DNA of 64,000 nucleotides from Bacteroidales bacterium (GTDB lineage: Bacteria; Bacteroidota; Bacteroidia; Bacteroidales; UBA932), in assembly GCA_017428245.1 (NCBI GenBank), contig JAFRRF010000002.1, positions 124,001 through 188,000 on the forward strand, read 5' to 3'. Under the pieces are notes generated by a model, which worked only from the letters and a program-made list of their open reading frames with translations, made no database searches and was not told the origin of the DNA. The position numbers and the translations under genes are program-made. Below, one piece after another: positions 1 to 64,000 of this stretch. The stretch's first letter is position 1. Each line of letters begins with the position of its first letter.

Positions 1-1072
1 GTAACTGATCGGAACCGGGCTCGCGTACCCAAAGACCGTCGCGCAGCGTGGCGATCCAGAGCCGATTGTCCCGGTCGCAGCAGAGGGAGACGACCGTCTT
101 GTGCCCGAAGCTGGCGGTCAGGGGCTTGTTGTTGTTGAAGCCGTCGCGGTAGTGGTAGCTGGTGGCGTAGCCCTGGTCGTATGTGCCGAACCAGAGGTTC
201 TGGTGGTTGTCGCGGAAGATGGTCCGGATTTCTTCCGACGGAACTTCATAGGGGAAGCCGGGATCGTCTTGGAACAGCACCCGGTCGAGATTGCGCTGCC
301 AGCAAAACATACCCTTGCCTATGACATTGAGCAGCAGGGTGTTGTCATCGACCGGGAAGATGATATCCACGTCGCCGCCCACGATGCGCGATTCGTGGCG
401 GATGGCTTCGGGCAGGGGTTTCCAGTCGCCGCTGCGCGTGTCATAGATGCGCAGGTTGCCCAGGCCGGCGAGCCATAGCTCCCCGTTACCGGCGTGGCAA
501 AGATGATAGGCGGTGAAGGGGATTGCGATCGTGTCGCGGACGGAAAAACCGCCGCTTTCGTAGACCCGGAGCGTCGTGCCTCCTGTCAGGACGTACAACC
601 GGTCGCCCACCCAGGCCTCGGAAGGATAGCCGAAAGCGAAGTAGTCGCGGACGACGGGGCGGAGCTGTTCCGTTCCGGAATCGAAGGCAAAGAGCGACAA
701 TGTGTTGCTGAAAAGCATACGCCCGTCAGGCGCTTCGATAATCCGGCTGAAATTCCGATTGTCTCCCGGAATGGGGATGCGGCGGAAGTTGCCGGCTTCC
801 GTGCGGTAGGCCAGGCCGTTGGCGGTGGCTACCCAGAGCCGGCCGTCGCGGCTGCAGTGAATGTCGTTGATCTGGTTGTCAGGCAGGCTCAGCGAGTCGG
901 CGGAACAGAAATACTGGTGGTATTCGTGAACGTTGAACTTGTTGAGGCCGCGGGAGGTGGCGATCCAAATGTGGCCGTCGGCATCTTCCGTGAAGGCATT
1001 GACTCTCTGGTTCGAAAGATTGCCCGAGAGGATGCTGGTCAGCAGGGAAACAAGCAGAAAAAGCGTTTTCAT
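1..1072 (-). CDS. Two-component propeller regulator, N-terminal part (hybrid two-component system sensor), partial
   Basis: The reading frame starts at the ATG at 1072-1070 and runs leftward out of the window without a stop. The first residues are a signal peptide (MKTLFLLVSLLTSILSG). The visible 357 residues are built from Reg_prop (YVTN-like) propeller blades, with repeats of the type DGHIWIATSRGLNKF, DGRLWVATANGLAY and NQNLWFGTYDQG. This is the periplasmic sensor of Bacteroidetes hybrid two-component systems, which bind an oligosaccharide and drive an adjacent glycan operon through a C-terminal AraC-type domain. That output half is not visible here, so a propeller histidine kinase without a fused regulator remains possible. 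It is transcribed away from the esterase/SusC operon at 1247 and most likely controls it. Confidence 0.85.
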   Translation of the reverse strand, partial: MKTLFLLVSLLTSILSGNLSNQRVNAFTEDADGHIWIATSRGLNKFNVHEYHQYFCSADSLSLPDNQINDIHCSRDGRLWVATANGLAYRTEAGNFRRIPIPGDNRNFSRIIEAPDGRMLFSNTLSLFAFDSGTEQLRPVVRDYFAFGYPSEAWVGDRLYVLTGGTTLRVYESGGFSVRDTIAIPFTAYHLCHAGNGELWLAGLGNLRIYDTRSGDWKPLPEAIRHESRIVGGDVDIIFPVDDNTLLLNVIGKGMFCWQRNLDRVLFQDDPGFPYEVPSEEIRTIFRDNHQNLWFGTYDQGYATSYHYRDGFNNNKPLTASFGHKTVVSLCCDRDNRLWIATLRDGLWVREPGSDQL

Positions 1073-1108
1073 ATCCAAAACTAATAAAAATGAATGAGAT
1101 ATGTATTG

Positions 1109-1139
1109 TTTTTGAACAAACAGACATTTTTTTGAACAA
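1109..1139. promoter_or_regulatory. Direct repeat, candidate regulator binding site
   Basis: The 11-mer TTTTTGAACAA occurs at 1109-1119 and again at 1129-1139, so the copies are 20 bases apart, close to two helical turns. A weaker copy, TTCGAACAA, sits at 1222-1230. The site lies between the divergent propeller regulator gene and the first esterase gene. AraC-type outputs of hybrid two-component systems commonly bind direct repeats, so this is a plausible operator, by inference only. Confidence 0.4.
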
Positions 1140-1246
1140 TTGATAAGCGGAAGCTGTTACGCAAGCGAAAGAAGTTGTCAATGCGAAAAAAAGCATTTGG
1201 GCCGCACTTCCGAAATTTGCATTCGAACAACGAACATAGGGCGATT

Positions 1247-2704
1247 ATGAAACTTCAACTGGTTATTCTGCTGTCGGCTGCGGCCCTGTTGGCCGCAGCC
1301 TGCAGTTCGCCTGTCACCAGGCAATCATCCCCCGCCGCCGCTCCGCTGGAGACTTCGGCCAAGGCGGCTACGGTTTCGACACAGTCGGGCCCCGTGGCCG
1401 GCTACATCGACAACGGCGTCTTCATTTTCAAGGGCATTCCGTATGCCAAGGCGGCCCGCTTCATGCCGGCTGAGGATCCGGATCCCTGGACGGAAGTCCG
1501 CCACAGCCGTGCCTACGGCCCGACTTGTCCGCAGGACAAACGGACCGGCTGGTATTCTGACGATCAGGCATTTGCCATGCATTGGGACGACGGTTTCCCC
1601 GATGAAGACTGCCTCCGGGTGAACATCTGGACCGGCGGGCTGAAGAACGGCGTGAAACGTCCGGTGATGGTGTGGCTCCATGGCGGCGGTTTCCGGGCCG
1701 GCAGCGGCCAGGAACAGATCGGCTACGACGGAACCAACCTGGCCCGCGACCACGGCGTAGTCGTGGTCTCGCTCAACCATCGCCTGAATGTCCTGGGTTT
1801 CCTCGACCTGTCGGCCTATGGAGCCAAGTACGCCCATAGCGGCAACGTCGGCATGATGGATATCGTCAAGGCCCTTGAGTGGGTCCGCGACAACATCGCC
1901 CAGTTCGGCGGCGACCCCGACAATGTCACTATCTTCGGGCAGTCGGGCGGCGGCGGAAAGGTCTCCACGCTGATGGCGATGCCTTCGGCCAAGGGCCTCT
2001 TCCATAAGGCCATCGTCCAGAGCGGTTCCATCACCCAGTTGATGGATCCCAAGTACTCGCGCCGTATCGGCGCCAAGACAGTCGAGGCCCTGCACCTCAA
2101 TCCCTCGCGCATCGATGCGCTCGCCGATGTGCCTTATGAGCAGTTGCTGGCCGCCTATAACGGCGCCATCGCAGCCGTCTGCGAGGAAGCGAAACAGGAC
2201 GGGGTCTTTCCCGTGAACTTCCTCGACGCCATTCTCTTCGGCCAGGTGCCGGTCGTGGACGGCGAGATCATCCCCGCCCAGCCCGCGACGGCCGAGGCCC
2301 TGGCCCTGTCGAAGGACATACCGGTGATCATCGGCACCGTCTATCACGAATTCACGCGCGACCGCGAGGACCCGATCTTCCAGCCGCTGGCCCTGCAGCA
2401 GGCGTCCGACCGCAGCGCGGCCGGCTGCGCCCCGGTGTATCTCTACCAGTTTACCTGGGAGTCGCCCGTTCTCGACGGCGCCCTGGGCAGCACGCACTGC
2501 ATCGAAATCCCGTTCGTCTTCGACAATGTGTCCCTTCACCGCACCTTCACGGGCGGCGGCGCGGATGCCGTCGAACTGGGCCACCGTGTCAGCCGGCTTT
2601 GGACGAACTTCGCCAAGACGGGCGTGCCTTCCGCCGAAGACATCCCGGACTGGGAGCCGTATCCGAAAAAAATGATCCTGAATCTGGAATCAACAATCAA
2701 TTAA
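1247..2704 (+). CDS. Carboxylesterase type B family lipoprotein
   Basis: This 485-residue protein hydrolyses an ester bond, probably on a glycan side group, at the cell surface or in the periplasm. The ATG at 1247 is chosen because it gives a lipoprotein signal (MKLQLVILL..., lipobox LAAAC); an upstream in-frame ATG at 1175 would put 24 odd residues before it. The oxyanion region (LHGGGFR), the nucleophile elbow GQSGG, an acidic residue in the VYHEF segment and the His in STHCIEIPFVF fit the Ser-Glu-His triad of the family. The stretch between the acidic residue and the PVYLYQF strand is only about 26 residues, shorter than I remember for related Bacteroidetes enzymes. It is the first gene of the SusC/SusD operon, 17 bases before susC. 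Confidence 0.85.
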   Translation: MKLQLVILLSAAALLAAACSSPVTRQSSPAAAPLETSAKAATVSTQSGPVAGYIDNGVFIFKGIPYAKAARFMPAEDPDPWTEVRHSRAYGPTCPQDKRTGWYSDDQAFAMHWDDGFPDEDCLRVNIWTGGLKNGVKRPVMVWLHGGGFRAGSGQEQIGYDGTNLARDHGVVVVSLNHRLNVLGFLDLSAYGAKYAHSGNVGMMDIVKALEWVRDNIAQFGGDPDNVTIFGQSGGGGKVSTLMAMPSAKGLFHKAIVQSGSITQLMDPKYSRRIGAKTVEALHLNPSRIDALADVPYEQLLAAYNGAIAAVCEEAKQDGVFPVNFLDAILFGQVPVVDGEIIPAQPATAEALALSKDIPVIIGTVYHEFTRDREDPIFQPLALQQASDRSAAGCAPVYLYQFTWESPVLDGALGSTHCIEIPFVFDNVSLHRTFTGGGADAVELGHRVSRLWTNFAKTGVPSAEDIPDWEPYPKKMILNLESTIN

Positions 2705-2721
2705 CCTAAAATATCTGATTT

Positions 2722-5700
2722 ATGAGAAAATCCCTCTTCAAACGGCTCGCCGTGGCCTGTGCCGCCCTCCTCATCGGATGGTCGCTCGCCGCGCAGCCTC
2801 AGGTGACGCTCTCCGGACAGGTGGTCGACGATTTCGGCGAACCCCTGATGGGCGTGGGCGTCATTCAGCAGGGGACCACGCACGGTGTCGCCACCGACCT
2901 GGACGGTATGTATTCGCTGACCGTCCCCGCCGGCGCAACCGTCGAGTTCTCCTACATCGGCTTCAAGCCGCAGACTGTCGTGGCCACCGAGACCGCGACC
3001 GTCAACATCAAACTCCTCCCCGACACGGAAATGCTTGAGGAGACAGTGGTCGTCGGTTACGGTGTCCAGAAGAAATCCGATGTCACCGGCGCCATCTCGC
3101 AGGTGAAGTCGGAAGACATCGCCAACCGTACGATCGCTTCGCCGGAGCAGGCCCTCCAGGGCAAGACCGCCGGCGTCCAGGCCTTCGCGTCGTCCGCCCG
3201 CCCGGGCGCCACGCCGGCCATCCGTGTCCGCGGTATTTCGTCGAACAACGACGCCAACCCGCTCTATGTGGTGGACGGCCGTATCACCAACTCCATCGCC
3301 GGCATCGACCCCAACGATATCGAGTCGATGGAAGTCCTCAAGGACGGCGCCTCCGCCGCCATCTACGGTGCCGAGGCCGGTAACGGCGTGGTGATGATCA
3401 CCACCCGCCGCGGTAAGGGCGACGGCAAGATCAGCTATTCGTACCAGTTGTCTTCCCAGAGCCTGGGCAAGGTTCCGAAGGTGATGAATTCCGAACAGTT
3501 CATCCAGTTCTATATGGAAAAAGGTAACATCGGCCTGAACGACGTGTACGGAAAGTGGGACCAGCACACCAATACCGACTGGCTGGGCGCTTCCTATGAG
3601 AACTCGTTCATGCACCACCACAACCTGACCTTCCAGGCCGGCAACGAGCAGGGAAGCCTCTATGTGTCGGGCTCCTATCTCGACAACAACGGTATGTTCG
3701 TGGGCGACGCCGACGTGTATAACCGCGTTACCGGAATGGTGAACGCTTCCTGGAAATTCAAGCCCTGGCTCGATATCCAGACCAACAACCAGGTGGAATA
3801 CTACAAGGCTCGTTCGGTCTCCGAGGGCAGTGACTACGGTTCCGCCGTGCTGGCGGCCCTGCAGCTCGACCCGATGACCCCGGTCGTGTATGAGATCGGG
3901 CAGGAACCTGAATTCATCAAGGACTACCTGGCGGAAGGCAAGGTGCTGCTCACCGACGAGCTGGGCCGGATCTACGGTATCTCCCAGTTCAACCTTTCGG
4001 AGAACGTCAACCCGCTCGTGCAGCGCGACCGTTCCTACTCCAGCTCCAAAGGCTTCAACATCAACGGTGCCACGTCCCTCAACCTGCGTCCGCTCCCGGG
4101 CCTGACCATCACTTCCCGCCTGGGCTACCGGATGTCGTCCGGCGACAGTTACGGCTACAGCCACGACTACTTCGTGAACGAGGGCTACGCCCACCAGTAT
4201 TATATGTCGGTCAGCGCCAGCGCCAACAACTCGCTGTACTACCAGTGGGAGAACTTCCTCAACTGGATGCACCAGTTCGGCGGCCACAACATCTCGGTGA
4301 TGGCCGGTACCTCCTACAGCCAGACCCGCAGCTACGGTGCCAATGCCGGCATCAGCGGTTCCGACACCGGCGGCGTCATCGATTTCGGTATCAAGCGCGA
4401 CGACCCGCTGTTCTACTATATCAGCCAGGCTACGCCGACCGCGACCAAGAGCGTGGGCGGCGGTGTCGAGAGCTTCAGCCGCAAGAATTCCTACTTCGGC
4501 CGCGTGGGCTGGAACTATATGAACAAATACAATGTCCAGGCGACCTTCCGCGCCGACGCCGCCGACCTCTCGGTCCTTCCCAAGCCGATGCGCTGGGGTT
4601 ACTTCCCTTCCGTGTCCGCCGGTTGGACCCTTTCCGAGGAAAGCTTCTTCCTCCCGCTCCGGAGCGTCGTCTCGTTTGCCAAGCTGCGTCTGAGCTGGGG
4701 CCAGAACGGTTCCATCGCCGGTCTGGGCGGATATTCCTACGCCAATGACATCACCTCCACCGGCCAGTATCCGACCGGCCTGGTGAATTCCGACGGCTCC
4801 TTCCAGTACATCATCGGCTATGCGCCGTCGATGTCGGGCAACCAGGAGCTCAAGTGGGAGACCTCCGAGCAGTTCAACGTCGGTCTCGATATGCGCTTCC
4901 TGCGCGACCGCCTGACCGTGAGCTTCGACTGGTTCGACAAACGGACCAAGGACCTGATCGTGACGGGCATCACTACCTCCACCATCGTGGGCGTGGCCGC
5001 CTCTCCGATGAACGCCGGTAACGTGGACAACAAGGGTATCGAGCTGGAACTCCGCTGGAGGGACCAGATCGGCGAGTTCACCTACGGCATCGCAGGCAAC
5101 TTCTCCACCCTGAAGAACAAGGTCACCTATCTGCACCCGACCTTGAAAGACGGTCTTGCCGGTACGGGCGTGCGCAACTACGGCACCATCACCCGTTTCG
5201 AGATCGGCTATCCGGCCTGGCACCTGTATGGCTACGAATTCGCCGGCATCGACAATAAATCCGGCGAGGCGCTCTTCAACCATTACGAAGAGGACGGCAG
5301 CATCACCACCACCACCGACCCTTCGGACAACGACAAGCGTCACCTGGGTTCCGGTATTCCGACCTATAACTATGGTCTTACCGTCAACGCGGGCTGGAAG
5401 GGCATCGACTTCCTGGTGTTCGCGGCCGGCGCCGGCGGAAACCAGATCCTCAACGCCCTCAACAACATCGACTACACGTCGAACCGTCTGACTTACCTGA
5501 CGGAAGACCGCTGGACCCCGAGCCACACCGACGGCACGATGCCGGCGGCCGGCGCTTCGAACTACGCCAAGTTCCTGACCTCGAGCGGCGTGGTGATGGA
5601 TGCAGCCTACCTGAAGATCAAGCAGATCCAGCTGGGTTACACCTTCCCGAAGAATCTCCTCAAAAAGGCACTCATCGACCAGCTCCGCATCTATGCCTCG

Positions 5701-5838
5701 CTGGACGACTGGTTCACCTTCACCAAGTATCCGGGCTTCGATCCCGAGATCGTGGGCGTAGGCGCCTCGATGGGTGTGGACAAGGGTAACTATCCGACCT
5801 CCAAGAAGGTTGTTTTCGGTGTTAACGTCACTTTCTAA
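2722..5838 (+). CDS. SusC/RagA-family TonB-linked outer membrane transporter
   Basis: This 1038-residue outer membrane protein imports oligosaccharides with its SusD partner, powered by TonB. Order of parts: signal peptide (residues 1 to about 25, ending SLAAQ), a carboxypeptidase-regulatory-like domain (about 28-107, starting VTLSGQVVDDFGEP), a TonB-box/plug boundary (ETVVVGYG) followed by the plug (to about 235), and a long beta-barrel ending in NVTF. An aromatic final residue is usual for barrel insertion. The length is typical of the family. susD follows after 12 bases. The substrate cannot be read from the sequence; the neighbouring esterases and GH3 enzymes suggest an acylated plant polysaccharide. 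Confidence 0.97.
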   Translation: MRKSLFKRLAVACAALLIGWSLAAQPQVTLSGQVVDDFGEPLMGVGVIQQGTTHGVATDLDGMYSLTVPAGATVEFSYIGFKPQTVVATETATVNIKLLPDTEMLEETVVVGYGVQKKSDVTGAISQVKSEDIANRTIASPEQALQGKTAGVQAFASSARPGATPAIRVRGISSNNDANPLYVVDGRITNSIAGIDPNDIESMEVLKDGASAAIYGAEAGNGVVMITTRRGKGDGKISYSYQLSSQSLGKVPKVMNSEQFIQFYMEKGNIGLNDVYGKWDQHTNTDWLGASYENSFMHHHNLTFQAGNEQGSLYVSGSYLDNNGMFVGDADVYNRVTGMVNASWKFKPWLDIQTNNQVEYYKARSVSEGSDYGSAVLAALQLDPMTPVVYEIGQEPEFIKDYLAEGKVLLTDELGRIYGISQFNLSENVNPLVQRDRSYSSSKGFNINGATSLNLRPLPGLTITSRLGYRMSSGDSYGYSHDYFVNEGYAHQYYMSVSASANNSLYYQWENFLNWMHQFGGHNISVMAGTSYSQTRSYGANAGISGSDTGGVIDFGIKRDDPLFYYISQATPTATKSVGGGVESFSRKNSYFGRVGWNYMNKYNVQATFRADAADLSVLPKPMRWGYFPSVSAGWTLSEESFFLPLRSVVSFAKLRLSWGQNGSIAGLGGYSYANDITSTGQYPTGLVNSDGSFQYIIGYAPSMSGNQELKWETSEQFNVGLDMRFLRDRLTVSFDWFDKRTKDLIVTGITTSTIVGVAASPMNAGNVDNKGIELELRWRDQIGEFTYGIAGNFSTLKNKVTYLHPTLKDGLAGTGVRNYGTITRFEIGYPAWHLYGYEFAGIDNKSGEALFNHYEEDGSITTTTDPSDNDKRHLGSGIPTYNYGLTVNAGWKGIDFLVFAAGAGGNQILNALNNIDYTSNRLTYLTEDRWTPSHTDGTMPAAGASNYAKFLTSSGVVMDAAYLKIKQIQLGYTFPKNLLKKALIDQLRIYASLDDWFTFTKYPGFDPEIVGVGASMGVDKGNYPTSKKVVFGVNVTF

Positions 5839-5850
5839 TCCGACTGCCTT

Positions 5851-7419
5851 ATGAAAACCAAATATATCCTTCTTACTTTTCTGACGGCCGTCCTGGCCCT
5901 GTCTTCCTGCGACAGCCTGCTCGATATCCCCCGCAAGGGCGCCATCGACTACAATACCTACTACAAGACCGACGATGAGATCGAATCGGCCGTCGTCACG
6001 ATGTACAGCGACGTCCGTGGCTGGTATTACAACGTGATGCTGGTGAAGAACATCATCTCCGACGACTACTATGCCGGCGGCGCCGCCCACGGCGACAACG
6101 TGCATATGGACGCCCTCGGCGAATTCGGCTTCAACTCCGAGACCGAGCAGATCCAGTCCTCGTTCCAGTCCTATTACGGCCTGATCTACCACGCCAACGT
6201 GATTATCGGCCATATCGATCCCGCGCAGAGCCGGGCAGCCGCCCGTGCCGTCGCCGAGGCTCACCTGTTCCGCGGCTGGGCCTATTTCGAACTGATCACC
6301 CTTTGGGGCAATCCGCCGATCGTGGACCACGAGCTGGCTCCTTCCGAGTATGCGCAGCCCAACGGCTCGACCGAAGATCTCTGGAAACTGGTCGAGGACG
6401 ACCTGACCTACGCCATCAATTCCGGCGTCCTGGCCGAGAAGTCCTCCTTGAACGACGCCAGCTGCTGGCGCGTGACCAAGCAGTTCGGCCAGGCTATGCT
6501 GGGCAAGGCCTATCTCTGGATGGCCTGGGAACTCGGCAACCAGTCGTACTATGCCAAATCCGCCGAGCAGTTCAATGCCGTGGTTCGATCCGGTCTGTAC
6601 GACCTCTGGACGGCAGGCCCTTACGGCGATATGCGCCACAGTGCCTATAAGATGAACTGCGAGAACATCTTCGAGAGCATCCGCGTCAACGACCTCGACA
6701 ACCAGATGGACAACTTCGACTTCTACGGCGCGATGGTCTCGTGGCGCAGCTCCGGTTCGGAGATGACGATTCCGACGGAGGTCTGCGGCACCGGCGGCTG
6801 GGGCTTTATGGTCCCGACCACCGACCTGCTCGCCGCGTTCGAGAAATATGAGGGCAAGAACAGCTACCGCCGTTCGGAAACCCTCAAGACCTATGATGAA
6901 CTCCGCGCGTTGGGCGTGGTCTGGAATATGTCCACCCTCTCGACCGGCATCTTCAACTGGAAAGGCCGCTTTATGGCCGACGAGCTTTCGTTCTACGGTA
7001 TGGTCAACACCAAGAACCCGCTCTGGATGCGTCTGGCGGAAGTGCTGCTCTGCGGCGCGGAGGCCAGCCTGCAGGCCGGCGACCAGGCCACGGCACTCCA
7101 GTATGTGAACCGGGTGCGCGCCCGCGCGCAACTGGAACCCCTGTCTTCCGTGACCCTCGAGACCATCAAGACCGAGAAGCGTCTTGAACTCTGCGGCGAG
7201 GGCCAGCGCTACCAGGACATCCTCCGTTGGGGCGATGCGGCCGGCCTGCTCAAAGATACGGGCAAGGACTATCCCAAGATGGAACCCAACGGGGCTGTGA
7301 CCTATGTCTCCAGCGGCCGTACCATCTACGGCTTCAAGACGGGCAAGCACGAGCATCTGCCTTATCCTTACACGGAGATTATGCTGAACAAGAACATCGA
7401 GCAGAACCCCGGTTATTGA
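5851..7419 (+). CDS. SusD/RagB-family nutrient-binding outer membrane lipoprotein
   Basis: The 522-residue protein caps the SusC channel on the cell surface and binds the glycan. A lipoprotein signal ends in LSSC with Cys at residue 20. The TPR-rich SusD fold is recognisable from the segments ARAVAEAHLFRGWAYFEL, KAYLWMAWEL and, near the end, YVNRVRARAQL, TEKRLELCGEGQRYQDILRWG and NPGY. It lies 12 bases after susC and 19 bases before the repeat lipoprotein gene, clearly in one transcription unit. Confidence 0.97.
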   Translation: MKTKYILLTFLTAVLALSSCDSLLDIPRKGAIDYNTYYKTDDEIESAVVTMYSDVRGWYYNVMLVKNIISDDYYAGGAAHGDNVHMDALGEFGFNSETEQIQSSFQSYYGLIYHANVIIGHIDPAQSRAAARAVAEAHLFRGWAYFELITLWGNPPIVDHELAPSEYAQPNGSTEDLWKLVEDDLTYAINSGVLAEKSSLNDASCWRVTKQFGQAMLGKAYLWMAWELGNQSYYAKSAEQFNAVVRSGLYDLWTAGPYGDMRHSAYKMNCENIFESIRVNDLDNQMDNFDFYGAMVSWRSSGSEMTIPTEVCGTGGWGFMVPTTDLLAAFEKYEGKNSYRRSETLKTYDELRALGVVWNMSTLSTGIFNWKGRFMADELSFYGMVNTKNPLWMRLAEVLLCGAEASLQAGDQATALQYVNRVRARAQLEPLSSVTLETIKTEKRLELCGEGQRYQDILRWGDAAGLLKDTGKDYPKMEPNGAVTYVSSGRTIYGFKTGKHEHLPYPYTEIMLNKNIEQNPGY

Positions 7420-7438
7420 TACTTAAAGGATGAATACA

Positions 7439-9109
7439 ATGAAAAGAACATTCATAATCAGTCTGATGGCGGCCGTCCTGGCTCTTGTCTCCTGCACCGA
7501 CACTTCGCTGGATCCCCTGACCGGCATTTTCCCGGATGCGAAGGAACCCGTGCTGACCACGCTTACCGAATCTTCTTTCGAGAAGACGGCGACTAACCGC
7601 CTGTTTACCTTGAAATTCAGCGGCGACGGCGGCGCTTCGGTCGAAGCCTGCCTGGTCGGCGCCCGCAACCAGTATTATCTGGAACCCAATGTCTATGGAC
7701 CCGGTGAGACGAACGGATGCTTCCTGCTCGGTCCGACCAAGATCAACGGCAATGCCGTCAAGTCGGGCAACATCACCGTCCAAAAGAAGGAGGGGAACCT
7801 TTATAAACTCATCTTCGTCCTCTTCGACGAAGCCGGCAATGCATACCGGACCAAGTGGGAAGGCGAGATCTTCTATGAACCCGATCCGGAGCCGGTGACC
7901 CTGACGAAGGTGCTGGTAGCACAGGCCAACGCCAACGGTACCGTGACCTTCAAGCTGGGTACCGCCGATATGGACGTCGATATGATGGGAACGCCGACCG
8001 GCAACGGTTTCGCCCTGACGGCCGACGTGTACAGCCCCGACGGCTTCCTGCACGAGGGCGTCTATACGGCATCCTCTTCCAGTGACTTCGTGGGCGAGGG
8101 CCAGTACGCGCCCGGCTACGAATACGACCTGAGCGAGTGGGGTATGGGCATTATGCACTGGGGCACCTGCTGGTGGTCCGGCGCTGCGGTCGAGCATATC
8201 AGCAAGGAAGCCATCACCGTCGAGAAGAAGGGAAGCCGCTTCGTCATCACCTGGGGCAGCGAAGCCGATTATCCGCACTGGGCTACGTTCACCGGCGAGA
8301 TCGAGGCGCTGACCCCGTCCGCCGTGCCGAATCCCGACTATTCCTACACCGATGAGTTGAGCGATCCCGTGGATGAGACTTTTGCTCCCGTTGCGGGCGT
8401 GAAGACCCACAACCTGACACTCCGCAACGCGGCCGGTGAGGAAGTCGCCTGGTTCCAGCTGGTCCTGACGGAAGGCGTCACCGATTACTCCGGCGACTAC
8501 TTCTGCAAGGAATACGCACACGAAGACCACACCTTCGGCAACGGTTACGACCTGAGTATGTGGGGTATGGGTATGGGCGGCACGCGTTACATCGCCGCCG
8601 ACGGCTCCACCGTCCTGGTCCAGCCCGGCGAGACCCTCAACATCGCCAAACTGGGCGACGACATCTGGGAAGTCAGCGGCAACGGCTTCGACTTCATCTT
8701 CGGCAACGGCAGTGGCGAAGTGACGGCCGACTACACCATCACCGACGAACTGAGCGATCCGGTCGACGAGACCTTCGCTCCCGTGGCGGGCGTGAAGACG
8801 CACAACCTGACGCTCAAGAATGCGGAAGGTGTGGAGTGCGTCTGGTTCCAGCTGGTCCTGACGGAAGGCGCAACCGATTTCTCCGGCGAGTATGTCTGCA
8901 AGGAGTACGCGCACGAAGACCATACTTTCGGCAACGGCTATGACCTGAGTATGTGGGGTATGGGTATGGGCGGCACCCGTTACGTCGCCGCCGACGGTTC
9001 CACCGTAATGGTCAATCCGGGCGAGACCCTGACCATCACCCAGGTGGGTGCCGATACCTGGAAGTTCACCGGCTCGACCGGTTACGAATTCGTAGGCAGA
9101 TTCGAGTAA
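7439..9109 (+). CDS. Surface lipoprotein with tandem repeat domains, SusE/SusF position
   Basis: I do not recognise a named family. The start at 7439 is preferred over the in-frame ATG at 7430 because it begins the signal MKRTFIISL with lipobox LVSC (Cys 19) and leaves more room after the AAAGG at 7424. Residues from about 300 onward form two near-identical units of about 131 and 126 residues, each starting YTDELSDPVDETFAPVAGV-like and containing YDLSMWGMGMGGTRY. A third, diverged unit lies before them (EYDLSEWGMGIMHWG). The position after SusD is where Bacteroidetes loci place extra surface glycan-binding lipoproteins, so a binding role is likely. The stop codon abuts the next ATG (TAAATG). 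Confidence 0.8.
   Translation: MKRTFIISLMAAVLALVSCTDTSLDPLTGIFPDAKEPVLTTLTESSFEKTATNRLFTLKFSGDGGASVEACLVGARNQYYLEPNVYGPGETNGCFLLGPTKINGNAVKSGNITVQKKEGNLYKLIFVLFDEAGNAYRTKWEGEIFYEPDPEPVTLTKVLVAQANANGTVTFKLGTADMDVDMMGTPTGNGFALTADVYSPDGFLHEGVYTASSSSDFVGEGQYAPGYEYDLSEWGMGIMHWGTCWWSGAAVEHISKEAITVEKKGSRFVITWGSEADYPHWATFTGEIEALTPSAVPNPDYSYTDELSDPVDETFAPVAGVKTHNLTLRNAAGEEVAWFQLVLTEGVTDYSGDYFCKEYAHEDHTFGNGYDLSMWGMGMGGTRYIAADGSTVLVQPGETLNIAKLGDDIWEVSGNGFDFIFGNGSGEVTADYTITDELSDPVDETFAPVAGVKTHNLTLKNAEGVECVWFQLVLTEGATDFSGEYVCKEYAHEDHTFGNGYDLSMWGMGMGGTRYVAADGSTVMVNPGETLTITQVGADTWKFTGSTGYEFVGRFE
8336..9106 (+). repeat. Coding tandem repeat, period 393 bases
   Basis: Unit 1 spans 8336-8728 and unit 2 spans 8729-9106. 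Corresponding codons are mostly identical, including the long shared block from DELSDP to THNLTL and from EYAHEDHTFG to GGTRY. The DNA similarity indicates a recent internal duplication within the lipoprotein gene. Confidence 0.9.
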
Positions 9110-11141
<2,032 letters not shown>

Positions 11142-11147
11142 TCCAGG

Positions 11148-12269
11148 TCAGGCCTTCTCCAGGATGAGGGGGATTGCCAACAGCAGGATGCTGTCGTATT
11201 TCATATTGTCCGGGTCAATTCTGCGCAGATCCCTGTAGGAGCACAGGTCGATGAGAGCTGGGGAGCAGGGATCTTTTTTCAGCCGGGATACATAATACGT
11301 CCTTTCTTTTCCGAAAAGACGCTCGTATTCGATACGCTCTCCTGCGTTCAGGGGACGGTATCCCATAATCAGTTTTTCCACAATCCACCTGTGGTGCTCA
11401 CAGCACGAAAGCGGCTCGTTGATGCTTTCCCAGGCTTTCTCGACCGGGATGGAAAGCGCACGGGCGTAGTTCTTTACGTCCGACAATCTCGCTTCAAAAC
11501 AATCGGAACAGAATATGTCGGAAAGGCCGTTCTTCACTGCCGTCGGATCTTCTCTCCAGTGCTTTTCATCGACCATCGGCGAGATCCTTTCCCGGAGCAG
11601 CCTGTAACGGAACGTGTCCAGCGCGTGGGAATAGCGTTCCGCGCAGTGGATGTCCTCGGCCGGCAGGTTGTCGATCTGCCCGCCAAGCTGATAGACTCTG
11701 TGGGTCAAGACCGCCTTGCGGGTATCGATCGAGAAAACACTGTCTTCCGCTTGGCGCTGGAGAAAGCCGTTGATATCGTCTTCATCCATCCACACCGTAC
11801 CCCCGCTTTCCCGGCCGGCTTGTCCGGTGATATGGATTTCGAGGTCGATGCAGGAAGTACCGTTATGCTCCGTTCCGAAGACGGAATGCTTGCAGTACTT
11901 CAGAAGGTTGCAGAGATATTCTTCTTTTTCCAGGGTTCCGATAATCCCGGAGGCTTCCATACGGCTGACCAGGGTGATGATCGTGCGGTTCCGGCACGAC
12001 TGCCTGCCGAGCCTGTCGTATTCTTCAAAGTTGAGATAGTGGGCCGACAGGGCCGTCTGGCGTAACACGGAAAGCATAAGCGGACTGTCTCCGTCGACGA
12101 CGACGGAGAGGTGCCCCGTGGAATTGGGCGGGAACGAAACATCCTTCAGTTTGTCGAGGACGTATGCCCGCGCGATATACCAGTTCCGGACGGTTTCTTC
12201 GGGGAACGGCACATAGTCTCTGCGTCGCAGGAACTCGAAAGGACGTTCCCTGAACTGTGTCTCTTTCAT
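11148..12269 (-). CDS. RyR-domain protein with possible Rossmann-like N-terminal region
   Basis: The 373-residue protein starts at 12269; an ATG farther upstream lies inside the channel gene. The C-terminal part (about 280-373) resembles the RyR domain found in bacterial proteins: a Glu-His-His-Arg-Trp core (CEHHRWIVEKLIMGYRPL), a Tyr/Pro-rich segment and an RRIDPDN motif before a final helix. An early segment (HLSVVVDGDSPLMLSVLRQ, then RNRTIITLVS) looks like a nucleotide-binding Rossmann/RCK-type strand-loop-helix. It has no membrane segment, so it is probably cytoplasmic. Its ATG overlaps the stop of the MscS-type gene (ATGA), so the two are made together; a role in gating or sensing for that channel is inference. 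Confidence 0.65.
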   Translation of the reverse strand: MKETQFRERPFEFLRRRDYVPFPEETVRNWYIARAYVLDKLKDVSFPPNSTGHLSVVVDGDSPLMLSVLRQTALSAHYLNFEEYDRLGRQSCRNRTIITLVSRMEASGIIGTLEKEEYLCNLLKYCKHSVFGTEHNGTSCIDLEIHITGQAGRESGGTVWMDEDDINGFLQRQAEDSVFSIDTRKAVLTHRVYQLGGQIDNLPAEDIHCAERYSHALDTFRYRLLRERISPMVDEKHWREDPTAVKNGLSDIFCSDCFEARLSDVKNYARALSIPVEKAWESINEPLSCCEHHRWIVEKLIMGYRPLNAGERIEYERLFGKERTYYVSRLKKDPCSPALIDLCSYRDLRRIDPDNMKYDSILLLAIPLILEKA

Positions 12270-13297
12270 CGTACTTCCTCCTTTTTGTCCGGATCGGCTT
12301 GGCGCAGGTAGAGCCGCAGGCCGAACCACGCCATCGATTCGATGATATGCTCGATGATCTGTGACTGCTGCCATTCAAACGTGGACCAGTCGCTGTCGAT
12401 AATGAAAGCGTCGATCTGGAGCGTCAGGCCGTTTTCCGTCTGGTCCTGCCAGCTTACGATCAGGCGGGGCCGTTGGGAGATGTGCGGATGGGCCATCAGC
12501 CAGTGATAGATATACAACCGGTACAGGTGGGCGTTCAGGACGCCCACCTGCAGGTCGCTTTCCGGCAGATACTGTTTCAAGCGGTCGATCTCCGCTGCGG
12601 TGACGGGACGGAACGAGCCGGTGTTCAGGCGGAAAGTCCGGAGCATCCTTCGCCCGTAGGTCTTTCCGTCCGACATTTTCTGGAGATTGATGAAGTGGTC
12701 CGCTTGCAGTGTGCTGATGGGGATTGTCGAAGTCGTCGTATCCCAGTTATAGACCGTCACCGTGGTGAGGGTAACACGGGTAACTTCGCCGTCGACATTG
12801 TACTTGGGGACCCGGATCCAGTCGCCGATGTTGAGCAGATGATTCAGGCGCAGGTGGATGAAGGCCGCCGCTCCTTTAATCTTGTCCTGGAAAATCCAGG
12901 CCAGGATGCTGCCGGCGATGCCGAAAACGATGGTTGACACATTGCCGGCCTGGGCGTTGAAAATCAGGATTGCGCCGATGATCCACACGCCGATGGCCGT
13001 CAGAATCAGAATCTGGCACCAGGTGATGCCGTTTTCGTTCCGTGTCAGGTTGAAAATGTTCGACAACGAGCGGCAGACGGAGATGACGAGAAGGATGAAG
13101 AAAGTCAGGCCGGCCAGCCAGAGCAACTGTTGCAGGAGACCGTTTGTCATCAGGGTAATGCCGGGAAATGCCAGCGGAATCAGACTTGCGGCGAGCAGGA
13201 CGACCATCCACCATCGTCTCAAAACCGCCCCAAGGATCATCCGTCCCAGCCGTCCGGATGACATGTTTTTCCTGATTACTTCATCAAAAAGACCCAT
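12266..13297 (-). CDS. MscS-family mechanosensitive channel (YbdG-like)
   Basis: This 343-residue inner membrane protein has four hydrophobic helices in residues 20-150, then the MscS pore-lining and beta domain: GIAGSILAWIFQDKIKGAAAFIHL, GDWIRVP, GEVTRVTLTTVTVYNWD and TIPISTLQADHFINL. The Trp-Asp context and the insertion after the beta domain resemble E. coli YbdG (MscM) more than MscS. It releases solutes on membrane tension. A TATCTTTG box lies 17 bases upstream. The stop overlaps the start of the RyR-domain gene. Confidence 0.9.
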   Translation of the reverse strand: MGLFDEVIRKNMSSGRLGRMILGAVLRRWWMVVLLAASLIPLAFPGITLMTNGLLQQLLWLAGLTFFILLVISVCRSLSNIFNLTRNENGITWCQILILTAIGVWIIGAILIFNAQAGNVSTIVFGIAGSILAWIFQDKIKGAAAFIHLRLNHLLNIGDWIRVPKYNVDGEVTRVTLTTVTVYNWDTTTSTIPISTLQADHFINLQKMSDGKTYGRRMLRTFRLNTGSFRPVTAAEIDRLKQYLPESDLQVGVLNAHLYRLYIYHWLMAHPHISQRPRLIVSWQDQTENGLTLQIDAFIIDSDWSTFEWQQSQIIEHIIESMAWFGLRLYLRQADPDKKEEVR

Positions 13298-13314
13298 AAA
13301 AAATGATTTTCCTG

Positions 13315-13322
13315 CAAAGATA
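13315..13322 (-). promoter_or_regulatory. Candidate -7 box for the MscS-RyR operon
   Basis: On the minus strand this reads TATCTTTG, a full match to the Bacteroidetes TAnnTTTG box, 17 bases before the ATG at 13297. No TTTG is seen at the usual -33 distance. Confidence 0.5.
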
Positions 13323-13333
13323 GGGAAAAACGT

Positions 13334-14470
13334 TTACTTGAACAGCAGCTTGGCGAATGTATTCAGGTACAGGCGCCAGTTGGCCCAGACGTGTCCGCCT
13401 TCGGAGACGTAATATATGTGGTCCAGACCCTGCTCTTCCAGTTTGGCGTGCATTTCCTCGGCTCCGTTGAACAGGAAGTCGGTGTTGCCGCAGGCCAGGA
13501 AGTAAAGCTTCACGCCGGCTTTCTTGAGGGCCGCGATCTGCTCGGGCGTGGCGCTGCCGGCCGCGGAGAGCGGGCAGATGTAGTCGAACAGTTCCGGATA
13601 GAGGTTCGAGGCCGAAATGGTGTGGCCGCCGCCCATCGACAGGCCGGCGATGGCGCGCGAAGCGGGCTTAGGAATGGCGCGGAAGTTCTTCTCGATGAAG
13701 GGGACGATCTCCGTGCAGAGGCTCTTCACATAAAGGTCGCGGTTGGCGGGATCACGCCAGTCGTACGGCTTCTCGGGGATGTTGAGGGTACGGGCGGCCG
13801 CCTGTCCCGGGTTGCCGTTGGGCATCACCACGATCATCGGCTCGGCCAGGCCCTTCTCAATGAGGTTGTCGAGGATCTGGGCGGTGCGGCCCATCGAGAT
13901 CCAGGCTTCCTCGTCACCACCTGCGCCGTGCAGGAGATAGAGCACCGGGTACTTCTTCTTGGGGCTGTTCTCATAGCCATACGGCGTATAGACGGTCAGG
14001 CGGCGGTCCATTCCGAGGATGTCGCTGTGATACCAGGGATGGCTCACCGTGCCGTGCAGCTTGGCTTCGCCGTAGTTCTCCGTGCGCTCGCCGGGAACCA
14101 GGAGCATCGGCAGATAACGGGTACCGTCGCGCTGCACCAGCACGTTCTGCGGGTCATTGACGGCCACGCCGTCGACCACGAAATAGTAGGTGTAGATCTC
14201 CGGGGAAGGGAGCGGAACCTTCACCGACCAAACGTTGTTCTCGCCGCGCTGCATATCGATGGTGCCCGTCCAGGGGTTGGGCAGCCACGAGCCGCTGAGC
14301 TTGACGATGGTGGCATAGTCGGCTTTGAGCCGGAAGGTCACGCTGTCCTGGTCGATTTCAGGGGAGACGATGGGTTTCTGACCGCCGAAGGCGAAGTTGG
14401 TCAGTTCCTGTGCGTGCAGCGCACTGACGGCGAGCAGGCAAGAAGCGAAGAGGATAAGGATTCTTTTCAT
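13334..14470 (-). CDS. Secreted esterase with N-terminal E-set domain, paralogue of 9927-11141
   Basis: The 378-residue protein starts at the ATG at 14470, giving the signal peptide MKRILILFASCLLAVSALHAQ. An E-set beta domain (about 35-130: DSVTFRLKADYATIVKLSGSW, TYYFVVDG) precedes an esterase D-like domain with LLHGAGGDEEAW, GLSMGGGH and the final His in GGHVWANW. The overall layout and many segments match the plus-strand esterase at 9927, so the two arms of the locus carry duplicated enzymes. It ends the minus-strand operon, 19 bases after the carboxylesterase gene. Confidence 0.9.
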   Translation of the reverse strand: MKRILILFASCLLAVSALHAQELTNFAFGGQKPIVSPEIDQDSVTFRLKADYATIVKLSGSWLPNPWTGTIDMQRGENNVWSVKVPLPSPEIYTYYFVVDGVAVNDPQNVLVQRDGTRYLPMLLVPGERTENYGEAKLHGTVSHPWYHSDILGMDRRLTVYTPYGYENSPKKKYPVLYLLHGAGGDEEAWISMGRTAQILDNLIEKGLAEPMIVVMPNGNPGQAAARTLNIPEKPYDWRDPANRDLYVKSLCTEIVPFIEKNFRAIPKPASRAIAGLSMGGGHTISASNLYPELFDYICPLSAAGSATPEQIAALKKAGVKLYFLACGNTDFLFNGAEEMHAKLEEQGLDHIYYVSEGGHVWANWRLYLNTFAKLLFK

Positions 14471-14489
14471 TGTATTGGGTTTTGGAATA

Positions 14490-15845
14490 TTATCGATCGA
14501 ATTCTTTCTTGAAGGGTTTGTCGTATTTATAAGCGTCCCAGCCGGGATTGCCAGTCTTGCAGAAGGCAGTCCAGGCGTCGAGCATCTCGGCGGAGAGCGC
14601 ATAGTCTTCCGACGTGAAGGGGCGCCAGCTGTTCTTCAGCGTGCCGAACATATACCAGAGTTCGGCCGAATGGAAGGCGCCGGAATCCTTGTCCGGATCG
14701 TCGTCGTCGCCCGGCAGGTTCCGCAGGAACTCGTATTCATAGACCGGGAAGCCCATTGAGTCACGGATGGCACAGAAGCGGTCGACCGATTCACCGGCCA
14801 GTCGGCCCATATCGTCCTTGTTGTAGCCGATCATCACCGGGACCGGCGCCATCGTACCTTCGAGCAGCGCGTGGTCGAAATCCTCGGTGAGAACCATCCA
14901 GTCGAGATGCGGGGAGAACATCACCCATCCCTTGCCGGCGGCCAGATATTCGTTGGTGGCATCGAAAACCGTTCCGGCAGATGTGGCACGCATCGCGTCG
15001 AGGGTCTTCAGTCCGGAGACATCCATCACGTCCTTGCCCAGGGAGTCGTATCGGGCCTGCGTGACGGCGTTGTCGGGCGAAAGATTCCGGAGACCGACTC
15101 CACCGCCGCTCTGGATAATGGCTTTAGCCATCATGTCGCGGGAAAGGGGCGAAATGAGCAGGTTCTTGACGCTCATCGCTCCGGCGCTCTGACCCAGTAC
15201 GGTGATGTTGTCCGGGTCACCACCGAAACCGGCGATGTTGTCGCGGATCCAGCGCAGTGCCGCGATCTGGTCCATCGTGCCGTAGTTGCCCGACTGGCCC
15301 TGTTCGGCCGTCAGTTCGGGATGACTCAGGAATCCGAGGGTGCCGAGCCGGTAGTTGATGGTCACCAGGATCACGCCGCGGCGGGCCCAGGCGTCGCCGT
15401 CCATCGTCACTTCATAGCCGTAGCCATTGAGGTAGGCGCCGCCGTGGATCCACATCGCAACCGGCAGCTTTGCGCCGGGCTTGCCGACCGTCCGGGCGGG
15501 TGCCCAGACATTCAGGTACAGGCAGTCCTCGCTCTGTTCCGGCGTTCCCTGCCAATAGAATTCGTCGCCGTAGAAAGTGCCGGGCGCATTGCCCGGCTGC
15601 GGGGCGATGGGACCGAAGCTGTCGCACACTCTTATACCCTCCCAGGACGGGACGGGCTGCGGTGCCTGCCAGCGCAGTCCGCCCACGGGCGGGGCGGCAT
15701 AGGGAATTCCCTTGAAGACCAGTACGTCCGAAGAATCCGTCAGTACGCCCTGGATCTTACCGCCGGAAACGTTCAGGACCGGGTTGCCGGTGCTGCACGC
15801 GGCGGCCATCGCCGCCAGGGCCAGGAAAAGCAGGATGCGTTTCAT
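14490..15845 (-). CDS. Carboxylesterase type B family lipoprotein
   Basis: The 451-residue lipoprotein (lipobox AAAC) has the family landmarks VLVFKGIPYAAPPVG near the N-terminus, the oxyanion WIHGGAYLNG, the nucleophile elbow GQSAG, an acid in GYNKDDMG and the His in GAFHSAELWYMF. The Asp in place of the more common Glu at the acid position is seen in a shorter subfamily of these enzymes. It lies 16 bases after the GH3 gene at 15862 in the direction of transcription and probably removes an acyl group from the same glycan. Confidence 0.88.
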   Translation of the reverse strand: MKRILLFLALAAMAAACSTGNPVLNVSGGKIQGVLTDSSDVLVFKGIPYAAPPVGGLRWQAPQPVPSWEGIRVCDSFGPIAPQPGNAPGTFYGDEFYWQGTPEQSEDCLYLNVWAPARTVGKPGAKLPVAMWIHGGAYLNGYGYEVTMDGDAWARRGVILVTINYRLGTLGFLSHPELTAEQGQSGNYGTMDQIAALRWIRDNIAGFGGDPDNITVLGQSAGAMSVKNLLISPLSRDMMAKAIIQSGGGVGLRNLSPDNAVTQARYDSLGKDVMDVSGLKTLDAMRATSAGTVFDATNEYLAAGKGWVMFSPHLDWMVLTEDFDHALLEGTMAPVPVMIGYNKDDMGRLAGESVDRFCAIRDSMGFPVYEYEFLRNLPGDDDDPDKDSGAFHSAELWYMFGTLKNSWRPFTSEDYALSAEMLDAWTAFCKTGNPGWDAYKYDKPFKKEFDR

Positions 15846-15861
15846 TCCGCAGATGAGTTTA

Positions 15862-18117
15862 TCAGATGGTTATTTCCGCTGTCCGGCGGATATCGTCGGA
15901 AGCCGCGCCCAGCAGGAGCTGCAGTTTGCCGTGTTCCAGTTCCCAGGTGTTTTTCGTTCCGTTCCAGTAACGGAGTTCGTCGAGCGGGATTTCCAGAGTA
16001 ACCTTGCGGTGCTCGCCGGCTTTCAGGCTCACCCGGCGGAACGCCTTGAGTTCCTTGTCGGGCCATTCTACGGCTGAGCCGATGCGGCGGACATAAAGCT
16101 GGACCACTTCGTCGGCGTCCATCGTACCTTCGTTGGCGAGCAGGAAGGTGACCTTGACCTTGTCGCCCGCCACCTTGGCCTTGGGCTGGCCGTATGCGAA
16201 AGTGACATAGGAGAGGCCGTGTCCGAAGGCGTACTTCGGCTTGACTCCCTTGGTATCGAACCAGCGGTAGCCCACGTAGAAGCGTTCCGTATATTCGCTT
16301 ACAGGCTTGGGCAGTGCATCGATCAGGGCCTGACGTTCGGCCGGCGTCATTTTCAGGACGTCGGGACGGAACATCAGGGTGAAGAGGTCGCCGCCGGCGC
16401 TGTTGCCCGGGAAGTTGCCCAGGGCGTAGGCAGGGGAATCCTCCAGCTTTGCCGGGAAGGTGAACGGGAGTTTGCCCGACGGGGCGATGTCGCCAAAGAG
16501 AACTTTGGCCAGCGCGGTTCCGCCTTCGGTACCGTTCCACCAACCCTGGACGATGGCCGGGGAGACCGGCTCGAGGACCTGGAGGTCGGTGGGTCCGCCG
16601 GAGATCAGCACGGTAGCCAGATTCGGATTGGCGGCGTAAAGGGCCTGGACGATTTCTTCCTGGCCGCAGGGGAGTTTGATATCCTTCCGGTCGGAGCCTT
16701 CGGTCTCGATGCTTTTGTTCGTTCCGCCGAAGAAGATCACCAGGTCGGCCTCCTTGGCCAGGGCGACGGCCTCGGCCAGCAGGGCCGGATCGGCGGGCTC
16801 GTCGATCGCGGTGGCTTCCAGCGGGTCCGGCTCGGCCGGGGCAGGTCCCCAGCGGCGGCCCGGGAAGTTCTTGTAGCCCGGTGCGTAGCTGACTTCGATG
16901 TCTTTGCCGGCCCGGGCCCGGATGCCCTGGAGCGGCGTAATTTCATAGAGTGCTTTCACGCCGGCGCCCATACCGCCGCTCTGTGTCTTGAGCACGGCGT
17001 TCTGGCCGATGACGGCGATTTTTTTCACATCCGCCTTGATGGGCAGGATTCCTTCGTTCTTGAGCAGGACAATCGATTTCTCAGCCACTTCGCGGGCGAT
17101 GCGCTGCGATTCGGGCTGGGAAGTCATCTGCGTGTTGGCCACGTCGTCCGGAACGGCTTCGACGGCCAGACGGACGCGAAGGATCTGGCGGACTTTCTCG
17201 TCGACCATCTCTTCCGTAAGCTTGCCGGCGGCAATGGAATCGATGACGGGCTGGCCCAGGTAATTGGAGCCCGTCATCTGGACGTTGAGGCCGTGGAGCA
17301 TAGCGCCCATCGTGCTGTGCGTCCCGCCCCAGTCGGAGACGGTCATTCCCTTGAAGCCCCACTCGCCGCGGAGAATCTCGTTGAGGAGGTGCTCGTTTTC
17401 GGAGCAGTAGTCGCCGTTGACCTTGTTGTAGGCCGGCATCACGCTCATCGCGCCGCCTTCTTTGATGGCGCGCTCGAAAGGCTTGAGATAGATCTCGCGG
17501 AGCGTGCGCTCGTCGATCTGGACGTCGACGCTGCCGCGGCTGGTCTCCTGGTTGTTGACGGCGAAGTGCTTGATGCACACGGCCGTTCCCTGGTCCTGTA
17601 CACCCTTGGTGTAATACAACGCAAGGGCGGCGGAGAGGATCGGGTCTTCGCTCAGGTATTCATAGGTACGGCCGCCGACGGGAAGGCGTTGGATATTGAC
17701 GGCGGGGCCGAGGATCACGTCCTTGCCGCGAAGACGGGCTTCCTTGCCCATTCCCGTGCCGTACTTGTAGGCCAGGTCTTCGCTCCAGGTGGCCGCCAGT
17801 GCGGAGCCGGTCGGGAAGTAGGTGGCAGAGTCGAGCGTCCAGCCGGCGGACTGGAATCCATTGGGGACGCCTTCCTCGCGGATGCCGAACGGCCCGTCGG
17901 CATAGCGGATGTCGGCGATTCCCAGGCGCTCTACGCCGGCCGAGGACATATTGGTCTTGCTGTGCAGCATTTCCACTTTTTCCTCGAGGGTCATCTGTGC
18001 GATGATTTCGTCGATGCGGGCGTCATTGGCCGTGAGTTTCTCCTGCGGGCATTCGGTTTTCGTGCAGGCGACGGCCAGCAGGCCGGCCAGGAGGAGAGGG
18101 CAGAGGATTCGTTTCAT
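15862..18117 (-). CDS. GH3 family glycoside hydrolase, lipoprotein
   Basis: The 751-residue enzyme removes beta-linked glucose or xylose from chain ends. It has a lipoprotein signal (LAVAC), the GH3 (alpha/beta)8 domain, the Lys-His (CIKHFAVNN) substrate contact and the nucleophile Asp262 in TVSDWGGTHS, followed by the alpha/beta sandwich domain (AVIGQNA, LVIFFGGTNKSIETEGSDRK) and a C-terminal fibronectin III-like domain from about residue 645. The presence of all three domains and the length fit beta-glucosidase/xylosidase members. The specificity cannot be assigned from sequence alone. It follows the upstream GH3 gene after 12 bases. Confidence 0.95.
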   Translation of the reverse strand: MKRILCPLLLAGLLAVACTKTECPQEKLTANDARIDEIIAQMTLEEKVEMLHSKTNMSSAGVERLGIADIRYADGPFGIREEGVPNGFQSAGWTLDSATYFPTGSALAATWSEDLAYKYGTGMGKEARLRGKDVILGPAVNIQRLPVGGRTYEYLSEDPILSAALALYYTKGVQDQGTAVCIKHFAVNNQETSRGSVDVQIDERTLREIYLKPFERAIKEGGAMSVMPAYNKVNGDYCSENEHLLNEILRGEWGFKGMTVSDWGGTHSTMGAMLHGLNVQMTGSNYLGQPVIDSIAAGKLTEEMVDEKVRQILRVRLAVEAVPDDVANTQMTSQPESQRIAREVAEKSIVLLKNEGILPIKADVKKIAVIGQNAVLKTQSGGMGAGVKALYEITPLQGIRARAGKDIEVSYAPGYKNFPGRRWGPAPAEPDPLEATAIDEPADPALLAEAVALAKEADLVIFFGGTNKSIETEGSDRKDIKLPCGQEEIVQALYAANPNLATVLISGGPTDLQVLEPVSPAIVQGWWNGTEGGTALAKVLFGDIAPSGKLPFTFPAKLEDSPAYALGNFPGNSAGGDLFTLMFRPDVLKMTPAERQALIDALPKPVSEYTERFYVGYRWFDTKGVKPKYAFGHGLSYVTFAYGQPKAKVAGDKVKVTFLLANEGTMDADEVVQLYVRRIGSAVEWPDKELKAFRRVSLKAGEHRKVTLEIPLDELRYWNGTKNTWELEHGKLQLLLGAASDDIRRTAEITI

Positions 18118-18129
18118 ATCGGTCAGGTT

Positions 18130-20412
18130 TTATTGTTTCTTGTTCTTGCTGTATTTGCGGGTACGCGCGTCGTCGATCACGCCGTTCCAGTTGAGGCCGT
18201 AGGCAAAGTCATAGGCGTGGCCGTCGGTATCGATATGGCAGCGCATATCGTGCGGAGTGTCTTCGAACTGTTCTTCGACCGTACGCATATCGGCGGGCAA
18301 CTGCATAGGCAGCAGGCCGGAAGGCTCCACGGCGCCGCTGATGATGTCGAAGAGGGCCTGGTGCTGGACGCCGAGATTGACCAGGATGGCATCGGCGTAA
18401 GGCTCGAATTCGGCGGGCACGAAGGGGCGGGTGGCCGAGATAACCACGACGACGGGAGTCGCCGGGTTGTCCTTGCGGCATTGCTCGCTGATGCGGATGA
18501 GATTCTCCAGGTCTGCCTGGTTGTCGGTTTTCACCGTCTTGCCCCGGTAACTGCGGTTGGTGAAGGATTCCTTCGGGTCGCCGCCCGCCACGGAGGTCTC
18601 ACGGGCATACCCGGCCGTATAAGGGCGGTACTGCAGGGAGACGGGCACGTAGCCGTTGCCGCCGGCAGCGCGGTCTTTCACGTCATATCCTACACCGCTG
18701 TAGGGCTCCTGGATCATCACCAGGACGAAGTCGGCCTCTTTCGCGTCATCCACCCATTCGAAATACTTCTCGACGGTTTCCCGCGCGACGGGCCAGTCCC
18801 AGTATTCTCCGTGTGCGCCCCACACCCCGAAGCGTCCGGCATACGCCGGGTAGTAACGCTTGGGCACGAAAACTTTTTTTTTCGCGTCATTGCCGGCCTG
18901 ACCGGAAATCTGCGGCAGGACGTTCCCGTGGTTCTTGAGCATCACAACTGATTTGAGCTGGGCTTCGTAGCCCGCCTGCATGAATTCGGGCCGGCCAACG
19001 GTCTGGGTCGCTGCGGCGGGACTGACATACGGGTTTTCGAACAGCCCGGTGCGGAAGATGTTCATCAGCAGGCGCACGGCCGACTGTTCGAAGCGGGTGC
19101 GGGCGCTTTCCTCGCCGAATTCTTTGCACCACATCCGGTAGGCCTCGAGCACGGGGCCCTTGTCGTTGTTGCCGCCGAACTGGTCCACGCCGGCCTTGAT
19201 CACTTCGTAGTGGCGTTCGGCTTCGGTAAGCGTCTCCACACCCCAGCATTTGCCGTCGAACGATTCGACGGCGGCGTTGTCGTGGGTGATGCCCCAATCG
19301 GTGCAGACCACGCCGTCGAAGCGGTATTTGTCGCGCAGCAGGTCGGAGATGATATAGTGGTTATAGCTGTTGCCCACATTCTTCCCGGAAGGGTCGATGC
19401 CCCAGGAGATGGTGTAGTAGGGCATCACGGCCGTGGCCGAGCCGGTCTTCCCTTCAAGCTTGAAGGCACCTTCCGTGAAGGCACGCAGATGTGTCTCGAA
19501 ATTTCCGCCCGGGTAGACGGCATATTTTCCGTAGTTGAAATGTGCGTCGCGACCGCCTTCTTCCGGGCCGCCCGAGGGCCAGTGTTTGACCATCGCGTTG
19601 ACGCTTTCCGTCCCCCAGCCGTCGCGGCTGCCTTCCGTGGTCTGGAAGCCGTCCACATAGGCGCGGGCCATGTCGGTGTCGAGGTCCGGGTCTTCGCCGA
19701 AAGTGCCGGTGAAACGGTTCCAGCGCGGCTCGGTGGCCAGGTCGATCTGCGGGCTGAGAGCCGTTGCGATGCCCAGGGCCCTGTATTCTTTTGAAGCGAT
19801 GTCGCCGAAACGGCGCACAAGTGCCGGATCGAAGGTGGCGGCCAGGCCGAGCGGCGTGGGCCAGAGTGAGATCTGGCCGCCCGCTCCTGCGTTGTATTCG
19901 GCCGTCACGGCCGTTTCGTTGCGGGGATCGGAACTGTTGTTGGCCGGGATGCCGTGTCCCAGACCCTCGACGAGGGCCTGCACGTTGTTGTTCCAGCGGG
20001 TCGCGGTTTCCGGATTCGCGACCGTCGTCACCAGCACGTGCCGGAGGTTGTCCTCTTTCAGGAACTTCCGCTGCGCGTCCGTGATTTCAGGCGTCGGGAC
20101 GGCCTGGTGGGCACTGTAAAGCATCAGGCCGGCGATTTCTTCGATGGAGAGCCGGGAGGCCAGGTCGCGGGCGCGCTGTCGGGCCGGCTTCCGCCAGTCT
20201 TCGTACACGTCCAGTTTTCCGTTCCGGTTCAGGTCTTTGAAGGCGAAGCCGTTTTTCTGGATGATGGGAGCTACGGTATAGCCCAGTGCCGGACCGTTTT
20301 TCTGTGTGATGAGCTGGTAGCCGTCTGCCTCTGCGGCCTGCCATTTGGGACCGCAGCCGGCCGCAAGCAGGGTAAGGATCAGGACGGAGAGAAGGGAAAG
20401 TGATCGCTTCAT
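18130..20412 (-). CDS. GH3 family glycoside hydrolase with N-terminal EF-hand-like loop, lipoprotein
   Basis: The 760-residue enzyme is only distantly similar to its neighbour. A lipoprotein signal (LLAAGC) is followed by about 35 residues with a calcium-type loop DLNRNGKLDVYED, which has Asp/Asn/Asn-Gly/Asp/Glu at EF-hand spacing. The GH3 domain then runs from about residue 70, with the nucleophile Asp in VVCTDWGITHDN. The sandwich domain holds VVVISATRPFVPAEF, and no clear fibronectin III domain follows. This layout is seen in a GH3 group common in Bacteroidetes. It is the first gene of the minus-strand operon. Confidence 0.93.
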   Translation of the reverse strand: MKRSLSLLSVLILTLLAAGCGPKWQAAEADGYQLITQKNGPALGYTVAPIIQKNGFAFKDLNRNGKLDVYEDWRKPARQRARDLASRLSIEEIAGLMLYSAHQAVPTPEITDAQRKFLKEDNLRHVLVTTVANPETATRWNNNVQALVEGLGHGIPANNSSDPRNETAVTAEYNAGAGGQISLWPTPLGLAATFDPALVRRFGDIASKEYRALGIATALSPQIDLATEPRWNRFTGTFGEDPDLDTDMARAYVDGFQTTEGSRDGWGTESVNAMVKHWPSGGPEEGGRDAHFNYGKYAVYPGGNFETHLRAFTEGAFKLEGKTGSATAVMPYYTISWGIDPSGKNVGNSYNHYIISDLLRDKYRFDGVVCTDWGITHDNAAVESFDGKCWGVETLTEAERHYEVIKAGVDQFGGNNDKGPVLEAYRMWCKEFGEESARTRFEQSAVRLLMNIFRTGLFENPYVSPAAATQTVGRPEFMQAGYEAQLKSVVMLKNHGNVLPQISGQAGNDAKKKVFVPKRYYPAYAGRFGVWGAHGEYWDWPVARETVEKYFEWVDDAKEADFVLVMIQEPYSGVGYDVKDRAAGGNGYVPVSLQYRPYTAGYARETSVAGGDPKESFTNRSYRGKTVKTDNQADLENLIRISEQCRKDNPATPVVVVISATRPFVPAEFEPYADAILVNLGVQHQALFDIISGAVEPSGLLPMQLPADMRTVEEQFEDTPHDMRCHIDTDGHAYDFAYGLNWNGVIDDARTRKYSKNKKQ

Positions 20413-20432
20413 GGTTTCAGTATATTATACTA

Positions 20433-20440
20433 CGAAGATA
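20433..20440 (-). promoter_or_regulatory. Candidate -7 box for the GH3 operon
   Basis: The minus strand reads TATCTTCG, one base off TAnnTTTG, 20 bases before the ATG at 20412. It lies in the 135-base gap between divergent genes. Confidence 0.35.
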
Positions 20441-20518
20441 GGAGTTTTTTGCCAATAGAAAAACACCCGCGAACAGATGGACAAACAATTGAACGGAATG
20501 CGAAATCTTTCTTTTCGC

Positions 20519-20526
20519 TATATTTG
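20519..20526 (+). promoter_or_regulatory. Candidate -7 box for the 20548 gene
   Basis: TATATTTG matches TAnnTTTG and ends 21 bases before the ATG at 20548, a distance shared with several other boxes in the window. Confidence 0.45.
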
Positions 20527-20547
20527 CAGTAAAATCATTTTGAACCC

Positions 20548-21729
20548 ATGAAAAAACTTATCTACCTGATTCTGGGATTGCTGGCCATCGTCTCCTGCGG
20601 GAAGAAGCCTGCCGGGGCCGACTACGTCGTCCAGGTATCGCTCGGTGGATGGCACAGTCCCGATTATACCGCGGAGCAGATCGTGTCCCGCCTCGACACG
20701 GTGTGCCGGATGGTCCCCGTCGGGAAAGTCATCATCGGCTGGAGTCTCGACAAGGACATCTATCGGGAGGTGGGGGAATACCTTCACGCAAAGGGCATCC
20801 GGATGCTCCTGTGGCTTCCTGTATTCGCCGAGACCGAAGAGGTCTGCGACAACTCGCCGGGCGTGGACCTGTGGGGAGAGATACCTGCGAATTATGATCT
20901 GGCGGCCGGGGAAGGTTTCCGTTTCAACTGCCCGTCAGATCCGCAGAATATCGCCAATGTCGTGGCGCTGTATGACCGTTGTTTCAGCGATTGCGGTTTC
21001 GACGGCGTGTTCCTCGACCGCATCCGCACCCAGTCGTTCGTCAGCGGCGTCGGCGGTGTGCTCAACTGCGGCTGTCCGCTCTGTGAAGCGCGTTTTGCAG
21101 AGGAAGGCGTCGACCTGGCGCAGGTCAGGAAGGAATGGGAGACCCGGGGTGATGCGTTCTTCTCGGTGACGAGCTATACGCCGGAGTCGGGTTTCATTTT
21201 CGAGAATCCGCTTGCCGCCGCGTTTTTCAGGGCCAAGGGCCATATCGTGAGCGAGTCGGTGGCGGCTGTCGCCGACAGTCTCCGCAGCCGCGGCCTTGAG
21301 GTGGGACTGGACCTGTATGCCCCGTTTATGGCTCCGTTCGTCGGCCAGGACTACGCAATCCTCTCGCGCCACGCCGATTTCATCAAACCGATGCTCTATC
21401 GCCAGACTTTCGCTCCGGCCGGAATGGGCTTCGAATATGAGTTGTTGCGCAAGTCGGTTCCCGGCGCGACGGGCTATCCGGATTTTAAGATGGATGTGGC
21501 TTTCCTCGAATCCCAGCTGCAGGCGATGGAATCCTGCCCTTGTGCAAAATATCCCGGCATTGAGATCAATTATGTCGAAAAATTCGCTCCGACTTCACCT
21601 GAATATGTCCGGGAATCCCTCGATGCGGTGATGCGTCACGGATTCAACGGCGCCGTGTTGTCCTGGAATATTATGGAAGCGCCGGAAAAAATGCTATCTT
21701 TACTCGGTCAAAAAACGCAGAAACGATGA
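20548..21729 (+). CDS. Lipoprotein with glycoside hydrolase-like TIM-barrel fold, function unknown
   Basis: The 393-residue protein has the lipobox IVSC. Its layout of alternating strands and helices, with ILGWSLDKD-like and [14 protein letters not shown] segments, FNCPSDPQN, the strand [14 protein letters not shown] and a late strand [12 protein letters not shown], resembles putative glycosidase-like barrels in which the candidate acids lie at strand ends. A Cys pair (CGCPLC) could bind metal or form a disulfide. I cannot assign a substrate. Its stop overlaps the pfkA start (ATGA), so the two genes are co-translated. Confidence 0.7.
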
Positions 21730-22706
21730 AAGAAATCCATTCCATCGGCATCCTGACTTCCGGCGGCGATTCGCCGGGAATGAATGCCGCCATCCGCGCG
21801 GTCACGCGTTCCGCCATCTTCGCAGGCTGGAAAGTGTACGGTATCTACCGGGGCTATGAAGGCCTGATTAACGGCGAAATCAAGGAATTTACCAGCGAAT
21901 CGGTCAGCAACGTCATCCAGCGGGGCGGCACGATTCTCAAGACCGCCCGCAGCGAGGAATTCCGGACGCCGGAAGGCCGCACCAAGGCCTTTGAAATGCT
22001 GCACCACCACCATATCGACGCCTTGATCGTGATCGGCGGCAACGGCTCGCTTTCCGGCGCCGAAGATCTCGCCCGCGAACACGACGTGACGGTGATCGGC
22101 CTTCCCGGTACGATCGACAACGATCTCTACGGCACCGATTCAACCATCGGTTACGATACGGCGCTCAACACCATCGTCGACTGCGTCGACAAGATCCGCG
22201 ACACGGCCACCTCGCACGACCGCATCTTTTTCGTGGAAGTGATGGGCCGCGACGCCGGCTTCCTGGCGCAGAACAGCGCCATCGCTTCCGGTGCGGAAGC
22301 GGCCATCATTCCGGAAGACCGCACCGATATCGACCAGCTTGCCCAGTTTATCGGGCGGGGCATCCGCAAGAGCAAGAACAGTTCCATCGTGCTGGTGTCC
22401 GAGAGCAAGAAGGACGGTGGTGCCATGCATTATGCCGATCGCGTCCGCAAGGAGTATCCCGAATATGACGTTCGGGTTACGATCCTGGGCCACCTGCAGC
22501 GCGGCGGCCGGCCGTCGGCTTACGACCGTATCCTCGCCTCGCGCCTCGGCGTGGCGGCCGTGGAGGCGCTCAAGGAAGGCCAGCGCAACATCATGGTCGG
22601 CATCAAAAACGACCAGGTGGTGTACGTGCCCATCGCCAAGGCGGTCAAGATCGACAAGCCGATCGACCGCGAACTGATCAACGTCCTTACTGTCCTGTCG
22701 ATTTGA
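21726..22706 (+). CDS. pfkA: ATP-dependent 6-phosphofructokinase
   Basis: This 326-residue cytoplasmic enzyme phosphorylates fructose 6-phosphate in glycolysis. Visible motifs are [15 protein letters not shown] (phosphate loop), [10 protein letters not shown], the catalytic base in [24 protein letters not shown] and [11 protein letters not shown]. Gly in GGNGS rather than the Asp of PPi-dependent enzymes supports ATP use; Asn in place of the E. coli Asp103 is, as I recall, usual in Bacteroides homologues. It follows the barrel lipoprotein with an ATGA overlap and converges with the channel gene, sharing its last 20 bases. Confidence 0.96.
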
Positions 22707-25335
22707 TCCAGATGTCCCGCTGCGGGAACGGGATTTCGATGCCGTTCTCGTTGAGGGTGTTGTAGATGAGTTCCTGGGCGCGCGCGATGTAGCCGTAGCG
22801 CTCTTCCACGAGTACGTACTGTTTCAGGGCGATGTCGATGCTGCTGTCGCCGAAATTGTCGAGCGTCACGGAGACGCCGCGTTTCGGATCGACGATGTTG
22901 CGGCCGTATTTGTCTTTTGTCATCAGTTTCTGGGATGCTTCCAGCAACAGGGTGCGCACCTTCTCGACATCGGTGCCGTATTTGACGCCGCAAGTCACTT
23001 TGATATACTCGTAGGCGCTGCCTCGGGTGAGATTCTTGAAGTTCTTGTTGAACAGGGTGGTGTTGGTGAAGGCGATCAGGGTGTCTTCGACCGTCTGGAT
23101 CTGGGTGGTCTGGTAGCTGATCGAAGTCACTTTGCCGCGGATACCGTCGCATTCGATGTAGTCGCCCACGCGCAGGCGGCCGCTCATCAGCTGGATGCCG
23201 TAGATGAAGTTGTTGAGGATGTCCTTCATCGCCAGACCGAGACCGGTGGCCAGGCCGGCTGCTACAAGCGACAGGGCGCCCATCGGAATTTTGAGCAGAA
23301 TGATGGCAATGATGATGTAGGTGCCCCACACCAGGATGCCGATCACATTGTCGGCCAGCGTAAAGTTGATTTCGTTGGCGTGGATGAACGTTTTCTTCTC
23401 CTTCCGGGCGTACCGGTCGAAGCGCAGGCGACGGTAGAAGGCCTTGAACAGGTAGGCGAAGTAGCGGAACAGGAAAAAGAGCGCACTGACCAGCACGAGT
23501 TTATAAAGCGACAGGTGCAGGATGGCGTTGCCGTCTTTGTCGCTTAGGTTGAAGAAGGGCCGGTAGAAGATGTCACTGCAGATCTCTCCCAGATCGAAGA
23601 CATTGGCGGCCAGGCGGATGCAGAGCGGAATCGACAGCACGCCCGCAATGGGAAGGACGGCCTGCCTGATGAAGTCGTAAAGCCAGGTCACGGCGATGTA
23701 GGCGTCTTTCCGGTCGGGTTCGTAGATGGTGTGGTCCTGTTTGTATTCCAATTTGCGCTTGATCAGATACTTCTTCTCGTGTTTCTCCACCAGGACGTAC
23801 AGGGCCGTGATGGTTTCGATGGCCGTGAGCTGGAAGAGCCACCAGATGAAGATCTGGATGCCCAGCAGGACATATCCCAACCAGGCCATGATGGTGGTGA
23901 CGAACATCACGGCGAAGGTGATCCAGGCATAGATCATGTCGCCGCGGGCTTCCCGGTTGTGGCTCACTTTCTTGCAGAGGCAGTACTGCCAGATGGTAAA
24001 GCCCAGCATCAAAGGCGGGAAGATGAGGTTGACCAGCCGGTTCGGAATGAAAATGATGCGGAAGGTGATCACGATCAGGCCCAGCAGGGCGATGGGCAAG
24101 TAGATCTTCGACACTTCCCGGATGTGCTGGGAAGGGATGCGCACCAGCAGGGAGACCAGGATGGCGGCCAGCAGCCAGGCATAGACGAGCAGCAGGCCGG
24201 AAGCCACCTGGAAGAAATTCTGCTTGACGAACAGCGTGGCGATCATCACTGACACGGCGAAAATCACCACACCGCTCAGGAGCGTGGCCATCGGGCTCCG
24301 CTGCTTGAAGGATTCCGTCTGGAAGCGGGGAATCCGCTTCTTCAGCAGATGGACCACGATGTTGCTCAGAAGGGTGGCCAGACCGATGTAGAAAAGGACG
24401 AACAGAATGAAGCCCGTGACCATCGGGCCGCGCCATTCGCTCTTACGCAGGATTTCGGCGTCCGCATTGTGCCGGCCGATGCCGTATTTCCGGCTGGCGT
24501 CCTGGAACGCCATCGTGCAGTAGCGGGGGAAAGAGCGCAGCACTTTGAAGTAATTGTCCTGCCCGTCGATGAAGATACGCCGCTGGATGAGACGATACCG
24601 GTCGCGGGCGTAATTGTAGCTTTCCGTCAGCCGGCTGCTCATGGCGTCGTAATGGTCGCTGTCCATCACGATCTTGTCGCGGGCGGTGGTATACAGATCC
24701 AGCAGGCTCAAGGCATAGAATAGGCAGGAATCGCGGTCGATCTGCCCCTGCTCGTCGAGGTAGAAAGGTTCTTCGTGACCGCCTTCCTCCTCTGCGTGCT
24801 CGTGTTCGTGTTCCTCGGTTCCCACGATGTCGAAACCGTCATCGTGGTGGTGGTGGCTTTCGCGGACAAGGATCGTATCCATCACGGCGGAAAGGGAGTC
24901 GGGTACCGCGTCGATCTTGTCGAGGATCGGCGGCAGGCGCCGCAGGGCCTCGGCCAGATGCTCGTAGCGCTCGATTTCGTGGTTCATCCGGCTGACGATT
25001 TCATCGAAGGGCAGCCTCTGCTTGTGGAAATCCTCATACTGCTTGGTCACCTCGTTGAGCGCGTAGGTCATATCGAAGGTGTAGTCCTGATTCTGGGAAT
25101 AAAGAATCAGGGCGAGTTCGTTGCACCGTTTCGTCATTTCCACCAGCTGCTGGTGCTGAGCATCGTTGTTCATGGCCAGACGGGCCTGCAGATGCGCCAT
25201 CTTGGCGTGCTCCTGGTGGAGTTCGGAGCGAAGGATGGTGAGCGTCTTGGCGAAATCCCGTTCGTTGAAAACGGCATAGGCGGGAATGGCGACCAGCAGG
25301 GAAAGGGCAAGGATGGAGAAGACTCTCTTTTTCAT
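22687..25335 (-). CDS. Large MscS-family mechanosensitive channel with periplasmic domain
   Basis: The 882-residue protein starts at 25335, where a signal peptide begins ([21 protein letters not shown]). Residues of about 22-330 form a helical periplasmic domain that includes a His/Glu-rich stretch (about 158-190: [24 protein letters not shown]). Roughly ten membrane helices follow. The MscS module lies in the last 230 residues: [49 protein letters not shown] and the end [10 protein letters not shown]. The layout resembles MscK/MscM-type channels. It converges with and overlaps the pfkA end by 20 bases. Confidence 0.92.
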
Positions 25336-25357
25336 TCTGAAACGGTTTTGCAGAATA

Positions 25358-25365
25358 CAAAGATA
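25358..25365 (-). promoter_or_regulatory. Candidate -7 box for the large channel gene
   Basis: The minus strand reads TATCTTTG, 22 bases before the ATG at 25335. No TTTG is visible at the expected -33 spacing. Confidence 0.5.
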
Positions 25366-25411
25366 CAAAATCGGCGGATTTTTTTTAACTTGCCCGGCAA
25401 AACAGAACCGT

Positions 25412-25960
25412 ATGCGCCGCATTGTCCTCTTCTTCGTCTGCACCTTGTCTCTCCTGTGTGTAACCCTTTCCTGCGACAGGCCACGGCCGATCGATCCGGC
25501 TTCCCTGCGCGGAGTGCCGCTGGAGACTTTGCAGCAGATGCGGGAGGATATCCTGGCCCGTCATCCGGACGGCCGGCTCTCGTCGGTCGAAACGGCCAAC
25601 GTGGAACTGCTCCGCGAGCAGGAAAGGCGGCTTGAAAACGCCTGGGTCTTCGGAGAATGGCGCGAGCGCCACGGTGCGCGGCTGATTTTCCGCGACGACG
25701 GCACGGTGAGCGTCGGTGCACGTGAAGGAGAATACGACGAACTGGGCGTCTACAAGTTCATCTCTCCGGTACAGCCCGCCTATGAATCGACATGGAGCAT
25801 AGGTTACGATCAGGGCGGCAATCCTGTCGTCCGGATCGCCCGGCGTTCCGGCGGCGACCTTATCTATCCTTTCGGTGAAAGTCGGAATCGGGTTTACGAA
25901 CAGTGCGGCGACCTGCAGACGGCCGTCGAAACAGGCTGTTATTTCACGAAATCGATGTAG
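25412..25960 (+). CDS. Hypothetical lipoprotein
   Basis: The 182-residue protein has a lipoprotein signal (MRRIVLFFVCTLSLLCVTLSC) and no family I recognise. The ATG at 25412 is chosen because the signal begins there; an upstream in-frame ATG at 25286 lies in the divergent channel gene. A helical stretch with Arg/Glu (EQERRLENAWVFGEWRERHG) is followed by short beta-like segments (LIFRDDGTVSVG, STWSIGYDQGGNPVVRIARR), which resemble a small beta-barrel with Trp-Gly turns. The acetyltransferase gene follows six bases later. Confidence 0.65.
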   Translation: MRRIVLFFVCTLSLLCVTLSCDRPRPIDPASLRGVPLETLQQMREDILARHPDGRLSSVETANVELLREQERRLENAWVFGEWRERHGARLIFRDDGTVSVGAREGEYDELGVYKFISPVQPAYESTWSIGYDQGGNPVVRIARRSGGDLIYPFGESRNRVYEQCGDLQTAVETGCYFTKSM

Positions 25961-25966
25961 CCCGCC

Positions 25967-26503
25967 ATGTTGTCTCCCGAACAGTCCGCGCTGTCGGTGC
26001 GGCGCGCCTCCGACAATGACATACCGCTGATCCGCTCTTTGGCGGACGAAGCTTTCCGTGATACGTACCGGGAAATCCTTTCTCCCGACCAGTTGGAGTA
26101 TATGATGGACTGGATGTACTCCGAACAAAGCCTCCGTCGGCAGATGGGGCAGGATGGACACGTCTATTTCATTGCGGAGTTTTTCGAGAAGCCGTGCGGC
26201 TATGTCTCCGTGCAGCCGCTAGGGCTGCAGGAAGACGGCGCGTTCCTTTTCGAGCTCCAGAAAATCTATCTGCTGCCCGCCTTCCAGGGGATGGGAATCG
26301 GCAGGAAACTATATGCACACGTAGCAAGTTTCGTACGACGTGCCGCCAACGGCTGGCCCTGCCGTATCGAACTGCACGTCAACCGCAACAACAAGGCCGT
26401 GGACTTTTACAAGCATCTCGGGATGGAGATTCTCCGCACTGGCGATTTCCCCATCGGCCACGGCTACTATATGAACGACTATATTATGGGCGTTTCTCTT
26501 TGA
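25967..26503 (+). CDS. GNAT-family N-acetyltransferase
   Basis: The 178-residue protein transfers an acetyl group from acetyl-CoA to an unknown amine. The GNAT fold is seen in VRRASDNDIPLIRSLADEAF (first strand and helix), the central strand FELQKIYLLPAFQGMGIGRKL with the Q-G-M-G-I-G pyrophosphate loop, and VNRNNKAVDFYKHLGMEI near the end. It lies six bases after the lipoprotein gene and converges with the kinase-like gene, overlapping its 3' end by 20 bases. Confidence 0.9.
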   Translation: MLSPEQSALSVRRASDNDIPLIRSLADEAFRDTYREILSPDQLEYMMDWMYSEQSLRRQMGQDGHVYFIAEFFEKPCGYVSVQPLGLQEDGAFLFELQKIYLLPAFQGMGIGRKLYAHVASFVRRAANGWPCRIELHVNRNNKAVDFYKHLGMEILRTGDFPIGHGYYMNDYIMGVSL

Positions 26504-27140
26504 TGTAGGCCAGGATCACCTCCACGGCCTCGTCTTCGGTCATCCCGCCGACATTCATCGTCAGGCTGTAGTTCCTGGCGTCGTAGCGGCTTACGCCGGC
26601 GTAGCGCTCGATATAATTCTCGCGGGCCTTGTCCACCTTCTCCAGTACTTCTTCCGCCATCTCTTCCGTGATATTCTGCTTGCTCATCGTGCGGGCGATG
26701 CGGTCTTTCTTCGGGGCGGTGATGAAGATGTCGATCTTGTTGGGGCAATCCTTCAGGACGAAGAAGCCGGAACGGCCGGCGATGACGCACGACTCTTCCT
26801 CGGCCAGGGCACGCAGGATCTGGGTCTCGGCCTTGAAGATGTCGTCGGTCGTGACCGACGGGTTGAATTCCTTGCCGTAAACATTGCTCGTTCCAACGAA
26901 TCCCGCCGGGGCCGGCGCCGGAGCCAGCAGGTGGATGAAATCGGAGAGCCAGTGTTTCTTCTCCGCCTTGAGACGCTCGATGCTGGCGGGGGTCAGGTCG
27001 AATTTCTCGGAGAGTGCACGGATGAGTTCCTTGTCGAAGAAACGGACGCCCAGGCGTTCGGCGAGTTTCTTTCCGATGGTGTGTCCGCCGGAACCGAGTT
27101 CGCGGCTGATGGTGATGACGAATTGTTCGTTGGTATTCAT
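26484..27140 (-). CDS. Cytidylate kinase-like family protein
   Basis: The 218-residue protein has the cytidylate kinase-like layout: the P-loop variant SRELGSGGHTIGKKLAERLG, then FFDKELI, a nucleotide-monophosphate-binding region and IAGRSGFFVLKD, with DRIARTMS as the lid Arg segment. This family differs from Cmk itself and its substrate is not established here. It lies 16 bases after the radical SAM gene on the same strand, so the two are likely co-transcribed. Confidence 0.85.
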   Translation of the reverse strand: MNTNEQFVITISRELGSGGHTIGKKLAERLGVRFFDKELIRALSEKFDLTPASIERLKAEKKHWLSDFIHLLAPAPAPAGFVGTSNVYGKEFNPSVTTDDIFKAETQILRALAEEESCVIAGRSGFFVLKDCPNKIDIFITAPKKDRIARTMSKQNITEEMAEEVLEKVDKARENYIERYAGVSRYDARNYSLTMNVGGMTEDEAVEVILAYIKEKRP

Positions 27141-27156
27141 GGTGTGGGTCGTTTGA

Positions 27157-27927
27157 TTATTCTTTTCCTTTGATGTCGATGGAGAATCCTTCGTCGATGA
27201 GAGGCTGGACCAGTGTCCGCATCTTTTCCACGGAGAAGGCTTCGAGGCCCGGTTCCGGCGTGGGACGGTCGAGGGTGTAGACCATCACCTGTCGGGGCTT
27301 GAGCCGGCGTACGATGTCCATCCAGCCGTTGAGCACTTCCGGCGAGGCAGAATCGAAGTCCTTGGATTTGAGGAACATGGTTTGAAGCACGAAATTTCCC
27401 TCAAAGCGTTCCAGTGCCTCTATGACGCGAGCGAGCGAGTAGCCGGGTGCCGGCTGGTTGATCCGCGCCACGAGCCCGTCGGTGGGGGCGTCGATCTTGA
27501 GGATCGGGTTGTCCACCTTGCGGAGGGCTTCAAAAATCTCGGGAATGTGGACACGCGTGGCGTTGGACAGGACCGAGACCTTGGCTCCCGGGCAATAGGC
27601 GTCGCGCAGGAAGAGCGTGTCGTCGATGATGCGCGGGAATTCCGGGTTGAGGGTAGGCTCGCCGTCGCCCGAGAAGGTGATCGAATCGATGGCCTTTCCT
27701 TCCAGCATCAGCTCCATCAGTTTGTTTTCCAGGTCGGCGCGGACCTTGGCGGCTGTGGGCAGCACGGTATCGCCCCGTCCGTCCCGGTTCCAGCCGCATT
27801 CGCAATAGATGCAGTCGAAGTTGCACAGCTTGCCCCGCGTCGGGAGCAGGTTGATGCCGAGCGAGCGGCCGAGGCGGCGGCTGTGGATCGGTCCGAAGAC
27901 GGTTTCTTCTCTCATCATGACTTGCAA
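27157..27927 (-). CDS. Radical SAM protein
   Basis: This 256-residue enzyme carries the 4Fe-4S motif CNFDCIYC (CX3CX2C) near residue 36, the SAM-binding GDGEPTLN segment and the typical VSLSN-like strand (KVSVLSNATR). It resembles the short radical SAM proteins of the MoaA/NifB-like, wybutosine-type group, with no extra C-terminal iron-sulfur domain. The substrate is unknown. A second start at 27915 (MREET) is possible. It diverges from the thioesterase gene, whose -33 box lies three bases from its start. Confidence 0.88.
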   Translation of the reverse strand: MQVMMREETVFGPIHSRRLGRSLGINLLPTRGKLCNFDCIYCECGWNRDGRGDTVLPTAAKVRADLENKLMELMLEGKAIDSITFSGDGEPTLNPEFPRIIDDTLFLRDAYCPGAKVSVLSNATRVHIPEIFEALRKVDNPILKIDAPTDGLVARINQPAPGYSLARVIEALERFEGNFVLQTMFLKSKDFDSASPEVLNGWMDIVRRLKPRQVMVYTLDRPTPEPGLEAFSVEKMRTLVQPLIDEGFSIDIKGKE

Positions 27928-27929
27928 AA

Positions 27930-27960
27930 TTTGGATAAAGTTAGCGAATATTTATCTTTG
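27930..27960 (+). promoter_or_regulatory. Bacteroidetes-type promoter (TTTG, 19 bases, TATCTTTG)
   Basis: TTTG at 27930-27933 is followed by 19 bases and then TATCTTTG at 27953-27960. This is the complete Bacteroidetes primary sigma consensus with correct spacing. The thioesterase ATG follows 21 bases later, after a GAAGGAG stretch. It is the best-formed promoter in the window. Confidence 0.8.
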
Positions 27961-27981
27961 CATCGCAAAAAAGAAGGAGAA

Positions 27982-28374
27982 ATGTTCATTTATAACCACA
28001 AGGTCCACTACTACGAAACCGACCGGATGGGTGTGACGCACCATTCTAATTATATCCGTTTCATGGAGGAGGCGCGTGTCGCCTATCTGGACTCCCTCGG
28101 TGCCAGTTATGCGCAGGCCGAGGCGGACGGAATCATCTCCCCGGTCATCGAGGTGTCCGGCCGTTACTGGCATACCACGACGTTCGACGATATGCTGGAC
28201 ATCGAGGTTTATATCAAGTCGATGACCACGTTCAAGCTGAAGATCGGCTATACGATCCGCTGCCGCGGGGAACTGGTGTTCGAAGGCTGGTCGCTGCACT
28301 GCTTCCTCGACAAGGACAACCGGCCGGTCAAGGTCGACGAGAAGTATCCCCAGTTCAAGGCGCAGCTGGCATGA
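27982..28374 (+). CDS. Acyl-CoA thioesterase, hotdog fold (YbgC/4-hydroxybenzoyl-CoA thioesterase family)
   Basis: The 130-residue protein begins at the ATG at 27982, just after a complete promoter; the longer frame upstream belongs to the opposite strand's radical SAM gene. The hotdog fold shows HKVHYYETDRMGVTHHSNYIRFMEEAR, in which the Asp of ETDRMG and the following His-Ser-Asn-Tyr are the catalytic region of YbgC-type enzymes. Such proteins cleave short or acyl-carrier thioesters. It overlaps the protease gene by ATGA. Confidence 0.9.
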   Translation: MFIYNHKVHYYETDRMGVTHHSNYIRFMEEARVAYLDSLGASYAQAEADGIISPVIEVSGRYWHTTTFDDMLDIEVYIKSMTTFKLKIGYTIRCRGELVFEGWSLHCFLDKDNRPVKVDEKYPQFKAQLA

Positions 28375-29645
28375 GTTCCCAGGCGCTTTTCTGGCTGGTC
28401 ATCGCTTTCTCGGTGGCCGAATATGTCTGGTCCGCCTGCCTGACGCTGCTCAACATCAAGGCTTCACGGCAGCCCGTTCCCGAGTTGCTCGCCGACCTGT
28501 ACGATCCGGCGCAGTACCGTCGGCAGCAGGACTATGCGATGACCAACCGCAAGTTCTCGCTGTTCTCCGGATTGGTGAGCTTGCTGGTGACGCTGGGCAT
28601 TTTCGCCTTCGGCGGTTTCGCGGCTTTTGACGCGGCGGCCCGTTCGGTGAGTTCTTCGCCCGTCGTCCAGGCACTTGTGTTCTGGGGCATTTTCTACCTG
28701 ATTTCCTGGGTGATCTCGATTCCGTTCGATCTCTATCGCACGTTCGTCATCGAACAGCGTTTCGGGTTCAACCGGACCACGCCCAAGCTTTTCGTGACGG
28801 ACGCCCTGAAGGGCCTGCTGATGAATGTTCTGATCCTGGGCGCGGTCCTGGCGGTCTGTGTCTGGATCTATACGCTTTCGCCCCGTTGGTTCTGGTTGTT
28901 CGCCTGGGTTGCGGTGACGCTTTTCTCGCTGTTCATGCAGTACTTCTACTCGCAGCTGATCGTGCCGCTCTTCAACAAGCAGACGCCGCTGCCGGAAGGG
29001 GAACTGCGTACGGCCATCGAGGCTTTCGCAGCCCGTGTGGGGTTCGGTCTCGACAACATCTACGTGATAGATTCGTCAAAGCGCAGCAGCAAGTCGAATG
29101 CCTATTTCACGGGCTTCGGCCGCCGCAAACGGGTGGTGCTCTATGACACGCTGATGGAGCAACTTTCCACGGAGGAGATCGTCGGGGTGCTCGCCCACGA
29201 GATCGGCCACTACAAGCACCGTCATATCATCCTTTCCTCGCTCGAAGGGTTTGCGACGAACCTGCTGATGTTCTGGTTGTTCAGTCTGTTCATCGGAAGC
29301 GATGCGCTGGCTGCCGCCGCCGGTTGCGACCAGGCTTCGTTCCACGTGAACCTGGCGGTATTCTCGCTCATCTACACGCCGCTCAGCATCGTGCTCGACA
29401 TCGTCACGAACATCATCTCCCGCCGTCACGAGCGCCAGGCCGACACCTTCGCCGCGGAACACGGCTGCGGCCCGGCCGAAGCCTCCGCCCTCAAGAAAAT
29501 GAGCGCCAAAAGCCTGGCCAACCTCACTCCGCATCCGCTCGTGGTTTTCACCGAGTATTCGCACCCGACGCTGAATGAAAGGGTGGGGGCGCTGGTGGGT
29601 TTGCGGCGTTGTGCTGTCGGCGACGCAGATGAGAGTGCCGCTTGA
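28371..29645 (+). CDS. M48-family (Ste24-type) membrane zinc protease
   Basis: The 424-residue protein has about six or seven membrane helices and the zinc motif HEIGHYKHRH near residue 280, followed by a distal RRHERQADTFAAE segment that supplies the third zinc ligand (Glu). This matches CAAX prenyl protease/Ste24 homologues, which in bacteria act in membrane protein quality control. It overlaps the thioesterase gene (ATGA). The last codons (GDADESAA) coincide with a motif that recurs just downstream at 29691. Confidence 0.93.
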   Translation: MSSQALFWLVIAFSVAEYVWSACLTLLNIKASRQPVPELLADLYDPAQYRRQQDYAMTNRKFSLFSGLVSLLVTLGIFAFGGFAAFDAAARSVSSSPVVQALVFWGIFYLISWVISIPFDLYRTFVIEQRFGFNRTTPKLFVTDALKGLLMNVLILGAVLAVCVWIYTLSPRWFWLFAWVAVTLFSLFMQYFYSQLIVPLFNKQTPLPEGELRTAIEAFAARVGFGLDNIYVIDSSKRSSKSNAYFTGFGRRKRVVLYDTLMEQLSTEEIVGVLAHEIGHYKHRHIILSSLEGFATNLLMFWLFSLFIGSDALAAAAGCDQASFHVNLAVFSLIYTPLSIVLDIVTNIISRRHERQADTFAAEHGCGPAEASALKKMSAKSLANLTPHPLVVFTEYSHPTLNERVGALVGLRRCAVGDADESAA

Positions 29646-29690
29646 TGCCCGTCGACTGCAGTTTTCGCCCGAAATCAGCTGAAAACCGTC

Positions 29691-29728
29691 AGCGACGCGG
29701 ATGAGATAGATGAATCGTCTGCGTCGCT
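29691..29728. repeat. Inverted repeat with a motif shared by the upstream gene end
   Basis: The arms 29691-29704 and 29715-29728 pair over 14 bases with two G-T pairs, around a 10-base loop. The left arm AGCGACGCGGATGA nearly repeats GGCGACGCAGATGA at about 29619-29632, inside the protease gene's last codons. A T-rich tail is absent. Confidence 0.55.
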
Positions 29729-29776
29729 ACCGGAGAATGAGATTAATCTTAACTCCGCAACTGCAGAAAGCGTTGA

Positions 29777-29864
29777 TTGTTGCGGGGAAGCCCCTCCACA
29801 TCCGCTACGGCAAAACGCACCAGCCCTCCCGCAAAAACTCCGTGGAGGGGCTTCCCCGCAACAA
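29777..29864. repeat. Long palindromic element, copy 1
   Basis: A perfect 23-base inverted repeat (29777-29799 and 29842-29864) encloses a 42-base spacer. The arms end inward in AAGCCCCTCCAC and GTGGAGGGGCTT. The spacer starts ATCCGCTACGGC and ends CGCAAAAACTCC. A second copy with the same spacer length lies at 44909-44998. It sits between the convergent ends of the protease and TonB receptor genes and has no run of T after the arms, so a simple terminator is unlikely. Confidence 0.9.
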
Positions 29865-29872
29865 AAGAGGGA

Positions 29873-32059
29873 CTATAGTTTGTCGTCCACTTCCGTCTTG
29901 CGGGCGTGCTTGAGGTTGATGCTGGTTTTGCCGAAGCGCCAGGTGAGACTTAGGCGGAGGGCGCGGGGGTCGTACCAGGATTCGTTGCGCTGGTGGTAGG
30001 TGTCGGTCGATGTCTCCCGGACCGAGCCGGCGTATCGGCGTTGGAAGGGCATGACGGCTGCGACGTTCAGGATGAGGCGGTTCTGGAGAAAGCCCTGGCG
30101 CAGACCGAACGAATATTCGTAGTCGACACCGTAATATGTACGCTGCAGCGTGATGTCGCCGCCATAGGCTCCGGCTGCGGCGTAGGCCGTGGCGCCGCGC
30201 CAAAGCGAGGCGTTCCCGCTTGTGTTGACATACCAGCTCCAGCCTTTGTTCCGCTGCTCCAGCGAAGGCGCGTAATAGTCGTTGTATCCCACCTGGCCGC
30301 TGGCCTGGAGGTTGATTTTTTCAGAAGGATTCCATCCCAGATTGACCGTCAGGTCGATGTGATCGTAGACCACGGCGTTCTCGTAGGTCGCGACCTTGAC
30401 TCCGTCGGGCCGGACGACGGCCAGATATTCTATTTTGTTGTTGCAGAGGCTCCCAAAGGTGCGTACCAATAAGTCCCATTTGTCCCCGTGGGTGCGGTAT
30501 GTGAAGGTCAGCGCATCGGAAACGACGGTCCGCAGGTCGGGGTTGCCGTGCGTCCGGCTATAAGGCGTTTCTTCAAAGATGAAGGGATTGAGATAGCTCA
30601 CGCTGGGGCGGCCGAGGCGGCGCGTATAGGTCAGCGAGAAAGAATTCTTGGGGTTGATCCGCCATGCCGCATTGAAATAGGGGACGACGTTGAAATTGCT
30701 GTTGTCGAAGGTAAGGTTGCCGGAGGCACTCTTGGATAGACCCCTGTTCAGGGTGTATTCGAGACGGGTGCCCGCTTTGAGGGTGAGTTTGCTGAACTTG
30801 TAGCCGTAACTGGCATAGGCGGCGAAGATATGCTGCTTGTAATCGAGGTCATTGACATTGGAATTGTCGGTCACCCACTGCGCGGCCGCAAAGTCCCAAA
30901 GTTCATCGTGGGAGTCCGCCACGTGGGCGCGCAGCGTATATTTGGCGCCGGTCTCGATCTGGTGTTTCTTCCGGATCGTGGCGAAGTAGTCGAGCTGGCC
31001 GGTCTGCTGGACGGTGTGCTCCCTGTTGAAGGAATGCCGGTGGTAGTCGGTACAATTGAGCAAGGGTACGACGATGATGTTATTGTCGGTACTGTTCGGA
31101 TTCCCGTCGATTGCGTAGCTGAAAGTGAGGATGCCGCCGTCGTTGCGAAAGGTCTTCTGGTAGGCCAGTTCCCCCGAAAAAGTGTTGTTTCGGCTGTCCC
31201 GCAGCGTCGGTTCCTGCATCTCGAGGGTCTTGGCGCGGTCCCTGTCCCGGAAAGTCTCGGTGATCGCATAGGCCTGTCGCATTCTCTGATAATTGGTCCA
31301 GCCGGAGAGCGTGATCAGGTTCAGCGAATCCGGCTCATAGCTCGCCTCCAGCGACAGGGCCCCTGGCTGATAGGTGACGTCATTCGAGAAATCCAATCGC
31401 TGGAAATGGTGGGTTTCGCTGTCAAAGACTTCGATGTCGGTGATACCGTAGACCGTCGGGTTGGGAAAATACGATCCGCTGGCATTGGCGCTCAGGGTGA
31501 ACTTGCCCAGTTGGGCGCTCAGGTAACCGCTCCCGCCCACGTTGCCGAGTGTGCCCGCATTGGCGCTCAGCGAACCGCTGTATCCCGCTTTCACGCGCCG
31601 GACCATCACGATATTGATGATGCCGCCGATGCCTTCCGCATCGTATTTGACGGGGGGATTGGTAATCACCTGGATTTCCTTGACCGAAGCGGCGGGGAGC
31701 GTCTTGATGAGCTGATTGAAGTTCCGGGCCAGCATCCCGGTGGACCGGCCATTCACAAGGACCTTGTAATCCTTGCTGCCGTTCAGCAGCACTTCCTCGT
31801 CGCCATTGACGCTGAGCATCGGCACGTTTCGGAGAATGTCGATCAGATTTCCGCCTTCTGCGAGCGGATCCGCCGCTACGTCATAGGTGAGTTTGTCGGC
31901 ATCGGTCGTGATGCGTTCGCGCCGGGCCGTGACGGCCGCTTCTTTCAGTTGTTCGGGTTTGCCGAGCGAATCCGGCTGTGCCGTCTGTGGGTTCTGCGCC
32001 TTGACGGAAAGGCCTGCAGACAGGAGGACGGCAGCCAAAAGAATCCTTTTCTTGTTCAT
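29873..32059 (-). CDS. TonB-dependent outer membrane receptor (outer membrane beta-barrel family)
   Basis: The 728-residue protein starts at 32059 with the signal peptide MNKKRILLAAVLLSAGLSVKAQ. The plug domain is visible in residues of about 45-200 (LLNGSKDYKVLVNGRS, SVKEIQVITNPPVKYDAEGIGGIINIV), followed by a long beta-barrel with aromatic turns. No carboxypeptidase-regulatory domain precedes the plug. The C-terminus (KTEVDDKL) lacks the usual final aromatic residue. It is on the same strand as the membrane regulator at 32205, but a terminator-like hairpin separates them. The ligand is unknown. Confidence 0.9.
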   Translation of the reverse strand: MNKKRILLAAVLLSAGLSVKAQNPQTAQPDSLGKPEQLKEAAVTARRERITTDADKLTYDVAADPLAEGGNLIDILRNVPMLSVNGDEEVLLNGSKDYKVLVNGRSTGMLARNFNQLIKTLPAASVKEIQVITNPPVKYDAEGIGGIINIVMVRRVKAGYSGSLSANAGTLGNVGGSGYLSAQLGKFTLSANASGSYFPNPTVYGITDIEVFDSETHHFQRLDFSNDVTYQPGALSLEASYEPDSLNLITLSGWTNYQRMRQAYAITETFRDRDRAKTLEMQEPTLRDSRNNTFSGELAYQKTFRNDGGILTFSYAIDGNPNSTDNNIIVVPLLNCTDYHRHSFNREHTVQQTGQLDYFATIRKKHQIETGAKYTLRAHVADSHDELWDFAAAQWVTDNSNVNDLDYKQHIFAAYASYGYKFSKLTLKAGTRLEYTLNRGLSKSASGNLTFDNSNFNVVPYFNAAWRINPKNSFSLTYTRRLGRPSVSYLNPFIFEETPYSRTHGNPDLRTVVSDALTFTYRTHGDKWDLLVRTFGSLCNNKIEYLAVVRPDGVKVATYENAVVYDHIDLTVNLGWNPSEKINLQASGQVGYNDYYAPSLEQRNKGWSWYVNTSGNASLWRGATAYAAAGAYGGDITLQRTYYGVDYEYSFGLRQGFLQNRLILNVAAVMPFQRRYAGSVRETSTDTYHQRNESWYDPRALRLSLTWRFGKTSINLKHARKTEVDDKL

Positions 32060-32082
32060 GAATTTTCGGTGTTTTGCTTCTG

Positions 32083-32090
32083 CAAAAGTA
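32083..32090 (-). promoter_or_regulatory. Candidate -7 box for the TonB receptor gene
   Basis: The minus strand reads TACTTTTG, matching TAnnTTTG, 23 bases before the ATG at 32059. Confidence 0.45.
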
Positions 32091-32127
32091 TCCGGAAAAA
32101 GTTTTACAAGAGGTGGGGAAAATAACA

Positions 32128-32154
32128 ATTTTCAGCCGTTAACTGGCTGAAAAT
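32128..32154 (-). terminator. Rho-independent-like terminator of the regulator gene
   Basis: Perfect 10-base arms (32128-32137 and 32145-32154, ATTTTCAGCC/GGCTGAAAAT) enclose a 7-base loop. On the minus strand the stem is followed by TGTTATTTT. It lies about 50 bases past the stop of the regulator gene at 32205. Confidence 0.65.
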
Positions 32155-32204
32155 CAATGAGGATAGTAAAATAATCCGTGTGTAAGACAATCGATAGTTT
32201 TACA

Positions 32205-33155
32205 TCAGCGCTCCGTCTCCAGCAACAGGTTCCGCAGATAGATGCTGATGTTGGTGTCGTGCTCGTCGAGGCCCAGTTTCTGGCGGATTTCGTGGCTGAT
32301 GATGTAGTGGCGTTTCTTCTGGATGTATTCGCCGATATCCTTGCCCTTGAGTCCGAGCGTATAGAGGCAGCAGTATCCGATTTCCCAGTCGGTAAGGCCC
32401 TTCTCCGCGAGATAGGCCGTGAACTTGGGATGATTCTCTTCGAAAAGGATCTTGGTGGATCGGAGGAACGCTTCCCGGTCGGCCATCATCACCTCCAGTT
32501 CCTCTTCCGCCGAATCCGAAAGCTTCTCATCCGAGGAGATGCGGGAGGCGATCACCTTGTCGAGGACGTCCAGCCGTTCGCGGATGACGGCCATCGCCTT
32601 GTCGTCCGGCTTAGACCGGAGTTTCCGGGCGATTAAATGAAGGATGAACGCCAGGGCCGCCAGGGCCAGGATCGAGAGGAGGATGATGTGGCGGATCCGC
32701 TCGTCTTTCTCGACGAGCGTCATCTTGTCGGCATACCGTTCCTCGATGATGCGGGCATTTTGGATCTTGAGCGTATCGGAAGGCGACAGCAGGCTGGCGT
32801 TCGAGCGGATCCGCTCCAGACAGGCCCGGGCCTGCTGCACATGCTCGCTGTCACCGACGGAGGCATAGTAATCGATCGCGATGTGGATGATACTGTCGTC
32901 ATACACCTCGATCCCGCACTTCTCCAGCGCCTGCGAATACAGCAGCGCATGCCGGGCCCGGAGTTCCGGACTGTTCAGCAGGCTCCTGTCCATCGAATCG
33001 AGGGAAACGAAAGCACTGTCCGGCGCCGCCTCAAGCGAACGCTCCGCCTGATCGAGCAGTCGCGCTACCGGACTCGAATAGCCGCACGACCACGCGAAAA
33101 ACCCAAGCACCCCACTCAGCAGGACAACATAAAAAACGCGATAGATCGAAGACAT
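32205..33155 (-). CDS. Membrane-bound regulator with TPR-like sensor and C-terminal HTH domain, compact form
   Basis: The 316-residue protein begins with a lipoprotein-like signal (FFAWSC). A short helical region (LDQAERSLEAAPDSAFVSLD, HALLYSQALEKCG) represents the start of a TPR array. A membrane helix (HIILLSILALAALAFILHLIARKL) and a cytoplasmic helix follow, then a LuxR/DUF6377-type HTH (LTDWEIGYCCLYTLGLKGKDIGEYIQ, ISIYLRNLL). Relatives I recall are around 500 residues with several TPRs, so this one seems to have lost most of the sensor array. It probably regulates nearby genes such as the TonB receptor downstream. Confidence 0.75.
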   Translation of the reverse strand: MSSIYRVFYVVLLSGVLGFFAWSCGYSSPVARLLDQAERSLEAAPDSAFVSLDSMDRSLLNSPELRARHALLYSQALEKCGIEVYDDSIIHIAIDYYASVGDSEHVQQARACLERIRSNASLLSPSDTLKIQNARIIEERYADKMTLVEKDERIRHIILLSILALAALAFILHLIARKLRSKPDDKAMAVIRERLDVLDKVIASRISSDEKLSDSAEEELEVMMADREAFLRSTKILFEENHPKFTAYLAEKGLTDWEIGYCCLYTLGLKGKDIGEYIQKKRHYIISHEIRQKLGLDEHDTNISIYLRNLLLETER

Positions 33156-33162
33156 AACACAA

Positions 33163-33170
33163 CAAAGTTA
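33163..33170 (-). promoter_or_regulatory. TAnnTTTG box next to the regulator start
   Basis: The minus strand reads TAACTTTG but ends only seven bases before the ATG at 33155. If it is a real promoter, the transcript would be almost leaderless, or translation starts further inside. Confidence 0.3.
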
Positions 33171-33251
33171 CGGATAATTCGTGAATCGCTGCATAATGGA
33201 TGCCAGTAATGTCCTCGTTTAGCGGAGAGACATTCCCCCGAAGCGGAAGGG

Positions 33252-34289
33252 TTATTTCACGCGGATCTTTTTGCCGACCTTGAGGATGGTTTTGGTGGTC
33301 ATGCCGTTGAGCTGGCAGAGCTTGTTTACCGTCGTGTGATGCTGCTTGGCGATCTTTGAAAGCGAATCCCCTTTCCTGATGGTGTAATACACCTTTTCGG
33401 GTTGCTGCGGCTGCGCAGTCGCGGTGACCGATGTGTCGGCCGCGGCCGGGCTCACGGCGGGCTTGGCCGGCGCCGGTTTTTCGGAGGCCGTCTCTTTGGG
33501 CTCCGGCTTCAATGAGGAACCGGGGACGTGGACCGTAGCCTCGCGCACTGGCGCCCAGTTACCGTCACCGCTCAGAATGATCCGGCCGCCCTGTCCGGGA
33601 ACGACAAGCGTGCCGTCTTCTTCCACGAACGCCCATTTTCCGTTCGCGAAAAGAACGATCCGCCGGTCGTTGGAAGCCAGTACCAGACTGTCCGGTGCAA
33701 TGTGCACGCCCAGTTCCGGGTCGAACGCATAAGTGGCCGTGCTGTCGAAAACCACGTCGTAGTCTTCAAAATCGGGCAGGAAACGCCTTGCACCCAGCAG
33801 CCGGTTCGCGTAATAGCTCTCCGTGTAGATGCTGCTGTGACGGACCCCGTGATTGGAGGCGTGGATGAACTTCGGATCGTTGCGGGCCGTGTCCAGTCCG
33901 GTGAAAATGCCGACATGACCGACCACTTTCGGATTGCGCCGGCTGCCCAGCAGCAGCACGTCGCCTTTCTGCAGATTACGGAAATCCGAAATGTCCACTT
34001 CGCGTCCGTCGCGGGCCTGGTCCTTTGCCGAACGGCTCAGATCGTGGAAGCCGAAATGGCCGAATACATAGCGGGTGTAGCCCGTGCAGTCGAAGCGCTT
34101 CGGGCCGTTGGCCCCGTAACGGTAGGGTGTACCCAGGAAGGTCTCCGCATATTCGACCAGTTTGTCGGCCAGCTCGCGCGCCGTAATCTCGACCTCGGCC
34201 GTATCCTGCGGCATCGGCGTCTGTGCGCGCAGCGCCGTCGCCGCCAGCAGCGGAACGCAAACCAGCACTATGACGCAAAACCGTCTCAT
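33252..34289 (-). CDS. NlpC/P60 cell wall hydrolase with C-terminal LysM domain
   Basis: The 345-residue protein starts at 34289 with a signal peptide (MRRFCVIVLVCVPLLAATALRA). The NlpC/P60 domain (about 40-170) has the catalytic Cys in RFDCTGYTRYVFG, the His in VVGHVGIFTG and a third polar residue in FIHASNHGV. A linker rich in Pro and Ala (about 275-300) leads to a LysM repeat at the end (YYTIRKGDSLSKIAKQHH, LNGMTTKTILKVGKKI). It cleaves peptidoglycan peptides. Its ATG overlaps the stop of the small membrane protein gene. Confidence 0.93.
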   Translation of the reverse strand: MRRFCVIVLVCVPLLAATALRAQTPMPQDTAEVEITARELADKLVEYAETFLGTPYRYGANGPKRFDCTGYTRYVFGHFGFHDLSRSAKDQARDGREVDISDFRNLQKGDVLLLGSRRNPKVVGHVGIFTGLDTARNDPKFIHASNHGVRHSSIYTESYYANRLLGARRFLPDFEDYDVVFDSTATYAFDPELGVHIAPDSLVLASNDRRIVLFANGKWAFVEEDGTLVVPGQGGRIILSGDGNWAPVREATVHVPGSSLKPEPKETASEKPAPAKPAVSPAAADTSVTATAQPQQPEKVYYTIRKGDSLSKIAKQHHTTVNKLCQLNGMTTKTILKVGKKIRVK

Positions 34290-34441
34290 TTTCCCGAGTA
34301 GAAATGGAAACCGTGCTTGATGCCGGCCACTACGGCGTCCCAGCGGATGATGATGCCGATGACGGCTATGAGACCGATCCAGATAAGGGCCTTCGTCGTG
34401 TCGGTCTGGGCTGCGTACCAGGTCTTTATTTTTTGAAACAT
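34286..34441 (-). CDS. Small single-span membrane protein (51 residues)
   Basis: A short frame from the ATG at 34441 encodes MFQKIKTWYA..., a hydrophobic helix (TKALIWIGLIAVIGIIIRW) and a short polar tail ending FHFYSGK. The TGA overlaps the ATG of the NlpC/P60 gene (ATGA), and a TATCTTTG box lies 17 bases upstream, so it is likely a true gene and the first in that operon. I know no function; it could anchor or pair with the hydrolase. Confidence 0.7.
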   Translation of the reverse strand: MFQKIKTWYAAQTDTTKALIWIGLIAVIGIIIRWDAVVAGIKHGFHFYSGK

Positions 34442-34458
34442 CGTTCCGGCGTTTTGTG

Positions 34459-34466
34459 CAAAGATA
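34459..34466 (-). promoter_or_regulatory. Candidate -7 box for the small protein/NlpC operon
   Basis: The minus strand reads TATCTTTG, 17 bases before the ATG at 34441. It lies between divergent genes. Confidence 0.5.
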
Positions 34467-34525
34467 CCCCGTTTCTTGGAAAATTGCAGATTTTTTATTA
34501 AAATTGCTCAATTATAACCTAAACC

Positions 34526-35785
34526 ATGGGCTCTCTACTCCTCAAAGGCGTACAGTTGGACAACCGCACGACGGACATCCTGATCGAAGGAAACCGGATT
34601 GCGCGGATTGCGGATAATCTGGACGTTTCCGCCGGCCGCGTGATCGACGGAACGGGCAAGACCGTCATTCCCGGGCTGATCAATATGCACACCCATACGG
34701 CGATGACCCTGATGCGCAGCTGCTATGAGGACGAGCCCCTGAAGACCTGGCTCGACAAGGTCTGGGCCGTAGAGGCCCGCCTCGACGAAGAAGCCATCTA
34801 CTGGGGCGCGAAGCTGGCCTTCCTGGAGATGCTCAAGACCGGGACCACCTGTTTCCTCGACATGTACTGGATGACGCCGGTCATCGCCCGCGCCGCGGCG
34901 GATATGGGCATCCGGGGATTCATCACCTACCACTTCCTCGACAATTTCGACCATGGGAAAGCCGAACTGCAGCGTCGGGAGTGCGAAGAGGTCTATGCCC
35001 AGTCGCGTGACTGGCCGGACCGTATTCAGCTTGCCATCGCCGTCCACGCCGACTATACGACTTCCGAGGCCACGATGCTCCGGGCCGGCCTGTTCGCCCG
35101 CGAACACGGGATGGTGTTCACGGCGCACCTGGCGGAAACCCTTTCCGAAACCCAGGAAGACATTTTCAAGACCGGTTTGACGCCTGCCCGGCATTTCAAC
35201 CGGCTGGGGCTGCTGGGCCCGCGGACCGTGTTCGCCCACGGCCTCTGGCTGGACGACCACGACATCGATATCCTGGGACGGAACCGCGTGACGGTCGTCC
35301 ACAACATCAATTCGAACCTCAAGCTCGCTTCGGGCTACCGTTTCAAATACAACGAACTCCGCGATGCCGGCGCCAATATCTGCATCGGCACCGACGGCGC
35401 CGCCTCGTCGAACAACCTCGATATCCGGGAAAGCATGAAGACGATGGCCCTGATGCAGAAAGCCTGGCGTGAAGATCCATCGGCCATGCCGCTCGACGAA
35501 CTGATGGACGTGGCCACGGTCAACGCCGCCCGGGCACTGGGCATCGATGCCGGCCGGGTTGCCGAAGGCGCGCTGGCCGACCTGGTGCTGGTCGACACGC
35601 AGTCGCCCGCCTTCATCCCGCGCATCAACTTCATCGGTAACCTAATCTTGTCGGCCAACAGTTCCTGCTTCGACACGGCCATCGTGGACGGACGCGTCGT
35701 GATGGAAGGACGGAAAGTCCCCGGGGAAGAGGAGATCCTCGAACGTGCCGATGCAATCGCCCGAGAAATCAATAAAGTATCATAA
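34526..35785 (+). CDS. mtaD: 5-methylthioadenosine/S-adenosylhomocysteine deaminase
   Basis: This 419-residue cytoplasmic amidohydrolase deaminates methylthioadenosine (and possibly S-adenosylhomocysteine). Metal and catalytic residues are visible in [10 protein letters not shown] (HxH), the His in [19 protein letters not shown] and the Asp in [10 protein letters not shown]. The usual small N- and C-terminal beta parts are present. Two bases separate it from the phosphorylase gene, and mtnA follows, so the three genes form a methylthioadenosine salvage operon. Confidence 0.93.
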
Positions 35786-35787
35786 TT

Positions 35788-36615
35788 ATGGACACTCGAG
35801 TCAAGAAGATCCGCGAAGCGGCTGCTTTCATCAAGGAAAACATCGGCGGGAAAACCCCTGAAGTCGGTATCATCCTGGGCAGCGGCCTGGGCAAACTCGG
35901 AGACGCCATCGAGGCCGAAGCCGTGATTCCCTATGCAAAAATCCCGAACTTCGCCAAATCGACCGCCATCGGCCATAAGGGCAACTTCATTTTCGGCAAA
36001 CTGGCCGGTAAATACGTCTGCGCGATGCAGGGCCGGTTCCATTTCTATGAGGGCTATGCCATGGACCAGGTGACGCTTCCGGTCCGCGTCATGGCCGCCC
36101 TGGGCATCAAGACCCTTTTCGTCTCCAATGCGGCAGGAGGCCTGAACCAGTCGTTTTCGGTGGGCGACCTGATGATCATCCGCGACCATATCAACCTGAT
36201 GCCCAATCCGCTGATCGGTCCGAACCTGGACGCTTTCGGCGAGCGTTTCCCCGATATGACGGCGGCCTATGACCTCGATCTGATCGCACGGGCCGAAAAA
36301 ATTGCTAAGAAAGCGAAGATTCCCGTGCGCAAGGGCGTCTATCTGGGCAATACGGGTCCGTCGTACGAGACACCGGCCGAAGTCCGCTACTATATCTCGA
36401 TCGGGGCGGACGCCGTGGGCATGTCCACCGTTCCCGAAGTGCTGGTGGCCCGCCACTGCGGCATTCCTGTTTTCGGCATGTCGGTGATCACCAATGTTTC
36501 CAATACCGACAACGCGAGTACCGTCCTCAACGACGGTGACGACGTGGTGCGGGCCGCCGATGCGGCCGCCGACCGGATGTGCGCCATCTTCCAGAAGCTG
36601 ATAGAAACGATCTGA
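35788..36615 (+). CDS. Purine nucleoside phosphorylase family protein, probably methylthioinosine phosphorylase
   Basis: The 275-residue protein belongs to the trimeric PNP/MTAP family: [12 protein letters not shown] (phosphate loop), [21 protein letters not shown] (phosphate-binding), [10 protein letters not shown] and the base-recognition segment [12 protein letters not shown], which carries an Asn. The Asn at the base-contact region favours 6-oxopurines such as inosine over adenine in this family. Lying between mtaD and mtnA, it most likely splits methylthioinosine into hypoxanthine and methylthioribose 1-phosphate; this is inference from context. A general purine nucleoside role remains possible. 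Confidence 0.88.
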
Positions 36616-36617
36616 CC

Positions 36618-37700
36618 GTGAAAAGCATTTTTCCATACGATTCGGTAGAACTCAGCCCCAGCGGGCGTGAAGTGGTCATTCTCGACCAGACACAGCTGCC
36701 TACCCAGGAGCGCTTCCTGCATCTGATTACCGCGGAGCAGATTTTCTATGCCATCACGCGGCTCAAGGTGCGCGGCGCGCCGGCCATCGGCATCGCGGCC
36801 GCCTTCGGCCTGGCAATGTGCGTGAACCGTTTCAGGACCCGTTCGCTGCAGGCGCTGGAGAATGAGTTCCTCCGCGTGAAGCACTACCTCTATATCTCCC
36901 GTCCCACCGCCGTCAACCTGATGTGGGCGCTTGACCGGATGGAACGCTGCTTCTACACCACCAAACAGGGGCTGGAGAACGCTGATGAGAAGCACGCCAT
37001 CGAAGTGATCCGCAACTCCCTGACCGCCGAGGCAAGGGCGATCAAGGCCGAAGACGTCAAGATGTGCGAAGCCATCAGTGAACTGGGCTTTTCGCTCCTC
37101 CATCCCGGATGCGGCATCCTGACCCATTGCAACGCAGGCCATCTGGCCGTCTCGAAATTCGGTACTGCGCTCGGTCCGATCTATCTGGCCCAGCAGCAGG
37201 GCTACTCGCCGCGCGTGTACTGCGACGAAACGCGGCCGCTGCTTCAGGGAGCCCGCCTGACGGCTTATGAACTGACCAAGGCCGGCATCGACACCACGCT
37301 GATCTGCGACAATATGGCCGCCACGCTGATGGCGCAGCGGAAGATCGATTTCGTCTTTGTGGGCTGCGACCGGGTAGCGGCCAACGGTGACGTGGCCAAC
37401 AAGATCGGCACGAACGGCGTAGCGATCATTGCCAAGTATTTCAAGGTTCCGCTTTATGTGTTTGCGCCGACGAGCACCATCGATCTGGACTGCATCAGCG
37501 GCAGCGAAATCATCATCGAGGAGCGTCCCGCCTTCGAAGTGACCGATATGTACTACAGCAAACCGATGGCACCCAAGGGCGTGCGGGTGTACAACCCGGC
37601 TTTCGACATCACCCCCGCATCGCTGATTGCGGGCATTGTCACCGAAAACGGAATCCTCCGTCCCCGGGATATCAAAAACCTCAGGAAAAACGGCAAATAG
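36618..37700 (+). CDS. mtnA: S-methyl-5-thioribose-1-phosphate isomerase
   Basis: This 360-residue enzyme converts methylthioribose 1-phosphate to methylthioribulose 1-phosphate. Motifs are RLKVRGAPAIGIAAAFG near residue 55, the catalytic Cys in GCGILTHCNAGHLA and the Asp in FVGCDRVAANGDVANKIG. The likely start is GTG at 36618, two bases after the stop of the preceding gene; an ATG start at 36579 would lie inside that gene. The WalJ-like gene follows by two bases. Confidence 0.94.
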   Translation: MKSIFPYDSVELSPSGREVVILDQTQLPTQERFLHLITAEQIFYAITRLKVRGAPAIGIAAAFGLAMCVNRFRTRSLQALENEFLRVKHYLYISRPTAVNLMWALDRMERCFYTTKQGLENADEKHAIEVIRNSLTAEARAIKAEDVKMCEAISELGFSLLHPGCGILTHCNAGHLAVSKFGTALGPIYLAQQQGYSPRVYCDETRPLLQGARLTAYELTKAGIDTTLICDNMAATLMAQRKIDFVFVGCDRVAANGDVANKIGTNGVAIIAKYFKVPLYVFAPTSTIDLDCISGSEIIIEERPAFEVTDMYYSKPMAPKGVRVYNPAFDITPASLIAGIVTENGILRPRDIKNLRKNGK

Positions 37701-37702
37701 GG

Positions 37703-38491
37703 ATGGTCCGGTTCCTGAGTCTGTCGAGCGGCAGCAATGGCAACTGCTATTATTTCGGAAACGGCCGGACCGCTTTCCTCATCGATATCGGCATTGGGGC
37801 CCGCACCATCAAGAAGCGGCTCGCCGAGCACGACATCCCTTTCGACTCGATCGATGCCATTTTCGTGACGCACGACCACTTCGACCATATCAAGAGTCTC
37901 GGGACCTATACCGAGCGATACCGGCGGCCGGTCTATCTGACCCGGACGCTGGAGAAGGCCCTGCGCTCCAATTTCTGCACGGCAGGCCGGCTCAAGGGCT
38001 GTGTCCGTTATCTGGAAGAGGGTAAAGAGGCAGCCATCGGCGATGATCTGCGCATTACGCCGTTCGTCGTGCCCCACGACGCCACACAGACCGTCGGTTA
38101 CCATTTTACGTTCGACGGCGAGCGTTTTACGGTGATGACCGACTTGGGGGAGGTGACCGACGAGGCGGTGCGCTATGCTTCGCTTGCCGACCATCTCGTG
38201 GTCGAGTCGAACTACGACGTGGATATGCTGATGACGGGTTCCTACCCGCCGGCGCTCAAACGGCGCATTCTTACTGAACACGGCCACCTGTCCAACGACC
38301 AGACAGCCTCGCTGCTGCGCCGCAGCAGCCACGACGGCCTTCGCGACGTGTTCCTCTGTCACCTGAGCGCCAACAACAATACGCCCCGCCTGGCCTTCGA
38401 GAATGCAAAAAAGACGCTCGAGAGCATCGGCTCCCGAGCGTCCCTGTATTGCCTTCCGCGCAGCAGCGCGTCGGACGTTTTCAATTTCTAG
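37703..38491 (+). CDS. MBL-fold metallo-hydrolase (WalJ/YycJ-like)
   Basis: The 262-residue protein has the beta-lactamase-fold motif THDHFDHI, then VVPHDATQTVGY and VMTDLGEV, and an ESNYDVDMLMTG metal-ligand segment near the end. These fit the YycJ/WalJ group, a nuclease-like subfamily. The C-terminus includes HGHLSNDQTASLLRR and FLCHLSANNN. It follows mtnA closely and may be co-transcribed, without a clear pathway link. Its stop overlaps the stop of the convergent TPR gene by four bases. Confidence 0.9.
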   Translation: MVRFLSLSSGSNGNCYYFGNGRTAFLIDIGIGARTIKKRLAEHDIPFDSIDAIFVTHDHFDHIKSLGTYTERYRRPVYLTRTLEKALRSNFCTAGRLKGCVRYLEEGKEAAIGDDLRITPFVVPHDATQTVGYHFTFDGERFTVMTDLGEVTDEAVRYASLADHLVVESNYDVDMLMTGSYPPALKRRILTEHGHLSNDQTASLLRRSSHDGLRDVFLCHLSANNNTPRLAFENAKKTLESIGSRASLYCLPRSSASDVFNF

Positions 38492-39804
38492 TTCTCACCC
38501 TTGACGATGGCGTCGTACTTCTTCGAGAGAGCCTCGTATTCAGGGTTCTTTTCGCGGAGACGGAAGTAGATGTTTTTCAGGTATTCCGCCACAGCGCCCT
38601 GGATTTCCTTGTCGTTGGTCCTGGCGAAAGCCTTCTCGAAAGGATCGATGGCTTTCTCGAGGGTGTCGTCCATTTCCTTGACGAGGGCGAAGTACTTGTT
38701 GTCGTCGAGTTCTTCGCTGGCCTTGTTCTGCAGTTCGATGGCCTGGTCGTAGTAGAGGACACCGAGTCCGAGCGGACCGAACACATAGTTCGGGTCGATC
38801 TCGCTGGCTTTCTGATAGAGTTTGGCCGCGTTCTCGAAGTCATTGAGCTGTTTGTAGACGTTGCCTTCCACATAGAAGAGGCTGGCGTTGTTCGGGTCGA
38901 GGGCCTGGGCGGCGTGCATCAGTTCGAAGAGTTTGCCCGTGTCATCGTTGTTGTCCATGTACTGGTTGATGAGGCCGATCAGGATGTTGCTGTTCTCCGG
39001 GAACTTCACGAAACCTTCTTCCAGAACCGCCTTGCAGGCGTCCTTGTCGCCCATCGTACGATAGGTCTCGGCGAGGTTGGCATAGGCGAATCCATTCTGG
39101 TAGTAACCCATGTCGAGGCACTTCTTATAGAACTCGATGGCCTGGTCCTTGTTGCCCGCCATATTCGAAACGAGGGCGGTGTAGTAGGTGTTGGTGGAGT
39201 CGACCCTGCCGAGAATCGGGTTGGCGGCGCATTCGGCAGCCTTCTTGAAGAGACCGGAGGCCTTTTCGAAATTGCCGGCCAGGTACTCTGAGAGGGCTTC
39301 GTTCGACAGCTTGCCGTGGATGTCTTCCATCATGGCGAGGATGTCCTTGCCCTTGGAATCTTTCGGGTCGACTTCCTTGGCTTTGCCCAGGGCGTCGATG
39401 GCTTTGCCAAGCAGGTCACCTTCGACGGCCGGTTTGGTCACGAGGAAGAACTCGAGGATACCGCCGTCGTTATAGTAAAGGTCCTTGTCAGCGTAGGAGT
39501 CCACGGTATAGGTAGCTTCCGCGCCCTTCTTCTCGGTGGTGCTGAAAATCTGCTGTTCCTTCAGGAAGAGTTTGACCTCCTGCTGAGGCGTACCCGTCAG
39601 GATGTTCCGGGAAGGCTGGTCGTAAGCTTCGATGTACGCTTTGGCCAGGGAGATCCAGGTGGCCGGTTTTGCGGCTTTTTTGGCATCGGCGGCAGCGGCC
39701 TCGGCCTTGCCTACGGCCTTGAGGGCGTCTGCGGCGTTTTTGGGCTGGGCACTGACCATCGTCAGCGAGAGGATGAACGACAGTGCGATGAGAATTCTTT
39801 TCAT
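38488..39804 (-). CDS. Secreted TPR-repeat protein
   Basis: The 438-residue protein has a signal peptide (MKRILIALSFILSLTMVSAQ) followed by at least five TPR-like helix pairs, such as IEFYKKCLDMGYYQNGFAYANLAETY, LFYVEGNVYKQLNDFENAAKLY and VFGPLGLGVLYYDQAIELQ. An Ala/Lys-rich segment (about 25-50) lies before them. TPR proteins form binding scaffolds; the partner is unknown. It precedes gyrA's stop by 16 bases on the same strand, downstream of gyrA. Confidence 0.85.
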   Translation of the reverse strand: MKRILIALSFILSLTMVSAQPKNAADALKAVGKAEAAAADAKKAAKPATWISLAKAYIEAYDQPSRNILTGTPQQEVKLFLKEQQIFSTTEKKGAEATYTVDSYADKDLYYNDGGILEFFLVTKPAVEGDLLGKAIDALGKAKEVDPKDSKGKDILAMMEDIHGKLSNEALSEYLAGNFEKASGLFKKAAECAANPILGRVDSTNTYYTALVSNMAGNKDQAIEFYKKCLDMGYYQNGFAYANLAETYRTMGDKDACKAVLEEGFVKFPENSNILIGLINQYMDNNDDTGKLFELMHAAQALDPNNASLFYVEGNVYKQLNDFENAAKLYQKASEIDPNYVFGPLGLGVLYYDQAIELQNKASEELDDNKYFALVKEMDDTLEKAIDPFEKAFARTNDKEIQGAVAEYLKNIYFRLREKNPEYEALSKKYDAIVKGEN

Positions 39805-39820
39805 AACTTTTGTGTTTAGA

Positions 39821-42331
39821 TTATTGATTGTTTTCTATTGTTTCGGTCTCTTGCGGAGTTTCCGTTTCTTCTTCCTTGGCCACGACGCAGACGGCTGCGA
39901 TGCTGTCGCCTTCGCGGATGCTGATGAGTTTCACACCCTGGGTCGCACGTCCTGCCACGCGGATTTCTTCGGCCGGCATCCGGATCGTGATCCCCGATTT
40001 GTTGATGATCATCAGGTCGTTGTCGTCGCTGACGGCTTTCAATGCAATTAGCTTGCCAGTCTTTTCGGTGATGGCGATGGTCTTGACGCCCTTGCTGCCG
40101 CGGTTGGTCTTGCGGTATTCGTCCAGTTCGGAGCGCTTTCCGAAACCGTTCTCACTGACGACCAGGATGTCCTGCGGATGCCGGGCCTGTTCTTCGGGAT
40201 CGATGCAGACCATTCCGACCACGAAATCGCCTTCTTCAAGGTTGATACCCCGTACGCCGGTGGAGTTGCGGCCGATGGCGCGTGCGTCCTCTTCGTCGAA
40301 GCGGCAGCATTTGCCCTGGTTGCCGGCCAGCAGGATTTCGCAGTTTCCGCTGGTCAGCGCGGCGCCGATCAGGGCGTCGCCTTCGCGCAGGTTGACGGCG
40401 ATGATGCCGCCCGTGCGCGGACGGGAATAAGCTTCGAGAATCGTTTTCTTGATAGTGCCGCCCGCGGTGGCCAGGACTACGTAGTGGCTGCCGATGAATT
40501 CCTTGTCGTCGAGATCCTGCACGTTGAGGTAGGCCTGGATACGGTCTTCCGGCGTGAGCGGCAGGATGTTCTGGATGGCGCGGCCTTTCGAGGCCTTGGC
40601 GCCTTCAGGAACATCATAGACCTTGAGCCAGAAGCATTTGCCACTCTGCGTGAAGAACATCAGCGTGCTGTGCATATTGGCTACGTAGATGTGCTCGATG
40701 AAGTCTTCGTCGCGAGTGGTGCTGCCCTTGGCGCCTACGCCGCCGCGGCCCTGAGAACGGTATTCCGACAGGCTGGTGCGCTTGATATAGCCGAAATGCG
40801 AGACGGTGATCACCACGTCTTCGTTCGGGTAGAAGTCTTCCGGGTTGAAATCTTCCGCGGTCAGTGCGATTTCGCTGCGGCGTTCGTCGCCGTATTTTTC
40901 TTTCAGTTCGCGGAGCTCGTCCTTGATGATGCCCATCTGCATCTCTTCGCTGCCGAGGACCTGCTGGTAGTAATCGATCAGTCTTTCGAGCTCGTCGTAT
41001 TCTGCCTGAAGCTTGTCGCGCTCCAGTCCTGTGAGCTGGCGGAGTCGCATTTCCACGATGGCGTCGGCCTGTTCGGCCGTGAATCCGAACTGGGCCACCA
41101 GGCCGTCGCGGGCTTCCGTCACGCTGCGGGAGGCGCGGATCAGGGCGATGATCTCGTCGATGATATCGAGGGCCTTGAGCAGGCCTTCGAGGATATGGGC
41201 CCGTTTGAGGGCCTTGTTGAGCTCGAAGCGGGTGCGGCGCACCACCACTTCGTGGCGGTGGCGCACGAAGTATTTGATGAGCTGCTTGAGGTTCAGCTGT
41301 TTCGGACGGCCGTCCACCAGTGCGATGTTGTTGACCGAGAAGCTTGACTGGAGCGGGGTCAGCTTGAACAGGGTGTTGAGCACCACGTTCGACGGGGCGC
41401 CCTGCTTGAGTTTGATGACGATGCGCATGCCGTCACGGTCGCTTTCGTCGTTGATGTAGGAGATGCCGTCGATCTTCTTGGCCTCCACCAGTTCGGCGAT
41501 TCGCTCGATGAGTTCGCGCTTGTTGATGGTGTAGGGAATCTCGGTCACTACGATGGTCTCGCGGCCCGACGAAGACACTTCGATGCTGGTCTTCGAACGG
41601 ATGACGATGCGGCCGCGGCCGGTCTCGAAAGCGTCGCGGATGCCGCGGACACCCTGGATGATACCGCCGGTAGGGAAGTCGGGACCCTTGATGTGCTCCA
41701 TCAGTCCGTCGACGTCGATGTCGGGGTTGTCGATGTAGGCGCAGATGGCGTCGCAGCATTCCGACAGGTTGTGCGGGGCCATATTGGTGGCCATACCTAC
41801 GGCGATGCCGTTGGAACCGTTCATCAGCAGCAGCGGGGCCTTGGAGGGCAGGACGGTCGGCTCCTGGAGCGATTCGTCGAAGTTGGGTTTGAAATCGACC
41901 GTATCCTTGTCCAGGTCGGCCAGCACTTCCTCGGCCAGTTTCTGCAGTTTGGCCTCCGTATATCGCATGGCGGCCACGGGGTCGCCGTCGATCGAACCGA
42001 AGTTTCCCTGACCGTGGACCAGCAGGTAACGCAGGTTCCAGGGCTGGGCCAGGCGCGCCATTGCGTCGTAGACGCTGGAGTCGCCGTGCGGATGATACTT
42101 ACCCAGGACGTCGCCGACGATACGCGCCGACTTCTTGACGCCGCCGCTGTAGGTGACGCCCAGGTTGCTCATGCCATATAACACACGCCGGTGAACCGGC
42201 TTAAGTCCGTCTCTCACATCGGGTAAGGCTCGGGCCACGATCACAGACATCGAATAGTCTATGTAGGCCGACTTCATCTCGTTTTCTATGTTGATAGGAA
42301 TGATCCTACCGCCATTCTCTTCAAAATCCAT
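39821..42331 (-). CDS. gyrA: DNA gyrase subunit A
   Basis: The 836-residue subunit cuts and rejoins DNA during supercoiling. The start at 42331 gives [15 protein letters not shown], a usual N-terminus. The catalytic Tyr is in [10 protein letters not shown], and the quinolone region reads [18 protein letters not shown], with the Ser and Asp positions of E. coli 83 and 87 unchanged. The GyrA box is QGRGGVG in the [10 protein letters not shown] segment, at the start of the beta-pinwheel domain. It converges with nothing and diverges from clpC. Confidence 0.97.
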
Positions 42332-42349
42332 TTTGTAACAGTTTCAATC

Positions 42350-42357
42350 CAAAAATA
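42350..42357 (-). promoter_or_regulatory. Candidate -7 box for gyrA
   Basis: The minus strand reads TATTTTTG, a match to TAnnTTTG, 18 bases before the gyrA ATG. The 113-base gap to clpC is AT-rich. Confidence 0.4.
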
Positions 42358-42444
42358 TCGTGTAAAAATACAAAAAAAATAGGAAGCGGACAAATTATTT
42401 ATTTCGCCGCTTTTTTATTATCTTGGCGCATAATTTTGGAAAAT

Positions 42445-44907
42445 ATGACATCGAACCAAGGATACTCCAACGAAATCAAAATCGTCCTCAATTATGCCCT
42501 GGAAGAGGCGGCCCGGCTGGGCAGTTACATCGCTACGCCCGACCATTTGTTCCTGGGAATCCTGCGGCACCGGGAGTCGGATGCCGTGAAGATGCTCGAG
42601 AGCCTGGGCGTGGACCTGCGGAAGGTGAAAAAGGAGATTGAAGACAAGATTGCGGCGCCGGCGCCGATCCCGTTCGGCCAGCGCGGTTCCATCTCCTTGA
42701 GCAGCAAGTCGCAGGATATCCTGATGGCTTGCCGGCGGATGCACGGCGAGGTGACGCCCGCCTTGCTGATGGCCGAGATTTTCATGCAATGGCACGGGGC
42801 CTGCACCACGGCCTTCGAGAATATGAACATTCCGCCCGACAAACTTACCGGCAAGTTCCGGGAGATGCTGGAACAGGCGATGATGGCCTCGTCCGACGGC
42901 GACGACGCACCGGAGACGGACGGCGGTCAGCCGGATGCCCCGTCCGCGTCCCGCGGCGACAAGAAGTCGCTGGTCGAATCCTATGGCTTCGACCTGACGC
43001 GGGCCGCCGTCAGCGGTGAGCTTGACCCGGTGGTCGGCCGCGAGGCGGAGATCGAGCGCCTGGCCCAGATCCTGAGCCGCCGCAAGAAGAACAATCCGGT
43101 GCTCATCGGTGAGTCGGGATCCGGCAAATCGGCTGTCGTGGAAGGCCTGGCCCAGCGCATCGCGGCCAAGAACGTACCCCGTTCCCTGCTGTCGAAGCGC
43201 ATCATCTCGCTGGATATGGGCTCGCTCGTGGCCGGCACGAAATACCGCGGCCAGTTCGAAGAGCGCATCAAGGCCATCCTGGGAGAAATCAAGAAGAATC
43301 CCGACCTGATCCTGTTCATCGACGAACTTCATACCATCGTCGGCGCCGGCAGCACGCCGGGCTCGCTCGACGCGGCGAATCTCCTGAAACCCGCGCTGGC
43401 GCGCGGCCAGATCCAGTGCATCGGCGCCACGACGCTCGACGAGTACCGCGAATACATCGAGAAAGACGCCGCGCTGGAGCGCCGCTTCCAGAAGATTCTG
43501 GTGGAGCCCACCGATTATGCCCAGACGCTGGCCATCCTGGAGGGCATCAAGTCCCGTTACGAGGATTTCCATCGCGTCCACTATACGGATGCGGCCGTCA
43601 AGGCCTGCATCACGCTGTCGCAGCGCTATATCTCCGACCGTTGCTTGCCCGACAAGGCCATCGACGTGCTGGACGAGGCGGGTGCCCGCGTCCATATCGG
43701 CGATATGAAAGGCTCCGACGAGGCTGTCCGGCTGGAAAGCGATCTGGAACCGATCCGGGCCGAGAAGCGAAGCGCCGCCAAGGCGGGCGACTTCAAGCGG
43801 GCGGCCGCCCTGCACCGGCTCGAACAGGAGAAGGAACAGGCCGTAGCCGAGGCCGTGAAGGCGGCCGCCTCCGGTGAAGAGAAATACCGGACGGTGGACG
43901 AGGACGTCGTGGCCCGGGTGGTCTCCGTGATGACGAACATCCCGGTCTACAAAGTGGCCGAGAGCGAAGGCACGCGGCTGCTGAAGATGGAAGAAGTGCT
44001 GCGGGGCGTTGTCGTGGGTCAGGACGAAGCGCTGTCGAAAGTGGTGAAGGCCATCCGCCGCAACCGCGCCGGCCTCAAAGATCCGAACAAACCCATCGGC
44101 ACCTTCCTTTTCCTGGGTCCGACCGGTGTGGGCAAGACCCATCTGGCCAAGAAGATTGCCGAATATATGTTCGATTCGGCCGACAATATCATCCGCATCG
44201 ATATGAGCGAATACGGTGAGAAGTTCTCGTCGAGCCGGCTCATCGGCGCGCCTCCGGGCTATGTCGGCTACAATGAGGGGGGACAACTCAGCGAGCAGGT
44301 CCGCCGCAAGCCTTATTCGGTGGTGCTCCTCGACGAGGTCGAGAAAGCCCATCCCGATATCTTCAATCTCCTGTTGCAGGTGCTCGACGAGGGCCGTCTG
44401 ACCGACAGTGCGGGCCGATACATCGATTTCAAGAACACGATCCTGATCCTGACCTCGAACGTCGGCAGCCGCGAACTGAAGGACTTCGGCCGCGGCATCG
44501 GTTTCTCCACGGGCAACGATGACCGCGCTGCTTCGCAGAACGCCTTGATCGACAAGGCGCTGGGCAAGGTCTTCACGCCCGAGTTCCTGAACCGTCTCGA
44601 CGAGCAGATCTATTTCAACGCTCTGACGCAGGACGATATCTATCAGATCATCGACATCGAGTTGCGCGAACTGCACGGCCGGATAAAGGAGCTGGGTTAC
44701 ACGCTTTCCATCGACAAGACGGCCAAGAAGTTCATCGCCGATGTGGGCTACGACCCGAAGTTCGGCGCCCGGCCGCTGAAGCGCGCTATCCAGCGCTACG
44801 TCGAAGACCCGGTCTCCGAGGTCATCATCGAAGGCCTTCCCGCCGGCGCGAAACTGAAGGTCAAGCTGGGTAAGGACAAGAATTCAACCACGGTCGTAGT
44901 GGCTTGA
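42445..44907 (+). CDS. clpC: ClpC-type AAA+ chaperone/unfoldase
   Basis: The 820-residue protein unfolds substrates for ClpP. The ATG at 42445 is chosen over a TTG nine bases earlier. The N-domain repeats (about 5-145) are followed by the first AAA module (Walker [14 protein letters not shown], Walker [15 protein letters not shown]), the middle domain (about 400-470, with [19 protein letters not shown]) and the second AAA module ([25 protein letters not shown]). The C-terminus carries [17 protein letters not shown], as in ClpC. The first Walker A has Ser in place of the more usual Pro-Gly-Val. Confidence 0.95.
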
Positions 44908-44908
44908 T

Positions 44909-44998
44909 TTCTCGCCTATGAAGCCCCTTCACATCCGCTACGGCTGTCCGCACAAGCCACCGCGCAAAAACTTCGTGAAGGGGCTTCATAGGCAAGAA
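44909..44998. repeat. Long palindromic element, copy 2
   Basis: Perfect 19-base arms (44914-44932 and 44975-44993), extended to 44909 and 44998 with one mismatch, flank a 42-base spacer. The spacer begins ATCCGCTACGGC and ends CGCAAAAACTTC, matching copy 1 at 33 of 42 positions by my hand alignment. Where copy 1 has CTCCAC/GTGGAG, this copy has CTTCAC/GTGAAG. It starts directly after the clpC stop, so it forms the 3' end of that transcript. Confidence 0.9.
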
Positions 44999-45089
44999 GA
45001 AGCTGCTGCGTGGCAGATAGGTATTTGATTGTTAGTATTTTATAATAAATCGCTTGCGTCAAAACGCGCAACCGAAAATGAGCAAAGTT

Positions 45090-45845
45090 ATGAATATCAA
45101 AAGCTTAGGTGCCACGCTCCTAGTGGCCTTCGGATTGGTTTTGTCGAGTTGTTTAACGTATGCACAGGATTGGGGCGGGCTGCAGCGGTTTGAGGCCGCG
45201 AATGCGGCGCTCGCGGACCCGGTTGCCGGACAGCCGCGTGTGGTGTTGATGGGCGATTCCATTACCGAAGAGTGGCTGCGGCTTCGGCCGGATTTCTTTT
45301 CGTCTAACGGATATGTCGGACGGGGCATCAGCGGTCAGGTGTCGGCGCAGATGCTGGTCCGCTTCCGTCAGGATGTCATCGACCTGCATCCCGCAGCCGT
45401 GGTCATCAATGCCGGGACCAATGACGTCGCTGAAAACCAGGGCCCTTACAGCGAAGACTTCGCCTTCGGCAACATCGTTTCGATGACCGAACTTGCCAGG
45501 GCAAACGGCATTGCCGTCGTTCTGACATCCGTCCTTCCCGCCGCGAAGTTCAGTTGGCGTCCCGCTTTGACAGACGCCGCCGACAAAATCGCCGCCCTCA
45601 ATGTCCGAATCAAGGCCTACGCTGTGGAACAGGGGATTCCCTATGTCGATTATTACACCCCGATGGTCGTCTCCGATCCCTCCCGCGCACTCAATCCCGC
45701 CTATTCCAAAGACGGCGTCCACCCCATCCCCGCTGGCTACGCCGTGATGGAACCCCTCGTGGTCGAAGCCATCAATGTCGCCCTCGCCGCCGCTGCCCAG
45801 GACACCGCCTGCCAGTCGTCTTCCGCCTGCGGCCGCTGCCGATGA
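45090..45845 (+). CDS. GDSL/SGNH-family esterase lipoprotein
   Basis: The 251-residue protein has the SGNH blocks: GDSITEEW (block I, nucleophile Ser), GRGISGQ (block II, Gly), NAGTNDVAE (block III, Asn) and DGVHPIPAGY (block V, Asp and His). It acts on acyl esters, possibly of sugars. The start at 45090 gives a lipoprotein signal (VLSSC); a start at 45078 (MSKVMNIKS) is also open. The stop overlaps the AlkD-like gene's start (ATGA). Confidence 0.88.
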   Translation: MNIKSLGATLLVAFGLVLSSCLTYAQDWGGLQRFEAANAALADPVAGQPRVVLMGDSITEEWLRLRPDFFSSNGYVGRGISGQVSAQMLVRFRQDVIDLHPAAVVINAGTNDVAENQGPYSEDFAFGNIVSMTELARANGIAVVLTSVLPAAKFSWRPALTDAADKIAALNVRIKAYAVEQGIPYVDYYTPMVVSDPSRALNPAYSKDGVHPIPAGYAVMEPLVVEAINVALAAAAQDTACQSSSACGRCR

Positions 45846-46600
45846 ACATCCTCTTAAGTGAAATGATCGCGCACGCCGACCCTTCACAGGTGGCCGGCCT
45901 ATCCCGTTTTTTCAAGACGGGTCCCGGGCAGTATGGGGAAGGCGACAAGTTTCTGGGCATCAAGGTGCCGGTGACGCGCGAAGTCGTGAAAGCCTGTTGG
46001 CGCGACGTCGGCCTTTCCGATTTGGAAGAATGCATCTGCAGCGAGTATCACGAGGTTCGCCTCGCCGCCCTGCTGACGCTGGTCGAGTTGTTTTCTCACG
46101 CGAAAAGACTCCCGGTCAAGCCGGGAGTGACGGGGACGTCATGCCCGACTCGTTCGGGCATCCCGCAGGCGGACTGCGTCGACTTCTATCTGGCCCATAC
46201 GGCATACATCAACAACTGGGACCTGGTGGACCTTTCCTGCTATCCGCTGCTAGGGGTTTGGCTGCTCGATAAGGACCGGACGCTGCTCTACGATCTTGTC
46301 CGCGACGGGAAGACCATCTGGGAGCAGCGCATCGGCATCGTCAGCACCATGACCTTCATCCGCCGTGGCCAACTCGACGATACCTTCGCCATCGCCGACA
46401 TCCTGCTGCATCATCCCCACGACCTCATCCACAAGGCCGTCGGCTGGCTCCTCCGCGAAGCTGGCAAGCGCGACAAAGCCGCCCTCGAGGCCTGGCTTGC
46501 GCCCCGCTATGCGACCATGCCGCGCACGATGCTCCGCTACGCCATCGAAAAGTTCCCGGAAGCCGAACGCCAGCGGTATCTTCAGAAATTAGTTTCGTAA
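45842..46600 (+). CDS. AlkD-like DNA alkylation repair enzyme with palindromic insert
   Basis: The 252-residue protein resembles HEAT-repeat DNA glycosylases of the AlkD family (FFKTGPGQYGEGDKFLGIKVP, DFYLAHTAYINNWDLVDLS, RRGQLDDTFAIADILLHHPHD, AVGWLLREAGKR, MPRTMLRYAIEKFPE), which remove alkylated bases. Between LVEL and DFYLAHT it has about 31 residues, where relatives I recall have about 14. The extra segment (residues of about 89-107) is encoded by a 54-base palindromic repeat. It overlaps the GDSL gene's stop and converges with the gene at 46582, overlapping by 19 bases. Confidence 0.85.
   Translation: MNILLSEMIAHADPSQVAGLSRFFKTGPGQYGEGDKFLGIKVPVTREVVKACWRDVGLSDLEECICSEYHEVRLAALLTLVELFSHAKRLPVKPGVTGTSCPTRSGIPQADCVDFYLAHTAYINNWDLVDLSCYPLLGVWLLDKDRTLLYDLVRDGKTIWEQRIGIVSTMTFIRRGQLDDTFAIADILLHHPHDLIHKAVGWLLREAGKRDKAALEAWLAPRYATMPRTMLRYAIEKFPEAERQRYLQKLVS
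46108..46161 (+). repeat. In-frame palindromic element inside the AlkD-like gene
   Basis: Three hairpins tile this 54-base stretch end to end: ACTCCCGG/CCGGGAGT (46108-46128, loop TCAAG), TGACG/CGTCA (46128-46141, loop GGGA) and ATGCCCGA/TCGGGCAT (46141-46161, loop CTCGT). The length is a multiple of three, so the reading frame is kept. Such palindromes are usual between genes rather than within them. Confidence 0.85.
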
Positions 46601-47268
46601 GTATTGGAGGTTAGTTCTTTGCCGCCGGGCAGATGCGGCCTTTCGGGGACACGGATGGTATAGATTCCGCCATTCATCGGGATTACCTTGCCGTAATCTT
46701 CGGGATGATGGTTGAAAAAATATCGGGCGATATGCAGGAAGAATTCGTCCAGTGGACTGAGATCGGGCAGTGCGACAGCCTTCGCATTATCGTCGTTCAC
46801 CCGGCGGATGGTCCCCACCTCTTGTATCTGGCGCCGCTCCCGCGGCGAGAGCATCTCCTCCGGTACCATCAGGATGCCCGGCAGCATCCTGCTAAACATC
46901 GATTTATCCAGCCTACGGGCGACAGCCGGTTCTTTCTGCAGGGAAAACGCGCTGTCGTACAGGTCGTCGATGGTGTCCATCACCTCGCGGAGGGCGACGA
47001 TACGAACCCCGTCGCCGGCCTGGATCCGGCATTTCTGCCGCAGGCTGTCGGCATCCCACTCACCGATGAGTCCGTCGCGCAACGCCATCGCGACATAGCG
47101 TTCCGCTTCATCGGTGAGCAGCGCCTCCCGGCGCTTCAACGAATCGGCATCCTGCCCGAAGGCAGGGCAAAAGGCAATCGCCGCCTGCCAGCAGACAACC
47201 AGAACGATAGACTTCAGACGGAGTTTCTTGCTTTTCACGAAACTCCTGTCACGCAAGGATAATGCCAA
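46582..47268 (-). CDS. Hypothetical secreted protein
   Basis: I do not recognise this 228-residue protein. A hydrophobic stretch at about residues 18-40 (KSIVLVVCWQAAIAFCPAFG) is a likely signal peptide, preceded by a basic segment, so the true start may be later than 47268. The rest is mainly helical with many charged residues (DSLKRREALLTDEAERYVAMALRD) and a tail GGIYTIRVPERPHLPGG. It overlaps the AlkD-like gene by 19 bases at its 3' end, so the C-terminal residues are encoded opposite that gene. Confidence 0.55.
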   Translation of the reverse strand: MALSLRDRSFVKSKKLRLKSIVLVVCWQAAIAFCPAFGQDADSLKRREALLTDEAERYVAMALRDGLIGEWDADSLRQKCRIQAGDGVRIVALREVMDTIDDLYDSAFSLQKEPAVARRLDKSMFSRMLPGILMVPEEMLSPRERRQIQEVGTIRRVNDDNAKAVALPDLSPLDEFFLHIARYFFNHHPEDYGKVIPMNGGIYTIRVPERPHLPGGKELTSNTYETNF

Positions 47269-47318
47269 AGTTTTATGATTAACATAAAAATAATTTATGA
47301 TTTTCGTAAAAATGGTAT

Positions 47319-47326
47319 TATCTTTG
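47319..47326 (+). promoter_or_regulatory. Candidate -7 box for the DUF2975/HTH pair
   Basis: TATCTTTG, a full match, lies 33 bases before the ATG at 47360. The region around it is AT-rich. Confidence 0.55.
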
Positions 47327-47359
47327 TCCTGCGAAACCGCGAAACAAAAAACAAGTCAT

Positions 47360-47836
47360 ATGAGCAATTCACTCCAAAAGAGCATCAAGCGGCTCTCCAT
47401 CGCCATCCTTGTCATAGGTGGCCTGACGCTTGCCTACACCTATTTTCAAATGATTTCCCAGTTTTGGCTGAAGAATTTCATCGACCCGGTCGTATGGAAT
47501 CCTGAGATCCGTAGCTGGCAGTTTTTCATCTTCGCCGGACGGTTCGTCGGCGTCACCCTCCTCTATGTGATGTGCTGCATTTTCATCGTCCGGATCAACC
47601 GGGGCCTTGCTTGCGGTGAAATCTTCCCCCAATCCAACATTGCCCTGATTCGCTGGGCGGCGCTCGTGAGTCTGCTGCTCGCTTTTGTGCGCTCCAATTA
47701 CAACGCAGCCATGCACGGTGAGTCGGCCTTGATGATCGATTCCAACGTCATCCTGATTCCCCTCATCGTCCTGCTATTCGCCGGACTCTACAAAATGGCC
47801 TATCTGGCCGCCAAAGACAGCAATCTTGCGATATGA
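47360..47836 (+). CDS. DUF2975-family membrane protein
   Basis: The 158-residue protein starts at the ATG at 47360 and has four hydrophobic helices (residues of about 11-32, 50-75, 95-112 and 128-150). It resembles DUF2975 proteins, which usually stand next to a small Xre-type regulator, as here. The family's role is not settled. The 47833 gene overlaps its stop by ATGA. Confidence 0.75.
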   Translation: MSNSLQKSIKRLSIAILVIGGLTLAYTYFQMISQFWLKNFIDPVVWNPEIRSWQFFIFAGRFVGVTLLYVMCCIFIVRINRGLACGEIFPQSNIALIRWAALVSLLLAFVRSNYNAAMHGESALMIDSNVILIPLIVLLFAGLYKMAYLAAKDSNLAI

Positions 47837-48075
47837 TCACCGTCAATCTCGATAAACTCCTATGGGAGCGCCATATGAAACTCTCCGAACTCTCGGAGAA
47901 GATCGGCATCTCGATGACGAACCTTTCCCTGCTCAAGACAGGGAAAGGTCGCGCCATCCGTTTCACGACGCTCAATAAACTCTGCAAGGTCCTCGACTGC
48001 CTTCCGGGCGACATCCTCGACTATCAGCCCGACCCGGAAGGGGTCGAAATGGATGAGGATATCTTCGCCGACTGA
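47833..48075 (+). CDS. YozG-like Xre-family helix-turn-helix regulator
   Basis: This 80-residue protein is nearly all HTH: MKLSELSEKIGISMTNLSLLKTGKGRAIRFTTLNKLCKVLDCLPGDIL, typical of the short Cro/YozG group, then an acidic tail (EGVEMDEDIFAD). It is translated with the DUF2975 protein and may repress the pair's own promoter. The binding target is not visible. Confidence 0.9.
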   Translation: MITVNLDKLLWERHMKLSELSEKIGISMTNLSLLKTGKGRAIRFTTLNKLCKVLDCLPGDILDYQPDPEGVEMDEDIFAD

Positions 48076-48105
48076 CGCTGCGCCGGTCGCCGCGGTCGAG
48101 GCGGG

Positions 48106-48981
48106 TCAGCGTACTACGCGGCGGTTCTGGAGGATGACGGAGAGGACGATCAGCGTGAGGCCGAGCCAGAACGACCAGCCGACTTCGCGCGTTTCGTGGA
48201 AGAGGACCGCCGCCAGGGCGATGCTGTAGACAGGTTCCAGGTTATAGGTCAGGTTGACGGTGAAGGCCGACAGCTTGCGCAGCGCCTGGAGTTGGAAGAA
48301 GAAGGGGACGACGGTAAAGACGGAGCCGAGCAACAGGAGCCAGATCCAGTCGCTTCCCACGGGCAGGATGGGCTCGGCGGGCAGCACGCGGGCCTGAAGC
48401 GGGATGCACAGGGTCAGGAACAGCGCGCCGCCGACCAGTTCCCAGAGGAGCATGGTCGGCGTATCCTCTCCGGTGCGCGCGGCCACGTTCACGTTGAGGA
48501 TGGCGAAGATGGAATAGAGCGCGGCGGAGAGCAGGCCCAAGGCGATGCCGAGCCGATAGCGCACGTCGAGGCTGAAGATCAGCAGGACGCCGGCGATGGA
48601 GATGAAGCTGATGAGGATCTCTTTCCAGGAAACCCGCGTCCGGTTGATCAGCGGTTCGAACAGGGTGGTGAAGAAGCACGAAGTGGCGATGCAGGCCACG
48701 CCGATCGACACGTTCGCTGTTTGGATGCTGGCGAAGAAGGCCACCCAGTGCAGGGCCAGCAGCACGCCGCACCCGGCGATCTGCAGCACAGCCCGGCGCC
48801 CGACCTTGTGGAGGCGCCCCAGGCACCACAGCACGAGGGCCAGCGTGACGATGCTGATCAGCATCCGATACCACACCAGCGGGAGGCCGCCGAGCGAGAT
48901 CAACCGGCCGAGAATCCCCGTCCAGCCGGCGAGGAAGACGGCGGTATGGAGGAGGATCAGCGTGCGGGTATTGTCTTTCAT
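48106..48981 (-). CDS. EamA-family (DMT) transporter
   Basis: The 291-residue protein has ten hydrophobic helices in two EamA halves, with the typical segments LHWVAFFASIQTANVSIGVACIATSCFFT, LLSAALYSIFAILN and YNLEPVYSIALAAVLFHE. It probably exports a small metabolite. The start at 48981 (MKDNTRTLILLH) gives an N-terminus right at the first helix; a longer frame from 49155 would add basic residues with no match. It diverges from the M28 peptidase gene across an inverted repeat. Confidence 0.88.
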   Translation of the reverse strand: MKDNTRTLILLHTAVFLAGWTGILGRLISLGGLPLVWYRMLISIVTLALVLWCLGRLHKVGRRAVLQIAGCGVLLALHWVAFFASIQTANVSIGVACIATSCFFTTLFEPLINRTRVSWKEILISFISIAGVLLIFSLDVRYRLGIALGLLSAALYSIFAILNVNVAARTGEDTPTMLLWELVGGALFLTLCIPLQARVLPAEPILPVGSDWIWLLLLGSVFTVVPFFFQLQALRKLSAFTVNLTYNLEPVYSIALAAVLFHETREVGWSFWLGLTLIVLSVILQNRRVVR

Positions 48982-48999
48982 CACAGGCAAATGTAAACA

Positions 49000-49020
49000 A
49001 TTTGCCCGGGTTGGGCAAAT
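49000..49020. promoter_or_regulatory. Inverted repeat between divergent genes
   Basis: ATTTGCCC (49000-49007) and GGGCAAAT (49013-49020) form a perfect 8-base inverted repeat with a GGGTT loop. It sits 18 bases before the EamA start and 34 bases before the peptidase start, and the TAACTTTA box at 49027 follows it. It could be an operator shared by both genes. Confidence 0.45.
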
Positions 49021-49026
49021 AATCGC

Positions 49027-49034
49027 TAACTTTA
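49027..49034 (+). promoter_or_regulatory. Candidate -7 box for the M28 peptidase gene
   Basis: TAACTTTA differs from TAnnTTTG at the last base. TTTG at 49001-49004 lies 22 bases before it. The ATG follows 20 bases later. Confidence 0.4.
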
Positions 49035-49054
49035 CCAGACAAGAACGAAAAGGT

Positions 49055-50335
49055 ATGAAAACACTCAGGAAGATTTGTCTGATCGCCCTTGCGGCCTTGC
49101 TGCTGGCCCCTGCGGCGCCGGCGCAGGATCTGCCGCGTTTCCAGAAGATGGTCAAGCAGCTCAGCAGCGCGAAATATCAGGGCCGCGGTTATGCGCGCGA
49201 CGGTGTCCGCAAGGCGGGAAAATACATCGCCCGGGAGTTTAAAAAATCCGGTGTGGACAACGTGACGCTCCAGCCTTTCACGCTCGACATCAATACTTTC
49301 AATGGGAAGATGGATATGTGGGCCGATGGACGCAAACTGGAGGCTGGCATCGATTTCTCGATGCGCGAGTATTCGCCGGGCGTGCACGGGGAGTTCCCGG
49401 TCTATCACGTCGATACCCTGAATTTTGATGCCGACAGGATGTTCGCCGACCTGGCCCGGCCGGAGTATGCGAATTGTCTCGTGTGCTGTGAATTCTGGTT
49501 CACCTACAACCACCGGGAAGCTTTCGCCAAACTCCAGAAAGCCGGTGCCTGCCCGAATGCCGGCCTGCTCTACGAGTGGACATCTCCCATCAAGTTCTAC
49601 AAGGCCTATGGCGAGAAGGTGGTGGACAAGCCCATCATCTGGGTGACGCCGGAAGCCATTGCGGGCGTCAAATCGGTGAAGTTGGACGTCGACAATGTAT
49701 TCCTGAAAGGCTACACAACCGAAAATGTCATCGCTAAGGTCGAAGGCCGCCGCCACGACGGCTGCTACGTCTTCACGGCGCACTACGACCATCTGGGCAA
49801 CCTCGGCAAGAAAGTCTATTATCCCGGTGCGAACGACAATGCCTCCGGCACGGCCGCCATCATCACGCTGGGGAAGCATTATGCGGAGCATCAGCCGGAA
49901 TACGATATGTATTTCATCGCCTTCTCCGGCGAAGACGCCAACCTGCGCGGCTCGACCTGTTTCGTGGAGCATCCCGTAGTGCCGCTCGACCAGATCCGCT
50001 ACCTGTTCAATCTCGACATGATCGGCGACAACAATCCCGTGCAGTACTGCGAAGTCAGCGACGCCGGCATGGCGCGCTATGAATTGTTCGAGCAGATCAA
50101 TGCGGAGCAGGGGCTCTTTCAGGCGCTCAACCACGGCGAGTTGGCAGCCAACAGCGACCATTATCCCTTCGCTGTCCGCGGCGTACCCTGCATTTTCCTG
50201 GAAAACCAGGAGGGCGACGCCTTCCCGTACTACCACACCCCGAACGACAATATGAAGACCATCCGTCTCGAAAGCTACGTCCCCGTCTTCAGGCTGGTCA
50301 CGTCGTTCATTGACAAAGATTCTCTTAGCAACTAG
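49055..50335 (+). CDS. M28-family secreted aminopeptidase
   Basis: The 426-residue protein has a signal peptide (MKTLRKICLIALAALLLAPAAPAQ) and the di-zinc M28 motifs: AHYDHLG (first His), GANDNASGTAAI (bridging Asp), FSGEDANLRGS (general base Glu, then Asp at the place usually held by a second Glu), NLDMIGDN (Asp) and SDHYPFAVRGVP (last His). The Glu-to-Asp change at the zinc ligand position is conservative. It cleaves peptides outside the cytoplasm. The start at 49055 follows an AAAAGG stretch. Confidence 0.9.
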   Translation: MKTLRKICLIALAALLLAPAAPAQDLPRFQKMVKQLSSAKYQGRGYARDGVRKAGKYIAREFKKSGVDNVTLQPFTLDINTFNGKMDMWADGRKLEAGIDFSMREYSPGVHGEFPVYHVDTLNFDADRMFADLARPEYANCLVCCEFWFTYNHREAFAKLQKAGACPNAGLLYEWTSPIKFYKAYGEKVVDKPIIWVTPEAIAGVKSVKLDVDNVFLKGYTTENVIAKVEGRRHDGCYVFTAHYDHLGNLGKKVYYPGANDNASGTAAIITLGKHYAEHQPEYDMYFIAFSGEDANLRGSTCFVEHPVVPLDQIRYLFNLDMIGDNNPVQYCEVSDAGMARYELFEQINAEQGLFQALNHGELAANSDHYPFAVRGVPCIFLENQEGDAFPYYHTPNDNMKTIRLESYVPVFRLVTSFIDKDSLSN

Positions 50336-50338
50336 TCT

Positions 50339-50428
50339 CTAGCGGCTGAACTGTTTCACTTTCCAGACCGTCTGCGCCCACGCAGCCGTGAGTGGGAGGG
50401 GCCCAAAGCCAGCGGCTTCAGCCGCTAG
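50339..50428. repeat. Palindromic intergenic repeat
   Basis: CTAGCGGCTGAA (50339-50350) pairs with TTCAGCCGCTAG (50417-50428) across 66 bases. The right arm is part of a short internal palindrome, AGCGGCT-TC-AGCCGCT (50411-50426). The M28 gene's stop lies just before it. Confidence 0.75.
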
Positions 50429-50462
50429 CGAAGGCCGTGAGGGAAGGTATGTGTGATAGCAG

Positions 50463-50525
50463 GCCGTAGCGGCGGGGTTTGGGGCAGAGCCCCGTAATTC
50501 GATAGGGATAGGCCCCGTAGGGGTC
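50463..50525. repeat. GC-rich hairpins with motif shared by the long palindromes
   Basis: GCCGTAGCGG (50463-50472) is the reverse complement of the CCGCTACGGC found in the spacers of the elements at 29777 and 44909. Two short hairpins follow: GGGGC/GCCCC (50481-50493) and GGCCCC/GGGGTC (50511-50525). The 219-base gap between the M28 and psuG genes appears to be repeat sequence with no gene. Confidence 0.6.
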
Positions 50526-50554
50526 GTAGTCTTGAAAAAGAAACAGTTCTGTCG

Positions 50555-51466
50555 CTATGAAACCAGCGCGCGGGCAATCCGGGTGGCGAGGCGGGCGTTG
50601 TTGAGGACGAGCTGGATGTTGGCGGAGAGGGAATCACCGCCGGTGAGTTCTTTGACGCGGGCAAGGAGATAGGGTGTTGTCTCCTTGCCGTGGATGCCGA
50701 GACGCCGGGCGTCGGCGACGGCTTCGTCGATGGCAGCGTTGATGCGTGCGGGATCCATCGAGTATTCTTCCGGAATCGGATTGGTCACGAGCATGCCGCC
50801 GTCCAGCCTCATTTCCTGCTGGGCGCGGAACGCGGAGGCGATTTCTTCCGGCGTGTCAAGACGATAATCCACCTTGAAGCCGCTGGTGCGGGTGTAGAAG
50901 GCCGGGAGTTCTTCCGTTCCGTAGCCGATGACCGGCACGCCCTTCGTTTCCAGATACTCCAGCGTCAGGCCCAGGTCCAGAATGGCTTTCGCGCCGGCGC
51001 AGACCACCAGCACGGGCGTGCGGCCGAGCTCTTCGAGGTCGGCGGAGATGTCCATTGTGGTTTCGGCGCCGCGGTGCACACCACCGATGCCGCCGGTGGC
51101 GAAGACGCTGATGCCGGCCAGATGGGCGATGATCATCGTCGTGGCTACTGTGCAGGCGCCGTCGGCACCCCGGGCGACCAGCACGGGCAGGTCGCGGCGC
51201 GAGGCCTTGGTGACGGCCGGGCCTTTTTTGCCGAGGTATTCGATTTCCGAAGCGGTAAGACCTGCCTTCAGTTTGCCGCCGATCACGGCGATGGTGGCCG
51301 GCACCGCGCCGGCATCGCGGATCGCCGCTTCGACCTGCAGTGCGGTTTCGACGTTCTGCGGGTAGGGCATTCCGTGGGAAATGATGGTCGATTCCAGGGC
51401 GACGACCGGTTCGCCGGCCAGCAGGGCTGCCTTCACGGCAGGAGAGATTTCCAGGTATTCTTTCAT
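50555..51466 (-). CDS. psuG: Pseudouridine-5'-phosphate glycosidase
   Basis: The 303-residue enzyme splits pseudouridine 5'-phosphate into uracil and ribose 5-phosphate. It matches the PsuG family over its length: ALESTIISHGMPYPQN near the start, GKKGPAVTKASRRDLP (Lys region), GGIGGVHRGAETTMDIS, CAGAKAILDLGLTLEYLE, YTRTSGFKVD and LLARVKELTGGDSLSANI. The kinase partner psuK is not in view. Its ATG overlaps the stop of the deoxyribosyltransferase-like gene. Confidence 0.95.
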   Translation of the reverse strand: MKEYLEISPAVKAALLAGEPVVALESTIISHGMPYPQNVETALQVEAAIRDAGAVPATIAVIGGKLKAGLTASEIEYLGKKGPAVTKASRRDLPVLVARGADGACTVATTMIIAHLAGISVFATGGIGGVHRGAETTMDISADLEELGRTPVLVVCAGAKAILDLGLTLEYLETKGVPVIGYGTEELPAFYTRTSGFKVDYRLDTPEEIASAFRAQQEMRLDGGMLVTNPIPEEYSMDPARINAAIDEAVADARRLGIHGKETTPYLLARVKELTGGDSLSANIQLVLNNARLATRIARALVS

Positions 51467-51891
51467 TGGGCGATTGCGGTAAGGATTCCGTCGACGCTGT
51501 CGACGACGGCGTCGAACAATTTGTACATCAATTCCGGTTCCTGCTTCTCGGGGATGTAGACCACGGTCTTGATCCCCTTGCCGGCGAACCAGCCGGCTTC
51601 GGTGTGGGCACTCCGGCCGCAGGGCAGCACCAGCACGCAGGCGTCGGCCCATTCCATCGCCCGGAAATCGGCCATGAAGCCTTTTTCGGCAATGGGATGG
51701 TCCAGAAGGTCGATGTATTCCCGGGCCGTCCATTCCAGCCAGTTTTCATCGATATCGGCCCAATGGAACCCGCCGGGATTATCTTCCGGATTGCGGAAAT
51801 CATAGACTTCGTGCCCGGCTTCGCGCAGCCGCGCAACGACTTCGGGCTGATACGGGTTGCGCCAGCTGGAGGCAACGTAGACTTTGGCCAT
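51463..51891 (-). CDS. Nucleoside 2-deoxyribosyltransferase-like protein
   Basis: The 142-residue protein has the family start KVYVASSWRNPYQPEVV, an AREYIDLL segment and the catalytic-region GRSAHTEAGWFAGKG. Family members exchange the base of deoxyribonucleosides or hydrolyse them. The start at 51891 puts the Met right before the first strand; a longer frame from 51957 lacks family sequence. It precedes psuG with an ATGA overlap, suggesting joint handling of nucleosides. Confidence 0.8.
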   Translation of the reverse strand: MAKVYVASSWRNPYQPEVVARLREAGHEVYDFRNPEDNPGGFHWADIDENWLEWTAREYIDLLDHPIAEKGFMADFRAMEWADACVLVLPCGRSAHTEAGWFAGKGIKTVVYIPEKQEPELMYKLFDAVVDSVDGILTAIAQ

Positions 51892-51936
51892 GGGAACAAT
51901 CTTTTTTGCGGTATGCGAAGATAATGACTTTTCCAG

Positions 51937-51944
51937 TAACTTTG
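51937..51944 (+). promoter_or_regulatory. Candidate -7 box for the SH3 protein gene
   Basis: TAACTTTG, a full match, lies 50 bases before the ATG at 51995. Confidence 0.45.
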
Positions 51945-51994
51945 TAGAAATGATCATAAAATTCCTTCACGGACAAATAGTAACCCTTCAAAAT

Positions 51995-52981
51995 ATGAAA
52001 GCACTTCGTTATCTGACCCTTATCCTGGCTGCCGGCCTGCTGCTGTCGCCGGCCCTGTCCGCCCAGTCGCAGGAACTCAACTGTTTTGTCAGCGACCCCG
52101 ATACGGAAGGGATGACCAACATCCGTTCCGCACCGAAGGGAACGATTGTCCATCAATTGGAGGCCGCCGGTTTCTACCAGCTCACTGCCATCGTACAGCC
52201 GGGCGGCTGGTGGCGCATCAAGGACGGAATCGTGTACGATGAAGGGGGATGTGAGGAGAAGGTTCCCGGCCGCGAGGCCTGGATCCACCGCTCCGTGCTG
52301 GCCGTGGCCACCGACTATGAGGACGGCCAGGTCAGAAAACTGTATGCCGAGCCGCGCCGTGACGCGAAACGGGTGATGGCCATCCACGAAATCCGCGCAC
52401 TCCTGCGACCGCTTGAACTCTCGGCCGACGGCAAGTGGGTCAAAGTGACGTACGACCCGAGCGAATTTGAGGGCCGTCCGTGCGAAAAAGTGACCGGATG
52501 GATCGAGAAATCCCAGGTCCGTGACGATGCTTTCGAACCGGGCGACGGCGGTCCGGTCCCGCTCGTTTACGTCTCTGCTCCGGGCAAGGAACGGGTGATC
52601 TGCCGCGAAAAACCCGTCGACGGCGCGCAGACCTTCTTCCTGGAAAAGGGCAAAGCCTACGAGTTCTGGGTCAGCAACCCCAAAAACGGCTGGTGGCAGC
52701 TCTGGAACGGATACGTCTTGGAGAACGACACACAAAAGTGGGTCGACGACGAGGCCTGGATGCCGGCTTCTTCGCTCTATATGGTCACGTACGATTATAA
52801 CGAAGCCCCGACGGTTCCAGTCTATGCGAAACCTGACGCTGAATCACGCAAAATGTTTGACCTGAAGACAGGCACGATCGTCCATCCGACCGACCTCTTT
52901 GAATGGAACTGGGTCAAAGTCTATGTGGACGGCCACCCGGAACAGACGGGCTGGGTGGAAAGCGGCAGGCTGTCCCACTGA
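51995..52981 (+). CDS. Secreted protein with SH3-like domains
   Basis: The 328-residue protein has a signal peptide (MKALRYLTLILAAGLLLSPALSAQ). Three SH3b-like units can be seen: GMTNIRSAPKGTIVHQL, RKLYAEPRRDAKRVMAIHEI and TVPVYAKPDAESRKMFDLKTGTIV. Bacterial SH3 domains commonly bind peptidoglycan or act as spacers. No catalytic part is visible. It ends five bases before the stop of the convergent alpha-galactosidase gene. Confidence 0.75.
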   Translation: MKALRYLTLILAAGLLLSPALSAQSQELNCFVSDPDTEGMTNIRSAPKGTIVHQLEAAGFYQLTAIVQPGGWWRIKDGIVYDEGGCEEKVPGREAWIHRSVLAVATDYEDGQVRKLYAEPRRDAKRVMAIHEIRALLRPLELSADGKWVKVTYDPSEFEGRPCEKVTGWIEKSQVRDDAFEPGDGGPVPLVYVSAPGKERVICREKPVDGAQTFFLEKGKAYEFWVSNPKNGWWQLWNGYVLENDTQKWVDDEAWMPASSLYMVTYDYNEAPTVPVYAKPDAESRKMFDLKTGTIVHPTDLFEWNWVKVYVDGHPEQTGWVESGRLSH

Positions 52982-52985
52982 GACC

Positions 52986-55172
52986 TTACTTCGCTTCCAG
53001 ATAGAAAACGGCCGAGCAGTATTTCTGCGGCAGGTCGGGATTGAAGGCTCCGGTGCCCAGGAAGGCGCCGGAGAATTCTTTTCCGTCGCCCCACCAGCAG
53101 GAACGGTCCACATTGAGTTCCTTCACCATGTAGCTGCGCTCCGGGTCAAGCCCGTCGAGCCGGAAACCGTGCTGTGATCCCTCGCGGTTCTGGTAGCGGA
53201 GGCAATAGGTATAGACCACGGCGCGGGACTTGTCGGGAGACACATACATCAGCGCGTAATAATCGCTGTCATACGGCGAGGAGAGGCGGTACAGGTCGCC
53301 GTTGAAGACCAGGTCGCGATACTGGTAGTAGGAGGCGATGCAGCGCTCCGCCAGCGCCCGTTCACGCGCCGAGAAGTTCTTGGGCTGCAGTTCCAGGCCC
53401 AGGCGGCCGGCGCAGGCCATGTCGAAGCGGAACTTCAGCGGCGTGACGTTGCCGCTCTGATGGTTGGGCACGGCAGAGACGTGGGCGCCCATAATGAACG
53501 GCGGGTAGATGAGGTTCGTGGCGTATTGGATATAAGCGCGGCAGTCGCCGTCGGTGTTGTCGCTGGTCCAGATTTCGTCGAAATAGCGCAAGGCGCCGTA
53601 GTCCACGCGTCCGCCACCCGAAGAGCAGCACTGGATCAGCACGTCGGGATACTTCGTGCGGATGCGCCGCATCACGTTGTACAGGCCCTGGCAGTATTCC
53701 ACGAAGAAACGGTCCTGCTCCTGGCCGAGGTAGGTGCTGCCGAACGACTGGATCACGCGGTTGCAGTCCCATTTCACGTAGTCGATGTTCTTCGAGAGCT
53801 GCATCACGCCGTCGAAGATGCCGTACACAAAGTCCTGCACGGCCGGGTTCGACAGGTCGAGGACCCATTGGTTGCGTTCCTGGTAGATGTCGCGCCCCGG
53901 GCTCTTTACCACCCATTCGGGATGGTTGTGCGCCAGATTCGACTGCGGATTGACCATCTCGGGTTCGATCCAGATGCCGAACTTTAGCCCCTTGCCGTGG
54001 GCATAGGAAGCGACATAGTCGATGCCTTCCGGCAGTTTGTCGGTATTGACTTCCCAGTCGCCGAGGCCGGCGTCGTCGCCGTTCCGAGGATAGTCTTTGG
54101 CGAACCAGCCGTCGTCGAGCACGAACATCTCCAAGCCCATGCCGGCTGCGTCGTCGATCATCCGGAGCAGCGTTTCGGTGGTAAAGCTGAAGTAGGCGCC
54201 TTCCCAGCTGTTGAGGAGGGTGGGGTGGACCTGCCCGCCGCGGTAGACGCCATAGTTGCGCGCCCAGCGGTGCAGGTTGCGGGAGGCCTGCCCGGCACCG
54301 TTGCCGGAGAAGGTCCAGACCATGTCGGGCGTGACGAAGGTCTTGCCGGGGGCCAGCGGATAGGTGGAGGCGTGGGGGCTGATGCCGGCCAGCACGTGGA
54401 GACGACCGGCATCGTCGCGGTCGAAGGTCAGGCGGAAGTTGCCGCTCCAGGCCAGGGCACCGGCAATGACGTCGCCGGCCGTTTCGCTGAATTCAGCTGC
54501 GCCCAGGCTCAGCAGGAAGGAGGGATTGTTCCGCTGTGTGGCCTGCACGCCGCGGCGGCTTTCGATCACCTTGGTATCGTGGCCTAGCAGTTCGCGGTCT
54601 ACCTGCATCTCACTGGCCCAGCCGCCCCAGGTGTGGGTGAGCAGGTAACGGTCGGCCTCGAAATGCATCGCCGAAGAGGCGTAGTCGAGCAGTTCGACCG
54701 GCTTCTTGTCGTTGTTCGTAATCTCCGTGTGGGCGAGGATGACGTCCTCTTTCCCGTAGGCTTCGTATACCAGTTTGACTTGCAGTGCGGTGACGGGATC
54801 CTTCAAGGAGATTTCCGTGGTGGTGACGCCGTCCTTGCTACGGGACTTGTGTCCGGCGTAATAGAGTTCCGTATTGTGGTTGCCGTCGGCGTAGCGCACG
54901 TGGAGGGCGGGCGCACCGACAAAGGTGCCACCGGTGGTGGGGATGGTCATCGGACCGGCCCCGTTGGGCCGCTTGGCCTGTGTATCCATACCCAGGAAAA
55001 GGCCCGGATCGGCGATGCGGGCGCCGTAATGGCGGGTTCGGAGGTTGCCCGCCTCGTCGACGGTGAGGACGAGCTGGGTATGGGCGGTTTCGACGGCAAT
55101 GACTTGCGGCGCGGCTTTCGCCGGCGCCAGGACTGCCAGCAGCAGGGCGGTGAACAAAACGATATGTTTCAT
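52986..55172 (-). CDS. GH36-family alpha-galactosidase
   Basis: The 728-residue enzyme removes alpha-linked galactose. It has a signal peptide ending in PAKA, an N-terminal beta-sandwich (about 25-290), and the TIM barrel with LDDGWFAKDYPRN, the nucleophile Asp in YVKWDCNRVI, CCSSGGGRVDYG and the acid/base Asp in WTSDNTDG. The C-terminal beta domain follows. The length is normal for bacterial GH36 enzymes. Its gene is followed by no obvious operon partner on this side; the RidA-like gene lies 31 bases upstream. Confidence 0.94.
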   Translation of the reverse strand: MKHIVLFTALLLAVLAPAKAAPQVIAVETAHTQLVLTVDEAGNLRTRHYGARIADPGLFLGMDTQAKRPNGAGPMTIPTTGGTFVGAPALHVRYADGNHNTELYYAGHKSRSKDGVTTTEISLKDPVTALQVKLVYEAYGKEDVILAHTEITNNDKKPVELLDYASSAMHFEADRYLLTHTWGGWASEMQVDRELLGHDTKVIESRRGVQATQRNNPSFLLSLGAAEFSETAGDVIAGALAWSGNFRLTFDRDDAGRLHVLAGISPHASTYPLAPGKTFVTPDMVWTFSGNGAGQASRNLHRWARNYGVYRGGQVHPTLLNSWEGAYFSFTTETLLRMIDDAAGMGLEMFVLDDGWFAKDYPRNGDDAGLGDWEVNTDKLPEGIDYVASYAHGKGLKFGIWIEPEMVNPQSNLAHNHPEWVVKSPGRDIYQERNQWVLDLSNPAVQDFVYGIFDGVMQLSKNIDYVKWDCNRVIQSFGSTYLGQEQDRFFVEYCQGLYNVMRRIRTKYPDVLIQCCSSGGGRVDYGALRYFDEIWTSDNTDGDCRAYIQYATNLIYPPFIMGAHVSAVPNHQSGNVTPLKFRFDMACAGRLGLELQPKNFSARERALAERCIASYYQYRDLVFNGDLYRLSSPYDSDYYALMYVSPDKSRAVVYTYCLRYQNREGSQHGFRLDGLDPERSYMVKELNVDRSCWWGDGKEFSGAFLGTGAFNPDLPQKYCSAVFYLEAK

Positions 55173-55203
55173 GGTCTTTTCAGATCGGTTGGGAATTCTG
55201 GAA

Positions 55204-56277
55204 TCAGAAAGCGGGGAAGGCCTTTTCGCCGTCCGGGGTCAGGGCGATGCATTCCATCTCGACCAGCCACGCGGGCCGGCAGACGGGTGCGTGGACATAG
55301 ACGGCGTTGAGTGCCGGGCAGGACGCTTCGATGCAGCGCTTGACGCAGGCGTAGTCCGCGGGATCGCGGAGATAGACGACGGCCATGGCGATATCGCGCA
55401 GGTCGGCTCCGGCTTCGGAGAGCAGCGCGGAGATATTCTCCAGCATCCGGCCGGTCTGGGCGGCGACATCGCCGGGATGTACAACCTTGCCCTGGGCGTC
55501 GATGCTGGCGGTTCCGCTGATGAAAACGTGGCGGCGGTCGCCGTAAGTGACGGCCGTGCCGCGTTCGAATGTGACGCCGTATTGGCTGGTCCGGCTCAGA
55601 TGGTCGCTGGCGTACAGGTAGCGGATCTGGCCTTCCTGCAGGCCGCCGATGCTGTAGGCGTCCATTTCCACGATATGGTGCGGATCGGGTGCGTTGCCTT
55701 CGATGCCGGTGCTGGCGATATAATGCGTGGCCTCGGTCAGGCCGATGGTCTCAAAATAGTCTTTGCGGCCCTTTACGACGCCGGCATAGCGGGTGTCCAC
55801 GTCGCGGGAAAAAATCCAGGTGCGGATGGTGTCCCGGGCGACGGAGAGCCCTTCCCGGGCCAACAGCCGCTCCAGTTCCCGGAAGATGCCGTCCATCTGG
55901 GTGCAGGAATCTTCGCCCGGACTGACGAGCGATGCGGTCCAGCGGTGTTTGTACGGACTTTCGACGGAATCGGTGCAATACATCCACAGGGCGATCCGGG
56001 TCCCGTCGAGCGGTGCCTGTCCGACGACGGATGTCGGGACGGGTGTCAGGGCGGAAAGCCGTTGTGCAAGCAGCGGAGACTGGTTGGCAGCGTCGCTGAG
56101 GAAGAAACGGCGGAAACGGACAAACTTTCCTTCGGAGATTTCCGCAGCGGCCTGTAATACAGACTGCAATTGACTTATGTAGTCGAGTGACGGATCCGTC
56201 ACCCGAATCATGATGTGGTATTCTGTTGTGGCGCCCTTTTCGGGTGCGAAGGGTATAATGGTGGTTCGGGTCTTCAT
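55204..56277 (-). CDS. RidA/YjgF-like protein with two related domains (chorismatase-like)
   Basis: The 357-residue protein starts at 56277; sequence before it has no support. The C-terminal part (about 210-350) is a YjgF/Rid domain: RHVFISGTASIDAQGKVVHPGDVAAQTGRMLENISALLSEAG, then RDPADYACVKRCIEASCP. The N-terminal part (about 1-180) is a diverged second Rid-like fold. This double arrangement is seen in FkbO/Hyg5-type chorismatases, so hydrolysis of chorismate or a related compound is possible, but a general enamine/imine deaminase role cannot be excluded. Confidence 0.7.
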   Translation of the reverse strand: MKTRTTIIPFAPEKGATTEYHIMIRVTDPSLDYISQLQSVLQAAAEISEGKFVRFRRFFLSDAANQSPLLAQRLSALTPVPTSVVGQAPLDGTRIALWMYCTDSVESPYKHRWTASLVSPGEDSCTQMDGIFRELERLLAREGLSVARDTIRTWIFSRDVDTRYAGVVKGRKDYFETIGLTEATHYIASTGIEGNAPDPHHIVEMDAYSIGGLQEGQIRYLYASDHLSRTSQYGVTFERGTAVTYGDRRHVFISGTASIDAQGKVVHPGDVAAQTGRMLENISALLSEAGADLRDIAMAVVYLRDPADYACVKRCIEASCPALNAVYVHAPVCRPAWLVEMECIALTPDGEKAFPAF

Positions 56278-56325
56278 TCGGGGCAACAATTTACGGTTTT
56301 TTTCGATTATTTCATAATTATAGAA

Positions 56326-56333
56326 TAACTTTG
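56326..56333 (+). promoter_or_regulatory. Candidate -7 box for the DUF6057 operon
   Basis: TAACTTTG, a full match, ends 24 bases before the ATG at 56358. This supports that ATG over the upstream TTG at 56331, which lies inside the box. Confidence 0.55.
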
Positions 56334-56357
56334 CATAGTAACGAGCCCTTGATTCGG

Positions 56358-58106
56358 ATGTCCAGATCACAGAAAATTGCAGCGTTGGCGATGACGGTCC
56401 TGACCGGGATCGGCATTTTTGTTTTCTTTGCTTTCCGGTATCGGTACCACCTTCATTTTCAGGAGCAGTACCAGTTGTTCGAGTGGACGTGGGCCTATTT
56501 TGCCGACGTGGCCCGCGTACCCGGAGGCCTGGCCGACTGGCTGGGACGCTGCCTCACGCAGTTCTTCTATCACGCTCCGGCCGGTGCGGCGCTGCTGGCC
56601 GTCCTGCTTTGCGGCGTCCAACTCCTCGTCTGGGTGGCGTGCCGCCGTCGGACGCTCTTCACGTATGTGCTCTCGTTCATTCCGGCCTTGCTGCTGGTGG
56701 TTTATTTCTGCGATGAAAATGCGCTGGCCGGATCCATCGTGGCCCTGGCCCTGTCGCTGGCCGTGGCGGCCTTGTGCCGGCGCGTTGCCTCCCGGAAAGG
56801 GCGCCGGGCGTTGGAATTGATTCTCCTGCCGGTGCTGTATATGGCCTGCGGGCCGCTTTGTATCCTGTTCGCAATCGCTGTCGTTTGCCGCGAAGTGGCG
56901 GATGGAGAGGGAAAACCCTGGTTCTTCGCTCTCGGGATGCTGGCTGTCGCTGCGGCCTGCATCCTGATTGCCTGGCGCATTTTCCCGTATCCGTTCAACC
57001 GCTTGGTGCAGGGCATCCATTACTACCGTTTCCATAATATCCTGCCCGGATTGCTCTATGCAGCAACCGCGGCGGCGGCGCTGGTAATCGCGGTTTCCTG
57101 CCTGAAAGCGCGCAAACCGCTGAAGGGCATTGTGGTTCCCGGAGTTTTGTTCGTGGCTTTGGCGGCTGCCGGCACTTTCGCCACGCTGCGCTTCGCCGAT
57201 TCTGTCAAGGAAGAGTGGATGCACTACGACTTTATGGTCCGGATGCAGATGTGGAACCGCATCCTGCAGCAGGCCGACCGGAAGAACCCCGACAATCCCA
57301 AGACCGTCTCCTGCCTGAATCTGGCCCTGGCCAAGACCGGGCGTCTGGTCGACAGCCAGTTCTCCTATTTCCAGAATGGCCCTGAGGGGCTGATTCCCGA
57401 ATTCAAGGGCGACTATACCAATCCCGTATCGACCGGGGAGATCTTCTGGCATCTGGGTATGGTCAACACCGCCCAGCGCTACGCTTTCGAGGCGCAGGAA
57501 GCCATCCCCGATTACCAGAAAAGCGCCCGCTTCTACCGGCGTCTGGCCGAAACGAATCTCGTGAACGGCGATACGCTCGTCGCGATGAAATACTTGAAGG
57601 TCTTGGAGCACACCACCTTCTATCGCTCCTGGGCCCGGGAGACCGCCGCCCTCGTGGCCGATGGTACACTCTTCGAAAAGCGCCCGGAACTCGCCCAAAT
57701 CCGCGAATTCCGCCTCAAGCAGCACGATTTCTACTTCAGTGACACGGAGATGGACTCGATGCTGGGTTTCCTCCAGGTGGAGCATCCCGAAAACCGGATG
57801 GCCCTCGATTACATCCTGTCCTGGTGTCTGCTCCGTAAAGACCTGAACCGGTTTGCGGAATGCCTCAGGATGGTGGATACATCCCCGTTGCCGCAGACCT
57901 ATCAGGAGGCCCTTCTGCTGCTGTGGGTCTTCACGCATCAGGATTTCATCGGCCTGCCGGAAAGTATCGCGCCGGTCAATGTCCAGCGGATTAACCGCTT
58001 CATGGCCGATGTCAATTCCGGAAAGAAAGAGGCCGTGATGAAAGCTTCCTATGGGAATACCTACTGGTTTTACTTCATTTTCCGCTTTCTGAACCAACAG
58101 CAATGA
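56358..58106 (+). CDS. DUF6057-type multi-span membrane protein with TPR-like C-terminal half
   Basis: The 582-residue protein has about ten hydrophobic helices in the first half (residues of about 8-290, including ALAMTVLTGIGIFVFFAF and VVPGVLFVALAAAGTFATL) and a soluble C-terminal half with helix-pair repeats (AQRYAFEAQEAIPDYQKSAR, LVAMKYLKVLEHTTFYRSWA). This fits what I know as DUF6057, common in Bacteroidales; its function is unknown. The gene lies seven bases before the CXXCH propeller lipoprotein gene, and the two form an operon. The C-terminal half is similar to the protein at 62817-63881. Confidence 0.75.
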   Translation: MSRSQKIAALAMTVLTGIGIFVFFAFRYRYHLHFQEQYQLFEWTWAYFADVARVPGGLADWLGRCLTQFFYHAPAGAALLAVLLCGVQLLVWVACRRRTLFTYVLSFIPALLLVVYFCDENALAGSIVALALSLAVAALCRRVASRKGRRALELILLPVLYMACGPLCILFAIAVVCREVADGEGKPWFFALGMLAVAAACILIAWRIFPYPFNRLVQGIHYYRFHNILPGLLYAATAAAALVIAVSCLKARKPLKGIVVPGVLFVALAAAGTFATLRFADSVKEEWMHYDFMVRMQMWNRILQQADRKNPDNPKTVSCLNLALAKTGRLVDSQFSYFQNGPEGLIPEFKGDYTNPVSTGEIFWHLGMVNTAQRYAFEAQEAIPDYQKSARFYRRLAETNLVNGDTLVAMKYLKVLEHTTFYRSWARETAALVADGTLFEKRPELAQIREFRLKQHDFYFSDTEMDSMLGFLQVEHPENRMALDYILSWCLLRKDLNRFAECLRMVDTSPLPQTYQEALLLLWVFTHQDFIGLPESIAPVNVQRINRFMADVNSGKKEAVMKASYGNTYWFYFIFRFLNQQQ

Positions 58107-58113
58107 TCCGCGT

Positions 58114-59577
58114 ATGAAACGATTCCTGTGCTATGTGACGATTATGCTGATGCTCTCTGCCTGCGGGCCCCGGGAGCGGAATGCATCCCTGGTCCAGGCT
58201 GTCCCGGACATCTGGCCCGATTATGTCGGTGTGACCGTGCCCGCAACCATTGCGCCCCTGGATTTCACGCTCCCCGGCGCCGATGCGCTGGACGTGCGGG
58301 TGACCGCGGAGGACGGCACGACGCTTCGCAGCAGCGGAAAAACCGCCACGCGTTTTTCGGAAAAGGGCTGGAAGTCTTTGCTGAAGCGCAATGCGGGCCA
58401 TTCCCTCACAGTGACCGTCAGCGGGCTTTTTGAAGGCACCTGGCAGCGTTTCGAGCCGTTCCGGATCTTTGTTTCGGGCGATGAAATCGATTATGGCCTG
58501 ACCTACCGTCTCATTGAGCCGGGCTATCAGATTTACAGCAATATGGGCATTTATGAGCGGGAGTTGGGTTCTTTCAGTCAGCGTGCGTTGCTCGAGAACA
58601 CGCGTTTCGCCGGTTGTGTGAACTGCCACGCGAGTTTCCGCGGTGATCCTTCCGCCTTCACGGTCCACATCCGCGGCGACCACGGCGCCACGTTGCTGAC
58701 GCGCGACGGCGGGATCAAGGCCTATGACACGAAGACCGACAGTACGCTGGGCTTCTGCGTCTATCCGTACTGGCATCCATCCGGCAACTACATTGCCTAT
58801 TCCACCTGCAGCACCCGCCAGAGTTTCCACGAGCAGCCCGATAAATTGATTGAAGTGTTCGATCTCGATTCGGATGTCCAGATCTATGATGTGGTACACA
58901 ATCAGATCATCACTGCGCCGCAGGTCAAGCGGCACGGCATCTGGGAGACATTCCCCGTCTTCTCGGCCGACGGCCGGACCCTCTGGTTCACGGCCGCCAA
59001 CGAGGTGGAGATCCCCCGCGGACTGCCGGATTCGCACTACAATCTCTACAAAGTGTCATTCGATCCCGAGACCGGCACGATCGGCAAGGATGTGGAACTG
59101 GTCCTTGCTGCGGCCGATTTCAACGGCAGCATCTGCTTCCCCCGGCCTTCGTATGACGGAAAGTACCTGATGTTTACCCTCTGCGACTACGGTACGTTCC
59201 CCATCTGGCATCACGAGTCCGATCTCTGGCTGATGGATCTGGCGACGGGGGAGACCCGCCGGATGGACGAGGTCAACAGCCCCGACACCGACAGTTATCA
59301 CAATTGGAGCGCCAATTCCCGTTGGTTCGTGTTCTCGAGCCGTCGTGGCGACGGGCTGTTCACGCGGCTATACATCGCTCATTTCGACGAGAACGGCGTG
59401 GCCGGCAAGCCTTTCCTGCTGCCCCAGCGCGATCCGAAGAATTACGACGAAGAGCTTTTTCGGTCCTACAACGTTCCCGAATTCACGACCGGTCCCGTCC
59501 CCTTCAACAGCATCCAGGCCCAAAAGGCCATCAACGCTCCCGACCGCATCCCCTTCGGCTTCCGCTGGTCGGAGTAG
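58114..59577 (+). CDS. TolB-like propeller lipoprotein with a CXXCH motif
   Basis: The 487-residue lipoprotein (lipobox LSAC) has an N-terminal domain (about 25-150: YRLIEPGYQIYSNMGIYERELG), then Cys-Val-Asn-Cys-His at about residue 168 and a PD40-type beta-propeller (VYPYWHPSGNYIAYST, FPVFSADGRTLWFT, FPRPSYDGKYLMFT, HNWSANSRWFVFSSRRGDG). CXXCH is the c-type heme attachment motif, so covalent heme is possible; metal or disulfide use is the alternative. It is paired with the DUF6057-type gene and has a paralogue at 61367-62830 with the same motif. Confidence 0.8.
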   Translation: MKRFLCYVTIMLMLSACGPRERNASLVQAVPDIWPDYVGVTVPATIAPLDFTLPGADALDVRVTAEDGTTLRSSGKTATRFSEKGWKSLLKRNAGHSLTVTVSGLFEGTWQRFEPFRIFVSGDEIDYGLTYRLIEPGYQIYSNMGIYERELGSFSQRALLENTRFAGCVNCHASFRGDPSAFTVHIRGDHGATLLTRDGGIKAYDTKTDSTLGFCVYPYWHPSGNYIAYSTCSTRQSFHEQPDKLIEVFDLDSDVQIYDVVHNQIITAPQVKRHGIWETFPVFSADGRTLWFTAANEVEIPRGLPDSHYNLYKVSFDPETGTIGKDVELVLAAADFNGSICFPRPSYDGKYLMFTLCDYGTFPIWHHESDLWLMDLATGETRRMDEVNSPDTDSYHNWSANSRWFVFSSRRGDGLFTRLYIAHFDENGVAGKPFLLPQRDPKNYDEELFRSYNVPEFTTGPVPFNSIQAQKAINAPDRIPFGFRWSE

Positions 59578-59583
59578 ATATGT

Positions 59584-61353
59584 CTACGGGGCGGAGTTGT
59601 AAACGCTTTCCAGGGTGTAGTCCGGGTCTTTGGTGGTGACGGCCTTGACCATCAAGTCGATGAGGGTCTTGGCCTTGTCGTCGACATAGGCACCGGTGCC
59701 GTGGTCAATGTAGCCGTGCTTCTCCGGACCGACGCCGAGCGCGCCGTTGTCCCATACATACATAGGTAACAGCCGGTCGGCCGCAGCCTTGCAGAAGTAC
59801 TCCATATAATACTTCTGATAGGGGAAATCCGGATCCTGATGGCGGGAACAGCCCATTTCGCCCAGATAGACCGGAATGCCCTTGTCGAGATAAGCGGCTT
59901 TCAGATTGTTGAAGACGGCGACTACGCCTTCCTCGTCATAATCGCTGCAGCGGAGAGTCGGATCGGCCGTGTGGCCCCACTGGCGCACCAGCGGATCGCT
60001 CAGCGTGTAATTGTACGGATCATAATCGTGGACGGCCACCATCAACCGGTTGGCGTTCGTGTAATCCTTGGGAAGCACGAGGCCGGTGATGGTGAAACCG
60101 GGACTGGCGGCATAACCGGGGACGCCCAGCCAGCGGGTGGCGTTGTTTCCTCCGGTGCCGCGCACGGCGTCCACGAACACCTGGTTCCAGTCGTTGAGAA
60201 CTTTATACTGAGCGGCCGGATTGTTCTGGAACGCGGTGCTCCAGCCCCATCCGCCGTCCTGAATCTCGTTGAACGATTCGAAAACCAGCCATTCTCCCTT
60301 GTCGGAGAAACGCTGGGCAATCTGCGTCCAGACACAGAATATCTCATCCTTTACGCTTTCGTTCTGTGTCGTATTGTTGTAAGCCTTGCTGATGTCCAGC
60401 CAGTAGGTCTCGTCGTGATGGGTGTTGACGATGGCCACCAGGCCGGCTTTCTCGGCATAGCCCACGATTTCCGCCACGCGATCCAGCCATTTGTCTTCCA
60501 GCCGGTAAGCCGGAGCATTTCCGATATGGCCGGTCCAGGTCGTGCAGATGCGGACGGCCTTGAATCCGGCCTTCTTGATGCCGTCGAACGTGGCCTGGGT
60601 GCATTTGGCATTACCCCACACGGTCTCCGATGCGATGCCGTTGGAGATGGCGTCCATATGGTTGCCCATATTCCAGCCGGGGGCCATTGCGTTGAACACG
60701 GTCTCCGGCGTGAGGGCAGTCGTACTGGCCATCGAGATGGAAGCTGCATCTTCGGAAACGCTTACGGAGACGTCCGTGCCGCCGCAACTGATGGTGACGC
60801 TGCCGCTGCGGGCTGCGGCCGAGCGGTTGGCAGCGGCGGAAAGGGTTACCTCCGTTACCTTGTCGTTTCCGATACTGCCCACTTCGACACCGCACCAGGA
60901 TGCTTCGCTTTTGGCCGAAGGCTGTTCGGATGAAGTGACCTTGATGGTTGCCGTACCGCCGAAACGGTCGAAGGAGACGGAGTTGCAGTCCACCTTGAGT
61001 TCAACCTTTGCGATGTCCTGCGTGACGGGAATCATCAGACTCTGCTTATCCCCGATAACCCGGATGGAGCTGATCCGCTTGGTCGTTCCGGGATTTTCCG
61101 CTGCCGTGACCTTTAATGTCAGAGCCTTGCCGGACTGATAGCCGACTTCGCTCAGGCTGAGCCACCGGTCGCCGCAGCTGACGGTGGGCTTGATGCCGCT
61201 GGTGATTGTCAGTTCAATCGTTCCTCCGGCGGCTTCGAAATTCAGTTCAGCCGGCGTTGCGGTCAGTTTTACAGGCTCGGGCTGGGGATCTTCCCCGCAG
61301 GACGCAAGAATCAGGGCGGTCAGAAATGCCAGGGTAATCTTCAGGATTTTCAT
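59584..61353 (-). CDS. GH5-family glucanase with two BACON domains, lipoprotein
   Basis: The 589-residue lipoprotein (lipobox LASC) has two BACON domains (about 28-115 and 117-204), which often bind mucin or tether enzymes at the surface. The GH5 barrel follows: PGWNMGNHMDAISNG, VRICTTWTGHIG, the acid/base Glu in FESFNEIQDGGWGW and the nucleophile Glu in VYLGEMGCSRH. The GWNMGN start resembles the GH5 subfamily 2/4 endoglucanases and xyloglucanases; I cannot choose between them. It sits between the two DUF6057/propeller modules. Confidence 0.9.
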   Translation of the reverse strand: MKILKITLAFLTALILASCGEDPQPEPVKLTATPAELNFEAAGGTIELTITSGIKPTVSCGDRWLSLSEVGYQSGKALTLKVTAAENPGTTKRISSIRVIGDKQSLMIPVTQDIAKVELKVDCNSVSFDRFGGTATIKVTSSEQPSAKSEASWCGVEVGSIGNDKVTEVTLSAAANRSAAARSGSVTISCGGTDVSVSVSEDAASISMASTTALTPETVFNAMAPGWNMGNHMDAISNGIASETVWGNAKCTQATFDGIKKAGFKAVRICTTWTGHIGNAPAYRLEDKWLDRVAEIVGYAEKAGLVAIVNTHHDETYWLDISKAYNNTTQNESVKDEIFCVWTQIAQRFSDKGEWLVFESFNEIQDGGWGWSTAFQNNPAAQYKVLNDWNQVFVDAVRGTGGNNATRWLGVPGYAASPGFTITGLVLPKDYTNANRLMVAVHDYDPYNYTLSDPLVRQWGHTADPTLRCSDYDEEGVVAVFNNLKAAYLDKGIPVYLGEMGCSRHQDPDFPYQKYYMEYFCKAAADRLLPMYVWDNGALGVGPEKHGYIDHGTGAYVDDKAKTLIDLMVKAVTTKDPDYTLESVYNSAP

Positions 61354-61366
61354 AATACGCGATTTA

Positions 61367-62830
61367 TCATTCAAATGGTTCTGCCGCAGCATCTTTCAGG
61401 AGTTCTCCGACGGTCTGGGCATCGAAGCCCACGGGGGCGTTTCCGAGGTCGGGGACATTGAAAGAGCGCAGCATATTGTCGTAAAAATGAGGATTCTTTT
61501 GCGGAAGTACGAATGGCTTGGTCACAGTCCCGTCGGGCGAGACGTGGCTGAAATACGGCTTACCGAAAAGGCCGTCGCCCCGTTTGGATGCGAAGGCAAA
61601 CCATTTTCCGTCGGACGACCAGCTATGGTAGGTGTCCGATTTGTCGGCATTCACGGCGGACAGGTCGATCAATGTCCCGGTTGAGAGGTCCATCATACAG
61701 AGGTCGCATTCCCGGTGGTTGATGGGGAAGGTGCCGTAGTCGGCGACCGTGAACAGCAGCCAGCGGCCGTCGGGAGAGGCTTTCGGGTGGCATACCGACT
61801 TGCCGCGTTCCGCGGCGCTCCATACGGTATCGGCCGGTGCGCCCAGCGTACCGGTTTCCGCGTCGAAGGGAATGCGTACCAGCGAATACATCATCCGGTC
61901 TATTTCCGCGGGAAGTTGCCGGGCTGGAGCGGCGCAATAGTAAACGTATCTGCCGTCGGCGGAGAAAGCGGGGAAAGTTTCGAAGACATCCGCGCGTGCG
62001 GTCTCCGGGAAGGTAAGCATCCGGTTCCTGTCGAAATCGGCTACGCAGAGGTCGGACTTCGTGTCGAAGACCTCCATCCGGCGTCCGCCGGCGGAATGCA
62101 TCGCAGGGATGATGATATTGGTGGAGAAGACCCCGAACCTGCAGTCCGGATGGATCTCACCGTACACGGTGGAGGAAATCATCGCGGAATCACGCAGCTC
62201 GAGTTTGCGCAGGACGCCGTTCCGGTTGAGGATCGCGCCGCCGTCCTTGCCTCGCACGTAAAACATTGAAAGATCGCCGCGTCCCTGGGCGTGGATGTGG
62301 CAGTTCATGCATCTGTTGCCCGTATGCCGCCAGTCGGAGATGTTCCGGGTCTCGAAATTCTCGAGATTCCTTTCCTGAATTTCCAGTTCGTCCCAGACTT
62401 CAAAACCGGGTTCGATGAGCCGATAGGTCAGAAAGGGATCGATGCGGTCGCGCTCCACGTGGATGACCCACTGACGGTCGACAGGATGGCCGCCTGACCT
62501 GCCGGACGAAGTCACGGTAATGTCGGAGCCGGCCGCAGCGGCCAGCAGGCGGGTCCAGTCCTTCTCTTTCCAGACCACTTCGCGGCCTTTGATCGTGATG
62601 GAGACGCCGCCGGCGGAAAACACCGTCCTGAAGGCGGATCCGGCGGGGTCGGTATAATAGAAATTCAGGGGAGCGATGTTGCAGGGGATGGTGACGTCCT
62701 GGTAATCGGGGAAGAGGAACGACGTCCTGTCCGTGCCCGGACCGGCCGGCCGCACGTCGTATGACCTGCCGCAGGAAAGCAGCAGGCAGGTCAGGAGCAG
62801 AATCCGGCAGATGACGTCAATCCTTTTCAT
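61367..62830 (-). CDS. TolB-like propeller lipoprotein with a CXXCH motif, paralogue of 58114-59577
   Basis: This 487-residue lipoprotein (lipobox LLSC) has the same length as its paralogue. It shares the YRLIEPGFEVWDELEIQERNL segment, the Cys-Met-Asn-Cys-His motif at about residue 174 (62297-62311) and the propeller blades (FPAFSADGRYVYYC, HPKASPDGRWLLFT, YHSWSSDGKWFAFASKRGDG). It overlaps the end of the gene at 62817 by 14 bases, so the two are co-translated. The nearby GH5 gene follows 13 bases later and probably shares its transcript. Confidence 0.8.
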   Translation of the reverse strand: MKRIDVICRILLLTCLLLSCGRSYDVRPAGPGTDRTSFLFPDYQDVTIPCNIAPLNFYYTDPAGSAFRTVFSAGGVSITIKGREVVWKEKDWTRLLAAAAGSDITVTSSGRSGGHPVDRQWVIHVERDRIDPFLTYRLIEPGFEVWDELEIQERNLENFETRNISDWRHTGNRCMNCHIHAQGRGDLSMFYVRGKDGGAILNRNGVLRKLELRDSAMISSTVYGEIHPDCRFGVFSTNIIIPAMHSAGGRRMEVFDTKSDLCVADFDRNRMLTFPETARADVFETFPAFSADGRYVYYCAAPARQLPAEIDRMMYSLVRIPFDAETGTLGAPADTVWSAAERGKSVCHPKASPDGRWLLFTVADYGTFPINHRECDLCMMDLSTGTLIDLSAVNADKSDTYHSWSSDGKWFAFASKRGDGLFGKPYFSHVSPDGTVTKPFVLPQKNPHFYDNMLRSFNVPDLGNAPVGFDAQTVGELLKDAAAEPFE

Positions 62831-63881
62831 TTTTTACTGCGAAGTAGAAATAATACCAATAACTGTCCGCAAAATCGGCCGTCAGGTTGCGGGCGGCGCC
62901 ATTGTCCTGCCTGTAGATGGTGACGAAACGGTTGAAGCGCTGCAGGACCGGCCCGCTGATATGATAATGTGCGAAGTTATCCTGTGACATTCCGCCCTTG
63001 GCGGCCAGGAAGATCAGCATCGCTTCCTCGTACAGACGCGAGGATGTCAGCGACGGGTCGTAGTCGCCCACGAAGGCGTCCAGATCCTTGGTCAGCAGGT
63101 CATAGCACAGCAGATAATCCAGGGCCATCTTGTTGGTAGGGTTGGAACTCAGCAGGATGCGGAGGATGATTTGCGCCTGGTCCATTCCGTGGACCAGGTC
63201 GAATTGCGGCGCCAGGTTCCGCTTTTCCGCGATACGGAGCTGATAGGAGGGACTCCACCGGTCCGGAAAACGTTCGAGAGCCCATTGGCGTTCGTCGGGC
63301 GAGTTGAGCAGGATGCGGAGGTATTTGGAGGCTGCCTCATAGTCACCGGTCACGAGATTGGTCTCGGCCAGGCGTCGCAGGTAGCGCGGCCCGGTGTGGG
63401 CGGGGGAGAAGAGCATTCCCAGCATCGCATCGCGTTCGGCCAGCGGCATATATCCCAGGGCGAACCATACGTCGCCGGCGCAGGCGATCTTGAACGGGGT
63501 GGAACGCTCTCCGACGGGCAGGAACAGGCCGCGTTCGAAAGGCTGGTAGTAATCCATCAGCTTGTCGGCGAGCTGTCCTTTCATCGCGTTGGACAGATTA
63601 TAGTAGTAGGTACCGATTTCGGCCCGTCGGTCCTGGGCGGCAAGGGCGGAAACTTTGTCCCAGTTTTCCCGGGAGGCCTCGACTGCCAGTCCGAAAGCCC
63701 ATTCGGATTCTTTGCTGGGGTGACCCCAGGCTTTTCTCGCTTCCCGCAGGGAGATGCCGTTCTGGGCTGCGTATTTCCGGAAATAGGGGTATCTGACCAG
63801 GAAGGCGCACTGGACCAGGCAGACCGCCAGCATAGCGGCGACCGGGGTGATCCATAGCAGGCGTTTTCCTTTCCGGGTCAT
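62817..63881 (-). CDS. DUF6057-like C-terminal half protein (single membrane span)
   Basis: The 354-residue protein starts with one hydrophobic helix (about residues 8-28: LLWITPVAAMLAVCLVQCAF), then a soluble part with helix pairs (YLRRLAETNLVTGDYEAASKYLRILL, KMALDYLLCYDLLTKDLDAFVG) that align with the C-terminal half of the plus-strand DUF6057-type protein (LAETNLVNGDTLVAMKYLKVLE, RMALDYILSWCLLRKDLNRF). The multi-helix N-terminal half is absent. It may be encoded by a separate upstream gene at 63888, or lost. It overlaps the downstream propeller gene. Confidence 0.75.
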   Translation of the reverse strand: MTRKGKRLLWITPVAAMLAVCLVQCAFLVRYPYFRKYAAQNGISLREARKAWGHPSKESEWAFGLAVEASRENWDKVSALAAQDRRAEIGTYYYNLSNAMKGQLADKLMDYYQPFERGLFLPVGERSTPFKIACAGDVWFALGYMPLAERDAMLGMLFSPAHTGPRYLRRLAETNLVTGDYEAASKYLRILLNSPDERQWALERFPDRWSPSYQLRIAEKRNLAPQFDLVHGMDQAQIILRILLSSNPTNKMALDYLLCYDLLTKDLDAFVGDYDPSLTSSRLYEEAMLIFLAAKGGMSQDNFAHYHISGPVLQRFNRFVTIYRQDNGAARNLTADFADSYWYYFYFAVKNEKD

Positions 63882-63887
63882 CGGCTT

Positions 63888-64000
63888 TTATTGTTTCGGT
63901 TCCGCTGCCTGAAGTTCCGGCTGCTCCTTCGGTTCGGGATAGAGCCTGAGCAGGAAGGCGCCTGCGATACTCTCGTCACCCAGGGCGTGTGCAATTGCGC
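63888..64000 (-). CDS. C-terminal end of an unidentified protein, partial
   Basis: A minus-strand frame open to the window edge ends with TAA at 63890-63888 and reads ...ALGDESIAGAFLLRLYPEPKEQPELQAAEPKQ. The stop lies six bases before the next ATG, typical of an operon neighbour. A short part (GDESIAGAFLLRL) resembles the CDENALAGSIVAL segment in the membrane half of the plus-strand DUF6057-type protein, so this may be the N-terminal half as a separate gene, cut short after that point. The visible 37 residues are too few to decide. Confidence 0.5.
   Translation of the reverse strand, partial: AIAHALGDESIAGAFLLRLYPEPKEQPELQAAEPKQ

Follow-up and report, generated by a model that had tools for sequence, protein, structure and literature searches.

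A CGTC-tagged REP heterodimer lying in frame within an alkD-family gene of a Bacteroidales bacterium

The DNA analysed here, a stretch of 64,000 nucleotides referred to as the window, contains at 45842..46600 on the plus strand an alkD-family gene for a DNA alkylation repair enzyme of 252 amino acids plus stop. The product matches PF08713 over residues 5-238 (E 4.7e-54). Profile comparison (E about 4e-8) and fold comparison (TM 0.71 to 5clb, E 4.1e-6) both lead to the structures of B. cereus AlkD, and none of the NCBIfam models was matched at E <= 1e-10. The pentapeptide WDLVD (46217..46231, plus strand; residues 126-130), which we take to be the catalytic motif of the AlkD family, aligns with WDSVD of B. 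cereus AlkD; it is located 3' of the insert described below and is intact. Judged by sequence and model, the product is a member of the family, with a predicted AlkD fold and the WD..D motif. On its 5' side the gene is adjoined by an open reading frame (45054-45845, plus strand), the end of which overlaps the alkD start by four bases and which presumably belongs to the SGNH/GDSL-like proteins, as its GDSITEEW motif suggests.

Inside alkD, positions 46106-46162 are occupied by two copies of a hairpin unit of about 27 bp (AGA-stem-TGACG), which are inverted with respect to each other so that their TGACG ends face. The first unit (AGACTCCCGGTCAAGCCGGGAGTGACG; 46106..46132, plus strand) consists of the tail AGA, an 8-bp stem that includes the A-T pair 46108/46128, a loop of 5 and the end TGACG. 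The second unit (CGTCATGCCCGACTCGTTCGGGCATC; 46137..46162, minus strand) consists of CGTCA, the stem-loop TGCCCGACTCGTTCGGGCA and a degraded tail, ATC(C). The facing ends are separated by the 4-base spacer GGGA (46133..46136). The original prediction described three contiguous hairpins that exactly fill 54 bases of this gene. The hairpins are real, at these positions and in frame in a gene of the AlkD family, and the span of 54 bases is exact, its limits being the outermost bases of stems 1 and 2. The number of units, on the other hand, is two: the middle hairpin (46128..46141) is formed by the complementary ends TGACG and CGTCA pairing across GGGA, and was therefore rejected as a separate unit. 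Folded alone, 46106-46162 reaches -34.3 kcal/mol versus -20.1 +/- 2.7 for 200 dinucleotide shuffles (z -5.2), none of which is as good; with the flanks included z is -3.4, again with 0/200 shuffles as good. No Rfam family was assigned to the element, the single match on 45800-46650 being far under the gathering score and elsewhere in the region. Apart from the two units in alkD, the 64-kb window has no clear one.

At the protein level, the insert codons correspond to residues 89-108 (RLPVKPGVTGTSCPTRSGIP; 46106..46165, plus strand), in the loop that connects helices 70-85 and 109-118. The AlphaFold model of the product, built with a 50-sequence alignment, has a mean pLDDT of 88.2; residues 93-103 of the insert fall below 50, and the insert is predicted by AlphaFold to be disordered. 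The modelled position of the extra residues, which had been proposed as a check of the insertion, is thus a low-confidence loop between two helices. The middle loop of alkD has 30 residues here and most commonly 15 in other alkD genes (32 of 97), which gives a net gain of 15 residues, smaller than the 17-19 estimated originally.

The element belongs to a dispersed repeat family. With a 73-bp stretch as query, 56 matches at E <= 10 were obtained in the own genome, the weaker ones not being significant. The exact 15-base core CCCGGTCAAGCCGGG has 31 copies in this genome, compared with 0 for the reversed control pattern, and is present in 21 of the 37 genomes of the genus (own genome counted), at 0 to 83 copies per genome. 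It was found in 0 of the 24 genomes searched from other genera of the order. The genome search suggested by the original prediction thus yields units that are dispersed, many of them outside recognisable genes. The 31 exact cores are the complete set for their pattern, and a second set was derived from loci picked by similarity to the unit in the window: 60 own-genome loci, many of them overlapping, yielded 87 units including chance matches at the loose setting of the unit finder, which were filtered to 48 strict units with flanks (GA and TGACG) matching at at least 6 of 7 points. The core of 43 strict units has 19 bases (loop 5 with an 8-bp stem), and that of the other five has 20 (loop 6). 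The consensus has the tail AGA (TCT on the other strand) and, directly after the stem, GACG (the reverse of CGTC), a tag that is partly due to selection through the strict-unit criterion; the search behind the first loci had no flank or tag requirement. Among strict units spaced by less than 100 bp, nine pairs of neighbours point their TGACG ends towards each other and one pair points them outward. Of its six reading frames, the consensus unit is free of stops in four, and peptides observed are, among others, MPGQAGHD, CPVKPGMT, RHARLDRAS, and VMPGLTGHL.

The stem pairs of the unit covary. In 33 distinct units with the 19-base core and 8 pairs, standard pairing is observed in 99.2% of 264 cells versus 88.6% in shuffles, and 28 cells are changed on both sides versus 7.6 in shuffles (0/500 as high). 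Two of the five measures used do not exceed the shuffles and show no excess, namely pairs with double changes (3; 279/500 shuffles as high) and further pair types (6; 425/500). The first stem pair is A-T in 31 of the 33 units, and the second one is T-A in 24, C-G in eight, and T-G in one.

Measured against the text of PMC3733652 (Di Nocera et al. 2013), the element classifies as a CGTC-tagged REP dimer. In the passages of that paper on which we draw, CGTC REPs (families CGTC-1 to CGTC-4) are palindromes of 20-40 bp, dispersed in many copies, that do not flank transposase genes; they have an unpaired CGTC tag at one end, stems of 8-9 bp, loops of 4-5, and HH dimers, which are predominant, TT dimers being rare. 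The first two stem positions are 'almost invariably' complementary A/T, and the three-base tail fits CCA in 'most' cases. According to the same passages, CGTC REPs occur in five phyla including Bacteroidetes, and the superfamily includes Neisseria dRS3 and the R. conorii elements RPE-4 (CGTC-4) and RPE-6 (CGTC-1). Copies within genes are reported there, many in replication and repair genes, as are REPs that Xanthomonas campestris and X. oryzae carry at nearly the same position in recB. The CGTC REPs are said to 'apparently lack a dedicated transposase', and how they move is presented as an open question.

The repeat analysed here agrees with this description in the unpaired CGTC tag at one end, the 8-bp stem, the loop of 5 in most units, the inverted heterodimers, and the coexistence of many extragenic copies with in-gene members; a transposase gene does not regularly adjoin the units, which we tested here for RAYT-like ORFs. 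If HH denotes dimers with the tagged ends facing, as we read the term, the 9 facing versus 1 outward pairs also fit. Several features differ from the published ones as given in those passages. The tail is AGA/TCT and not CCA, which is a difference rather than an exclusion, since only 'most' tails are stated to fit CCA. The second stem pair conforms only in part, eight of the 33 units having C-G there. The host genus belongs to the Bacteroidales, its named kin being mainly assemblies from ruminant guts, and the same loops of one gene are hit repeatedly across many species.

The likeness to palindromic elements within Rickettsia genes, pointed out in the original prediction, is apt because the text of PMC3733652 assigns the R. 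conorii elements RPE-4 and RPE-6 to the CGTC superfamily as well. Like these, the units are short palindromes in frame in genes that stay open, whereas the phylum and the host genes are different; the relation is taken from that text. The Xanthomonas recB case is similar in that a repair gene shared by related species contains different REPs at nearly the same site; it concerns two species in the passage cited, whereas here 20 of 97 genes and two loops are involved and junctions were compared at the DNA level. Small hairpins, paired units, and RAYT-like genes in the genus are also reminiscent of the RAYT-mobilised GTAG REPs and REPtrons. However, the GTAG tag is absent, the tag being CGTC, and the RAYT-like genes are found here beside other hairpins or none, rarely beside a CGTC unit. 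In-gene CGTC REPs, many in repair genes, have been published, so that the kind of element is known. In particular, the supposed novelty for Bacteroidetes stands only in part, as CGTC REPs had been reported from this phylum, and in-gene REPs from repair genes of several other species, in the cited passages. What we did not find in print are in-gene copies in a Bacteroidales genus and the repeated use of the same alkD loops across many species; in the open-licence PMC literature, searches for palindromes inside Bacteroidetes or Bacteroidales genes and for Rickettsia-like elements returned no report of this case.

The repeat also occurs within other genes. Of the 31 exact cores in the own genome, 18 lie in an open frame of at least 250 aa with at least 65 aa on each side, and the remaining 13 have no qualifying frame. 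As a long frame alone is not proof of a gene in GC-rich DNA, Pfam support was required, and 11 of the 31 cores are in frame within Pfam-supported ORFs (12 counting one ORF without a family match). The unit lies inside the matched stretch in HydF, an endonuclease/exonuclease/phosphatase, an FGGY kinase that is rhamnulokinase-like (under that model's cut-off), AlkD, and GH88. It lies between or beside matched stretches in a U32 peptidase, a PrmC-like methyltransferase, an FAD oxidoreductase, an HU-CCDC81 protein, a tricorn-like protease, and an altronate dehydratase. In the HflX and RsmE frames the exact-core unit is located upstream of the matched domains and of the likely start. No family match was found for the L017/L082 frame with an exact core, or in the tested frames of L065, L077, L085, and L090 (the plus frame for L090). 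Non-exact units were detected in or beside HPPK, WbqC, and RsmE; the kinase, the dehydratase, and alkD each contain one as a second copy. The most decorated among the listed own-genome frames is a U32 peptidase frame (L061:385-2436:-, G000 contig 3), with several VMPGLTGH/EPGMT peptides and four strict units. Among RsmE orthologs, units are present in 3 of the 30 loci read (L199, L201, L208), in a single loop before MIGPEGDFS; this loop is longer in several congeners, where it has no recognisable units, and short in other genera. Given that the decorated genes of the genome are of many kinds (peptidases, a kinase, methyltransferases, HydF, GH88), no leaning to repair is visible.

Orthologs of alkD were then compared. 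By protein search, alkD was matched in 39 of the 61 genomes; scanning named genomes added the best 80 loci of 563 relatives, retrieved with a 3-sequence query in which two sequences carried inserts. Among these best 80 of 563, 68 locus titles name a ruminant, rumen, or RUG isolate (RUG presumably standing for rumen) and 12 do not. After removal of 12 duplicates and the partial L060, the 110 loci yielded 97 distinct alkD genes. The non-loop part is 201 residues long in 71 of them, whereas two loops vary in length: the middle loop ranges up to 79 residues, and the C-terminal loop, located before MPRT, has 16 residues in 72 genes and up to 60 in the others. We identified 34 CGTC units, all within these two loops, in 20 of the 97 genes, a proportion that is not a population frequency because the loci were chosen with a partly insert-bearing query. 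The middle loop accounts for 26 units in 17 genes and the C-terminal loop for eight units in six genes, and the remaining 55,440 bases scanned contain 0. For this confinement a naive binomial gives 3e-23, and 3e-10 is obtained with 13 minimum changes and short-loop lengths; both values ignore relatedness and ascertainment and are a guide only. Of general hairpins with at least 7 pairs, the middle loop contains 31 and the C-terminal loop 11, and 12 lie elsewhere in alkD. Both unit orientations occur in the middle loop of nine genes, and the net gain of unit-bearing middle loops over 15 residues is 4 to 37.

The other 77 alkD orthologs have no recognisable unit, and loop length varies among them too. 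The uninserted form anticipated by the original prediction exists in relatives: 32 genes have a 15-residue middle loop and no unit, for example L041 and L042 of the same genus, L152, and L186. At the insertion point, the 97 genes display a short loop, other REP units, or other loop sequences, and none was seen to encode the same residues by unrelated DNA, the pattern that was named as the mark of an ordinary protein loop. Some loops have features of other kinds. The middle-loop inserts of L134 and L138 contain short tandem duplications (ETIKPGVT/ETIKSGV, and EWAPGVT twice), which suggests slippage after insertion. L044 and L045 have in common a third insertion of 14 residues (MLPADWQERA...) after CWKE, without a CGTC unit. 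Both loops of L045 and the middle loop of L195 contain CHSERSEES, apparently another coding-frame dispersed repeat at the same hot spots; no CGTC unit was found in these loops, and no report of the peptide CHSERSEE in the open-licence PMC literature.

We consider it highly probable (about 0.9) that the element is a CGTC-tagged REP inverted heterodimer of a family spread through the genus, lying in frame in an inter-helix loop of alkD. The dispersed repeat, the relatives without it, and the location in a loop support the original view of an in-frame inserted palindromic element. Such an element would be a small non-autonomous repeated DNA, of which the stem-loop is the unit kept and copied, possibly by a HUH tyrosine transposase (RAYT-like) or by a replication-linked single-strand process. 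Its arrival was probably by insertion rather than by recombination between relatives. Within genes a copy could survive only where the unit reads through without a stop and the protein tolerates a loop; in alkD it would encode a disordered peptide, likely neutral or nearly so, while the AlkD fold and WDLVD stay intact.

The empty site of L186 reads CAC GCG AAA / AAG GAC CCG GCG CTC CGG / CAG, and the filled site in the window reads CAC GCG AAA / AGA CTC CCG GTC AAG CCG GGA GTG ACG ... GGC ATC CCG / CAG; in most carriers AAR is followed by the AGA-unit. The dimer has thus replaced about six short-loop residues (KDPALR in L186), which implies either that the insertion was not clean or that it was trimmed later. 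No near-identical pair of alkD genes with and without the insert was found, and thus no insertion was caught in progress. A quick tree was built without the loops from 69 of the 71 genes with exactly 201 non-loop residues, two genes with less than 62% identity to the reference being left out, and the remaining 28 of the 97, unit carriers among them, fall outside it. On this tree, unit presence has to change state, by gain or by loss, at least nine times in the middle loop and at least four times in the C-terminal loop. A single clade of the 12 middle-loop carriers in the tree is rejected (AU p 0.0047), and for the 15 VKPG/AKPG carriers as one clade the AU test gives p 0.041; both tests rest on the quick tree and on groups that were defined with the tree already in view. 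We read these data as pointing to several insertion events or repeated exchange behind the alkD units.

Most carriers share the junction and the frame (RxPVKPG(M/V)T), which leaves room for a different history, in which alkD received one or a few old insertions that homologous recombination then spread among congeners, the stems diversifying or being lost, in place of many separate insertions at one point. The 27 of 66 inner branches that are open in the tree, with its many weak forks, and the value of only p 0.041 for the VKPG/AKPG group are compatible with such a history. We nevertheless regard it as doubtful, though a serious candidate, since stems, loops, and spacers differ between lineages, single units are found in some carriers and dimers in others, units also occur in the second loop, RsmE independently demonstrates a similar pattern, and the unit carriers do not form one clade in the AU test.

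The unit-bearing alkD gene looks functional, as suggested by its sequence: WDLVD is retained in all 20 unit-bearing genes, internal stops are absent from them, and dN/dS over the non-loop codons is low. It is 0.063-0.106 for five pairs with units in both members, 0.108 for one pair with a single carrier, and 0.062-0.149 for three pairs without units. Within the units, synonymous differences are rarer than elsewhere in the gene for L122/L134 (1 in 23 sites versus 0.44 per site, p 3e-5) and L119/L120 (0 in 11 sites, p 0.005), less clearly so for L119/L121 (p 0.03) and L120/L121 (p 0.02), and not rarer for L119/L124 (p 0.56); L136/L141 and L138/L139 were left out because not all of these genes are in the tree set. 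As the unit finder favours intact hairpins, the low synonymous change is treated as a hint only, either of hairpin upkeep or of recent conversion.

The same hint would agree with an insert kept for its function, as an mRNA hairpin tuning alkD expression or as a loop altering the enzyme, and alkD is a repair gene, a class for which Di Nocera and colleagues (PMC3733652), in a passage on REPs in repair genes, speculate on a functional role. We judge this improbable: apart from the bias of the finder and the lack of effect in L119/L124, 77 of the 97 alkD orthologs have no recognisable unit, and the other decorated genes are of many kinds. As for an ordinary low-complexity protein loop whose DNA is palindromic by chance, the variation of alkD loop lengths without recognisable units speaks for it, but it is refuted to within a very small residual chance by the copies of the same DNA outside genes and in several other reading frames elsewhere in the genome, by the covariation of stems, and by the shuffle comparison of folding.

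We suggest, as a speculation that is rather unlikely to hold, that the middle loop of alkD is a recurrent landing site in this genus. CGTC REP dimers would have inserted there on several independent occasions, each time at one nucleotide junction, owing to a likeness, judged by eye, of the empty site (AAR AAG GAC CCG G) to the REP start (AAAGAnnCCCGG). If true, this would suggest that copying is homology-guided or site-selecting, possibly carried out by the RAYT-like HUH transposases of the genus, for a REP class said to have no dedicated transposase. The genus is suited to such questions: given its range of 0 to 83 cores per genome, the copies inside genes of many families, and the alkD and rsmE loops that are short, unit-filled, or long without units, gain, tolerance, and loss are traceable in a real tree, and candidate mobilisers are testable by co-occurrence. 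A further implication is that loop peptides such as VKPGMT, MPGQAGHD, and RHARLDRAS in gut metagenome proteins can be repeat-derived.

Matches to PF01797 (RAYT-like) at E <= 0.001, mostly weak, were found in 26 of the 37 genomes of the genus. The exact core is present in 19 of these 26 and in 2 of the 11 genomes without a match (Fisher p 0.0034, uncorrected for kinship). Clustering of the RAYT-like ORFs at 40% identity gave four clusters spanning at least three genomes, the largest of which (38 ORFs, 20 genomes) is commoner in repeat-rich genomes (MWU p 5.5e-5), the other three having p values of 0.04, 0.15, and 0.22; these co-occurrence values ignore kinship, incomplete genomes, and multiple tests. 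A simple link is contradicted by one genome (G018), which contains 39 cores and no PF01797 match. A unit lies within 600 bp of only 2 of the 62 RAYT-like ORFs, with none for the other 60, and this count depends on the pattern used: L101 is included in it but is absent with a looser unit pattern, and vice versa for L113, the looser pattern detecting units beside RAYT-like ORFs in L109 and L113 among 20 regions. In view of these flanks and of the G018 counterexample, RAYT was set aside as the obvious mobiliser.

Among 12 regions inspected, two RAYT-like genes have near-identical hairpins on both sides, at 2691-2724 and 3861-3896 in L104 and at 1916-1943 and 3028-3055 in L107. These hairpins are unlike the CGTC unit, and the two genes resemble the 'TIRtrons' as described in the passages of PMC3733652 cited above. 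In L104 (G015 contig 33), the RAYT-like ORF (2818-3768) is located about 0.2 kb from alkD, and the alkD gene of this contig has the longest middle loop seen, 79 residues.
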